DNA of 46,934 nucleotides, from NCBI GenBank assembly GCA_017438525.1, contig JAFRVI010000078.1, positions 1 through 46,934 of the forward strand. Direction: 5' to 3'. Shown in pieces: positions 1 to 46,934 of this stretch. The notes below the pieces were generated by a model, which was not told the DNA's origin, did not search any database, and was given only the letters and a program-made list of their open reading frames with translations. This stretch comes from Clostridia bacterium. Lineage in GTDB: Bacteria; Bacillota; Clostridia; Oscillospirales; RGIG8002. The position numbers and the translations under genes were made by a program. Within the stretch, counting starts at the first letter, position 1, and each line of letters starts with the position of its first letter.

Positions 1-176
1 TATATTCGCCTGCGGCGAGTTATATTGGGCTTCGCCCAGTTATATTCGCTTCGCGAGTGATATTGCGCTACGCGCAGGTTGAATATAGCAAGGCGAATAT
101 AATATAACTGCCTCACAGAGGCAATATAACTGATCCGCAGGATCAATATAACTGCCGTCAAAGACGGCAATATAAC
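1..176. repeat. Array of small triloop hairpins with a constant linker
   Basis: At least seven short inverted repeats follow one another. Each has a 3-5 bp (or longer) stem and a 3-nt loop: 7-17, 27-37, 47-55, 65-75, then 109-123, 131-145 and 153-169. The stems all differ in sequence. They are separated by a nearly constant 8-nt linker, GTTATATT in the left half and its reverse complement AATATAAC in the right half, so the two halves have opposite orientation. Bases 1-10 are also a perfect inverted copy of 92-101. The array runs into the window edge and is probably incomplete. There is no coding sequence up to 280. It is not a CRISPR: here the spacer is constant and the palindromes vary. Confidence 0.85.
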
Positions 177-205
177 TTGAAATAATACAAGTCTTATGCT
201 ATACT
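177..205 (+). promoter_or_regulatory. Sigma-A type promoter for the GNAT gene
   Basis: TTGAAA (177-182), a 17-bp spacer and TATACT (200-205) stand directly after the hairpin array and about 75 bp before the GNAT start codon. Confidence 0.6.
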
Positions 206-280
206 TTTATAAAAACCATGAAAGAAAAGAGCGAAAGAATGTAATAGAATCTCGGCAAATCCGGACTTACGGAGGAAGAT

Positions 281-748
281 ATGATCATTAGAAGGTTTTT
301 GCAAACTGATTCAAAAGAGGTGTCTGATTTAATTATCAAGACGCTTAGAGAAGTAAATATCAAAGATTATCCTAAAGAATATATTGAAAACGAAGTTCAA
401 AGATTGCAACCGAACAAAATCCTGAAGCGAGCAGAATGGACTCATTTTTACGTTGCGTGCGATGAGAACAAGATCGTGGGCTGTGGAGCCATAGGCCCTT
501 ACTGGGATAAAGTGGATGAAAGCAGTTTATTTACCATCTTCGTTTTACCCGATTATCAGGGTCAAGGAATCGGAAGAAAGATAATTGAAACCTTGGAAAA
601 AGACGAATACTTCCTGCGCGCGAAAAGAATTGAAATACCCGCCTCTATCACCGCAACTCCATTTTATATAAAAATGGGATACACATACAAAAACGGAATC
701 AGCGTACCGGATGAAGAAGGTCTTTTACGATTAGAAAAGCATAGATAA
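281..748 (+). CDS. GNAT family N-acetyltransferase
   Basis: This 155-residue protein has the GNAT fold signature. The strand around residues 85-90 (FTIFVLP) is followed by the acetyl-CoA pyrophosphate-binding loop QGQGIGRKII at about 93-102 (the Q/R-x-x-G-x-G/A motif). The C-terminal part has the usual YIKMGY-type strand. Such enzymes move an acetyl group from acetyl-CoA to an amine; the substrate cannot be told from sequence, and N-terminal protein, antibiotic or small-molecule amines are all possible. The ATG at 281 is preceded by a GGAGG site at about 270-274. A promoter lies at 177-205. The gene is more AT-rich than those downstream, which could point to recent acquisition. No clear terminator follows. 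Confidence 0.85.
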   Translation: MIIRRFLQTDSKEVSDLIIKTLREVNIKDYPKEYIENEVQRLQPNKILKRAEWTHFYVACDENKIVGCGAIGPYWDKVDESSLFTIFVLPDYQGQGIGRKIIETLEKDEYFLRAKRIEIPASITATPFYIKMGYTYKNGISVPDEEGLLRLEKHR

Positions 749-876
749 AAACAAATCCAGTTTTGTCGGGATATAACTCGCGTACAAATATCTATTCTTA
801 TCTTGATTTCCATTCGTTTTGTAAGTCTCACACATGAAATAAAGAATAAAATACCATATTTCCGAAGGTGGAATCT

Positions 877-1659
877 ATGGATTATCTTGAACAATACTAC
901 AACGACTACGACGAAGACGGGCGTCTTCTTTCCCGTCACGGACAGGTTGAATATCTGACTACTATGAAGTACGTGCGCGAGTGCCTCGCCGGCATTACCG
1001 ATCCGGCGATACTCGAAGTCGGAGCCGGGACCGGAAGATACAGCGTAACTCTCGCAAAGCAGGGCTTCAAAGTGACGGCTGTAGAACTGATCGAGCACAA
1101 CCTCGACGTGTTAAAATCCAAACTGGACGGCACGGAACCCATCACCGCGATCCGCGGAAACGCGCTGGATCTCTCCGCGTTTGACGACGATTCGTTTGAC
1201 CTGACCATGCTGCTCGGCCCGATGTATCACCTGTATACGAAAGAAGATAAACTGCGTGCGCTTTCCGAAGCCGTGCGAGTGACAAAAAGCGACGGTCACA
1301 TCCTCGTAGCTTATTGCATGAACGAGCCGACCGTCATTCAGTACGTTTTCGGCCTGAACAATCTGCGCGAAGTGACGGAGCTCAATATGCTGACTCCGGA
1401 CTGGCACTGCATCGGCGAGCCGAAAGACGTTTTTGAACTTGTCCGCACAGAAGACATCGCCGCGCTTGACGCCGAAGTGCCTGTGAAACGAATCAAGCTT
1501 GTCGCTGCGGACGGGGCGACGAATTACAAACGGGAGCTGATAGACGCCATGGACGACGAGACATTCGGGAAGTGGATGGATTATCATTTCGCCGTCTGCG
1601 AGCGGCAGGATCTGATCGGAGCTTCACATCATACTCTGGATATATTACGGAAGATCTGA
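877..1659 (+). CDS. Class I SAM-dependent methyltransferase
   Basis: This protein of about 260 residues has a Rossmann-type methyltransferase domain in its N-terminal half. Motif I is ILEVGAGTGRYSVTLA, followed by the acidic strand end VTAVEL, and later the motif IV/V region DLTMLLGPMYHL and LSEAVRVTKSDGHILVAY. It resembles the Methyltransf_11/25 group, which act on small molecules; the substrate is unknown. The start is placed at the ATG at 877 because AAGGTGG (865-871) sits at SD distance before it; a GTG at 868 in the same frame overlaps that SD and is unlikely. A terminator follows at 1671-1704, so the gene is transcribed alone or with the GNAT gene. Confidence 0.85.
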   Translation: MDYLEQYYNDYDEDGRLLSRHGQVEYLTTMKYVRECLAGITDPAILEVGAGTGRYSVTLAKQGFKVTAVELIEHNLDVLKSKLDGTEPITAIRGNALDLSAFDDDSFDLTMLLGPMYHLYTKEDKLRALSEAVRVTKSDGHILVAYCMNEPTVIQYVFGLNNLREVTELNMLTPDWHCIGEPKDVFELVRTEDIAALDAEVPVKRIKLVAADGATNYKRELIDAMDDETFGKWMDYHFAVCERQDLIGASHHTLDILRKI

Positions 1660-1670
1660 CACAACGTTCA

Positions 1671-1704
1671 AAATCCCCGCTTCTGCGGGGATTTTTTCTT
1701 TTTT
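1671..1704 (+). terminator. Rho-independent terminator after the methyltransferase gene
   Basis: AAATCCCCGC (1671-1680) pairs with GCGGGGATTT (1685-1694) around a TTCT loop. A T-rich tract follows. Confidence 0.9.
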
Positions 1705-1717
1705 ATCACTTTAATGC

Positions 1718-1746
1718 TTGACAGCGGAAAAACTGCGGAGTATAAT
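1718..1746 (+). promoter_or_regulatory. Consensus promoter for the HTH-cupin-acyl-CoA synthetase gene
   Basis: TTGACA (1718-1723) and TATAAT (1741-1746) are separated by exactly 17 bp, a perfect sigma-A consensus. The leader contains a small GC hairpin (ACGCGC/GCGCGT, about 1760-1773) and a strong AAGGAGG site before the ATG at 1806. Confidence 0.9.
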
Positions 1747-1805
1747 CGGAAAATAGTTTACGCGCAAGCGCGTGAATATTAAAAATCTAAAAAGGAGGAA
1801 ACAAA

Positions 1806-4097
1806 ATGGACAATCAGCTTGCCCTAACCGCTCAACGTATCAAGGAGCTGCGTCGAATTATCGGTAAGACGCCGGAGGAAATGGCCATAATTACGGGCGT
1901 ATCCGTTGAGGATTACGTCCGCTGCGAAAACGGAGAAAGCGATTTTTCGTTCACTTTCCTCCACAAGTGCGCCAAAACGTTCGGAGTCGACATCGCCGAC
2001 CTGCTGACCGGCGAAAACGCGAAGCTTTCCGCGTTCGCCATCGTCCGCAAAGGCGAGGGCTTCCCCATCGCGCGCCGCAAGGGGTTCAAGTATAATCACC
2101 TCGCCGCGAACTTCAAGAGCCGCCTTTCCGAGCCGTTCTGGGTGCGCGCGCCCTACGACGCGGAAGCGCAGAACAAGCCCATCCCGCTGGCTTCGCACGC
2201 CGGCGAGGAGTTCGACTACATACTCAAGGGCAGCTTGAAGGTACAGATCGGCGACCACGTCGATTACCTCTATGAAGGCGACAGCGTATTCTACGACAGC
2301 ATCACTCCCCACGGAATGATCGCCGCGGGCGACGGCGACTGCGAATTCGTCGCAATCGTCATGGATCCCGCCGGACACGCTCAGGAATACAACGCGCACG
2401 AAGGCCTCACGGGCGAAGTCAGCCGCCGCAGCGTGGAAGCGCAGGACGATCAGATCTGGCGCGATTTCATCGACGTCACGGAGGACGAGAACGGCGCGCT
2501 GAAGGAAATAAACTTCAAGCACAAGGATAACTTCAACTTCGCGTTCGACGTCGTTGACGAGCTCGCAAAGCGCCATCCTGACAAGCGTGCGATGCTCCAC
2601 CTCGACGGAGAAAAGCACGAGCGCAGCTTCACCTTTAAGGAAATGTCCGAGCTTTCGTCGCAGGCGGCGAACTACCTCAGCTCGCTCGGCGTCAAAAAGG
2701 GCGACCGCGTTATGCTGGTGCTCAAGCGCAACTATCACTTCTGGTTCTGCATGCTCGCGCTGCACAAGATCGGCGCGATCGCCATACCCGCCACACACCT
2801 GCTCGTCAAGAAGGATTACGAATACCGATTCAAAACCGCGGGCGTTTCCGCGATAATCTGCTCCGCGGACTGCGACGGGCCGCATCAGGCGGACCTCGCG
2901 GCGGAGACCTGCCCCGAGCTGAAGATCAAGGTCGTCGCCGACGGCGAATATCCCGGCTGGCACTTCCTCGACGGCGAGATGAAGGCGTTCCCGACGGTCT
3001 TCCCGCGCGAGAACAACGACTCGAAGGCGGAGGATATCATGCTGATGTTCTTCTCCTCAGGCACGACGGGCTATCCGAAGATCGCCGCCCACAAGTTCAC
3101 CTATCCCCTCGCCCACTTTGTGACCGCGCACTACTGGCACAACGTCAATCCCGACGGTCTGCACTTCACGATCGCGGACACCGGCTGGGGAAAGGCGCTC
3201 TGGGGCAAGTTCTACGGGCAGTGGCTCTGCGAAGCCGGCGTTTTCACCTACGACTTCGAGAAGTTCAAGGCGGACGATATACTGCCGCTTTTCAAGAGGT
3301 ATAACATCACCACCTTCTGCGCGCCTCCGACGATGTACCGTTTCTTCATCAAGGAGGATCTGAAGAAATACGACCTCTCCTCACTGCAGTACGCGACCGT
3401 TGCCGGCGAAGCCCTCAACCCCGAGGTCTTCGACCGCTTCTACGACGCGACGGGGCTGAAGATAATGGAGGGCTTCGGGCAGACCGAGACGACGCTGACC
3501 GTAGCCAACCTAATCGGCATGGTGCCGAAGCCCGGCTCCATGGGCAAGCCCACACCGCAGTACGACGTCGACATCGTTCTCCCCGACGGCAAATCCACGA
3601 AGGTCGGCGAGATCGGCGAGATAGTCATCCGCACCGACAGGCGCGTTCCCGTCGGACTCTTCCGCGAATACTACCGCGACGCCGAGAAGACCGCGGAAGC
3701 GTGGCACGACGGCGTCTACCACACCGGCGACACCGCGTGGCGCGACGAGGACGGCTATTACTGGTACGTCGGACGCATCGACGATCTGATCAAGTCCTCC
3801 GGCTACCGCATCGGACCTTTCGAGATCGAGAGCGTCATCATGGAGCTCCCCTACGTGCTCGAATGCGCCGTCACCGCCGTTCCGGACGAGATCCGCGGCC
3901 AGGTCGTCAAGGCGACGATAGTGCTGACGAAGGGCACCGTCGGCAGCGACGAGCTGAAGAAGGAAGTTCAGAACTACGTCAAGACACACACAGCGCCTTA
4001 TAAGTATCCGCGCATAGTCGAGTTCGTTGACGAGCTGCCGAAGACGATAAGCGGCAAGATCCGCAGAGTCGACATCAGGACCGAAGACGCGAAGTAA
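1806..4097 (+). CDS. HTH-cupin-acyl-CoA synthetase fusion protein
   Basis: Three modules lie in one 763-residue protein. Residues about 8-68 are an XRE-type helix-turn-helix (TPEEMAIITGVSVEDYVRCE). Residues about 100-195 are a cupin barrel (HAGEEFDYILKGSLKVQIG, then the second cupin motif near YEGDSVFYDSITPHGM). Residues about 225-760 are an ANL-family acyl-CoA synthetase with FFSSGTTGYPK (AMP-binding P-loop), GFGQTETT (A5), the HTGD motif, GRIDDLIKSSGYRIGPFEIE and the C-terminal catalytic lysine region PKTISGKIRR. The enzyme part should activate a carboxylic acid with ATP and CoA; it resembles acetyl- or medium-chain acyl-CoA synthetases. HTH plus cupin is the usual layout of small-molecule-responsive regulators. 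Thus the protein may sense and activate the same acid, which is inference. Strong promoter and SD. Confidence 0.9.
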   Translation: MDNQLALTAQRIKELRRIIGKTPEEMAIITGVSVEDYVRCENGESDFSFTFLHKCAKTFGVDIADLLTGENAKLSAFAIVRKGEGFPIARRKGFKYNHLAANFKSRLSEPFWVRAPYDAEAQNKPIPLASHAGEEFDYILKGSLKVQIGDHVDYLYEGDSVFYDSITPHGMIAAGDGDCEFVAIVMDPAGHAQEYNAHEGLTGEVSRRSVEAQDDQIWRDFIDVTEDENGALKEINFKHKDNFNFAFDVVDELAKRHPDKRAMLHLDGEKHERSFTFKEMSELSSQAANYLSSLGVKKGDRVMLVLKRNYHFWFCMLALHKIGAIAIPATHLLVKKDYEYRFKTAGVSAIICSADCDGPHQADLAAETCPELKIKVVADGEYPGWHFLDGEMKAFPTVFPRENNDSKAEDIMLMFFSSGTTGYPKIAAHKFTYPLAHFVTAHYWHNVNPDGLHFTIADTGWGKALWGKFYGQWLCEAGVFTYDFEKFKADDILPLFKRYNITTFCAPPTMYRFFIKEDLKKYDLSSLQYATVAGEALNPEVFDRFYDATGLKIMEGFGQTETTLTVANLIGMVPKPGSMGKPTPQYDVDIVLPDGKSTKVGEIGEIVIRTDRRVPVGLFREYYRDAEKTAEAWHDGVYHTGDTAWRDEDGYYWYVGRIDDLIKSSGYRIGPFEIESVIMELPYVLECAVTAVPDEIRGQVVKATIVLTKGTVGSDELKKEVQNYVKTHTAPYKYPRIVEFVDELPKTISGKIRRVDIRTEDAK

Positions 4098-4115
4098 TAA
4101 TACGCGAAACACATT

Positions 4116-4147
4116 GCAACAGCCCTCCCGTTCGGGAGGGCTGTTGC
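4116..4147. terminator. Strong hairpin between convergent genes
   Basis: A perfect 14-bp stem (GCAACAGCCCTCCC at 4116-4129 with its complement at 4134-4147) lies between two convergent stop codons. It has no long T-run but probably ends transcription from both sides. Confidence 0.7.
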
Positions 4148-4167
4148 TACGTCATAAGAGTCACATT

Positions 4168-7100
4168 CTAATTTCCGAGACTTGATACGTCCGCCAGCTT
4201 CGCGGCGACGCGGAGTATAGCCAGCGCGTCGTCGACCTCGACCTTGCCGTTGCCGTCGATGTCGCCTATCGCGATAGCTTCGGGCGTTTCCGCAGCCAGC
4301 TTCGCGGCTATGCGCAGCGCCGCAAGGGCGTCGTCGACCTCGATCTTACCATTGCCGTTGAAGTCACCCTTCATCAGCGGGCTGACTTCCGAAGTATCGA
4401 CGACGATGAAGAAAACGGACGCTGGTTTGTAGCCATTCGTGACGGTAAGAACGTACTCGCCCACTTTGTTTACCGGCGTGCCGTCATACTCTTCTCCGTT
4501 CAGCGCGGCGGTGCCGACATCCCACGCGGGAGCGGCTGTTTCATCGTTCGCAAGGTCAAAGACCTGGCGTTCGGATACGCCGGTGATGACCGGAACCTGA
4601 GTGTTATCCGTCACGGTGAATGTAACGGTCGCTTCGGTGCCGTGGTTATTCACGACAAGCGTATGCTCGCCCGCTTCGGTCACGGGAGTTCCCGCCACAT
4701 AGTATTCGCCGTCGAGGAACGCCATGCCGCTGTCCCACGAGGCGGACGGTGCTTCGCCGTTCGTTATATCGTACGTCGCACCGTCGGTTATTCCGCTTAT
4801 TACAGGCGCTTCACCCGGTTCCGTATACGCTGCCAGCTCGGTGAACACAAACATTCCCTTTGCACCTTTTCCTGAGAAACCGATGGTGTTTAACTTCGCC
4901 AGGTCAAGCGTTTCTTCTCCGGAAACGTGAGTAAAATCAGAGAAAGGTATATGGATATACTGTCCGGTCGTCGTTATGGTCGGCAGCGGAGCGCTGAACA
5001 TAAAGCCGCCCTCGACGCCGGTGTGTCCGATGTAGATTTTACCGTTGGACTGCTCCTTCGTCAACCCCTTCGCCCAGATCGAGATACCGTCGCTGTTTGA
5101 AAGGTCGGCGCCGAACGGATTGCGGCCGACAACCTCTCCGTCGCTCGTTGTATTATACATTGTCCACGCAGTAGTCGAGCTCGCACTTATACAGAGCGAC
5201 TGTTTGACATTCGGGGTGATTGAAATTGATGAAGACGTCAGACTGAGAGTCGCTTTTGTCGAGGTCATCTGAGCGACATCCTCCGGCGTCCAGCCGTCGA
5301 AGCCGTTGAGGACAACTTCGCCGCCCGGAAGCTTGACGAGATGGTTCGCGGCGTTGTTTATAATGATTACACGTTCCGCGATTTCCGCGGCGGTCACCTT
5401 CTGCGAACGAAGCAGCGGGTTCGCTCCCTCCATCGCTTCACGCAGCTTCGCCACACTGTCCTCGGTATAATGCGAATAATCTATATCCAAGGCGGCGCTT
5501 ATCGCGTTATAAAGCGGCGACTTATCAACCGTCTTCGGCAGAGTCCAGAAATAAACAGCTTCATTCTGCTGCATCGGAGCAGCGAGCACCGAGGTACCAT
5601 CCGCCGAGAACGCGATATCCGAGAGGCAGTTTCCTCTCTTGCTGCTCGCCGTCGCATGGAAAATGTATAGCAATCCGCCGTTTCTGTCATAGATACGGGC
5701 AGTCCCGTCAAGCGAGCAAACGGCAATGCGGTTCCCGTCGGAAGAGAACTTCGCGGAAGTCGTCATCTGAGCGAACCCGTCAAGCAATGCGACGAGTCTT
5801 CCGCTTCCGAGATCAAAGAGTCTGGCGTTATTATCACTCGAAGTCGCAACAAGGCGGCTCCCGTCCGAAGAAACAGCAATAGACGCAATCGATGCACAGT
5901 CAGGATTCTCGATCGTCATGACGGCTTCGCCGGTTTCCGCGTCATAGAGCAGGATATCGCCCTTTTCATTGGAGGCGACGAATCTTGTACTGTTTGGAAT
6001 GAATTCTACCCCTCGCACAGTCGAAGACATATCAACGTCTCTCAATATCTCGAAAGTATCGGCATCGAGGATGAAAACCTTGCCTGACGACGTGCCTACA
6101 GCAACAAACACTCCGTTATCGGACGCGGATATCGCTCTGGCGTCGGAACCGAGATACGTCTTTCTGCGCAGCGATCCCGCCGATGAGCTGAAAGCGTATA
6201 TGTATTTGTTGTCACCGGGGGCATCGGTCATGTTGTCATTTCTACCGCCAGCGAAAATCGTCGACTCGTCCGCGGAAAACTCCAGCGCTTCAAAATAAAC
6301 GCCCGGAGCGCTCACGAATGTCCTTGCCGCAAGGTTATCGGACTTATATATCACTATGCCGCTCACGCGCGAGCCGACAGCGAGATACTTGCCGCTGGGC
6401 GAATACTTCAGCGCGTAAAGCGGACCCGCCTGCGAATTCTCATAATTTGCCATTTCACCGGTCTTCGCGTTATGCTGTATCACTCTGCCCTCACGGTCGA
6501 TAACCGTGATGTAATTACCGTTCGGTGAAGCGGCGACTCTTGAGGCGCCTTTATCTCCTATGGTGCTGCCGATTTTAGCACCCTCCGTCGATTCACGGGA
6601 GGCCACTTCGGCAGCAGCCGTCATATCTTCGGCACGCTTTGAAACGCGAATGTAATCGATATTGAATTCGGATTCGGCGGCGGTTTCTTCATAAGCTACA
6701 TTGCCTCCGGGTCCGCGAACGGAGGTGTTCAGAATGATATAATGCGGATTGTCACCGTATCCCCAGCGCGAAGCGTCAGTCGTCATATTCATCGAAATAT
6801 ACTGCATTCCGTCAAAGTAAATACGCAGTTGGTCGTGTTCCCATTCAAGTCCGTAGGTATGATAATCGTCACCTAAGCTGACATCATTCTTGTTATAGAA
6901 TTCTACGCCTTTGACGAATTCTCTGCTGCTGTCGACATAGTCGGAAAGCCAATGGAGAGTCCCGTAAAGCTTGGAGTCCTCTTTTCCGCCGCCGACGAGC
7001 TCCATGATATCGATTTCGCCGTTTTGAGGCCAATTCCCGTTAACTCCCATCATCCAAAGCGCCGGCCAGATCCAGTAACCGGTCGGGAGCTTCGCACGCA

Positions 7101-8643
7101 TCTCGACCTTCCCGTAAGACATGTAAAAATGCCCCTCGGTCGTCAGATATCCGCCGACAACCGGATAACCGTTATACGCCTCACGTTTTGTGCGAATAAC
7201 AAGTTCGCCGTCGCTTACGGAAACAAATCTTTCGTTGTCGCGGAAGTAGACGGGTTCTGTATCGGGTCGATTCTTCGCGTCGTAGACCATCCACTTGCTG
7301 CGATCGACGGCGTCACCGTCGAACTCGTCGTTCCAGACTTGATTCCATCCGCCGCGGACGCATTCATAGACATCCCACACCTGCTGCACGGTCGATGCTT
7401 TGAGGTTTCCGGCGACATAGTTGAGATAAGAGTTCGCAGATGCGACCACGATTTTGAATCCATTGGACGACCTGTTTATTTTCCATTCCTGCATTTCGTC
7501 GGAAAGATTCAGTATAGATGTATCTATCTTATAGCTCAGAACATAGCTGCTTGCACTCAGCGCGAGCGAGCTGTTTTTGTTTATTATCCTGAATGTACCG
7601 TCGCCGTGACGATAAAGCTGCCACTCCTGGCAAGGATCCTCGCGCCTTTCTTCCATAGTGACATTAAGGCCCGACTGCTTGTTGACGATACGATTTTCAT
7701 AGCCGGTCGAAGTCATGGTTTCGGTATCTGTCACAGCCGGAGAAAGCGTCAGCGCAAGGCCGGTGCTGCTGTCGACGATTTTGTAGTAACTTCCGGATGT
7801 TATTGTCGTAGTTTTGACCTCTTGATACTCCGGCTTCACAGTAGAAAGAATGCTCTCGGTAAAGCAGTGCAGGTCGGAAACGCGAGCGATGAAACCCGGT
7901 CTTACCCCCTCGAACGAGAAAGCTATATAGTTCAATTCGGCGAGATCGATTCCGCTGCCGACGGCGTCATAATCGGCAGTGAAAAATTCCCAGTCGATTG
8001 CAACATAGCCGTTCCTGGCAGGAATGCCGGCGGCAGTATAGGTCTTTCTTCCTCTTTCGTTTCTGACGCCGACGGAAACGGTGACGGTCTTTACGAGCGA
8101 AATATTATCGAAGTCGGTGCGGAAGCGCAGCCCCGCAGTATCCGAAATATCACCGGTAAAAACATCGGCTCCATCTATCTCCGTATCAGAGGCAGCGTTC
8201 GAAAAGAATGCAATATCTTTGCCGGCTGTTACGACTTTGACGGCGGGCCCGTTCTGAACTGCCTCATCGTAAAAGACCGCACACCCGGATGTATCGGTAA
8301 ACGATGAAACTGTCGTCGAGTCCCATGCGGCGAATCCGTCGATCTCTCGCCTTTCGGGCGATGCAACGGCAGTGAACCCGCCGATCGCGTCGGTAAGAAG
8401 CGCAGTTACCGAAGCGACATCGGCATTGGAAGGACTATCAGAATACAACAGCGCTTCGGCAGCATCGTAAGCCGCCTTCAGCTGCCTGCGCGAAACACAG
8501 GTGCCGTCACTGTAAAGCAGCTCCGCTGCAGTAATAGACAACGCCTCAAGCTCGCCGGTTCCGGCCGCAACGTGAGTTATCGCCGTCGGCAGAATCAGGG
8601 CGAGGCACAAAACAGTTGAAATTATACGTTTTACATTCTTCAT
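4168..8643 (-). CDS. Secreted GH16 glycosidase with beta-propeller and dockerin (paralogue A)
   Basis: This 1491-residue secreted protein begins with a signal peptide (KNVKRIIS then a hydrophobic stretch). The ATG at 8643 is preferred over one 45 bp upstream because GGAGG precedes it. In order: a FIVAR-like helical stretch (to about 65), a beta-sandwich resembling a carbohydrate-binding module, a ricin-type trefoil (about 285-430), a GH16 domain (about 433-670), a WD40-like propeller (about 690-1010), a second FIVAR-like helix bundle, a second beta-sandwich, two Ig-like repeats and a type I dockerin (about 1427-1487, two D-x-N/D-x-N-G loops). The GH16 acid/base and nucleophile motif EIDIME is intact (E543, D545, E548), so it should cleave beta-1,3/1,4-glucan-type polymers. 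The dockerin suggests docking to a cohesin scaffold. An extended -10 lies at 8709-8717. Confidence 0.9.
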   Translation of the reverse strand: MKNVKRIISTVLCLALILPTAITHVAAGTGELEALSITAAELLYSDGTCVSRRQLKAAYDAAEALLYSDSPSNADVASVTALLTDAIGGFTAVASPERREIDGFAAWDSTTVSSFTDTSGCAVFYDEAVQNGPAVKVVTAGKDIAFFSNAASDTEIDGADVFTGDISDTAGLRFRTDFDNISLVKTVTVSVGVRNERGRKTYTAAGIPARNGYVAIDWEFFTADYDAVGSGIDLAELNYIAFSFEGVRPGFIARVSDLHCFTESILSTVKPEYQEVKTTTITSGSYYKIVDSSTGLALTLSPAVTDTETMTSTGYENRIVNKQSGLNVTMEERREDPCQEWQLYRHGDGTFRIINKNSSLALSASSYVLSYKIDTSILNLSDEMQEWKINRSSNGFKIVVASANSYLNYVAGNLKASTVQQVWDVYECVRGGWNQVWNDEFDGDAVDRSKWMVYDAKNRPDTEPVYFRDNERFVSVSDGELVIRTKREAYNGYPVVGGYLTTEGHFYMSYGKVEMRAKLPTGYWIWPALWMMGVNGNWPQNGEIDIMELVGGGKEDSKLYGTLHWLSDYVDSSREFVKGVEFYNKNDVSLGDDYHTYGLEWEHDQLRIYFDGMQYISMNMTTDASRWGYGDNPHYIILNTSVRGPGGNVAYEETAAESEFNIDYIRVSKRAEDMTAAAEVASRESTEGAKIGSTIGDKGASRVAASPNGNYITVIDREGRVIQHNAKTGEMANYENSQAGPLYALKYSPSGKYLAVGSRVSGIVIYKSDNLAARTFVSAPGVYFEALEFSADESTIFAGGRNDNMTDAPGDNKYIYAFSSSAGSLRRKTYLGSDARAISASDNGVFVAVGTSSGKVFILDADTFEILRDVDMSSTVRGVEFIPNSTRFVASNEKGDILLYDAETGEAVMTIENPDCASIASIAVSSDGSRLVATSSDNNARLFDLGSGRLVALLDGFAQMTTSAKFSSDGNRIAVCSLDGTARIYDRNGGLLYIFHATASSKRGNCLSDIAFSADGTSVLAAPMQQNEAVYFWTLPKTVDKSPLYNAISAALDIDYSHYTEDSVAKLREAMEGANPLLRSQKVTAAEIAERVIIINNAANHLVKLPGGEVVLNGFDGWTPEDVAQMTSTKATLSLTSSSISITPNVKQSLCISASSTTAWTMYNTTSDGEVVGRNPFGADLSNSDGISIWAKGLTKEQSNGKIYIGHTGVEGGFMFSAPLPTITTTGQYIHIPFSDFTHVSGEETLDLAKLNTIGFSGKGAKGMFVFTELAAYTEPGEAPVISGITDGATYDITNGEAPSASWDSGMAFLDGEYYVAGTPVTEAGEHTLVVNNHGTEATVTFTVTDNTQVPVITGVSERQVFDLANDETAAPAWDVGTAALNGEEYDGTPVNKVGEYVLTVTNGYKPASVFFIVVDTSEVSPLMKGDFNGNGKIEVDDALAALRIAAKLAAETPEAIAIGDIDGNGKVEVDDALAILRVAAKLADVSSLGN

Positions 8644-8893
8644 CAGTTTTCCTCCGAAAGATTTACAAATAGCGCCAAAACAGCGCATAATCCCACGTTT
8701 TCGTATATATTATATCAGAACAGCACATGATAATCTTGTCATATTGTGATAATATTCTTGATATGTGATATCCTGAAACTATATATGCCTTTAAAATTTC
8801 GGAAACACAGATTGAGCGTCCAGCTCTTTTACCTCTCTTTGCAATGTATATTACATTTTTTACAAAAAAGTTGAAATATTTTTAAAAAAACTA
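8644..8893. other. AT-rich divergent intergenic region
   Basis: This non-coding stretch separates paralogue A (leftward) from the RNA candidate (rightward). Beyond the promoter elements listed separately, only AT-rich sequence with short A and T runs is seen. Confidence 0.6.
8709..8717 (-). promoter_or_regulatory. Extended -10 element for paralogue A
   Basis: On the minus strand the sequence reads TGATATAAT, an extended -10 (TG-N-TATAAT) about 65 bp before the ATG. No good -35 is seen at 17 bp. Confidence 0.5.
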
Positions 8894-8922
8894 TTGACAT
8901 TTACGATAAGTGATGCTAATAT
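8894..8922 (+). promoter_or_regulatory. Promoter of the RNA candidate
   Basis: TTGACA (8894-8899), a 17-bp spacer and TAATAT (8917-8922). It points away from paralogue A and is followed by a long non-coding, hairpin-rich stretch. Confidence 0.8.
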
Positions 8923-8928
8923 ATAAGC

Positions 8929-9296
8929 GTAAGAAACAGACGGACTCCCGGAAGGGATACTTCGTCGGAAAGATAAAGGGGGCGATTCCAATGTACACCT
9001 CAAATACCGCCACGTCGGCGGCGCGTTGTGCGGACGGCGCTCTCGTTGAAACCGTCTGACGCGAATTGACGGCGGTCACTCCTTTGCGGATACCGCGGTG
9101 CCCTGTCGGGCAAAACGAAAAAGACGCGTTACCGACGTACAAGACCAAAATAAGCGAAAAGGAGAAATCACCAAGGAGACCTGAGTTACTCACATTTACC
9201 GCCTATCCCGCAGGTTGCGGATTTGAGAAAGGTTCTTAATTGTGATTGTACCTAACAACGCACGGGGCTGCTGAAAGGCAGCCCCTTTTATTTATT
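8929..9296 (+). ncRNA. Unidentified structured RNA of about 370 nt
   Basis: A near-consensus promoter (8894-8922) and a strong terminator (9264-9296) bracket about 370 nt without a plausible gene. Several hairpins can be drawn: TCCC-GGAA-GGGA inside GACG/CGTC near the 5' end (about 8938-8966), GGACGG with CCGTC (about 9031-9058), GCGGT/ACCGC (about 9072-9096), GCCC-TGTC-GGGC (about 9100-9111) and CCGCA/TGCGG (about 9208-9220). A 22-codon frame at 8991-9059 follows a G-rich SD-like site, but its peptide (MYTSNTATS...) looks like nothing known. I do not recognise RNase P RNA, tmRNA, SRP RNA or 6S RNA. Large Clostridia RNAs such as raiA remain possible, but I cannot confirm any by eye. Confidence 0.6.
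9264..9296 (+). terminator. Terminator of the RNA candidate
   Basis: GGGGCTGC (9264-9271) pairs with GCAGCCCC (9278-9285), followed by a T-rich tail. Confidence 0.9.
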
Positions 9297-9309
9297 CTTT
9301 GATAAAACG

Positions 9310-9341
9310 AAAGCGGACAGACGCTCACGTCTGTCCGCTTT
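9310..9341. terminator. Bidirectional terminator
   Basis: A perfect 14-bp stem, AAAGCGGACAGACG (9310-9323) with its complement (9328-9341), sits 50 bp beyond the stop codon of paralogue B. T-rich sequence lies on both sides. It probably ends paralogue B and backs up the RNA terminator. Confidence 0.85.
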
Positions 9342-9391
9342 TTATCTTGTATCCCTTATTCAGCATGCGCGTAGGCCGCGGCTTCTTCATT

Positions 9392-12300
9392 TCAAAACTC
9401 GACGTATTCGACGCTCGCGGCAGTAACGGACGGCGCGGTGTCGATTTCGTCGGAAACGGTCAGTTCGCCTGCGCACAGGCGCGAGATCAATTGCGCGTAG
9501 TCTTCCTGCCCGAAGGCCTGATTCCACAGCGTTGTATCATACGGCAGCTGAACGAAGTTGTTCTCCGGATCCAGCGCATCATTGAAACCGAGCAGGAAGT
9601 GCCGGCCGGCGCAGTCCGCCCAATTGCCTTCCCGTATCGTTTCGAGAGCGCCGAAAACAGACGGGTAGATACCCTTTATCGCGGATGTCAGGACAAGCCC
9701 TTCATCAAACATCACGGACTGATCCGAGTCGACGCCGATCAGCTTGCCGCCCTTTTCCTGCGCGGCTTCGGCAACGGAAAGGGAGATGCCGCCTCCGCAG
9801 GCGAATACCGCCTGTACTCCGCCGTCGTACCATGCGCACATATTCTCCGTAATCTCTTCCGACGGGGCAAAGGAATTCGCGTACGCGAATTTCACCTTTG
9901 CGGTTATGCCGAGCTCGCTCGCGGCGGCGTCGGCTCCCTGCAGGAACCCGTAACCGTAGCGCGTGACGGCGGGGATAGGCATTCCGCCGAGGAAACCGAG
10001 ATTATCGTATCCGAGCTTCACCGCCGCATAACCGGCGAGGAATCCGGCGGCCTCTTCGCGATAGGTCAGGCAGAGGACGTTACCGTAGTCAAAGACGTTC
10101 TCACCCGCCGCCTCGAGCAGCTCGTCGCGCGAAACGTCGATCAAGACGAACTTCGCGTCCGGATACTGCGGCACTTTTTCCGCAATGAGATCCGTCATCA
10201 TAAAGCCGATCACAACGAAAACGTCGCACCCCTCCGCCGAGGCGTCGTCGATCAGGCGGCCGTTATCGAAATCGTCGCCGAGCGGATAATACGCGGAACG
10301 ATAAATATGATTCTTTTCGCCGAAATCATCAATAGCTTTATACGCCGCGCCGGTGAACGCGTCCCATTCGTCGACGGGAGCGTCGCATATCAACGCTATG
10401 CCGCGGATACCGCTTCCCTGCGGAACGATACCGAGCGCAATGCGGAGAAGGACGAGCGCGTCGACTACCGTAACTTCGCCGTCTCCGTCAACGTCGCAAT
10501 TCGCATCGACGGTCATAAGTCCGGCCGAAACTCTGAGGCAGATAAGCACGTCGGAAACCGTTATCTCGCCGTCTCTGTCAACGTCGCCGGGCATGCCGGG
10601 CGCGCCCTCGTTCACGCGGAATCTGACGGTAACAATCTTGTCAAGGTTGATGACCTTCAGGACGTAGTCGCCGGGCTCATTGATCGTCACGCCGTTTCCG
10701 ACATCGAAGCCGTTAAGCTCTCCCCTGCCTGTATTCCATGTTACATTGACCGGCGCATCATATTCGCCGCCGTCCTCAACTCCGGTGATGACGGGCATTT
10801 CGCCTTCTTCCTGATACGCGGTGAGATCGTAATAATAAACGCCGGTGGTGGACTTGCCCGCGCCGGTGAACCCGATTATTTCGAGTCTTGAAAGATCAAG
10901 CTGCCCGTCGCCGCTGACGCGCACGAATTGATCGAACGGCGCGGTGATCTCCTTCTTATCGGCACCGATAGCTCCGACGTTGAACTTGTATATCGTATCT
11001 TCCTCTTCGCCGGGGTATCCTATGAGAATATCGCTGTCGGTAACGTCTTTGGTGGAATAGGTCTTAAACTTCAATCCGCTGTAATCGCGCATATCCGCTA
11101 CAAACGGATTTTTGACGATGCCTTCTGCGGTCTTGTTGTTGAACTCCCACTTGGTACGCGTGGAATAAACGCAGAGCGCGTTATGCGTAACGTCTCCGTC
11201 AGTCACGTCTCGCATCGTGGCGCGGCAGGTCGTGACAGTCATAAGCGAAGTATCAGAGGTCTGCCACGGCTTGAAGCCGAAGGGCTCGTTATCCTTCAGC
11301 GCGACCGCGCAGCGAACCGTTCTCGCCGCGGCGGTGACGTCGCCCTGGTCGGCGGTGTAGATGCGCGCGAGCTTCTTATACTTGTTGCGAATGCCCTCCA
11401 GCACTCCCCATGCGCGTGCGGAGTAGTCATCCGGATTGGCGACCGCCGCGTCGCGGAGCGCAGCTTCAAGCTCGGAAGTATCGAGACTTCCGGTGCCGAG
11501 ATTCCAGCAAAGCGTGTTCGCCTTGTTATGATAAGTTATACCGTATACCTTTGTCCCACCGGCGCCGAAAACGGCGTTATGGATCGCATACGTGCCTTCC
11601 TGTCTGCCGTTGAGCGTGCGGAGGTATTCGCCGTTTGCGGTATAGAGTCTGCCGTATCCCTCCAAACTCATGAGGAGTATCATCTTGCCGTCAGGCGACC
11701 AGCGCGCGGTCGGGACCGCCTGACCGAAGCCGCCCATCACGGAGAGCAGCTTGCCTGAAGCGGCGTCGAAGAGTCTGCCGCCGTCGGTGCTGCCGCTGAC
11801 GAGCAGTTTCGTGCCGTCCGGCGAGAACTCGCAGGTGCGGATCGAAGCTCTGCTGACGTTCGCCGCTTCATACTTCATCGTTTTTGCGGCGACGTCGTAT
11901 ACGAATATCTTGCCGCCCTCGTCGGTCGTGGCAAGCAGCGCGCCGTCCGGAGACCAGTCAAGACCTCTGGCGCAGTGGATATGATCCGTAAACACGGCGT
12001 ATTCGGTAAGCGCGCCTCCGGTGATGTTGTAAACGATTATCTTTCCGTTCGCGCAGGCGGCGGCGAGTTTCGTGCCGTCCGGCGAAACCTTCAGAGTCCT
12101 TACGTTACTGCCGGTAAACGGGCCTTCGGTCACGGCTCCGGTCGCCGTATCCATTATATAAACGTATTGCGAAACGTCTTTGCTCGGGATCGAGCTATCC
12201 GCTTCCCCGCTGATTCTGCCGCCGGCGAAAAGCTTGCTGCCGTCAGCGTTGAAATCAACCGCTTCGACGTATACGTGCGGGAAAGAGCCCGTAGCTTTCC

Positions 12301-14674
12301 TCGTCAGCGCGGGGCTGTCAAGTATAACGACCTTATCGCCGCGCGAAGCTACCGCTATCTTGGTTCCGTCGTCGGAAAACAGTATCTTGGAAATTTCATT
12401 GTATCCGCAGGAATTACTCTTCAGAAGCGAGTTATCCGAAGTATCGGTAAGGTAAACCGTGCCTCTGTCGGAAGACGCGACGTATTTGCCGTCGGGAGAA
12501 GCGTCGAGAGCGCACATCCAACCGCTTCCTGTAACGACGTTGGAGGCGTTCAGAACCTCGTCGTTGTAGGCCGGAGCGTCCGAAACTTCGCCGGCGCGCT
12601 TATACACGCGAACGTAATCGACGTACATGAACGTTTCGTCCGCCATATCGCTGTAAATCTGGTTGTTGCCTGGCCCCTTGGTAGAAACGTTGAGAATCAG
12701 ATAGTGCGGATTATCGCCGAAGCCCCAGCGGATCTCGTCTGTCGTCAGCAGCATCGACATATACATCATTCCGTCGACGTAAGTGCGCGCCTGCTTTTCA
12801 TCCCATTCTACCGTGAAAGTGTGGTAGTCGTCAGCGTAGGGTTCCTTGTTCTCGTTATATATCGTGGTGCCTTTTGCGGCGTGGATCATATAGTCGTTGC
12901 TCGTATCGCTGCCGTAAAGGTTGCCCTGATACGTGAACCAGTGGTTAGTGCCGTATATCGCGTACGGATCGCTTGCGTTATCGCTGATATCGAACTCCAT
13001 CATATCGAGCTCGCCGTTGTAAGGCCAGTTGCCGTACTGTCCCATAGACCAGAACGCAGGCCAGGAACGCTTGCCGTCCGTAAGTTTGGCGCGCATTTCG
13101 ATTTTGCCGTAAGTCACGCCGTAGATGCCCTGGGTATCCATATAACCGGAGGTGGCGTGATAGTTGCCGTAATCCTCTTTTACGGTCCTGATAACGAGTT
13201 CGCCGTTCTTGACGTAGATATTATTCGGGTCGTCGCGGAAGGTTGCGGGCTCGCTGTCGCCTCTGACTTTGCCGTTCGCGACGTTCCACTTCGTACGGTC
13301 GATGGAGTTCCCGTCGAACTCATCGCCCCAGACCTCGACCCATTCGTCCGTAACGCATTCGTATACGTCCCATTCATAAGCGGAGGAAACGAGATCAGGC
13401 ACGCCGCCGCTTATACCGAGGTACTTGCTGCCGCTTTTGAATACGAATCTGCCGTTGGATTCGGTAACTGACCATTTTTGGCGTGGATTATCGAGATCCT
13501 CGTGGTGTTCAAGAGCGAGCTTTCCGCTTTCGATTACTATAGTTCCTATCGATAACGTCGTGCCGCGCGCCATTGTCGCGGAGGTACCCTGATTTATTAT
13601 GTGATAGTCGCCGCTGCGGAGCTGCTTGTAAATCTGCCACTGCTGCGTCACGTCGTCGCCATTGCCCTCGGAAAGACTGAATGACTGATTGGAAGAAGTC
13701 CAGTCGAGGCGGCTGCTCGACGCCTGCTGCTTGTAGACTGTCTCTGTGAGCGCCGGTCCCCAGGTGACGACCTTGCCGGTCGCCGGATCGGAAATCTTAT
13801 AGATGTGTTCGTTGTCTATCTGATCGAAAGCGGTGACCTTCACTTCCTCGTAGACGCGGTCGTCCTTCTCTATCGTTTCGACGAAGGCGTGAACGTCGGA
13901 AATATAAACGCTCGCGCCGGCTTCGCCGCTAACGGCAAAGCCGAGGAGGTTCATCGCGCCGGAAAGATCTATCTTCGAATCGGGATAGTTGACCTCCGGA
14001 TAGAATATCTCCCACGGAACGTAGACGTAACCCTCTTTCGTCACGGGGATATCATAGACCGAGAGCATTTCTTCCGATTCCGCGGTCGATTTGCCGACGT
14101 AAAGCTCGATGCTCCCGACCGCGTCGTAGTTATCCGAAGAGAGCCACAGCGCAAGACCGTCCGAGAAATACATATCGACTCCGAACGGCGAATAAGCGCC
14201 GTCCTCACCGGGTCGGTTGATGAACATGACGTAACTGTCGTACGCCGTCAACTTCAGCGACTGCGACGCGCCCTCCGGCTTGACGTCGGTGACGATTAGC
14301 GAAGAGAGGCCGAAACGGTTCATTCTTTCGACCTGCTCCTGAGTCCATTTATCGACGCCGTTTAGATTGACTCTGCCGGATACGGTCATCGGAAGAAATC
14401 CATCGACCGCGGCGGCAAGACGCTCGTAAGCGTTGTCTATCTCCGGCTGCGCCGCGGAATCGTCGATGATGACTGCGTCGGCGGCGGCAAGCTTGCCGTA
14501 GAGGTATTTTCTTGTCTGTTCGGTCCCACCCGAGAAGTAGAGCTCGCGCGCTTCATTGAGTTTCTGCTCGAGCTCCGCCTTTGTCGTCGAGGCGGATGCG
14601 GTTATTGTGAACGAGCCGGCAAAAACACCCGCTATCATACACAATAGGATCAATGCGGATAGCAACTTTTTCAT
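9392..14674 (-). CDS. Secreted GH16-propeller-dockerin protein with BMP-type binding domain (paralogue B)
   Basis: This is the largest of three paralogues (1760 residues). It has a signal peptide (MKKLLSALILLCMIAGVFAG), FIVAR-like helices, a CBM-like beta-sandwich, a ricin-type trefoil (about 275-440), a GH16 domain (about 441-695) with intact catalytic motif ELDMME (E555, D557, E560), a WD40-like propeller (about 700-1070), a second helical stretch and beta-sandwich, a short Ig-like segment and a dockerin (about 1352-1414). Unlike its relatives it continues for about 340 residues with a periplasmic-binding fold like the BMP/PnrA family (starting GIRGIALICDAPVDEWDAF; also DNLGFLGGMPIPAVTRYGYG, FACGGGISLSVAEAA and KLIGVDSDQS). 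That family binds nucleosides for ABC transporters; here it has no lipobox and would be extracellular. The gene follows prkC on the same strand; GGGAGG precedes the ATG. Confidence 0.9.
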   Translation of the reverse strand: MKKLLSALILLCMIAGVFAGSFTITASASTTKAELEQKLNEARELYFSGGTEQTRKYLYGKLAAADAVIIDDSAAQPEIDNAYERLAAAVDGFLPMTVSGRVNLNGVDKWTQEQVERMNRFGLSSLIVTDVKPEGASQSLKLTAYDSYVMFINRPGEDGAYSPFGVDMYFSDGLALWLSSDNYDAVGSIELYVGKSTAESEEMLSVYDIPVTKEGYVYVPWEIFYPEVNYPDSKIDLSGAMNLLGFAVSGEAGASVYISDVHAFVETIEKDDRVYEEVKVTAFDQIDNEHIYKISDPATGKVVTWGPALTETVYKQQASSSRLDWTSSNQSFSLSEGNGDDVTQQWQIYKQLRSGDYHIINQGTSATMARGTTLSIGTIVIESGKLALEHHEDLDNPRQKWSVTESNGRFVFKSGSKYLGISGGVPDLVSSAYEWDVYECVTDEWVEVWGDEFDGNSIDRTKWNVANGKVRGDSEPATFRDDPNNIYVKNGELVIRTVKEDYGNYHATSGYMDTQGIYGVTYGKIEMRAKLTDGKRSWPAFWSMGQYGNWPYNGELDMMEFDISDNASDPYAIYGTNHWFTYQGNLYGSDTSNDYMIHAAKGTTIYNENKEPYADDYHTFTVEWDEKQARTYVDGMMYMSMLLTTDEIRWGFGDNPHYLILNVSTKGPGNNQIYSDMADETFMYVDYVRVYKRAGEVSDAPAYNDEVLNASNVVTGSGWMCALDASPDGKYVASSDRGTVYLTDTSDNSLLKSNSCGYNEISKILFSDDGTKIAVASRGDKVVILDSPALTRKATGSFPHVYVEAVDFNADGSKLFAGGRISGEADSSIPSKDVSQYVYIMDTATGAVTEGPFTGSNVRTLKVSPDGTKLAAACANGKIIVYNITGGALTEYAVFTDHIHCARGLDWSPDGALLATTDEGGKIFVYDVAAKTMKYEAANVSRASIRTCEFSPDGTKLLVSGSTDGGRLFDAASGKLLSVMGGFGQAVPTARWSPDGKMILLMSLEGYGRLYTANGEYLRTLNGRQEGTYAIHNAVFGAGGTKVYGITYHNKANTLCWNLGTGSLDTSELEAALRDAAVANPDDYSARAWGVLEGIRNKYKKLARIYTADQGDVTAAARTVRCAVALKDNEPFGFKPWQTSDTSLMTVTTCRATMRDVTDGDVTHNALCVYSTRTKWEFNNKTAEGIVKNPFVADMRDYSGLKFKTYSTKDVTDSDILIGYPGEEEDTIYKFNVGAIGADKKEITAPFDQFVRVSGDGQLDLSRLEIIGFTGAGKSTTGVYYYDLTAYQEEGEMPVITGVEDGGEYDAPVNVTWNTGRGELNGFDVGNGVTINEPGDYVLKVINLDKIVTVRFRVNEGAPGMPGDVDRDGEITVSDVLICLRVSAGLMTVDANCDVDGDGEVTVVDALVLLRIALGIVPQGSGIRGIALICDAPVDEWDAFTGAAYKAIDDFGEKNHIYRSAYYPLGDDFDNGRLIDDASAEGCDVFVVIGFMMTDLIAEKVPQYPDAKFVLIDVSRDELLEAAGENVFDYGNVLCLTYREEAAGFLAGYAAVKLGYDNLGFLGGMPIPAVTRYGYGFLQGADAAASELGITAKVKFAYANSFAPSEEITENMCAWYDGGVQAVFACGGGISLSVAEAAQEKGGKLIGVDSDQSVMFDEGLVLTSAIKGIYPSVFGALETIREGNWADCAGRHFLLGFNDALDPENNFVQLPYDTTLWNQAFGQEDYAQLISRLCAGELTVSDEIDTAPSVTAASVEYVEF

Positions 14675-14714
14675 AACTGACCTCCCGTAAAAACATATCC
14701 TTTAATTAGTGAAA

Positions 14715-14745
14715 CCGGCGCGCGTCTGTCATGATCGCGCGCCGG
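14715..14745 (-). other. GC-rich hairpin between prkC and paralogue B
   Basis: CCGGCGCGCG (14715-14724) pairs perfectly with CGCGCGCCGG (14736-14745). On the minus strand only TTTCAC follows, so it is a weak terminator or an attenuator/processing site that would lower expression of the GH16 gene relative to prkC. Confidence 0.55.
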
Positions 14746-14753
14746 AACAGCCC

Positions 14754-16664
14754 TTAATTAAAACTGACAGTGCCGTTATCGAAATTGACTTTGCCCTGTT
14801 TAATGACGTCTTCATTTATCCTGAAGACCCATTCCTTCGTTCCGCTGTGACCGGTAAACGTGACCTGAATACCGTTTTTGACGCGGTCGGAGTTATAATT
14901 TACGTCAACGAGGCGCAGCACGGACTCCTTCTCGCCGGACTTTTCCTTGACTGTATATATATCCACGTTGAAGCTCGTGTAATCCTTATAAATTTCCGGG
15001 ACTTCGAAGGTGTATTTGACTTCTTTTATCGCGAGCGTGCCGTCGGAGATCGTAAGATCGACCTTGTCTCCCTGATTGAGCGTGCCCTTATCGGGATTCT
15101 GGGCGATGACGGTGCCGGCGGGCTTTTCGGAGGCGGCCGTCGTAACAACGCCCTTGTCAAGTCCGGCGTCCTTCAGCTTCTTCTCCGCCTCTGCCTCGGT
15201 AAGTCCGACGACGTTGACTATTTCAACGGGACTGACTACCGGACCTGTGCTTACGTATACCGTTATCTCCTCGCCGACTTTTACCGGAGTTCCGATCTTC
15301 GGGCTCGTTCCTATGACAAGCCCCTCCGGTACGTCGTCGACGGATTTTTTCTCCTCGACACAGGTGAGGTTGAGCTTCTGTATCTCCGCTTTTGCCGCCT
15401 GATACGAAAGCTGCGCAACGTCAGGAACATCCACCTTCTGCACGCCCTTGCTGACCGTCAGATAGATGCGGTGGCCTTCGGAAACCTGCGTGCCGTCTTT
15501 CGGCTGCTGCGAAATTATCTGCCCCTCTTCGTATTCGTCGTCCCAGACTTTGTTCTGCTCGATAAAGATAAATTTGTTTGTGTACTGCGGATCGTTGACG
15601 ATATCGCTGTAGTACTTGCCCTTGAAGTCCGGCACGACAAAATCGGTGCCGCCCTTGTTTTTGGCAATAAGCACGACGAGTATTATCGCGGCAATGACCA
15701 GCACCGCGGTTATCGCGATCAGTATCGGCACAAAAGACGGAGTCTTTTTTGACTTTCCGTTATCTTCCGGCTTGATTTTGCCGAAGTAGCGGGTCTTTGC
15801 GGAATCATCAACCAGGTCGTAATCGAAAACAACGTCCGGATCGTTTTTGACCGCCTGGATATCCTTTATCATATCGGCGGCGGAAGCGAATCTGTTTTCG
15901 GGCGACTTCTGCATCGCCTTCATAATGATCTGATCGACCCCTATTGGAATCGTGTCATTGATCATCCTGGGGTTGTCCGGCTGCTTCTGGACGTGCTGCA
16001 GCGCGATGGAAAAGGGCGTATCGCCGTCAAACGGGAACTTACCGGTCGTAAGAACGTAAAAGATTGCGCCGAGCGAATAGATATCCGCTTTGAAATCCGT
16101 CTCGTTGCCGGAGGCCTGCTCCGGACTGATATAGTGCACGGAGCCGAGCGCCATTTCACTCATCGTCTTCGTATCGACAGACGCCATGCGCGCGATGCCG
16201 AAGTCGGTGACCTTGACGGTGCCGTCTTCAAGCAGCATAATGTTCTGGGGCTTCAGATCCCTGTGAACGACTCCCCTCTCATGAGCGTGCTGTATGCCCT
16301 TGAGAGTCTGCTCCATAATAGCTATCGCGTCATGCAGCGGGAGGACCTTCTTCACATCGATGTACTGCTGGAGCGTTATGCCGTTGATATACTCCATAAC
16401 GATATACTGCGGCCCGTCACCGGAACCGACGTCGTATATGCTGACGATATTCGGATGCGAGAACATCGCTATCGCTCTGGATTCGTTCTTGAAGCGGCGT
16501 CTGAACTCCTCGTCCTCCGCGAATTCATCCTTGAGTATCTTTACCGCAACGTTTCTCTCGGCAAAACGATCGTAGGCCTTATAAACAACGGCCATTCCGC
16601 CGACGCCGATGACTTCGCGTATCTCGTATCTGTTATCTAATCTTACTCCGAGATATTTATCCAT
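14754..16664 (-). CDS. prkC: PASTA-domain serine/threonine protein kinase
   Basis: This 636-residue kinase has a cytoplasmic Hanks-type domain (about 10-270) with IGVGGMAVVYKA (glycine loop), VVHRDLKPQNIM (catalytic loop) and VTDFGIARM (DFG). A single membrane helix at about 306-332 leads to three extracellular PASTA repeats and a C-terminal beta-rich tail. The family senses muropeptides and lipid II and controls wall synthesis, division and spore germination. The start is the ATG at 16664, within the last codons of the phosphatase gene (8-bp overlap) with GGAGGGG before it; an in-frame start further upstream would lie deep inside prpC. The kinase-phosphatase pair is translationally coupled. 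In Bacillus subtilis rsgA and rpe follow prkC; here a GH16 gene does. Confidence 0.95.
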   Translation of the reverse strand: MDKYLGVRLDNRYEIREVIGVGGMAVVYKAYDRFAERNVAVKILKDEFAEDEEFRRRFKNESRAIAMFSHPNIVSIYDVGSGDGPQYIVMEYINGITLQQYIDVKKVLPLHDAIAIMEQTLKGIQHAHERGVVHRDLKPQNIMLLEDGTVKVTDFGIARMASVDTKTMSEMALGSVHYISPEQASGNETDFKADIYSLGAIFYVLTTGKFPFDGDTPFSIALQHVQKQPDNPRMINDTIPIGVDQIIMKAMQKSPENRFASAADMIKDIQAVKNDPDVVFDYDLVDDSAKTRYFGKIKPEDNGKSKKTPSFVPILIAITAVLVIAAIILVVLIAKNKGGTDFVVPDFKGKYYSDIVNDPQYTNKFIFIEQNKVWDDEYEEGQIISQQPKDGTQVSEGHRIYLTVSKGVQKVDVPDVAQLSYQAAKAEIQKLNLTCVEEKKSVDDVPEGLVIGTSPKIGTPVKVGEEITVYVSTGPVVSPVEIVNVVGLTEAEAEKKLKDAGLDKGVVTTAASEKPAGTVIAQNPDKGTLNQGDKVDLTISDGTLAIKEVKYTFEVPEIYKDYTSFNVDIYTVKEKSGEKESVLRLVDVNYNSDRVKNGIQVTFTGHSGTKEWVFRINEDVIKQGKVNFDNGTVSFN

Positions 16665-17394
16665 TGATTGACCCCTCCATTGAATTTCCGCTGATAATGA
16701 CCGCGGTAGCGTTATCCGTTCCGCCGCGCTCAACGGCAAGAGCGATGATTTCATTAACGGCTTCGTCCGGCGGCTTTTCCATAAAGCCGGCAAGTTCGGC
16801 TCCGTCTATGAGGTTCGTCACCCCGTCCGTGCAGAGAAGTATGGAATAGTTCTTCGGCAAATAGTATTCGGTGTAATCCGCTTCGAGCAGCGGCGCGACG
16901 CCGAGCGCCCGAGTGATAAGATTTTTGTTCGGATAGTTCTGCGCCTGATCCGGTGTGAGCTCGCCGCTTTCAAGCAGCTCCTGCACGACGGAATGGTCGC
17001 GCGTCAACTGCTCGAGCTCCGTGCCGTTGAAAAGATAGGCGCGGGAATCGCCGGCGTGCACAAGGTAAAGCGTTCCGTTTCTTACCACAGCGGCAACGAT
17101 CGTCGTTCCCATTCCCTCGAGGGTGTCGATTTCCTTCGACTTTTCATAGACCGCGAGGTTGGCGGCGTCTATCGCGGAAAAAAGCACGTACTTCAGATCA
17201 GAGTTCTTTTCCGCAACGGAAATACGCTTCGCGACTATATCAGCGGCGATATCGGACGCAACGGCGCCGCCGTTGGCCCCGCCCATTCCGTCGCAAACCA
17301 CGGCGTATGCGAAGTTTTCACCTTCGCCCATTATGAAGGCATCCTGGTTTTCCTTTCGGACAAGCCCGATGTCGCTTGCTCCGTATACCCGCAC
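16657..17394 (-). CDS. prpC: PP2C-type protein phosphatase
   Basis: This 245-residue PP2C (PPM) phosphatase begins SDIGLVRKENQDAF and carries VVCDGMGGANGGAVAS, HAGDSRAYL, LTRDHSVVQELLE, LLCTDGVTNLID and GGTDNATAVII, the metal-binding and catalytic motifs of the family. It reverses phosphorylation by the kinase encoded next to it. It uses a GTG start (17394) with AAAGGAG upstream, and its 3' end overlaps prkC by 8 bp, so the two should be made in fixed ratio. It follows rlmN with a 15-bp gap. Confidence 0.95.
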   Translation of the reverse strand: MRVYGASDIGLVRKENQDAFIMGEGENFAYAVVCDGMGGANGGAVASDIAADIVAKRISVAEKNSDLKYVLFSAIDAANLAVYEKSKEIDTLEGMGTTIVAAVVRNGTLYLVHAGDSRAYLFNGTELEQLTRDHSVVQELLESGELTPDQAQNYPNKNLITRALGVAPLLEADYTEYYLPKNYSILLCTDGVTNLIDGAELAGFMEKPPDEAVNEIIALAVERGGTDNATAVIISGNSMEGSING

Positions 17395-17409
17395 GGCAAA
17401 TCACTCCTT

Positions 17410-18456
17410 TCAAGCGTCCGCACGCTTTTCTTCATTTTCAAAACGCAGCCGCAGCTGTCCGCAGGCGGCGTCTATATCGGTTCCGAGTTCGCGTCTGACA
17501 GTCGCGCTGATACGCTCGCGCTCAAGGACGTTCAGAAACGCGTTTATCCGCGCCGGCGACGGTCTCTCCCACTCGCACTCATCGGAAGGATTCAGCGGTA
17601 TGAGATTGACGTGGACCATCATTCCGCGGAGTCTGGAAGCGAGCTCTCTCGCGTTTTCGTCTGAATCGTTCAGCCCTTTTATGAGCGTGTATTCGATCGC
17701 GACGCGGCGCTTCGTATAATCCGCGTACTCTTTAGTTTCGGCGAGCAGCTCGCGCATTTCGTACTTCGCGGCGACCGGCATTATGCGGCGGCGGATCTCG
17801 TCGTTCGGCGCGTGGAGCGACAAAGAAAGCGTCAGTCCGAGCCGCATTTCGCGAAGCTGCTTTATCCGCTCGACAAGCCCGCAGGTCGAAATTGATATCC
17901 CCCTTATGCTCAAACCAAGGCAGCGTTCGTCCGTCGCCATAGATATGAATTTCACTACGTTATCGAAGTTATCCAGCGGCTCGCCGGTACCCATTAAAAC
18001 TATATTAGATATTTTAACACAAAATTGTCTCTCTGTAAAGATTATTTGGTCGAGCATTTCCGAAACGGAAAGATTCCGTTTCAGTCCGCGCTTTGTCGAA
18101 GCGCAGAAACGGCAGCCCATACGGCATCCGGCCTGAGTGGAAATGCATACGGTGTTGCCGTGTTTGTACTTCATAAGTACCGTTTCGACGGCGTTTCCGT
18201 CCGCGAGACCGTAAAGCAGTTTCGCGGTCTCGCCGTCCGAAGAGACCTGCGAGCGCAGTATCTCGGGCTTCGATATGAAGAACAGTTCTCCGAGGCGACC
18301 GCGAAGCTTTGCCGAAAGGTTAGTCATTTCCGCGAAAGAAGCGACTCTGTCATTATAAAGCCAGCGAAAAATCTGCGCCGTCCGGTAGCTTTCGCAGCCC
18401 TCGGCGGCAAGCAGCGCCGTCAGCTCTTCAAATGTCAAAGCTTTGATATCCGTCAT
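17410..18456 (-). CDS. rlmN: 23S rRNA (adenine2503-C2)/tRNA methyltransferase, radical SAM
   Basis: This 348-residue enzyme has the radical SAM cluster motif C-x3-C-x2-C (CRMGCRFC) after TVCISTQAG, and further family signatures: MGTGEPLDN, LSLHAPNDEIRRRIMP and VHVNLIPLNP. It methylates C2 of A2503 in 23S rRNA and A37 of some tRNAs. The start is the ATG at 18456, which overlaps the rsmB stop codon as ATGA; the reading frame extends further upstream, but that part lies inside rsmB. The gene is in its usual Bacillota place between rsmB and prpC. Confidence 0.95.
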   Translation of the reverse strand: MTDIKALTFEELTALLAAEGCESYRTAQIFRWLYNDRVASFAEMTNLSAKLRGRLGELFFISKPEILRSQVSSDGETAKLLYGLADGNAVETVLMKYKHGNTVCISTQAGCRMGCRFCASTKRGLKRNLSVSEMLDQIIFTERQFCVKISNIVLMGTGEPLDNFDNVVKFISMATDERCLGLSIRGISISTCGLVERIKQLREMRLGLTLSLSLHAPNDEIRRRIMPVAAKYEMRELLAETKEYADYTKRRVAIEYTLIKGLNDSDENARELASRLRGMMVHVNLIPLNPSDECEWERPSPARINAFLNVLERERISATVRRELGTDIDAACGQLRLRFENEEKRADA

Positions 18457-19757
18457 ATTTTTACCATTCTCGCAACGAAAAATCCGTCCGTGCCGTTCAA
18501 GTCGGGGCGAAGCGTGACGCGCCAATCCTCTCTCCCGTCGGGAGTTGCAAACGGAAGCGGCTCAAAACCGCCGTTTTTCGCCAGGAACGCCTCGACGACC
18601 GCTTCATTCTCCGCACGCAGCAGCGTACAGGTGGAGTAAACGAGCGTGCCGCCTTTACGGACGCAGCGGGCTGAGTTTTCGAGTATCGCAGTCTGTATCT
18701 TCGGCAACTCCGCGACGTCCATGGCGCGTTTGCGGCGTATTTCCGGCTTCTTGCGTATAACGCCGAGCCCTGAGCACGGCACGTCGCAAAGCACTCTGTC
18801 CGCTTCCGGCAGGTCGCCCTTCGACGCGTCGCGGACGGCGGCGGTAAGAATTTTTATCCCGAGCCGTTCCGTGCCTTCGCGAATAAGTCCGACCTTCTTT
18901 TCGCTTATATCAAAGGAGCGAAGTTCTCCCTCGTTTCGCATCATTTCGGCGGCAGTGAAGCTCTTGCCGCCCGGCGCGGCACAGACGTCATAAACGCGTT
19001 CGCCCGGCTGCGCGCCGAGCACTCCGCAGCAGAACGCGGACGCCGCGTCCTGAACGTGAAACAGTCCGCCGCGGTAGGCGGCGAGTCCGTCGACGCCTCC
19101 GGTTCCGGAAACGGTAAGCATATCGGAGATAAACGGGTGTTTTTCCGTCGTCACGCCCTCCGCCTCAAGCAACGACGCAAGGCGTTCGGCGTCGGTTTTC
19201 AGCGTGTTTGCTCTGATCGTCAGCGGAGGTCTGCCCTCCGACGCGGCGAGTATCGCTTCAGCGGCGGCGAAGCCGTATTCCTTTATCCATTCCTCCGCTA
19301 TCCAGTTCTCTACGGAATAGCGAAGCGAAAGGTATCCGACCGGATCGGCTTTCGCGTCCGGCAGAACGCTTTCGTCGCGGTGGCGGTCGATATTCCGCAG
19401 CACGGCGTTGGCAAATCCGCCGGCGTGGAAATCGACAGATTTGGCGAGCTCTACGCCTTCGTTTATCGCCGAATACGCCGGTATCTTGTCGCAGAAGAGT
19501 ATCTGATACGCGGAAAGCCGCAGTATCACGGCGAGCTCCGGACGCAGCTTGCCCTTTCGCGTCAGTTCGCGCCGTATGTACGCGTCGAGCAGCGACTCGC
19601 GCTCGAGCGTTCCGTATACGATATTCGCGGCAAGCGCCGCGTCCTGTTCCGAAAGCTCAGCCGCCTTTATCCCGGCGTCGAGCGCACGGGGCGAAAACGC
19701 GCCTCCCACGGAAACAGCTTTAAGCACCTTATAGGCGCAGACGCGTGCACCGGTCAT
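18453..19757 (-). CDS. rsmB: 16S rRNA (cytosine967-C5)-methyltransferase
   Basis: This 434-residue protein has an N-terminal NusB-like RNA-binding domain (about 1-130) and a C-terminal SAM methyltransferase domain with VYDVCAAPGGKSFTAAE, ADRVLCDVPCSGLGVIRKKPEIR (the catalytic cysteine in PCSG) and LVYSTCTLLRAENE (second cysteine). It makes m5C967 in 16S rRNA. The ATG shares one base with the upstream stop codon (TGATG), and its own stop overlaps the start of rlmN, so translation is coupled on both sides. Confidence 0.95.
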   Translation of the reverse strand: MTGARVCAYKVLKAVSVGGAFSPRALDAGIKAAELSEQDAALAANIVYGTLERESLLDAYIRRELTRKGKLRPELAVILRLSAYQILFCDKIPAYSAINEGVELAKSVDFHAGGFANAVLRNIDRHRDESVLPDAKADPVGYLSLRYSVENWIAEEWIKEYGFAAAEAILAASEGRPPLTIRANTLKTDAERLASLLEAEGVTTEKHPFISDMLTVSGTGGVDGLAAYRGGLFHVQDAASAFCCGVLGAQPGERVYDVCAAPGGKSFTAAEMMRNEGELRSFDISEKKVGLIREGTERLGIKILTAAVRDASKGDLPEADRVLCDVPCSGLGVIRKKPEIRRKRAMDVAELPKIQTAILENSARCVRKGGTLVYSTCTLLRAENEAVVEAFLAKNGGFEPLPFATPDGREDWRVTLRPDLNGTDGFFVARMVKI

Positions 19758-20458
19758 CAGTCGCTTCTCCTGCCGAATATCATCAGCAAACGGATAATGT
19801 TCATCAGCGTCACGAAGAATGCCGCGACGTAGGTCATTGCGGCGGCGGTGAGCACCTTCCTCGCGCCGACGGCTTCGGCGTCCGCAAGGACGTTATGCGA
19901 ACGGATCGCGGACATCGCCCTGCGCGAAGCGTCGAACTCCACCGGCAGCGTTATAAGCTGCACGAACAAACCCGCGAAAAGTATTATGAAAGCGGTCTTG
20001 AAAAGTATCATGCTCGCGTTTTCGTTGGAAACGATAACCGAGATTATAAGCAGCGGTACGGGAAGCCATGAAACGAACTGCGTTATCGGGATAACGAAGT
20101 TGCGTATCCGCAGCGGGAAATACCCGATATTGTGCTGAACGGCGTGCCCCGCTTCATGCGCGGCGATGCCTACGGCGGTCACCGAGTTTTTGTCAAAAAC
20201 GTCCGACGAAAGGCGTATCGCCTTCGACCTCGGATCGTAGTGGTCGCCGTCGCTGCTCTGCAGACGCTCGATGCGAACGTCGAGTATGCCGTTGGCGGAA
20301 AGGATCAGCTCCGCCATTTCCCTGCCGGTTATTCCTCTCGCGGTGCGCACCTGCCCGTATTTGCTGATAGAGGACTTGACGACTATCTGTGTTATGAGCA
20401 TGAATATCAGCGCGGGTATTACGAGTATGAAATACCACTTGTCAACGTACCAATACAT
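19757..20458 (-). CDS. YugP-type membrane zinc metallopeptidase
   Basis: This 233-residue protein matches the neutral zinc metallopeptidase family typified by YugP. It has an N-terminal membrane helix, the zinc motif HEAGHAVQH in IAAHEAGHAVQHNIGYFPLRIRN, and two or three further membrane segments. It also has a characteristic DHYDPRSKAIRLS segment before the active site. The substrate is unknown; quality control of membrane proteins is plausible. Its place between fmt and rsmB is common in Clostridia. An SD (AAGGAG) lies just after the fmt stop codon. Confidence 0.9.
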   Translation of the reverse strand: MYWYVDKWYFILVIPALIFMLITQIVVKSSISKYGQVRTARGITGREMAELILSANGILDVRIERLQSSDGDHYDPRSKAIRLSSDVFDKNSVTAVGIAAHEAGHAVQHNIGYFPLRIRNFVIPITQFVSWLPVPLLIISVIVSNENASMILFKTAFIILFAGLFVQLITLPVEFDASRRAMSAIRSHNVLADAEAVGARKVLTAAAMTYVAAFFVTLMNIIRLLMIFGRRSD

Positions 20459-20462
20459 CTGA

Positions 20463-21380
20463 TTACTCCTTGTTGAAAATCGGGTGACCGCGAAGGTATG
20501 CGGCGGAGTCCATACGCTTTCCGCCCTCGCCCTGCACTTCGGTCAGCAGCGCTTCCCTGCCGTCTCCGCAAGCGACGGCGATCATACCGTCTTTTTCGTA
20601 AGCTTCGCCGGCGGGACGCGAGGTCTTTTCTCCGACGGCGGCTTTGTATACCTTGAGTCTGTTTCCTTTTATATCGGTCCGCGCGACCGGATTAGGATCA
20701 AGTCCGCGGACAAGATTCACTACGTCGGCGGCGGATTTCGCGAAGTCTATGACCGCCGCTTCTTTCGAGATCATAGGCGCGTAGGTGGCTTTGCTTTGGT
20801 CCTGCTTAACGGGTATTATTTCACCCGCGTCGAGTTTTATCAGCGTTTCCGCGAGAAGCTCCGCACCGACCGGCGCGAGCGCGTCGAAAAGCTCTCCGGC
20901 GGTCATTTCGGGAGGTATTTCAACCTCGCGGACGGCGAGCATATCGCCGGTATCCATGCCTTCGTCGAGCTGCATGATCGTCACCCCTGTGACTTTTTCG
21001 CCGTTGACAATCGCAGTCTGTATCGGCGACGCGCCTCTGTACTTCGGGAGCAGCGAGGCGTGGACGTTCACGCAGCCGAGGCGCGGCAGTTTCAGAAGCG
21101 ACGCCGGCAGGATCTTGCCGTAAGCGGCGACAACGGCGACGTCGGGAGAGAACTTTTTGAATATTTCCTCCCCTTCTCCGTTGCGCAGCGAGAGCGGCTG
21201 GTATACCGGGATCCCGACGCTTTCCGCATATGATTTGACCGCGCCGGTAATTATCTTGTTGCCGCGGGCGTTGACTCTGTCCGGCTGGGTTATCGCGGCG
21301 CAGACGTCGAACCCGCGCCCGACGAGTTCTTTCAGCGTAACGGCGGCAAAGTCCGGCGTTCCCATAAAAACGATTCTCAA
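20463..21380 (-). CDS. fmt: Methionyl-tRNA formyltransferase
   Basis: This 305-residue enzyme formylates initiator Met-tRNA with 10-formyl-THF. Signatures are RIVFMGTPDFAAV at the N-terminus, the catalytic segment VNVHASLLPKYRGASPIQTAI and QLDEGMDTGDML, followed by the C-terminal tRNA-binding domain. It starts with TTG at 21380 (no better in-frame ATG before the conserved FMGTPDF), and GGAG lies about 10 nt upstream. It is 5 bp downstream of def, whose product removes the formyl group. Confidence 0.95.
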   Translation of the reverse strand: MRIVFMGTPDFAAVTLKELVGRGFDVCAAITQPDRVNARGNKIITGAVKSYAESVGIPVYQPLSLRNGEGEEIFKKFSPDVAVVAAYGKILPASLLKLPRLGCVNVHASLLPKYRGASPIQTAIVNGEKVTGVTIMQLDEGMDTGDMLAVREVEIPPEMTAGELFDALAPVGAELLAETLIKLDAGEIIPVKQDQSKATYAPMISKEAAVIDFAKSAADVVNLVRGLDPNPVARTDIKGNRLKVYKAAVGEKTSRPAGEAYEKDGMIAVACGDGREALLTEVQGEGGKRMDSAAYLRGHPIFNKE

Positions 21381-21385
21381 ACGAA

Positions 21386-21868
21386 TTACTCCTTTTTATC
21401 GCCCTTCAGTTCGTCCGGATCAAGCATTCGCACGACGCAATCTATGAAAAGCTTGCCGTCGAGGTGGTCGACCTCGTGGCATACCGCGCGCGCGGAAAGA
21501 CCGCTGACCGAATATCTGACCTTTTCGCCGGCGAGATTCAGCGCCTCGACGGTCACGTTCATGGGTCTGTTGGTTATGCCGTACTCGCCCGGATATGAAA
21601 GGCATCCCTCGATATCCTCCTGATGCCCCGATTTTTTGGTAATAACGGGGTTTATCAGCTCTACGACGCCGATATCCTCAAGATCGACGATGACGACGCG
21701 GCGAAGCACTCCCACCTGCGGAGCGGCAAGGCCGACTCCGTTGGCGAGCGCCATCGTTTCCTTCATATCCTCCACCAGCGTTTCTATCCGCGCGTCGATC
21801 TTATCGACCTCGCGGGCGCGCTTGCGAAGCGTTTCGTCCCCGAATTCTATTATTTGTCTTACAGCCAT
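21386..21868 (-). CDS. def: Peptide deformylase
   Basis: This 160-residue metalloenzyme removes the formyl group from new proteins. The three family motifs are present: GVGLAAPQVG, EGCLSYPG (metal-binding cysteine) and CHEVDHLDG (HExxDH, two metal-binding histidines). It starts at an ATG with GAGAGG upstream, only 16 bp after the stop of GH16 paralogue C. In most Bacillota def directly follows priA; here a secreted glycosidase gene has come between them. Confidence 0.95.
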   Translation of the reverse strand: MAVRQIIEFGDETLRKRAREVDKIDARIETLVEDMKETMALANGVGLAAPQVGVLRRVVIVDLEDIGVVELINPVITKKSGHQEDIEGCLSYPGEYGITNRPMNVTVEALNLAGEKVRYSVSGLSARAVCHEVDHLDGKLFIDCVVRMLDPDELKGDKKE

Positions 21869-21884
21869 TTTTATTTCCTCTCAA

Positions 21885-24800
21885 TTACTGTATCCGCGCC
21901 GCAGCGCGCATTATCAACAATACGTCCGAAACCGTCAGAGCGGCGTCGGCGTCCATATCCATTCTTTCGACGGTGTCGATATCCGTCTTCGTCATGCCGA
22001 GCGAAATACGGAGCACTTGGAGCGCGTCGGTAACGCTTATCCGTCCGTCGCCGTCGATATCGCCGCGGATCAGTTCCACGAAAACGCACGCGGTGTTCCC
22101 CGCGCAGAAGGTCTCCGCGTAGCTCCCGCGCGTGCCGTAGACCTTGACGTTACGGCTCGCGAACGCGTCGTCCGCGCAGTCCGACATCGTCGACGGGAAG
22201 CGCAGTTTTTCCAGCGGAGCGGTCCCGAACGCATCCGATTCGACGCGTTCGACGCCTTCGCGCAGGATAACCTCTTTCAGCGCGCGGACGTTTCCGCAGA
22301 TGCCGGACGGAACGGTCTTCATACCGCTGCCGATAACGAGTTTACGCAATCCGTGGCACCAGTCGAAGGCGTCTTCGCCGATAAAGGTCACGGAATCAGG
22401 AATGACAAGCTCCGTAAGCTGCTTGCAGCCGTGAATCGACTCTTTGGCGATATATTCAAGTCCTTCGGGCAGGATAAGCTCGCGGAGCGTCCAGCAGTTG
22501 CGGAACGCCTCCGTTTCGATGCGCTTCAATGTCGACGGGAGCGTTATGCTCACGTTTTTCGCGTAGTTGCCCATGCCGCCGAACGCCGCGGCGCCTATCA
22601 CCGTGACGGGGCAGCCGCCGAGCGTTTCCGGAACGACGATGTTTCTGTCGTTGCCGCGGTAGCCGGTAACGGTCGCTTCGCCGTCGGTTATCTTATAGAA
22701 AAAGTCGCAGTCGTAGGCGGCGGAAGCGGGTCCGGATTCGCCGTCAACGCTCCATCGGTGGAGCGCCTTCGGGAATGTGTATGTCGTGGCGTAAACGTAT
22801 TCGCCGGACGGCGAGAACTTCATCGAAAAGACGTGTCCGTTATGCTCCGTCATCGACGTGACGAGCGTGCGGCGGTAGCCGCCGTCGGCGTCGTAGATCT
22901 TCACCCTGCCGTCGAGACTCGCGACGGCGATGCGGCTTCCGTCCGGAGAGAACTCCGCTATATGCGCCGCCTGCGAAAAGCCGCCGAGTATTTTCAGCAG
23001 TTCTCCGCTTTCAACGTCGTAAAGTCGGGCGCAGTTATCGGAGGAGTTGACGAGCAGTTTTCTGTCGTCCGCGGAGAAGCGCACGGAGGTCATGCTTGTG
23101 TTTTTCAGCGTGTTCAGTTTGCGGATAAGGGTTTGATCCGCGACGCTGAAAAGGTATATCCCTCCGCGCTCGTCCGTCACGGCCAGCATAGAGGAATCCG
23201 ACGAGAAGGCGACTCCGCGCGCCTGCGCCGCGCCGCATTCGAGGTGAGCGAGCACGGTGAAGGTTTCTGTTTCGAGCAGGACGCATCTGCCGTCGAGCAG
23301 CGCTACGGCGAGCAGACCGCCGTCCGGCGAAAGCGTCATTCCCCTGCCCTCTCCGCCTATTTCGGTCTCGTATCTCAACGCGCCGGTGGCGATGTCGAAC
23401 ACGCGCATACAGCCGAGTTTCACGATGCTTCCGTCAAACTGGTTGCCGGCGCCGTTATGAGCCGCTCTCGCAGGCATATCCGCGGTTATCAGCCCCGTGC
23501 CGTCCTTCGTAAACAGCAGCTTACTATGGCAGACGGTGCCGTTGCAGATGCGAAGCGGGGGCGCGTCGTAATCCGACGTATCGTAGATCAGTATCGTGCC
23601 GACGAAATCCGCGACGGCGAGCTTCGATCCGTCCGGCGAATACTCGATCGCCGAAAGGAGTACCATCGGGAGCGCGGTCAGCATACGCTTCTGAAGACCC
23701 GTGGCGGCGTCTTCGATATAGATATATCCTTTTCCGTCGGCAACGGCGATCTCGCCGCCGTCCGGCGAGACCGCAAGCGGCATCTCGTTATCCCAGTCGT
23801 GCGAACGCGCGACGACGTCGGCGGCGGTGGATGTGTAAGTCGTTTCCGGCGTCGTTTCGTCCGGCAGGTAATCGCAGCTCGTTTCGCGCTTGCTGACGGT
23901 TATTCTGTCGATGTAGTAAAAATACTCTTCCGGATAATCCTTGCCGGGTGTGAGCGTTCCGTCGTCCTCGCCCTGGATCCAGTTATCGAGGATCAGAAAA
24001 TGCGGATCGTCGCCGAAGGCGTATTTGTCGTCGTTCGCCTTCGGATTGTGCGACGCGTAGAGCATCCCGTCGAGGAACCAGCGCATCTGGTCGTTCTCCC
24101 ATTCCAGCGCGAAGGTGTGGAACTCTTCGCTGAACGGGACGCGGTTTTCGGTATAAAGCGTTCTGCCCTCGGAGGTGTGGCTGCCGCCCGGAGTCGTCCA
24201 GTGGCGCGTGCCGAAAAGATAAGCGTCAGCGTCGGCCATGCCCTCGTTGCTTATCTCCATAATATCGATTTCGCCGTTGCCCGCCCAGAGCGTTTCGTTC
24301 GCGAGCATCCAGAGCGCCGGAAAGGTGCCGTAGCCGTGAGGCAGACGGGCGCGCATTTCGATTCTGCCGTATGAGATCGAGTATTTGCCGGCCGTATCGA
24401 CCATACCGGCTGCCGCGGCGTATCCGCCGTAGTCTCCGATATCCGCGCGGAGCACGAGACTGCCGTCTTCGATATAGACGTGTTCGTCGTCGCCGACATT
24501 TATCACGACGGCTTTGTCCGTCTGCAAATGTCCGTCTGCGCGGTTCCACTTCGACTCGTCGAAGTAATCAAATTCATCGGTCCAATCCTCGACCCAGCCG
24601 GGCTCGCTTATGCGCGCTATCGAGAACTGCTTCGCTCCCGACGTGACGGCGGTCGAGCGCACGCGCCGGCCGGAATAGGTTATCGCTCCGGCGTTTCTGA
24701 TCACGAAGGTGAAGTATCCGTTTTTATACTGGATCGCCCATTCCTGCTTTGCGTTATTAAGGTCGACGTTTTCAGGCGAAAGCTCGCCGGACGCGTAGAC

Positions 24801-25130
24801 GTCCTTTATCGTAAGCGCGGAGGCGCAGTATTTGTTTATTATCCTGTAACGGTTGCGAAGGGCCGGATCGCTGACGATCTGCCATTCCTGACGCTTTTCG
24901 ACTTCGACCGGATCTTCGAGGACGAGCGTTCCGTCCGGGTCGTTCTCCGCGTAGGTCAACGCCTTACCGTTAGTGTCGTAGATTTTGTAATAGCAGTCCG
25001 CCGTGAAGCCCGGCTCCGTAAGGAGCGTTTCTTCATAGCCGGCGTATCCCGACTCCGCGGAAATCACGCCGGACGGAAGAAGCCCCGCGACGATAAGCAG
25101 CGATATTATAATTGCCGTCAGTTTTTTCAT
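21885..25130 (-). CDS. Secreted GH16-propeller protein with leucine-rich repeats and dockerin (paralogue C)
   Basis: This 1081-residue secreted protein starts with a signal peptide (MKKLTAIIISLLIVAGLLPS); the ATG at 25130 has AGAGG upstream, and the frame upstream of it is inside priA. In order: a ricin-like trefoil (about 25-170), a GH16 domain (about 177-417) with catalytic EIDIME (E287, D289, E292), a WD40-like propeller (about 440-790), BspA-type leucine-rich repeats (about 800-1010; for example LPSTLKRIETEAFRNC and IPDSVTFIGEDAFDWC) and a dockerin (about 1020-1079) whose second loop (DMDADAALTVSD) lacks the usual glycine. It is the only paralogue with LRRs and lacks the N-terminal FIVAR/CBM part. 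It sits 26 bp after priA and 16 bp before def. Confidence 0.9.
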   Translation of the reverse strand: MKKLTAIIISLLIVAGLLPSGVISAESGYAGYEETLLTEPGFTADCYYKIYDTNGKALTYAENDPDGTLVLEDPVEVEKRQEWQIVSDPALRNRYRIINKYCASALTIKDVYASGELSPENVDLNNAKQEWAIQYKNGYFTFVIRNAGAITYSGRRVRSTAVTSGAKQFSIARISEPGWVEDWTDEFDYFDESKWNRADGHLQTDKAVVINVGDDEHVYIEDGSLVLRADIGDYGGYAAAAGMVDTAGKYSISYGRIEMRARLPHGYGTFPALWMLANETLWAGNGEIDIMEISNEGMADADAYLFGTRHWTTPGGSHTSEGRTLYTENRVPFSEEFHTFALEWENDQMRWFLDGMLYASHNPKANDDKYAFGDDPHFLILDNWIQGEDDGTLTPGKDYPEEYFYYIDRITVSKRETSCDYLPDETTPETTYTSTAADVVARSHDWDNEMPLAVSPDGGEIAVADGKGYIYIEDAATGLQKRMLTALPMVLLSAIEYSPDGSKLAVADFVGTILIYDTSDYDAPPLRICNGTVCHSKLLFTKDGTGLITADMPARAAHNGAGNQFDGSIVKLGCMRVFDIATGALRYETEIGGEGRGMTLSPDGGLLAVALLDGRCVLLETETFTVLAHLECGAAQARGVAFSSDSSMLAVTDERGGIYLFSVADQTLIRKLNTLKNTSMTSVRFSADDRKLLVNSSDNCARLYDVESGELLKILGGFSQAAHIAEFSPDGSRIAVASLDGRVKIYDADGGYRRTLVTSMTEHNGHVFSMKFSPSGEYVYATTYTFPKALHRWSVDGESGPASAAYDCDFFYKITDGEATVTGYRGNDRNIVVPETLGGCPVTVIGAAAFGGMGNYAKNVSITLPSTLKRIETEAFRNCWTLRELILPEGLEYIAKESIHGCKQLTELVIPDSVTFIGEDAFDWCHGLRKLVIGSGMKTVPSGICGNVRALKEVILREGVERVESDAFGTAPLEKLRFPSTMSDCADDAFASRNVKVYGTRGSYAETFCAGNTACVFVELIRGDIDGDGRISVTDALQVLRISLGMTKTDIDTVERMDMDADAALTVSDVLLIMRAAARIQ

Positions 25131-25156
25131 CAGATAAACCTCTTTAACGCTTGCTT

Positions 25157-27604
25157 TTATTCCGGATTTATCTCCGCGGTTACGGATGCGCCGGAAAACT
25201 CTCTGTATCTGTTCACCGTTACCAGCAGGTCGCTCAAAAACTCGCGGAAGCGTCTGCCGTCGCGGCATTTGAGCATCAGCCGGAACTTGTAGCGCGAAGA
25301 ATACTTCGTTATGAGCTCTTTATTCGGCATCATAACGCGCATCGGGAGCTTCGGGTATTTCGTCTTCACCATTTCGCAGACGAGGTCGTAGAGCCGCTGC
25401 GAAACGCGTTCGCAGAACTCCTCCCCCGCAGCGCTGACATTCAGCACGCAAACGTCGCAGAACGGCGGATAGAGCATCTGCTTGCGGATGAGTATTTCGT
25501 CATCGTAAAACGCCTTGTAGTCCTGCTCGGCGCCGAGTTTAAGTATCGGGTGGTTCGGCGCGTAGGTCTGCACGACCGCTCTTCCCGCTTTGTGCCTGCC
25601 CGATCTGCCGATGACTTGCGTCATCATCGAGAAGGTGCGTTCGTCGGCGCGGAAGTCGGTGTCGAACAGCGACGCGTCCGCCGAAAGCACGCCGACAAGC
25701 GTTACGTTTTCAAAGTCAAGCCCCTTGGCGACCATCTGTGTGCCGAGGAGCACGTCGTACTCGCCTTTTCCGAAAGCGGAAAGCATATGCGAGTGCGATT
25801 CCTTCGACGAGGTCGTGTCCAGATCCATACGAAGCACGCGGACGCCCGGCAGAGCCGCTTCAAGCTCTTCTACGGCCTTCTGCGTGCCCGCGCCGCGGTA
25901 ATGCACCGTAGGCGTTCCGCACGCCGGACAGATCTCGGTATATTCCTTCGACGCTCCGCAGTAGTGGCACATCAGACGCTTGTTCGCGCTGTGGTAGGTA
26001 AGCGGAATGTCGCAGTTGTCGCATTTGAGCGCCTCTCCGCATTCGGAGCAGACGCCGGCGGTGTTGTATCCCCGCCTGTTGAGCAGTATTATGGACTGCT
26101 CGCCCTTTTCGGCGTTCGCCTGCAGCTCGCCGAGCAGAAGCCGGCTTATGCAGGTTTTATTGCCGTCCGCCGCTTCGCCGCGCATATCCGCCATATACAC
26201 GCCGGGGAGCCGGTTGTCGCCGTAGCGTTCATCCAGCTCGAAAAGCGAGTATCTGCCGGTCTTCGCGTGGTAGTAAGACGAGACCGACGGAGTAGCGGAC
26301 GCGAGCAGAAGCAGCGCGTTGTTTTTCGCCGCCAGGAACTTCGCGACAGATTGCGCGTGGTATCTCGGCGACTGCTCGGAATAGTACGAGGAGACCTGCT
26401 CCTCGTCGATGATGATAAGCCCGACGTTTTTCAGCGGCGCGAATACGGCGGAGCGCGTTCCGACGGCGATCTTCGCGGCGCCGGATTCGAGGCGGCGGTA
26501 TTCGTCCATACGTTCGCCTACGCCGAGAGCCGAATGGATGACCGCCACTATATCGCCGAACGCGGTGCGGAAGCGCCGCACGGCCTGCGGCGTCAGAGTT
26601 ATCTCGGGGACGAGCATTATCACGTCCCTGCCGTCGGCGACCGCCTTTTTCGCAAGCTCGATATAGATGCCCGTCTTTCCGCTGCCGGTAACTCCGCGCA
26701 GCAGCGCGCATTTCGGCTCGTCCGCTTCGTAAAGCGCGACGAGGCCGTCGTAAACCTCGCGCTGTTTTTCGGTGAGCACGAACTTTTCGCCCGATTTCTC
26801 GCCTTTTTCGGGCGTACGGTCGACGCGTTCGCGGTAGATCCCGATGATCTCGCGCTTATCGAGTGTTTTCAGCACGCCCTGCGTCACGCCGGTGTAGTAG
26901 CAGACGTCTTTCAGCGTCGCCTCGCCGTTTTCAAGCAGGAAGCGGACTACGCTTTTGCCCTGCTCGGTGAGCAGCTTCGTCAGCAGAAGCTCCTCCGCCT
27001 CGTCGGGCGAAACGCGCAGGCGGCAGCTGCTTCTTACGGCGTCCGCGCCGAGGCGTTTCGATGCCGTTTCACGGCGGATTATCCCCTCTTCGCAGAGCAA
27101 ATTCAGCGCCGCGACGTCGTGGAAAACACCCGCCTTCGATACGAAAGCGGCGACGGAAACGGGCTTTTTCGCCGCGGCGATGATGTCGTAGATCGACTTT
27201 TCCTCGTCGGTCATGACGTGGTCACCGTCGTACGCCTCGTTTACCGAGTACGCGTCGTAAAGCCGGTAGTTCAAGCCCGCCGGCAGTATGGCGCGGACGG
27301 CGTCGAAAAACGTGCAGAAGGTCGTTTCCTTCAAATAGCGCACAAGCTCGAGCTGCGCGTCGGACAGTATCGGTGATGCGTCGAGAAGCGCGGTAAGCGG
27401 CTTTATCTTCGTAACGTCGGAAACGTCGGATATCTCCATTATGATACCCTGACGCTTGCCGCTCGATCTGCCGAAAGGCACGATCACGCGGCACCCGACG
27501 GCGGCGTTATCCGCTATTTTGGGCGGCACGCGGTAGTCGTACAGCTTATCCATGCCGTACGTCGCGCCGTCGACCGCCACTCTCGCAAACTTCAAGCTGT
27601 CCAA
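25157..27604 (-). CDS. priA: Primosomal replication-restart helicase
   Basis: This 815-residue superfamily 2 helicase has an N-terminal DNA-binding domain, Walker A GVTGSGKTGIY, motif Ia VPEITLTPQ, and a zinc-binding insert with eight cysteines (CSEC, CDNC, CHYC, CPAC). Its motif VI is QVIGRSGR. It reloads the replication fork machinery at stalled forks. The Walker B box reads DEEQ where PriA proteins usually have DEEH. The start is TTG (27604) preceded by AGGAG. It is 13 bp after rpoZ; coaBC, which lies between them in B. subtilis, is absent. Confidence 0.95.
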   Translation of the reverse strand: MDSLKFARVAVDGATYGMDKLYDYRVPPKIADNAAVGCRVIVPFGRSSGKRQGIIMEISDVSDVTKIKPLTALLDASPILSDAQLELVRYLKETTFCTFFDAVRAILPAGLNYRLYDAYSVNEAYDGDHVMTDEEKSIYDIIAAAKKPVSVAAFVSKAGVFHDVAALNLLCEEGIIRRETASKRLGADAVRSSCRLRVSPDEAEELLLTKLLTEQGKSVVRFLLENGEATLKDVCYYTGVTQGVLKTLDKREIIGIYRERVDRTPEKGEKSGEKFVLTEKQREVYDGLVALYEADEPKCALLRGVTGSGKTGIYIELAKKAVADGRDVIMLVPEITLTPQAVRRFRTAFGDIVAVIHSALGVGERMDEYRRLESGAAKIAVGTRSAVFAPLKNVGLIIIDEEQVSSYYSEQSPRYHAQSVAKFLAAKNNALLLLASATPSVSSYYHAKTGRYSLFELDERYGDNRLPGVYMADMRGEAADGNKTCISRLLLGELQANAEKGEQSIILLNRRGYNTAGVCSECGEALKCDNCDIPLTYHSANKRLMCHYCGASKEYTEICPACGTPTVHYRGAGTQKAVEELEAALPGVRVLRMDLDTTSSKESHSHMLSAFGKGEYDVLLGTQMVAKGLDFENVTLVGVLSADASLFDTDFRADERTFSMMTQVIGRSGRHKAGRAVVQTYAPNHPILKLGAEQDYKAFYDDEILIRKQMLYPPFCDVCVLNVSAAGEEFCERVSQRLYDLVCEMVKTKYPKLPMRVMMPNKELITKYSSRYKFRLMLKCRDGRRFREFLSDLLVTVNRYREFSGASVTAEINPE

Positions 27605-27617
27605 GGTTTTCTCCTAA

Positions 27618-27809
27618 TCAGTGCTTGATCTTGGTCTTGCCGTCCGCAAAATCTCTGACGGCGATCATCATGGGGCTTTCTTCGAGGACTTCTTCCTTGT
27701 CCTTCGCCTCGCTGGCGATCTCGCGGGCGCGCTTAGCCGCCGCGATAACGATGGAGTACGCGTTGTCGCCGTCCTTCGTCAGTTCGCCGATTGCCGGATG
27801 AAGCATCAT
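27618..27809 (-). CDS. rpoZ: RNA polymerase omega subunit
   Basis: This small protein (63 residues) begins MLHPAIGEL and has the omega signature AYSIVIAAAKRAREIA, in which the helix contacts the polymerase beta' subunit. The context gmk-rpoZ-priA is the classical one. Two ATG codons in tandem (27809 and 27806) follow a GAAGGA site; the first is chosen. The open frame extends far upstream but covers gmk in another frame. Confidence 0.9.
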   Translation of the reverse strand: MMLHPAIGELTKDGDNAYSIVIAAAKRAREIASEAKDKEEVLEESPMMIAVRDFADGKTKIKH

Positions 27810-27849
27810 AGTCTTTTTCCTTCTTTCTTTGAGTGTTGTATTTGACTGA

Positions 27850-28428
27850 TTACTGCTGTTTTTCGTGCGCGGACTCGATGATCCCGCGCAGTTCGGACGC
27901 CGCCTGCTCGATGGTGTCATTGACGATGATATGATCGTATCTGTCGGCGTAACCCATCTCGATCTCGGCGCGGGCGAGGCGTTTCTCGATAGCTTCCGGC
28001 GTCTCGGTGCCTCTGCCTTCAAGGCGGCGGCGGAGCTCCTCGATGCTCGGCGGCTTGAGGAATATCGTGACAGAGTCCGGATACTGCTTTTTGACCTGCG
28101 AAGCGCCGTCGACTTCGATATCGAAAACGACGTCCTTGCCCTTCTTCATTGCGGAAAGCACGGGCTTCAGCGGCGTTCCGTAATAGTTCTCGTTATAGAT
28201 CGTATGCTCGAGCAGCTGACCCTTTTTGATCATACGCTCGAACTTTTTGCGCGTGACGTAAAAGTAGTCCACGCCCTCCTGCTCGCCGGGACGCGGAGCG
28301 CGGGTCGTCGCGGAAACCGAGAACACGCAGTCGTCGCGGCCCTTCATATACTCGCCGAGTATAGTCGTCTTTCCGCAGCCCGAGGGGCCGGAAAAGACTA
28401 TCAGTAATCCTTTTCTTTTATTCCTCAT
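27850..28428 (-). CDS. gmk: Guanylate kinase
   Basis: This 192-residue enzyme phosphorylates GMP to GDP with ATP. It has the P-loop FSGPSGCGKTTI, the GMP-binding segment SATTRAPRPGEQEGVDYFYV and TIYNENYYGTPLKPV. The length is typical. The start overlaps the end of remA by 11 bp, which implies translational coupling. Confidence 0.95.
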   Translation of the reverse strand: MRNKRKGLLIVFSGPSGCGKTTILGEYMKGRDDCVFSVSATTRAPRPGEQEGVDYFYVTRKKFERMIKKGQLLEHTIYNENYYGTPLKPVLSAMKKGKDVVFDIEVDGASQVKKQYPDSVTIFLKPPSIEELRRRLEGRGTETPEAIEKRLARAEIEMGYADRYDHIIVNDTIEQAASELRGIIESAHEKQQ

Positions 28429-28672
28429 TCTCTTCTTCCTCCGTCTTTATTCTTGCCGCGATAGTTTCCGGCGCGACCGCCGAAAGCACGCAGTGCTCGG
28501 AATCGGTAACGATGACGGACTTTGTGCGTCTGCCGCAGGTGGCGTCGATAAGCAGTCCCTTTTCACGCGCTTCCGCGACGAGCCGCCGCGTCGGCGCCGA
28601 GACGCCGCCGAGCACCGCGACCACGCGGTCGGCGGCAAGCATATTGCCGTATCCGACGCTGATGAGCTTCAT
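28418..28672 (-). CDS. remA: RemA/DUF370-family regulator
   Basis: This 84-residue protein matches the RemA (YlzA, DUF370) family: MKLISVGYGNMLAADRVVAV, then an LIDATCGRRTKSVIV stretch typical of the fold. In B. subtilis RemA activates biofilm matrix and osmoprotection genes by wrapping DNA. GGAGG lies just before the ATG. It is between yicC and gmk as in B. subtilis. Confidence 0.9.
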   Translation of the reverse strand: MKLISVGYGNMLAADRVVAVLGGVSAPTRRLVAEAREKGLLIDATCGRRTKSVIVTDSEHCVLSAVAPETIAARIKTEEEENEE

Positions 28673-28687
28673 ACGTCTTCCTCCGAA

Positions 28688-29572
28688 TCACTCGATGTTC
28701 TGTATCTGCTCCCTGATCTTTTCGATCTCCGCCTTCACGTCGATAACGATTCCCGTTATCTCCATATCGTTGCACTTGGAGCCGATGGTGTTTATCTCTC
28801 TGTTCATTTCCTGAACGATGAAGTCGAGCCGCTTGCCGACCGGCTCGCCGCCGGACGCTTTCATCGCGGCGCCGAACTGCGAAATATGACTGCGCAGGCG
28901 GACGATCTCTTCCGTGACGTTGGTCTTGTCGGAGAAGACCGCCGCTTCGGTCAGCAGTCTGCCCTCGTCCGGCTGGACGCTCTCGAGCAGTTCTTTTATG
29001 CGGCGGGACAGGCGCTCGAAGTATTCGCGGTTGAGCTCCGGTGCGCGCGCTTCTATTCTGTCAACAAAGCCGGAGATAAGCGCGAGGCGTTCGATTATAT
29101 CCTCCGCCAGCTTGGCGCCTTCGGTGCGGCGCATTTCGTTATAGACGTCCAGCGCCTGCGCCACGACCGCGAACACGTCCGCGGAAAGCGCGTCGGCGTC
29201 CTCCTCGGCGTCGTCGACGATGAAGACGTCCGGGAAGCGCGAGACCGCCGTGGCGGAAATGTCGTCGCGCAGGCCGTGCTTCGCGATCATTTCCTTCAGC
29301 GCGGAAAGGTAGCTCTCGAGCAGTCCGTCGTTGAGGCGGACGCGGGCGAGCGTTCCTTCGCTCTGGCGCACCGTCAGATACGCTTCTATCTTGCCGCGGG
29401 ATATGCGCTCGCGCACGAGCTTTTTCAGCGGATCTTCAAGGAAGCCGTAAAGCTTCGGGACCCTGCTGTTGAATTCAAAGTATCTGTGGTTGACGGAGCG
29501 GATCTCAAAAACGATCTCGCGTCCGTTTACCGACGCTTCGGCTCTGCCGAAGCCGGTCATGCTCAATACCAT
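28688..29572 (-). CDS. yicC: YicC family protein
   Basis: The product (294 residues) begins VLSMTGFGRAE and has the YicC signatures EIRSVNHRYFEFNSR and, near the end, LDFIVQEMNREINTIGSK with a conserved acidic tail. YicC of E. coli has been described as an endoribonuclease; the role in Bacillota is less clear. The ATG at 29572 is chosen because homologues begin just before SMTGFG. This is the first gene of the long operon and follows the promoter at 29646-29673. Confidence 0.9.
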   Translation of the reverse strand: MVLSMTGFGRAEASVNGREIVFEIRSVNHRYFEFNSRVPKLYGFLEDPLKKLVRERISRGKIEAYLTVRQSEGTLARVRLNDGLLESYLSALKEMIAKHGLRDDISATAVSRFPDVFIVDDAEEDADALSADVFAVVAQALDVYNEMRRTEGAKLAEDIIERLALISGFVDRIEARAPELNREYFERLSRRIKELLESVQPDEGRLLTEAAVFSDKTNVTEEIVRLRSHISQFGAAMKASGGEPVGKRLDFIVQEMNREINTIGSKCNDMEITGIVIDVKAEIEKIREQIQNIE

Positions 29573-29645
29573 TTTTACCGTCTTCCTTCTTTCAGAATCG
29601 CCGGAATAATAATCCGGCACAGTAATCCATATTATGAGTAATTAA

Positions 29646-29673
29646 ATTATACCACAACCGTGAGATTTATCAA
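29646..29673 (-). promoter_or_regulatory. Promoter of the yicC-to-prkC operon
   Basis: On the minus strand, TTGATA (29668-29673) and TATAAT (29646-29651) are 16 bp apart, about 75 bp before the yicC start. Confidence 0.75.
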
Positions 29674-29694
29674 GTCTTTTCTAATAAAAATATG

Positions 29695-29727
29695 CAAAAA
29701 CGCCTCTCCGGCTTCCCGGAAAGGCGT
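29695..29727 (-). terminator. Terminator of pncB-rlmH
   Basis: The minus strand forms a 12-bp stem (ACGCCTTTCCGG at 29716-29727, partner at 29700-29711, one mismatch) followed by TTTTTGC. It separates this operon from yicC. Confidence 0.85.
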
Positions 29728-29749
29728 CTGGACAGCGGTTTTATGCAGT

Positions 29750-30229
29750 TTATTTGTGGTATTTCGCTCCCGCGGAAATCGAGAAGGCGCGGTAGATCTG
29801 CTCAAGCAGCATTACGCGGAAAAGCTGATGCGGAAAGGTCATTTTCGACACCGAAAGGCGCATATCAGCGGCGCGCTTGACCTTTTCCGAAAGGCCGTGC
29901 GAACTGCCGACAACGAAGGCGATCCTTCCCTTCCCTTCGGAAGAAATACGGTCGAGCGCGCGCGAAAGCTCCTCCGAGCTCATCTGCTCTCCCTCGACGC
30001 ACATCGCGACGGTATAATGCCCCTCGCACGCTTTGAGTATCGCTTCGCCTTCTTTTTCAAGCGCGGCGGCGATCTGCGCGCCGTTCGGCTTCTCCGGAAG
30101 CGTATGCTCCGCAAGCTCCGCGACCGCCGGCTGACAGTATCGCGAGAGCCGCTTGAGGTATTCGGCGCAGGCGGCGGAAAGCCAGCTTTCCTTCAGCTTG
30201 CCCACGCAGACGAGCTTGACGCCGATCAA
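29750..30229 (-). CDS. rlmH: 23S rRNA (pseudouridine1915-N3)-methyltransferase
   Basis: This 159-residue SPOUT methyltransferase starts VKLVCVGKLKESW and ends with the typical trefoil-knot tail FPHQLFRVMLLEQIYRAFSI...YHK; FVVGSSHGLSEKV is the SAM-binding loop. It methylates pseudouridine 1915 of 23S rRNA. The start is TTG at 30229, overlapping the pncB stop codon (TTGA), with AGGAG about 11 nt upstream. A terminator follows. Confidence 0.95.
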   Translation of the reverse strand: MIGVKLVCVGKLKESWLSAACAEYLKRLSRYCQPAVAELAEHTLPEKPNGAQIAAALEKEGEAILKACEGHYTVAMCVEGEQMSSEELSRALDRISSEGKGRIAFVVGSSHGLSEKVKRAADMRLSVSKMTFPHQLFRVMLLEQIYRAFSISAGAKYHK

Positions 30230-31677
30230 ATGTTATACTGCTCCTTCTTCAGAATCGCGTTCTTGATATCCCAGATGCGCTGCGACAGGTCGACGTAGTA
30301 GTTATGCGGATTCTCGAAGCGGGTGACCTCGCCCCAGAGGGTATCGATCTGCTCGGCGCAGTACTTCTTGATGCTGTCGATATCGGGCAGCTTGTATACG
30401 AGCTTGCCGCCGTCGAAAATGCGCTCGGTGATAAGACGCGCTTTGAAGTTCGTTACGATCATGCGCTTCCATGTGTAATCCGGGTCGAAGATCTCGTAGG
30501 GCTGCGTGTCGTCGATCTTTTCGTCGTAAGCGGTAACGACGTCGGCTATCGCCTTGCCGGTATCGCGCTCGTAGAGGCGGTAGACCTTTTTGAAGTAAGG
30601 CGTGGTGATCTTCGCGGGGTTTTCGCTGATCTTTATCTTCGGGATTATCTCGCCGTCGTTCTCGACCGCGCAGAGCTTGTAGACGCCGCCGAAAACCGGC
30701 TCCGTCTCGCTCGTCACGAGGCGTTCGCCGACGCCGAAGAAGTCTATCTGCGCTCCCTGCACGAGAGTGTCGCGGATGATGCGTTCGTCGAGGGAGTTGC
30801 TGACGACGATCTTGCAGTCGGGGTATCCCGCCGCGTCGAGACGCTGGCGGATCTTTTTCGTCAGGTACGCGATGTCGCCGGAGTCGATGCGTATGCCCAT
30901 CGGGCGCTTGCCCATCGGCGCGAGGACCTCGTCGAACACTTTTATCGCATTCGGAAGGCCGCTCTTCAACACGTTGTAGGTGTCTATAAGCAGGACGCAG
31001 GCGTCCGGATAGGTCTCCGCGTAGGCGGCGAAGGCGTCGTATTCGGTGTCGAACATCTGCACCCATGAATGCGCCATCGTGCCGGAGCACGGGATGTTGA
31101 ACTGCTGGGCGGCCATTACGTTCGAGGTGTTCGCGCAGCCGGCGATGTAGGCGGAGCGCGCGGCGAAGAGCGCGCTGCTCGTGCCGTGGGCGCGGCGCGC
31201 GCCGAATTCGCTTACGGCTCTGCCGTCGGCGGCGCGGACGATGCGGTTCGCCTTCGTCGCGATGAGCGACTGGTGGTTAACAAGCAGAAGCAGCGCGGTT
31301 TCAAGCAGCTGCGCCTGCGCGACCGGGCCGCGCACCGTTACGAGCGGCTCGCCCGGAAAAACAGGCGTGCCTTCCGGTATCGCCCACACGTCGCAAACGA
31401 ATTTGAAGTCGCGGAGGTATTCAAGGAACTCCTCGGAGAACATTTTCTGACGGCGCAGGTAGTCTATATCCTCGCCGGTAAAGCGCAGGTTTGAAATGTA
31501 ATCGACGACGGATTCGAGTCCGGCGCAGACGGCGAAGCCGCCTCCGTCGGGAATGCGGCGGAAAAACGCGTCAAAGTACGCGACCTTTTCGCCGAAGTAT
31601 TTGAGGTATCCGTTCCCCATCGTCATTTCGTAAAAATCCGTGAGCATGGAGATATTGGGCATTCTTTCGTTATTCAT
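30226..31677 (-). CDS. pncB: Nicotinate phosphoribosyltransferase
   Basis: This 483-residue enzyme makes nicotinate mononucleotide from nicotinate and PRPP in the NAD salvage pathway. Family marks include MLTDFYEMTMGNGYLKY at the N-terminus, EFGARRAHG, GTMAHSWVQMF, the catalytic segment IRIDSGDIAYL and FFGVGERLVTSE. Its own promoter lies at 31700-31728 and a GGGAGG site precedes the ATG. The last base pairs overlap rlmH. Confidence 0.95.
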   Translation of the reverse strand: MNNERMPNISMLTDFYEMTMGNGYLKYFGEKVAYFDAFFRRIPDGGGFAVCAGLESVVDYISNLRFTGEDIDYLRRQKMFSEEFLEYLRDFKFVCDVWAIPEGTPVFPGEPLVTVRGPVAQAQLLETALLLLVNHQSLIATKANRIVRAADGRAVSEFGARRAHGTSSALFAARSAYIAGCANTSNVMAAQQFNIPCSGTMAHSWVQMFDTEYDAFAAYAETYPDACVLLIDTYNVLKSGLPNAIKVFDEVLAPMGKRPMGIRIDSGDIAYLTKKIRQRLDAAGYPDCKIVVSNSLDERIIRDTLVQGAQIDFFGVGERLVTSETEPVFGGVYKLCAVENDGEIIPKIKISENPAKITTPYFKKVYRLYERDTGKAIADVVTAYDEKIDDTQPYEIFDPDYTWKRMIVTNFKARLITERIFDGGKLVYKLPDIDSIKKYCAEQIDTLWGEVTRFENPHNYYVDLSQRIWDIKNAILKKEQYNI

Positions 31678-31699
31678 GGAAAACCCTCCCTTTGTTACT

Positions 31700-31728
31700 A
31701 TTTTACCCCCTCCGCGTCATAATTGCAA
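31700..31728 (-). promoter_or_regulatory. Promoter of pncB-rlmH
   Basis: On the minus strand TTGCAA (31723-31728), a 17-bp spacer and TAAAAT (31700-31705). Confidence 0.7.
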
Positions 31729-31827
31729 GATATTATTTATCCGACCGGAAAATTGCATAAAAATACGCCTCCGGAGTTGAGAAAAAGGCGCAATACCACG
31801 ATTCCGCGGCCGCGGAGGAAAAAACTA

Positions 31828-31856
31828 TTGACAAATTACGCGCGCGAACATATAAT
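31828..31856 (+). promoter_or_regulatory. Consensus promoter of asnA-glnN
   Basis: TTGACA (31828-31833) and TATAAT (31851-31856) are separated by 17 bp, a perfect match; the AGGAG site and ATG follow after about 75 bp. Confidence 0.9.
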
Positions 31857-31930
31857 CCAAAATATACAAATATAATGGCGGATTGTTTTTGAATCGGTCC
31901 GCAAACAGAAAACGAAAAGGAGCAACGGAT

Positions 31931-32938
31931 ATGAGCAAGATACACATACCGGCGGGATATTCCTCCGCCCTCTCCCTCTACGAAACGCAGACCGCGATCG
32001 GTCTCATCAAGAGGGTGTTTCAGGATAATCTCTGCTCCGCGCTGAATCTGAAGCGCGTTTCCGCGCCGCTTTTCGTCGATCCCGCGACAGGACTGAACGA
32101 CGACCTCAACGGCGTCGAGCGCCCCGTGCTTTTTGATATTCCCGAGACCGGCGGAAACGCCGCCGTCGTCCATTCGCTCGCCAAATGGAAGCGCCTGGCG
32201 CTTTACGAATACGGCTTCCCCGCGGGCGAAGGGCTCTGCACCGACATGAACGCCATCCGCCGCGACGAAACGCTGGATAACCTCCACTCCGTCTACACCG
32301 ACCAGTGGGACTGGGAAAAGGTCATCACGCGCGAAGACAGGAATACCGAATACCTGAAAAAGACGGTCACCGCCGAGGTAGGCGCGATCTGCGACACCCT
32401 TGATTTCATCAAGTCGAAATATCCGAGCATCACCGTTTCGCTCGACCGCGAGGTCGCGTTCGTCACCACGCAGGAGCTTGAGGACGCGTATCCCGACATG
32501 ACCTCAAAGCAGCGCGAAAACGCCTTCCTGCGACAGCATCACACGGCGTTCATCATGCAGATAGGCGACGCGCTCGCTTCCGGAAAGAAGCACGACGGGC
32601 GCGCTCCCGACTATGACGACTGGAAGCTGAACGGCGACATCATGTTTTACGACGAGCTGCTCGACTGCGCCCTCGAGATATCCTCGATGGGCATCCGCGT
32701 AGACGCCGCCTCGATGGACGAGCAACTGAAAAAGGCGAACGCCGACGAGCGCCGCCGCTTCCCCTTCCACAAAATGGTGCTGAACGGCACTCTGCCGCTG
32801 ACGATAGGCGGCGGTATCGGACAGTCGCGGCTCTGCATGCTGCTGCTTGAAAAGGCGCACATCGGCGAGGTACAGGTCTCAGTATGGGACGAGGACACCG
32901 TCGCCGCCTGCCGCAGGCACGGCGTAAAGCTGCTCTGA
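31931..32938 (+). CDS. asnA: Aspartate-ammonia ligase (asparagine synthetase A)
   Basis: This 335-residue class II synthetase-like enzyme makes asparagine from aspartate, ammonia and ATP. Signatures include IPAGYSSALSLYETQTAIG, SAPLFVDPATGLNDDLNG, HSLAKWKRLALYEYGF and near the end LTIGGGIGQSRLCMLLLEK. The ATG at 31931 with AAGGAG upstream is preferred over an upstream frame extension that would begin before the SD. It lies 17 bp before glnN, so both are probably expressed together. It uses free ammonia, as does glutamine synthetase. Confidence 0.95.
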   Translation: MSKIHIPAGYSSALSLYETQTAIGLIKRVFQDNLCSALNLKRVSAPLFVDPATGLNDDLNGVERPVLFDIPETGGNAAVVHSLAKWKRLALYEYGFPAGEGLCTDMNAIRRDETLDNLHSVYTDQWDWEKVITREDRNTEYLKKTVTAEVGAICDTLDFIKSKYPSITVSLDREVAFVTTQELEDAYPDMTSKQRENAFLRQHHTAFIMQIGDALASGKKHDGRAPDYDDWKLNGDIMFYDELLDCALEISSMGIRVDAASMDEQLKKANADERRRFPFHKMVLNGTLPLTIGGGIGQSRLCMLLLEKAHIGEVQVSVWDEDTVAACRRHGVKLL

Positions 32939-32955
32939 CGAGAAAGGAAAGAACG

Positions 32956-35055
<2,100 letters not shown>

Positions 35056-35075
35056 AAGGCGCATAATAACAAACG

Positions 35076-35106
35076 ACTCCCGACCGCAAGGCCGGGAGTT
35101 TTTTTA
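35076..35106 (+). terminator. Terminator of asnA-glnN
   Basis: ACTCCCG (35076-35082) pairs with CGGGAGT (35093-35099), followed by a T-run. Confidence 0.9.
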
Positions 35107-35178
35107 CCCGAATGATGATATACCGTTCCCGCTGTCCCTCGGAAAGCTCGCGCCCGGTTGAGTCTTCGCGGGAAAAAC

Positions 35179-35403
35179 TTACTCCTTTGTCTCCTCCAGC
35201 AGATTCGGCTTCGTTTCGCGCAATATTCTCAAGGCAGCTGAGTAGAGCTCTGCTGGGCTTGATTCGGAATTCGCCTCTATAAAGCGCAGCATCTCGTTCA
35301 CTTCTTTGTCCGTCGGAAGACTGCCTACTATCCACATTATTCGGGCTTCCGACATTTTCGTACGCGCCAGTTTGCGCGTCAAGGTTATTTCTGCCTGCGT
35401 CAT
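35179..35403 (-). CDS. Small unknown protein (islet protein 1)
   Basis: I do not recognise this 74-residue protein. The ATG at 35403 has GAGAGG at SD distance; an in-frame ATG 24 bp upstream has no SD. It is predicted to be mostly helical, hydrophilic, with no membrane segment. Its core (ARIMWIVGSLPTDKEVNEML...SPAELYSAALRIL) lines up with the next small gene (VGIMTMLDTSEKRAAMEEYL...HPTEQQILRQLKEIL), so the two seem to be paralogues. It lies between glnN and spoIVB in a patch of composition unlike its neighbours. No terminator or promoter was seen next to it. Confidence 0.55.
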   Translation of the reverse strand: MTQAEITLTRKLARTKMSEARIMWIVGSLPTDKEVNEMLRFIEANSESSPAELYSAALRILRETKPNLLEETKE

Positions 35404-35461
35404 ATTGTGTCCTCTCACTTTCATCAATTATGCCGTTTATTTGTTTTATCCACGCATAAGC

Positions 35462-35704
35462 TTACTCCACTCCCTCGTTCAGCCCTCCGTACTGCCGCAG
35501 TATCTCCTTCAGCTGCCGAAGTATCTGCTGCTCCGTCGGGTGTTTGTTGCCCTTGTAGTACTCCGCGTGAAGATACTCTTCCATTGCCGCCCTCTTCTCC
35601 GAGGTATCCAGCATCGTCATTATCCCAACTGTTGTTTCCTCGTTCAACCCGATACTCTTCATCCAACGAATCAGGTGTTGCTGGCATCGTGTTAATATAT
35701 GCAT
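35462..35704 (-). CDS. Small unknown protein (islet protein 2)
   Basis: This unknown protein of 80 residues (or 66 if the inner ATG at 35662 is used) has a helical core, MTMLDTSEKRAAMEEYLHA and HPTEQQILRQLKEIL. A G-rich GGGGGA site lies about 9 nt before the first ATG (35704); no SD is visible before the inner one. It is similar to the preceding small protein and in the same orientation. A different frame (35424-35843) is also open through this DNA, and its N-terminal 70 codons (such as DVGFILIASGSYEEM) could be the remains of another gene. Confidence 0.5.
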   Translation of the reverse strand: MHILTRCQQHLIRWMKSIGLNEETTVGIMTMLDTSEKRAAMEEYLHAEYYKGNKHPTEQQILRQLKEILRQYGGLNEGVE

Positions 35705-35848
35705 CTTTCAATTCCCCCATTTCTTCGTAAGAGCCGGACGCAATCAGGATGAATCCAACATCTTCTTTTGTTGCTTCTATAGGATTATACCGCCCATTAA
35801 GTCCGATAAACGGGACTTTCGATAATTCCCGGACAAAAAACACCTCGC
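35705..35848 (-). other. Possible gene remnant upstream of islet protein 2
   Basis: The open frame ending at 35424 enters here with a GTG at 35843, only a few bases after the T-run of the spoIVB terminator, so a start at that place is doubtful. The peptide (SKVPFIGLNGRYNPIEATKE then DVGFILIASGSYEEM) looks more like protein than noise. It could be a decayed gene or the upstream part of islet protein 2 after a frameshift. Confidence 0.3.
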
Positions 35849-35882
35849 AAAAAAGCCCCTTGAACGATCTGTCAAAGGGGCT
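35849..35882 (-). terminator. Terminator of spoIVB
   Basis: AGCCCCTT on the plus strand (35854-35861) pairs with AAGGGGCT (35875-35882), with a run of A on the left that gives a T-run on the minus strand. Confidence 0.85.
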
Positions 35883-35920
35883 GTTTGTTTACTTTGCGTT
35901 TTTAATTATTATCCTTATTG

Positions 35921-37108
35921 TCAACCTATCAGGTCGTACATCCTCTCCGCAAAAACGGCGTAGCCGCTGGTGGGATCGTTGACTAAAACGTGAGTTACCG
36001 CACCGATGATCTTGCCGTTCTGGATTATCGGGCTGCCGCTCATCCCCTGCACGATGCCGCCGGTAAGTTCAAGCAGCTTTTCGTCGGTTATCTTTATTAT
36101 CATATTCCTACCACTGCCCTTGTCGTCGTTGACGATGCTCGTTATGCGCACGTCGTATTCCGCCTTGCCGCCGTCTATCGCGGGGGTAATCAGCTTCGCG
36201 TCGCCGATCTCGATCTCTTGCTTCAGCGCGATAGGCATTCTATCCCCTTCGACCGCCGCGGTCAGCTTGCCGTAAACTCCGAGCTCGCTGTTGCCGTGAA
36301 GCTCGCCGATGACGGTCTCCTGGTCGAAGAAGCCGTAAAGCTCGCCGGGCGAGCCCTTCTCGCCCTTCTTGACACCGCTTATCGTCGTTTTGACGATCTC
36401 GCCCTGCGCGGCGGGCATAAGCGCCTCGGTATCGGAATCGTAGATGCCGTGTCCGAGACCGACGAAAAGGCCGGTTTCGGGCTCGTAAAAGCTTATCGTG
36501 CCTATTCCTGCCGCGCTGTCGCGCACCCAGATACCGAGCTTGTATTTGCCGTCGTCGGCGGAAAGCGCGGGAGTCAGCGTTACGGTCTTCTTCACGTCGC
36601 CGCGCTCAAGGACGAGCGTCGCTTCCGCGCCGCCGGAGGCGTTTATCAGCGACGTGACATCGCTGTTTTTCGTCAGGCGCACGCCGTTGACGCTTTTGAG
36701 CAGGTCGCCCTTTTCAATTCCGGCGTCGCGGGCGGGGTTTTCGGTCCCCCGCTCCGTGTTTATGTCGCTGAAGCCGACGACGATGAGCCCGTTGGTATAC
36801 ATCTTCAGCCCGAAGGCCTCGCCGCCGATAACGACGGAGTTCTCCGCGACCGTTCTCAGCTTTACCGTTTTAAGCGGAATGAAGCCGAAGAGCCGCGCGG
36901 TACCCTTGAAGCTGCCGTCGCCCGCGGAGGTCTGCGCCGCGCCGCCGTTCGCCCGCACCGTAACGGACGCGCCCGCGAGGGTGAACTCCTGTCTGTCCTT
37001 GACGTAATACTCGTCTGCGACCCTGCTGCGCGCATAAAACCATGCTCCCGCAAGCCCTCCTAAAATAAAGAGCGCGACGAGAAGTATTACGAGCGTTTTC
37101 TTTATCAA
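35921..37108 (-). CDS. spoIVB: SpoIVB peptidase (S55)
   Basis: This 395-residue protein has an N-terminal membrane anchor (KKTLVILLVALFILGG), a PDZ domain (about 110-185, with GIEKGDLLKSVNGVRL) and an S55 serine protease domain with GLGHGIYDSD (catalytic His) and QGMSGSPIIQNGKIIGAVTH (catalytic Ser). In B. subtilis SpoIVB is made in the forespore and cleaves SpoIVFA to release sigma-K activation in the mother cell. The start is TTG at 37108 with AGGTG upstream. spo0A, which often follows spoIVB in Bacilli, is not present here. Confidence 0.95.
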   Translation of the reverse strand: MIKKTLVILLVALFILGGLAGAWFYARSRVADEYYVKDRQEFTLAGASVTVRANGGAAQTSAGDGSFKGTARLFGFIPLKTVKLRTVAENSVVIGGEAFGLKMYTNGLIVVGFSDINTERGTENPARDAGIEKGDLLKSVNGVRLTKNSDVTSLINASGGAEATLVLERGDVKKTVTLTPALSADDGKYKLGIWVRDSAAGIGTISFYEPETGLFVGLGHGIYDSDTEALMPAAQGEIVKTTISGVKKGEKGSPGELYGFFDQETVIGELHGNSELGVYGKLTAAVEGDRMPIALKQEIEIGDAKLITPAIDGGKAEYDVRITSIVNDDKGSGRNMIIKITDEKLLELTGGIVQGMSGSPIIQNGKIIGAVTHVLVNDPTSGYAVFAERMYDLIG

Positions 37109-37154
37109 TCAAATCACCTCTACGGGTATTCTGCCCGAACGGACGTGATTTATT

Positions 37155-37769
37155 TTACCGGAACTTCTTGAAAAACGCGATTATGACCGAGCCGACGGCG
37201 TTGCCGGCGGTCACGATGAGCACGTATACGGCGGCGTCGAGTGACCACGCGTTCGCCGCGGAAATGTAATACATATCCGCGATGCAGTGGTTGAAGCCCG
37301 CGACGATGAAGACGGCGATAGGCAGAATGACCGCGACGGTCTTCATAAATCCGCTCTCGACCGTTTTGAAGGTGTCGACCGCGAGGAACATCAGCATTCC
37401 GCAGAATATCGCCAGCAGGAAGGTGCTGTACCACGCGTCGCCGAGCTTCGCTTCGACGGAGGCGGTCACCGCTTCGCTCATCTTTTCGAACATACGCGTC
37501 GCTCGGATGGCGTAACCCGCGAGAAGCGCGCCGCAGAGGTTGCCTATCCATATCTGCGCCAGTGTTTTCCACGTGGACTTATCCTCCACGACGTAGCCGA
37601 TCTTGCCGGTGAAAAGGTTGAATTTCCAGACGCAGACCATAAACAGTCCGAGCGCGAACATGAACGCGCCGAGAAGCTTATTCGGGCAAATCATATACAC
37701 GGTGCCGCCGATGCTTATCATAAGCCCCGCCGCGATCGCCTGAACGAATGTTTTCGCTTGTTTCAGCAT
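37155..37769 (-). CDS. Formate/nitrite transporter (FNT) family channel
   Basis: This 204-residue protein has six membrane segments and the FNT marks FNLFTGKIGYV (loop after helix 2) and GFNHCIADMYYI (helix 5 with the central histidine). FNT channels carry small anions such as formate, nitrite, hydrosulfide or lactate. It is shorter than the usual 250-290 residues, mostly at the ends. A promoter (37808-37836) lies upstream. It is 46 bp from spoIVB on the same strand and may be co-transcribed with it. Confidence 0.85.
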   Translation of the reverse strand: MLKQAKTFVQAIAAGLMISIGGTVYMICPNKLLGAFMFALGLFMVCVWKFNLFTGKIGYVVEDKSTWKTLAQIWIGNLCGALLAGYAIRATRMFEKMSEAVTASVEAKLGDAWYSTFLLAIFCGMLMFLAVDTFKTVESGFMKTVAVILPIAVFIVAGFNHCIADMYYISAANAWSLDAAVYVLIVTAGNAVGSVIIAFFKKFR

Positions 37770-37807
37770 AACGCATCACCCTTCGTTTCATATTTTTGAA
37801 TAATTGA

Positions 37808-37836
37808 ATATTAGCATACTTTGGGAAAACTTGCAA
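37808..37836 (-). promoter_or_regulatory. Promoter of the FNT gene
   Basis: On the minus strand TTGCAA (37831-37836), 17 bp, TAATAT (37808-37813), about 40 bp before the ATG. Confidence 0.75.
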
Positions 37837-37844
37837 GCGTTTCC

Positions 37845-37874
37845 GCATAAATCGCGCGCATTTGGCAAATACTC
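37845..37874 (+). promoter_or_regulatory. Candidate sigma-F promoter of spoIIR
   Basis: GCATA (37845-37849), a 15-bp spacer and GCAAATACTC (37865-37874) agree in part with the sigma-F consensus (GYWTA, about 15 bp, GGNRANANTW). No good sigma-A promoter is seen before spoIIR. In B. subtilis spoIIR is sigma-F dependent. Confidence 0.45.
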
Positions 37875-37906
37875 CCTTTGAACGCCTAAGAAAAGGAATG
37901 ATGAAA

Positions 37907-38506
37907 ATGACAAAAACCAGATGGGCCGTGATACTTACCGTTATACTGCTGCTTATATCCGCCTTCGCCGCCGACGTCTCCGTCTTCGCGCGGGACTGCG
38001 AACAGCTGCGCGGCGACGTGCTGCGCCTGCACGTTATCGCGAACTCCGACTCCGAAGCCGACCAGGCGGTCAAGCTGGAGGTGCGCGACCTGCTGCTCGA
38101 AGAAACGAAAAGCCGCGTCGGAGACGCGGCTGATAAGGGCGATGCGGAGATATATTTCAGAGAAAACGCGGCTGAATTGACCGAAAAGGTCAACACGTTC
38201 CTTGCGGAAAAGGGCTTCGACTACGGCGCGGAGATTTCACTCTCGCGCTCCTACTTCGACACGCGCGAATATGACGGCAACACGCTGCCGTCCGGCGATT
38301 ACGACGCGCTGAAGGTCGTGCTCGGCGAGGGAGAAGGCAAAAACTGGTGGTGCGTTATGTTCCCGCCGCTTTGCGTTTCGGCGGCGAAAGGAAACGAGCT
38401 GCCCGCGCGCGATTACAAACTTATGCAGAGCGGGAACGAAACTGGTTACAAGATCAAGCTGAAAATCGTCGAGTGGTTCCGGTTTTTGAAAAACCTATTC
38501 AGCTGA
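37907..38506 (+). CDS. spoIIR: Stage II sporulation protein R
   Basis: This 199-residue secreted protein has an N-terminal signal/anchor (WAVILTVILLLISAFA) and the SpoIIR signature VLRLHVIANSDSEADQAVKLEVRD, followed by PSGDYDALKVVLGEGEGKNWWCVMFPPLCV. In B. subtilis it is sent from the forespore and triggers processing of pro-sigma-E in the mother cell. Of three nearby ATG codons (37898, 37901, 37907) the last has the best distance from AAAAGGA. The gene ends 6 bp from the convergent glucosaminidase gene. Confidence 0.95.
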   Translation: MTKTRWAVILTVILLLISAFAADVSVFARDCEQLRGDVLRLHVIANSDSEADQAVKLEVRDLLLEETKSRVGDAADKGDAEIYFRENAAELTEKVNTFLAEKGFDYGAEISLSRSYFDTREYDGNTLPSGDYDALKVVLGEGEGKNWWCVMFPPLCVSAAKGNELPARDYKLMQSGNETGYKIKLKIVEWFRFLKNLFS

Positions 38507-38512
38507 CGGCGG

Positions 38513-39517
38513 TTATTCTCCCGACGCTTTTTTGTAAGAAGCGAGTATTTTTGCGGCGTATTCCTTATCCGCCGCCCAGTTGCCTCCGCCGAGGTCGTTC
38601 CAGTTCGGCGCGCAGCCGCGCGTCACGAGATTAAAGCGCGGATCGATCTTCGCCGTTCCGGACGGGAGCGGCGATTTGCAGGCGTAGGCGTAGAGGTGCT
38701 GTATCTGCGCTTCCACGCCGAGCGCGGCGGTATCGAAGCGGCACAGCGTGTTGTTTTCGCTTATGTATCCGGTTACGCCGAGGCCGCAGAAGTTGTTATC
38801 CGACGGAACGACGTAATACCCCTCCGGGCGCGGGCCGTTTTTATAAACCCATTCGCCGCCCTCGTATACGTGGTATCCGTTCGGGCGGTTGAATCTGAAC
38901 CAGCCGGTCTCGATTATCGCCTGCAGATACGCTATATCGCCGCGCACGCCGTATTTCGCGCCGATTGAGAGGTAGTATCCGATGAGCTCGTCGAGCGAAC
39001 AGGTCAGCCGCATTTCGCTATTATGCGCGTCGGAGTATGCGAGAAGCTGCGATTTCGTCAGCACCGACCTGCCGAGTATCGCGATTTCGCCGGTTTGGTC
39101 TTCGGATGAAGACGGTGCGGACGAACCCGAATATGCGTCCGCCGAGCTTGATACGGAGCTTGAACTTGACTTTGAAGAGGAGGTCGAACTCGACTTCGTG
39201 GAAGATGAGCTTCCCGCAGACGACGGCGCGCTTTCGGAAGCGGCGGTCGAACCGGAGCCGCTTTCGCTTCCCGATCCGCTGTCTTCGGAAAATTCCGCCG
39301 CCGCGTTGGCTTCCTTCAGGTTGAAGGAAAAGTACCCGCTGCTCCTCGCGCTGCTGCTAACGCGGGCGTTCGCCGCAACGATCTGCCGTATCTTCCCGTA
39401 GTCGGCGACGTAATCGTTTTCCGAGAAAGTGAAGAAGGTCAATACTGCCACGCCGAAAAACAGCGCCGCCATTACGCCGGTGATTATTTTAAGCATACGC
39501 TTCGTCTTCGCTTCCAA
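38513..39517 (-). CDS. Membrane-anchored glucosaminidase-like wall hydrolase with Ser-rich linker
   Basis: This 334-residue protein has one membrane helix (IITGVMAALFFGVAVLTFF), an extracellular Ser/Gly/Glu-rich low-complexity linker (about 75-150) and a C-terminal domain resembling the N-acetylglucosaminidase/lysozyme-like family (AYLQAIIETGWFRF with a candidate catalytic Glu; CGLGVTGYISENN; ALGVEAQIQHLYAYAC; NWNDLGGGNWAAD). It should cut peptidoglycan. The TTG at 39517 with GGGAGG at 7 nt is the start; upstream frame extension is excluded because the promoter (39546-39574) lies inside it. It converges on spoIIR, but a link to sporulation is only a guess. Confidence 0.8.
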   Translation of the reverse strand: MEAKTKRMLKIITGVMAALFFGVAVLTFFTFSENDYVADYGKIRQIVAANARVSSSARSSGYFSFNLKEANAAAEFSEDSGSGSESGSGSTAASESAPSSAGSSSSTKSSSTSSSKSSSSSVSSSADAYSGSSAPSSSEDQTGEIAILGRSVLTKSQLLAYSDAHNSEMRLTCSLDELIGYYLSIGAKYGVRGDIAYLQAIIETGWFRFNRPNGYHVYEGGEWVYKNGPRPEGYYVVPSDNNFCGLGVTGYISENNTLCRFDTAALGVEAQIQHLYAYACKSPLPSGTAKIDPRFNLVTRGCAPNWNDLGGGNWAADKEYAAKILASYKKASGE

Positions 39518-39545
39518 ACCGTCGCCTCCCTCTCTCTTTCGACAT

Positions 39546-39574
39546 AATATAACACAAAATCGCGCGGTTGTCAA
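39546..39574 (-). promoter_or_regulatory. Consensus promoter of the glucosaminidase-like gene
   Basis: On the minus strand TTGACA (39569-39574), 17 bp, TATATT (39546-39551). It forces the gene start to lie below 39540. Confidence 0.85.
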
Positions 39575-39626
39575 AGTTATTATCTTCCTGAAACACTTTG
39601 CGGCGCAGGTATGAGAAAATCGGGGG

Positions 39627-39655
39627 TTGTATTAAGCGCGTTTTTATCGTATAAT
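39627..39655 (+). promoter_or_regulatory. Promoter giving a leaderless metallophosphoesterase mRNA
   Basis: TTGTAT (39627-39632), 17 bp, TATAAT (39650-39655). The expected transcription start, 6-7 bp on, coincides with the ATG at 39662, and no SD is present. Confidence 0.65.
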
Positions 39656-39661
39656 TGACGT

Positions 39662-40516
39662 ATGGTCATTTACGTTTTGATTGCGGTCGCGGCCGTTTTT
39701 CTCGCCGCGGCGCTGATCTCCACCTTTACGCTCCGAACGACGCGGATGGAGATCCCGATCCGGAACCTGCCGGACGAATTCGACGGCTTCAAGCTCGTCC
39801 ACATATCCGACCTGCACAACGCCTCCTTTGGAAAAAGCAACGGGCGGCTTATTTCGCGTATAAAGAATTGCAAACCCGACTGCGTGCTTATGACCGGAGA
39901 TTTCGCCGGCGGCGTTTCGTTCGAGCATCCGGAAAAAGGCGCCGCGCACAAGCTATGGCTCGGACTGAAACCCCTGCCCGTCTACGTTTCGCTCGGCAAC
40001 CACGAGCTGCGGCTCGTTTATCGCCATAACGACCTGCTCGAAAAGCAGCGCGCCGATCTGCGCAAGACCGGCTGCGTACTGCTCGACAACTCCGCCCGAC
40101 GCATCGAAAGGAACGGCGCGCACGTCAATCTTTTCGGCCTCTCGCTCGAAGGCGCGAGGCATAAAGGCGTGCACCCGTTCCGCATTCCCGACGGCGCGTT
40201 CGAAGGGCCGCTGAAGCCGGTCGACGGCGAAGTTAATATACTTATGGCGCACGTCCCGCAGTTTTTCCCGCAGTACGCCGACGCCGGATACGACCTCGTT
40301 TTAAGCGGGCATATACACGGCGGCATCGTGCGCATTCCCGGGCTCGGCGGCGTATTTTCTCCGACACGGCGGCTTTTCCCCGAATACTGCTACGGTCTGT
40401 ATGAACGCGGAAAGACGAAGATGTTCGTGACCGCGGGGCTCGGACGCGCGCTGATACCGCTCCGTTTCCTCTGCCGTCCGGAAGTTGCGGAAATAGTCTT
40501 GAAAAAAGAGCGGTAA
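39662..40516 (+). CDS. Membrane-anchored metallophosphoesterase
   Basis: This 284-residue calcineurin-type phosphoesterase has one N-terminal membrane helix and the metal-binding motifs HISDLHN (D-x-H), LMTGDFAGG (GD), LGNHE (GNHE) and LSGHIHGG (GH-x-H). It is like YkuE/YaeI, which hydrolyse phosphodiester or pyrophosphate bonds such as lipid A-related or UDP-diacylglucosamine substrates in other bacteria; the substrate here is unknown. The mRNA is probably leaderless. The next gene has its own promoter overlapping the end of this one. Confidence 0.9.
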   Translation: MVIYVLIAVAAVFLAAALISTFTLRTTRMEIPIRNLPDEFDGFKLVHISDLHNASFGKSNGRLISRIKNCKPDCVLMTGDFAGGVSFEHPEKGAAHKLWLGLKPLPVYVSLGNHELRLVYRHNDLLEKQRADLRKTGCVLLDNSARRIERNGAHVNLFGLSLEGARHKGVHPFRIPDGAFEGPLKPVDGEVNILMAHVPQFFPQYADAGYDLVLSGHIHGGIVRIPGLGGVFSPTRRLFPEYCYGLYERGKTKMFVTAGLGRALIPLRFLCRPEVAEIVLKKER

Positions 40517-40527
40517 CGGTGTATAAT
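40499..40527 (+). promoter_or_regulatory. Promoter of the Ser/Asp-rich surface protein gene
   Basis: TTGAAA (40499-40504), 17 bp, TATAAT (40522-40527); AGGCGG lies before the GTG at 40558. The -35 overlaps the last codons of the upstream gene. Confidence 0.75.
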
Positions 40528-40557
40528 CAATTTATCAATTCATAGGCGGATGATATC

Positions 40558-41595
40558 GTGAAAGCAAAAACCGTTTTGATTTTCATATTGATCCTGCTGC
40601 TCGCCTGCATTCCCTGCCTCGTTTCTCTGGCGGAGGGCGATTCGGAGAGTTCCCCCGACGCGCCCGATTCTTCCGTGAGCACGGAGATCGAGGCCTCGAG
40701 CAGCGACGAGCAGGAATCCGAGAGTTCAGCTCCTGACGGCGACGGTGATTCCGACAGCTCCGAATCCGACGAGTCGGACTCCTCGACGCGAAGCAAAAGC
40801 AGCGACAAGCCGGAATCAAGCTCTTCCGGTTCCCGTTTCAGCGGCGATCCGGTGCAGGGCAAGACGCCGAAGTTCGCCGACCTCAAACTCGGCGACGGCG
40901 ATCCCGACGACGGAAAGGATTTCAAACTCGAGCCCGAGGAAAACGACGGGTATTACGAAGTCACCATCCGCAACACCGAGGCCAAGGGCATGAAGGGCAA
41001 CGACAACTTCCGCATCGCTTTCGACGGATGCGACGTTTGGGTGCCGATCGAGATACCCGCCTCCTGCGTCGAGGACGACCACATCAACTCAAAGCTCATC
41101 GTTTCTTACGGTCCGGTCAACGGGACCGTGATGGACAAGGTCAGCTCCTCGGTGCAGTCCACCCACATACTGCAGACCTTCACCCTCGCGATGACCGCCT
41201 ACAACGTCAAGGGACAGCCGAAAGATCTGAACACCTTCGACGGCAAGATGAAGTTCGTTTACGGCGTAAACGCCGCCTGCGTCAATCAATTCAAGCGCGA
41301 CGGCAAGCTTGCGCTGATGGTGTATAACACCGAAACGCGTTCGCTCGACTCCGTCGAGTACTCGCTCGATGAAGGCAAGAGCGAGATCACGGTCTACTCC
41401 TCCGCCTCCGGCAGTTTCTTCCTCATCAATTCCGCCGCGATAGATACCTCTACGTCAATAAAGCTGAATTCCAACGCGCCGTTTTTGAAGGTAGCGCTGA
41501 TCACCGGCGCGCTCATGTCCATCGGTGCTTCGATCGCGCTCATCGTCCTGATCGTGATAAAGAACAGGAAGAACAGATTCGCCAAAGCGGAATAA
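40558..41595 (+). CDS. Ser/Asp-rich, membrane-anchored surface protein
   Basis: I do not recognise a family. The 345-residue protein has a signal peptide (MKAKTVLIFILILLLACIPC), an acidic Ser/Asp/Glu-rich linker (about 25-95), a beta-rich globular region (about 100-300) and a C-terminal membrane helix (VALITGALMSIGASIALIVL) with a basic tail (KNRKNR). It is therefore predicted to be a type I-like single-pass protein (N-terminus outside) with a stalk of Ser/Asp repeats. It has no sortase motif or dockerin. The GTG start has AGGCGG upstream and its own promoter. The nearest terminator hairpin is at 41730-41766. Confidence 0.75.
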   Translation: MKAKTVLIFILILLLACIPCLVSLAEGDSESSPDAPDSSVSTEIEASSSDEQESESSAPDGDGDSDSSESDESDSSTRSKSSDKPESSSSGSRFSGDPVQGKTPKFADLKLGDGDPDDGKDFKLEPEENDGYYEVTIRNTEAKGMKGNDNFRIAFDGCDVWVPIEIPASCVEDDHINSKLIVSYGPVNGTVMDKVSSSVQSTHILQTFTLAMTAYNVKGQPKDLNTFDGKMKFVYGVNAACVNQFKRDGKLALMVYNTETRSLDSVEYSLDEGKSEITVYSSASGSFFLINSAAIDTSTSIKLNSNAPFLKVALITGALMSIGASIALIVLIVIKNRKNRFAKAE

Positions 41596-41646
41596 CAGAC
41601 GGCCACGTCAGGAATAAAACTCCATAACAAACTCCCCCACACTTTT

Positions 41647-41825
41647 GGGCGTACAGATAAGGGATACACCGGTCTTAAAACGGATCTTTTGCTTCGAACG
41701 AGACGTTCATCGTTCAGGCAAAACAACAAAACAGCGGTCATACTTGACGTATGGCCGCTGTTTTTTGTGAAGTTTGAGTGGGAAACAGCCGTTCAAAACC
41801 CGACTTATCCCTTATCTGCACGCCC
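41647..41825. mobile_element. MITE-like element with 20-bp inverted ends
   Basis: The ends 41647-41666 and 41806-41825 are inverted copies matching at 19 of 20 positions (GGGCGTACAGATAAGGGATA on the left; the right end has G for the underlying A). Weaker inverted similarity continues for about 25 bp inside. The 179-bp body codes for nothing convincing and holds a hairpin (41730-41762). No clear target duplication is seen. It fills most of the 300-bp gap between the Ser/Asp-rich surface protein gene and the solute-binding protein gene. Confidence 0.6.
41730..41766. terminator. Bidirectional terminator inside the MITE-like element
   Basis: AACAGCGGTCATAC (41730-41743) pairs with 41749-41762 (one G-T pair), with T-runs on both strands. 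It could end both convergent genes. Confidence 0.85.
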
Positions 41826-41898
41826 TTTGATATGCGGGCGCCGTTATGGTATCGGGACTTTTTATGCGTCTGTTGAATAGTAACGGTTACTCTTTCAC

Positions 41899-43188
41899 TC
41901 ATTCCAGACTCCCGTATTTTGCCACGGCTTCATCGATTGTCAAGGTCCCCCTTCCGACCCGATAAGAAGCGAGACGTACCTGAACGGCGAGCGTATCCTC
42001 GATTCCGAGCGCGGTCGGTGAAACGATAAGGTCCGACGCGACATCATCGAGGGGGGCGTACACCTTGTCGAAGGACAGATCGTTTAACGGAGCGATCAGA
42101 CGTTTTACGGACGCCATCTGATTCAATTCCGTTTTTGAGATGATAAAACGCATGAATTCATTCGTCATATCCAGATTGTCGCAGGAACTGTTGACGGAAA
42201 ACTGAACGGAAGGAGTGTCAAGGAAATACCCGCCCTTGTCAGTCGTCGGGATCGGAGCGAAGGTATAGGAAAACGGATGCGCGATAAAAGCTTCCAATTG
42301 ACTTTCGCGTTTGCCCGTCCCCGATACCGTATCGGCCGTGCAGATCATCATCGGAACATCCCCCTCAAAGAAGCGCATGATAACCTCGGCATAGTTATCG
42401 CTTATCTCGTCGCATTTTTCCAGATTGACGCATCCTTTATCGATCAGCTGAGAGAGCACTTCGAGAGCCGGACGCATATATTCACCCGCCGCGGGATCGC
42501 ATTCATTTGCAGGAGCTACCATCTCCGGATGCTCGGCCAGCGTTCCCGCAAAACCCAGGTAAACGACCGTATTCATAAAACAGCTGGATGGCTTTTCGCT
42601 GTACCCCATCATTGGGCTTTCGTATCCTTTTTCACGGAACGACGCGCAAACGTCGATAAGTTCCCGCAAAGTCACGGGCACTTTAAGCCCTTCTTTTTCA
42701 AAAAGATCGTTGTTGATCAGCATCCCGTAGGAAGTGGAAAAGATCGGAACAGTAAGCACGCGCCCCTGTGAGTCACGGTTGAGCAGGCCGGGACGGATGC
42801 AGTCCAGATCCAGTCCGAGAGTATCGTCGGCAAGATTTTCCATATGGGCGAAAACCTCGTCATAAGCGGGGTTGCCGGTCATCCAGCTGAACGAAAAGAA
42901 AATGTTCGGCGCGTCGTTTCCTTCCAGAACGGTTGCGAGCGAGTTTTCGTAGTCGTCGAGTTTCGTGTAGCTCATTTCAACGTTTGGGTAATACTCGTTG
43001 AAACGGTCGAATTCCGCTTCAAGCGCCTCGAAGTTGCCGTAAGAGCCGGCTACATTGATCTTGCACTCGGCGGCTTTGTCCAGTTTGGGTTCAAAACCCT
43101 TTTGTTCCGCCTGCTGATTCGCGGAACTGCAGGCGGCCGAGCCGAGAATCATTAACGCCGCCAGAATTATGTTAAAGATTCTTTTCAT
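41899..43188 (-). CDS. Extracellular solute-binding lipoprotein (family 1)
   Basis: This 429-residue lipoprotein has a lipobox (MILGSAAC; Cys about 20) and the SBP family 1 fold: FEALEAEFDRFNEYYPNV near the start, TYSFAPIPT-like and later FMNTVVYLGFAG segments. The family normally delivers sugars or peptides to ABC transporters. No permease or ATPase gene lies nearby; instead it follows and overlaps (17 bp) the histidine kinase gene. It may present a ligand to that kinase's outer sensor domain, or serve a transporter elsewhere. Confidence 0.85.
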   Translation of the reverse strand: MKRIFNIILAALMILGSAACSSANQQAEQKGFEPKLDKAAECKINVAGSYGNFEALEAEFDRFNEYYPNVEMSYTKLDDYENSLATVLEGNDAPNIFFSFSWMTGNPAYDEVFAHMENLADDTLGLDLDCIRPGLLNRDSQGRVLTVPIFSTSYGMLINNDLFEKEGLKVPVTLRELIDVCASFREKGYESPMMGYSEKPSSCFMNTVVYLGFAGTLAEHPEMVAPANECDPAAGEYMRPALEVLSQLIDKGCVNLEKCDEISDNYAEVIMRFFEGDVPMMICTADTVSGTGKRESQLEAFIAHPFSYTFAPIPTTDKGGYFLDTPSVQFSVNSSCDNLDMTNEFMRFIISKTELNQMASVKRLIAPLNDLSFDKVYAPLDDVASDLIVSPTALGIEDTLAVQVRLASYRVGRGTLTIDEAVAKYGSLE

Positions 43189-45724
43189 TTTTGTTTTTCC
43201 CTTCTTTAATCTTTCGGATTTCTTTGATTACAAGTTTGACGTCCACGGGCTTGGCGATATGTCCGTCCATTCCCGCGTTCAGACATTCGGTGACGTTTTC
43301 TGAAAACGCGTCCGCCGTCATCGCGATAATGGGGATCGACGCGGCCCACGGATCCTCCAGCTTGCGGATCGCCCTCGTGGCGTCAAGTCCGTTCATTTCC
43401 GGCATCTGCACGTCCATAAAGATCAGCGTATAGAGCCCTTCCTCCGCCTCTCTCATCATGTCGACGCAAACGCGGCCGTTTTCCGCACGATCCGCGGTAA
43501 TGCCGAACATACCGAGCATCGCCTTTATGATCTCCCAGTTGATGTCGTTATCCTCTGCCACAAGGATATGTACTCCTTCAAGGTCCGAATAGTCGTCTTC
43601 CGGCTCGACGGATTTGATTTCCTTTCCGAGCAGCTGGCTGATCTTGTCATAAAGCGTGGAGCGGAAAAGCGGCTTGCTGACGAAGCCGTTGGCTCCCGCC
43701 TTCTTCGCCTCTTCTTCGACTTCTGACCTGTCGTATGCGGATATCAGCAGGATTGGGATATTTTCGTCTATTTCCGAGCGGATTTTGCGTACCGTTTCGA
43801 TGCCGTTTATATCCGGCATCTTCCAGTCGAGTATGATAACGTCGTAGTTCCGCCCTTCATTACGGCGTTTCGAAACCATACTGAGCGCCTCCGCGCCGCT
43901 CTTCGCGCATTCCGCCGCGGCGCCCATGGATTCGAGCGTGTCCGCGGCCGTTTTGAGAAGCACTTCGTCGTCGTCGACGACAAGAACGTCGATCGAATCG
44001 AGCATCATATCGTCTCTTTGTCTGTCGGATACGGGAATATCTATGACGACGGTAAACGTCGTCCCTTTGCCTTCTTCGCTCCGGCATTCGATCGTTCCGC
44101 CCATCAGGTCGACCATCTTTTTGGTAATCGCAAGACCGAGTCCCGTCCCCTGGATACTGTTCACGCGGCTGTCCGTCTGACGCGAAAACGGCTGGAACAT
44201 CCTTTCCATAAATTCCGGAGTCATGCCGATTCCGGTATCGGAAACCCGATATGTCAACTTCACGCAGCCGGAGACGGAGCTTTCCTCTTCCTTCATATCC
44301 ACGCTGACGCTGCCGCCGGGCTCGGTGTATTTGACGGCGTTGGAAAGGATATTGATATAGATCTGATTCAGTCTGAGCTGATCGGCGTACAGATACTCTT
44401 TTTCCATGCGGTTGACGCGGAAGTTGAAATCTATGTTTTTCTCTTTCACCATCGGCTGAGACAGGTTGACGAGATTCTCGACCGTTTCAACTACGGAAAA
44501 CGTCACAGGCGACAGATTCAATTTCCCGCTTTCCACCTTCGAGATATCCAGAATATCGTTGATCAGCGTCAGCAAGTGGTTGCCGGCAAGACCGATCTTG
44601 CGAAGACTTTCTCCCGTCGCTTCGGTATCTCCGAGATTCTTTTGCGCGATCGTCGTCAGACCGATGATGGCATTCATCGGAGTCCGGATATCGTGAGACA
44701 TTGCGGAAAGAAAATCGGTTTTCGCTTTATTGGCGGAATCCGCTTCCATTGCCGCCTTTCGCAGTTTTTTATTGAAATATTGAACGAACAGCAGATCTAT
44801 AACGAACAATACCAGCAGACCGGCTGAAACAACTCCGATCAGAAGCCAGTTCTGCGTATTTACGTTCAGATCCGACTCCGGAATAAGACTCAGCAAGGCC
44901 CACTCGACCGATTTCGCGATCGGAGTATAGGCAAGCAGCATTTTTTCTCCCCGGGAGTTAAGAATCGCAATGGAGCCCGTGGCGGACGTTATTTCGGCGT
45001 GAAGACTTTCAAGAAGAGCCGGATCCGAGGGGTTATACGACTTATAGAACTCAAAAAAGTTTGAGTTCTTGAACGTTTTGCTTTTTATGGTATAATCGCC
45101 GTCGAAATCGATCATGGCTATTTCCGCATTCTCGAATTCTTCCTGCGGGAATATCCACTTCTGCTCCAGCTCGGATATGGGCAGCACACGAAGCAGAACG
45201 GCCTCTTTACCGATACCGTCGTCGGAATCGCGGAGCATTATCTTGTTGCAGAAAGCGAGAGACTGTTCGCCGTTCATCGGATTCGTATAGGCGCGAGAAA
45301 TATTTATGGATTCGCCGATGTCCGATATCCACGACGTAGCGTCCAGAAAATCTATATTCTTATAAGACACTTCGTAGTCGTCATCGTTGCCCGGACGAGA
45401 TCGCGTTGATACGCCCGTTTTGCTGTCAAGATAGATCAGATGAGCGGACGCATTCGGCAGCACGTGAGAAATACGGATAAAAGCAGCGGCTTCTTCCATG
45501 GACATTTCCCTGCTGTTGATATACCGCGCCCATACGTCGCAAATACGCTGTTCGCCTTCCAGATAGTTTTCGGTGACACGCTCCATAGCGACGGTGGAGT
45601 TTTCAAATTGTTCGGTTTGCCTTTGCAGATTGCTCTTGCTGTCAAATATGGTATAAACCGCGACAAAGGCAAGGATCGCGACCATAATCAGGACGTTGAT
45701 TACGATTATTCCCGTTCTTTTCAT
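43172..45724 (-). CDS. Hybrid sensor histidine kinase with two receiver domains
   Basis: This 850-residue kinase has two membrane helices (about 7-25 and 280-300) with a long extracellular sensor region resembling dCache between them. Then HisKA (LSAMSHDIRTPMNAI, phospho-accepting His), HATPase (GTGLGLAITKKMV and DTGIGM boxes), receiver 1 (VLVVDDDE; ILDWKMPD) and receiver 2 (ILVAEDNDIN; FMDVQMPEMNG). Such hybrids pass phosphate His-Asp-His-Asp via an Hpt protein; here the Hpt gene lies just upstream. No output response regulator is next to it. The ATG at 45724 has AAAGGCGG upstream. Confidence 0.95.
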   Translation of the reverse strand: MKRTGIIVINVLIMVAILAFVAVYTIFDSKSNLQRQTEQFENSTVAMERVTENYLEGEQRICDVWARYINSREMSMEEAAAFIRISHVLPNASAHLIYLDSKTGVSTRSRPGNDDDYEVSYKNIDFLDATSWISDIGESINISRAYTNPMNGEQSLAFCNKIMLRDSDDGIGKEAVLLRVLPISELEQKWIFPQEEFENAEIAMIDFDGDYTIKSKTFKNSNFFEFYKSYNPSDPALLESLHAEITSATGSIAILNSRGEKMLLAYTPIAKSVEWALLSLIPESDLNVNTQNWLLIGVVSAGLLVLFVIDLLFVQYFNKKLRKAAMEADSANKAKTDFLSAMSHDIRTPMNAIIGLTTIAQKNLGDTEATGESLRKIGLAGNHLLTLINDILDISKVESGKLNLSPVTFSVVETVENLVNLSQPMVKEKNIDFNFRVNRMEKEYLYADQLRLNQIYINILSNAVKYTEPGGSVSVDMKEEESSVSGCVKLTYRVSDTGIGMTPEFMERMFQPFSRQTDSRVNSIQGTGLGLAITKKMVDLMGGTIECRSEEGKGTTFTVVIDIPVSDRQRDDMMLDSIDVLVVDDDEVLLKTAADTLESMGAAAECAKSGAEALSMVSKRRNEGRNYDVIILDWKMPDINGIETVRKIRSEIDENIPILLISAYDRSEVEEEAKKAGANGFVSKPLFRSTLYDKISQLLGKEIKSVEPEDDYSDLEGVHILVAEDNDINWEIIKAMLGMFGITADRAENGRVCVDMMREAEEGLYTLIFMDVQMPEMNGLDATRAIRKLEDPWAASIPIIAMTADAFSENVTECLNAGMDGHIAKPVDVKLVIKEIRKIKEGKNKNEKNL

Positions 45725-45794
45725 AACTTTTAACCGCCTTTGATAATCACCGCGATATAAAGAAACGCTATAAACCGTTTCTCCATCTCGGCTC

Positions 45795-46136
45795 TCATTT
45801 CACAAGTTCTGTAAGCTCGTTTGTTTTCAAAACGATCTGATTATGCAGTTTATCGTAATCTCCCGGCGTTTTATTGCGAAGCAGTTCGGTGAGTTCGCAT
45901 ATCGGATCGAATATCGGTACCAGCGCCAGATTGCCGACGGCGCCCTTCAGCTTGTGGGCGACATTAAAAGCGCGGTCGAGATCCCCATCCTTCAGCGCTT
46001 CGCCGAGCATGTCCGTCCGGAGCTCGTCAACGCACATTCCGACGAGCCGCAGATAAAGCGCTTCGTTGTTTCCGCAGCGCGGGAGAGCTTTTTCAACCTC
46101 GGCGCCGAAATCCTTCAACTTCTCTATTGTAAGCAT
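45795..46136 (-). CDS. Histidine phosphotransfer (Hpt) protein
   Basis: This 113-residue, all-helical protein has the Hpt signature FNVAHKLKGAVGNLAL, whose His is the phospho-acceptor. It should take phosphate from a receiver of the hybrid kinase encoded 70 bp downstream. The ATG at 46136 has GGAGG at 9 nt; an upstream in-frame start is not supported. It lies 25 bp after the HTH gene. Confidence 0.9.
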   Translation of the reverse strand: MLTIEKLKDFGAEVEKALPRCGNNEALYLRLVGMCVDELRTDMLGEALKDGDLDRAFNVAHKLKGAVGNLALVPIFDPICELTELLRNKTPGDYDKLHNQIVLKTNELTELVK

Positions 46137-46161
46137 AATCGCAAACCTCCGTATTTCATAA

Positions 46162-46377
46162 TCACACACGCTTTTCGTCAGGGATGAATTCCATTATATC
46201 ATCCGCCTTAACGCCCAGCGCGTTGCATATTTTTCCGATCACGTCCGTTGTCACGGCTTCCCCTTTTCCCAGCTTGTAGATTTGATACTGAGTCAACTGC
46301 GCCTTCTCTTTGAGATCTTTCTTTTTCAAGTTTCGATCCAAAAGAATATGCCACAGTTTCTTATAGCTTGTAGCCAT
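46162..46377 (-). CDS. Small Cro/CI-type HTH regulator
   Basis: This 71-residue protein is a single XRE/Cro-type helix-turn-helix: ATSYKKLWHILLDRNLKKKD then QLTQYQIYKLGKGEAVTTDV and ICNALGVKADDIMEFI. The ATG at 46377 with GGAGG is chosen over one 21 bp upstream, which lies before the SD. It opens the Hpt-kinase-SBP operon and probably represses its own promoter at 46418-46446. Confidence 0.9.
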   Translation of the reverse strand: MATSYKKLWHILLDRNLKKKDLKEKAQLTQYQIYKLGKGEAVTTDVIGKICNALGVKADDIMEFIPDEKRV

Positions 46378-46417
46378 TCCGATTCCTCCGATATACATTT
46401 AAATCTAATTATTCTTT

Positions 46418-46446
46418 ATTATATAGCGAGAATTTGAATATTTCAA
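46418..46446 (-). promoter_or_regulatory. Promoter and operator-like palindromes of the HTH operon
   Basis: On the minus strand TTGAAA (46441-46446), 17 bp, TATAAT (46418-46423). A perfect 13-bp palindrome TTGAATATTTCAA (46434-46446) overlaps the -35. Further inverted repeats (AATTTGAA at 46431 with TTCAAATT at 46462; AATACT at 46445 with AGTATT at 46471) mark a likely operator for the HTH protein. Confidence 0.75.
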
Positions 46447-46682
46447 TACTAAAATCGAAATTTCAAATTAAGTATTTCCATTCCGATACTAAGAATCAGT
46501 TATTTTTTGATACCGACAGACCCGTTGAAAAATAAAAATACCTGTCGGAAGCGATTTCCAAGCCGTTAAAAGTGAGCGCCGTCGCCCGATCAAACGCACC
46601 CGGTTATACTCTATCTGCTTTTTATAAAGTCAACATGATCGAAAAAGTCCGTGTATCCGAAAAACGCATAACAAGGCATAGG
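46447..46682. other. AT-rich intergenic region
   Basis: Besides the operator-like repeats (to about 46490), I see no gene, promoter or structured RNA here. Confidence 0.5.
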
Positions 46683-46717
46683 AAAAACCCGTCTGTTCAA
46701 CGAACAGACGGGTTTTT
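46683..46717. terminator. Perfect 16-bp bidirectional terminator
   Basis: AAAAACCCGTCTGTTC (46683-46698) and its complement (46702-46717) flank a 3-nt loop, giving T-runs on both strands. It follows the tRNA-like sequence on the minus strand. Confidence 0.9.
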
Positions 46718-46730
46718 CGCCTTGCGGCGG

Positions 46731-46789
46731 TGGTGGACCTGAAGGGATTCGAACCCACGACCTCTCGGATGCGAACCGAACGCTCTCCC
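46731..46789 (-). pseudogene. tRNA 3' part lacking its 5' end (anticodon CGC)
   Basis: On the minus strand about 59 nt look like a class I tRNA from the D-stem 3' half (GGGAGAGC) to an encoded CCA. The anticodon arm loop reads TTCGCAT (46769-46775, anticodon CGC, as for Ala), the variable loop is normal, and the T-loop is TTCGAAT (46747-46753). But the acceptor 3' strand CAGGTCC has no GGACCTG partner: upstream reads GTAAAGATGCCGCCC, without the expected TAGCTCAG. The T-stem also has a T-T mismatch. It is likely a broken tRNA or an attachment-site remnant. A promoter (46836-46863) and a terminator (46683-46717) still bracket it. Confidence 0.6.
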
Positions 46790-46835
46790 GGGCGGCATCT
46801 TTACACACCCCCAAAAACGCCCTGCTTCTGATTCG

Positions 46836-46863
46836 ATTATACTCACGCATTTTCTTTTGTCAA
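46836..46863 (-). promoter_or_regulatory. Consensus promoter upstream of the tRNA-like sequence
   Basis: On the minus strand TTGACA (46858-46863), 16 bp, TATAAT (46836-46841). It would start a transcript about 45 nt before the tRNA-like part. Confidence 0.8.
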
Positions 46864-46934
46864 TTCGTATTTTGTAAACTATTTACCCCTCGTGCCTTTC
46901 ACATATTCGTCTTTTTCTTTGAATTACGCTACAA

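Follow-up and report, generated by a model that had tools for sequence, protein, structure and literature searches.

The window analysed here, 46,934 nucleotides of a Clostridia bacterium contig (JAFRVI010000078.1), carries on its minus strand an open reading frame (9392-14674) that is unbroken from the ATG at 14674 to the stop codon at 9392-9394. The encoded protein of 1760 amino acids comprises a signal peptide, N-terminal modules, a GH16 domain, a WD40-type propeller, a type I dockerin, and a full PnrA/BMP domain in this order (Table 1). The dockerin has two Ca-binding F-hand repeats, and both loops can be read as intact (DVDRDGEITVSD and DVDGDGEVTVVD). Only approximately 10 residues link the dockerin to the BMP domain, and 351 residues in all are located C-terminal to the dockerin. 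A preliminary description of this DNA had placed a BMP/PnrA domain behind the dockerin of a GH16 protein, at 9392-10430; the Pfam match and the module boundaries agree with that assignment. An internal start releasing a free BMP protein was considered and rejected because no in-frame ATG was seen by eye at the junction.

Table 1. Features of the fused gene and its surroundings (window coordinates; residues refer to the 1760-residue protein).
Feature	Position	Strand	Residues	Basis and remarks
Signal peptide	14591..14674	-	1-28	By eye from translation; without lipobox Cys
GH16 catalytic domain	12698..13228	-	483-659	PF00722, 35.7 bits (cut-off 22; Pfam)
GH16 E-x-D-x-x-E motif, intact ELDMME	12995-13012	-	555-560	Motif position
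WD40-type beta-propeller	11582..12481	-	~732-1031	PF00400 and several propeller models (Pfam)
Type I dockerin (Dockerin_1)	10448..10591	-	1362-1409	PF00404, 30.2 bits (cut-off 22.9)
BMP/PnrA-type substrate-binding domain	9395..10417	-	1420-1760	PF02608; AlphaFold2; Z 32.2 to 7x0r
Base-side specificity loop DAPVDEWDAFT	10352..10384	-	1431-1441	Stacking Phe1440 kept; alignment of 39 BMP domains
Likely transcription terminator	9310..9341	-		14-bp hairpin with T-rich tail, ~50 bases past the stop codon; longest stem among terminator-like hairpins, whose site count is not above shuffles
Neighbouring GH16-propeller-dockerin paralogue without BMP	4168..8688	-		Pfam; the two genes are also adjacent in G002 and G003

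The Bmp family (PF02608) matched residues 1439-1669 with 97.3 bits (cut-off 24.1, E 1.1e-27). Fold prediction, which had been proposed as a check, bore out the assignment. The AlphaFold2 model of residues 1355-1760, calculated with 48 aligned sequences, has a mean pLDDT of 82.7; most of the BMP part exceeds 90, whereas confidence is low in the dockerin part. In the structural comparison (Foldseek, VIA-align), the top matches were the guanosine complex of Lbp (7x0r, Z 32.2), BmpD (6shu, 32.0), and PnrA (2fqw, 31.9), with 22-25% identity over ~305 residues, whereas other sugar-binding folds gave Z values near 19-21. A sequence search by phmmer found 7x0r at E 6e-22. The fused segment, as modelled, is a two-lobed BMP fold.

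BMP/PnrA domains normally serve in membrane transporters. The fused domain differs from the PnrA, BmpD, and Lbp lipoproteins in that it lies directly behind a dockerin at the C-terminal end of a 1760-residue enzyme, whose N-terminal signal lacks a lipobox Cys. It is not encoded with an ABC transporter; its neighbours are a PASTA kinase, a PP2C protein, RlmN, and the GH16 paralogue, and nucleoside genes are absent beside it.

The fusion is present in three of the four genomes of the genus, namely the present genome, G003 (1761-residue frame, BMP part 89% identical), and G002 (1780-residue frame, BMP part 62% identical). The three proteins align through the dockerin-BMP junction; both DxDxDG loops of the dockerin are intact in the present protein and that of G002, and the first loops are intact in G003 as well. 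An assembly artefact behind the dockerin, a concern of the preliminary description, can be rejected because G002 and G003 are independent assemblies with the identical layout of the fused frame. The BMP part is under purifying selection, with dN/dS values (Nei-Gojobori) of 0.165 against G003 and 0.280 against G002. In the fourth genome, G001, the orthologue (G001:C30, L193) is 78% identical and ends with ...LYILRAAVGLITLPR and a stop codon right behind the dockerin. This genome, which is 75% complete, gave no BMP match at all. The module was therefore gained or lost inside the genus. The tree groups the orthologues including G001 with full support (100/100), but its base is unresolved and it does not separate gain from loss in G001. 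The genus thus offers a natural pair, with the module (the present genome, G002, G003) and without it (G001), for testing the role of the module. A recent foreign insert was not supported by GC and GC3, which are unremarkable in the BMP part. Direct duplication of the free BMP protein of the genus was not supported either; the fused clade stands apart from the free one and is nearest to an SLH-linked BMP protein of G348 (92/89), both being long branches in that tree.

The same genomes keep a free, lipoprotein-like BMP paralogue, which is 45-49% identical to the fused domain. Its gene lies with those of a nucleoside-type ABC transporter; one for an RbsA-like ABC ATPase comes next, and the downstream genes in G002 include those for a permease and for a pyrimidine-nucleoside phosphorylase (547 bits, cut-off 409).

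In BmpA, Phe27 and Phe176 are essential for binding, Asp98, Asp225, and Lys242 contact the ribose, and nucleosides but not ribose are ligands (PMC13325309). The equivalent residues in the fused protein are Phe1440, Phe1602, Asp1513, Asp1649, and Lys1667, so that it shares the stacking Phe pair and the ribose-binding Asp/Asp/Lys set with PnrA, BmpD, and Lbp. In an alignment of 39 BMP domains, these five residues are kept in all 3 fused domains and all 36 others. At the positions equivalent to BmpA D19, F27, D98, F176, V224, D225, and K242, the fused domains and the free paralogues share identical residues, and the equivalent of F151 is Tyr in the fused domains, likewise in most free relatives. 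The sole departure among the nine pocket positions checked is at the equivalent of Asn28, beside the first Phe, which is replaced by Thr (the present genome and G003) or Ile (G002). The loop around it, which in PnrA tunes base choice (PMC13325309), is rewritten relative to PnrA, BmpD, and Lbp and is unlike that of every free relative in the alignment. Between the same two genomes, the fused BMP domains are 62% identical versus 78% for the free ones, indicating that the fused domain evolves faster. Because of this faster evolution and the unlike loop, the ligand of the fused domain may have been altered, perhaps to one different from that of the free paralogue. Because the stacking Phe pair and the ribose residues are kept and only the Asn-bearing loop is rewritten, we expect a nucleoside-type ligand from the sequence, with an oligosaccharide less favoured.

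The genome (1.85 Mb) contains 61 dockerin matches in 56 frames. In most of these proteins the dockerin is the last module, with 5-16 residues after it, in contrast to the fused protein with its second domain. Longer tails were also found in an amidase, a CHAP protein, SGNH-type hydrolases (by eye), an LRR protein, and double-dockerin proteins. The fused protein resembles dockerin-borne GH16 enzymes of cellulosome-type systems in combining GH16 with a type I dockerin whose loops are both intact. The combination of GH16, WD40-type propeller, and dockerin forms an expanded family (4168-8688, 9392-14674, and 21885-25268 in the window; also on G000:C4 and C65), and the remaining paralogues in the genome lack BMP. 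On G000:C51 (L159), five neighbouring proteins each have one internal and one C-terminal dockerin. Only one cohesin exceeds the Pfam cut-off (G000:C87:23613-23999; L064 9521-10426); it belongs to a protein of 301 amino acids with a signal peptide and a C-terminal TM segment. A weak cohesin-like stretch below the cut-off (G000:C15:11282-11695, L191; 14.6 bits) is possibly a second, divergent cohesin. Another dockerin protein (G000:C65:38-460) looks cohesin-like in its C-terminal part, but without support from Pfam.

The reading that we prefer, at odds that we judge about even, is that the fused domain serves as a complete PnrA/BMP-type module for nucleoside capture, tethered at the surface through the dockerin of a secreted protein with GH16 and propeller domains. 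This proposal builds on computed results, namely domain identity, fold, pocket, selection, and conservation in three genomes. We infer that the signal peptide would export the protein, that the dockerin would plug into the membrane-anchored cohesin of the genome, and that the BMP domain would close on nucleosides that become free in the vicinity of the surface, for instance through cell lysis. More speculatively, the local nucleoside concentration would rise for the nucleoside ABC transporter, a separate system with the free paralogue as its lipoprotein; a benefit of the pairing with GH16 is equally speculative. Dockerin proteins with Exo_endo_phos (DNase I-like; L162 6320-7387, minus strand) and with Metallophos domains exist in the genome and could be putative nucleoside releasers; a NucH/ExeM match was weak (25.8 bits versus 300). 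The preliminary description had suggested that oligosaccharides or nucleosides are held at the cell surface. Surface capture is plausible and the pocket residues favour the nucleoside part of this suggestion, but not the oligosaccharide part. If the nucleoside-capture proposal is true, dockerin complexes, which cut and bind polymers, would gain the capture of a small molecule as a further role.

The GH16 partner would more simply suggest a sugar ligand, and the domain would then bind an oligosaccharide released by GH16, such as laminaribiose, and hold or shuttle it at the surface. Beta-1,3-glucans are frequent substrates of GH16 enzymes, and the remodelled specificity loop is compatible with such a change. 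C. thermocellum Lbp, the closest relative among solved structures, was named for laminaribiose, and an earlier ITC report of laminaribiose binding is cited in PMC9601137. However, the ligand in the Lbp crystal was guanosine, the density was not matched by laminaribiose, and growth on laminaribiose persisted in a mutant of the Lbp transporter (PMC9601137). The retained aromatic sandwich and ribose residues, together with the binding of nucleosides but not ribose by BmpA (PMC13325309), also speak against an oligosaccharide, which we consider quite unlikely. The matter is also relevant to the unsettled question of whether Lbp binds laminaribiose or a nucleoside.

Two further readings concern the function of the domain rather than its ligand. 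A ligand-gated regulatory role of the BMP domain, in which a nucleoside would alter the adjoining dockerin or enzyme and the protein would act as a surface sensor, is very unlikely. Two-lobed binding domains are sensor inputs in other proteins, and the structure search returned a BMP-fold transcriptional activator of comK (2hqb), but the present chain has no signalling domain, the dockerin linker is only ~10 residues long, and the low model confidence over the dockerin leaves no coupling readable. A retained passenger of minor function, as a spacer, an adhesin, or by chance, would fit the existence of the G001 orthologue without BMP and the finding that BMP is among the fastest-evolving parts of the protein between the present genome and G002. 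We regard this as unlikely in view of the dN/dS of 0.17-0.28 and pocket residues untouched over 38% divergence.

The preliminary description had regarded the layout as unusual. With the fused domain as the query, samples of the order (394 genomes), the class (391), and the phylum (398), which overlap and together amount to ~1,150 distinct genomes, gave no further dockerin-BMP frame of the same kind; the fusion was seen only in the present genome, G002, and G003. The relatives found in these genomes are nearly all free proteins of ~330-450 amino acids. None of the 80 best relatives in GTDB contigs (40-46% identical) has a dockerin-like motif, in a scan that may omit the present genome and its near relatives. 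The searched open-access papers yielded no described protein that combines a dockerin with a nucleoside-binding domain, in keeping with the earlier view that the layout had not been described.

Surface-tethered BMP domains are recurrent, in dockerin, SLH, and LRR proteins. In G348 of the same order, a protein of 820 amino acids (L065 3475-5934, minus strand) has BMP followed by three SLH domains (PF02608 and PF00395 over cut-off), and in a Bacillota MAG (L120 5746-13056), BMP precedes ~2,000 residues of BspA-type LRR and a PA domain, with no lipobox seen. As in the fused protein, an intact BMP pocket (alignment) lies inside a large surface protein. In these two, however, BMP is N-terminal, anchored by SLH or LRR, and accompanied by neither dockerin nor glycosidase, whereas in the fused protein it lies behind the dockerin. 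That gut-type Clostridia recurrently recruit transporter-type binding domains onto dockerin, SLH, or LRR surface proteins, an undescribed device that would capture nucleosides outside the membrane for a separate transporter, is a tentative and rather doubtful generalization. In G363 (L067), BMP is interrupted by InlB/Flg_new-type repeats, and frames of comparable lengths occur in G297 and G144.
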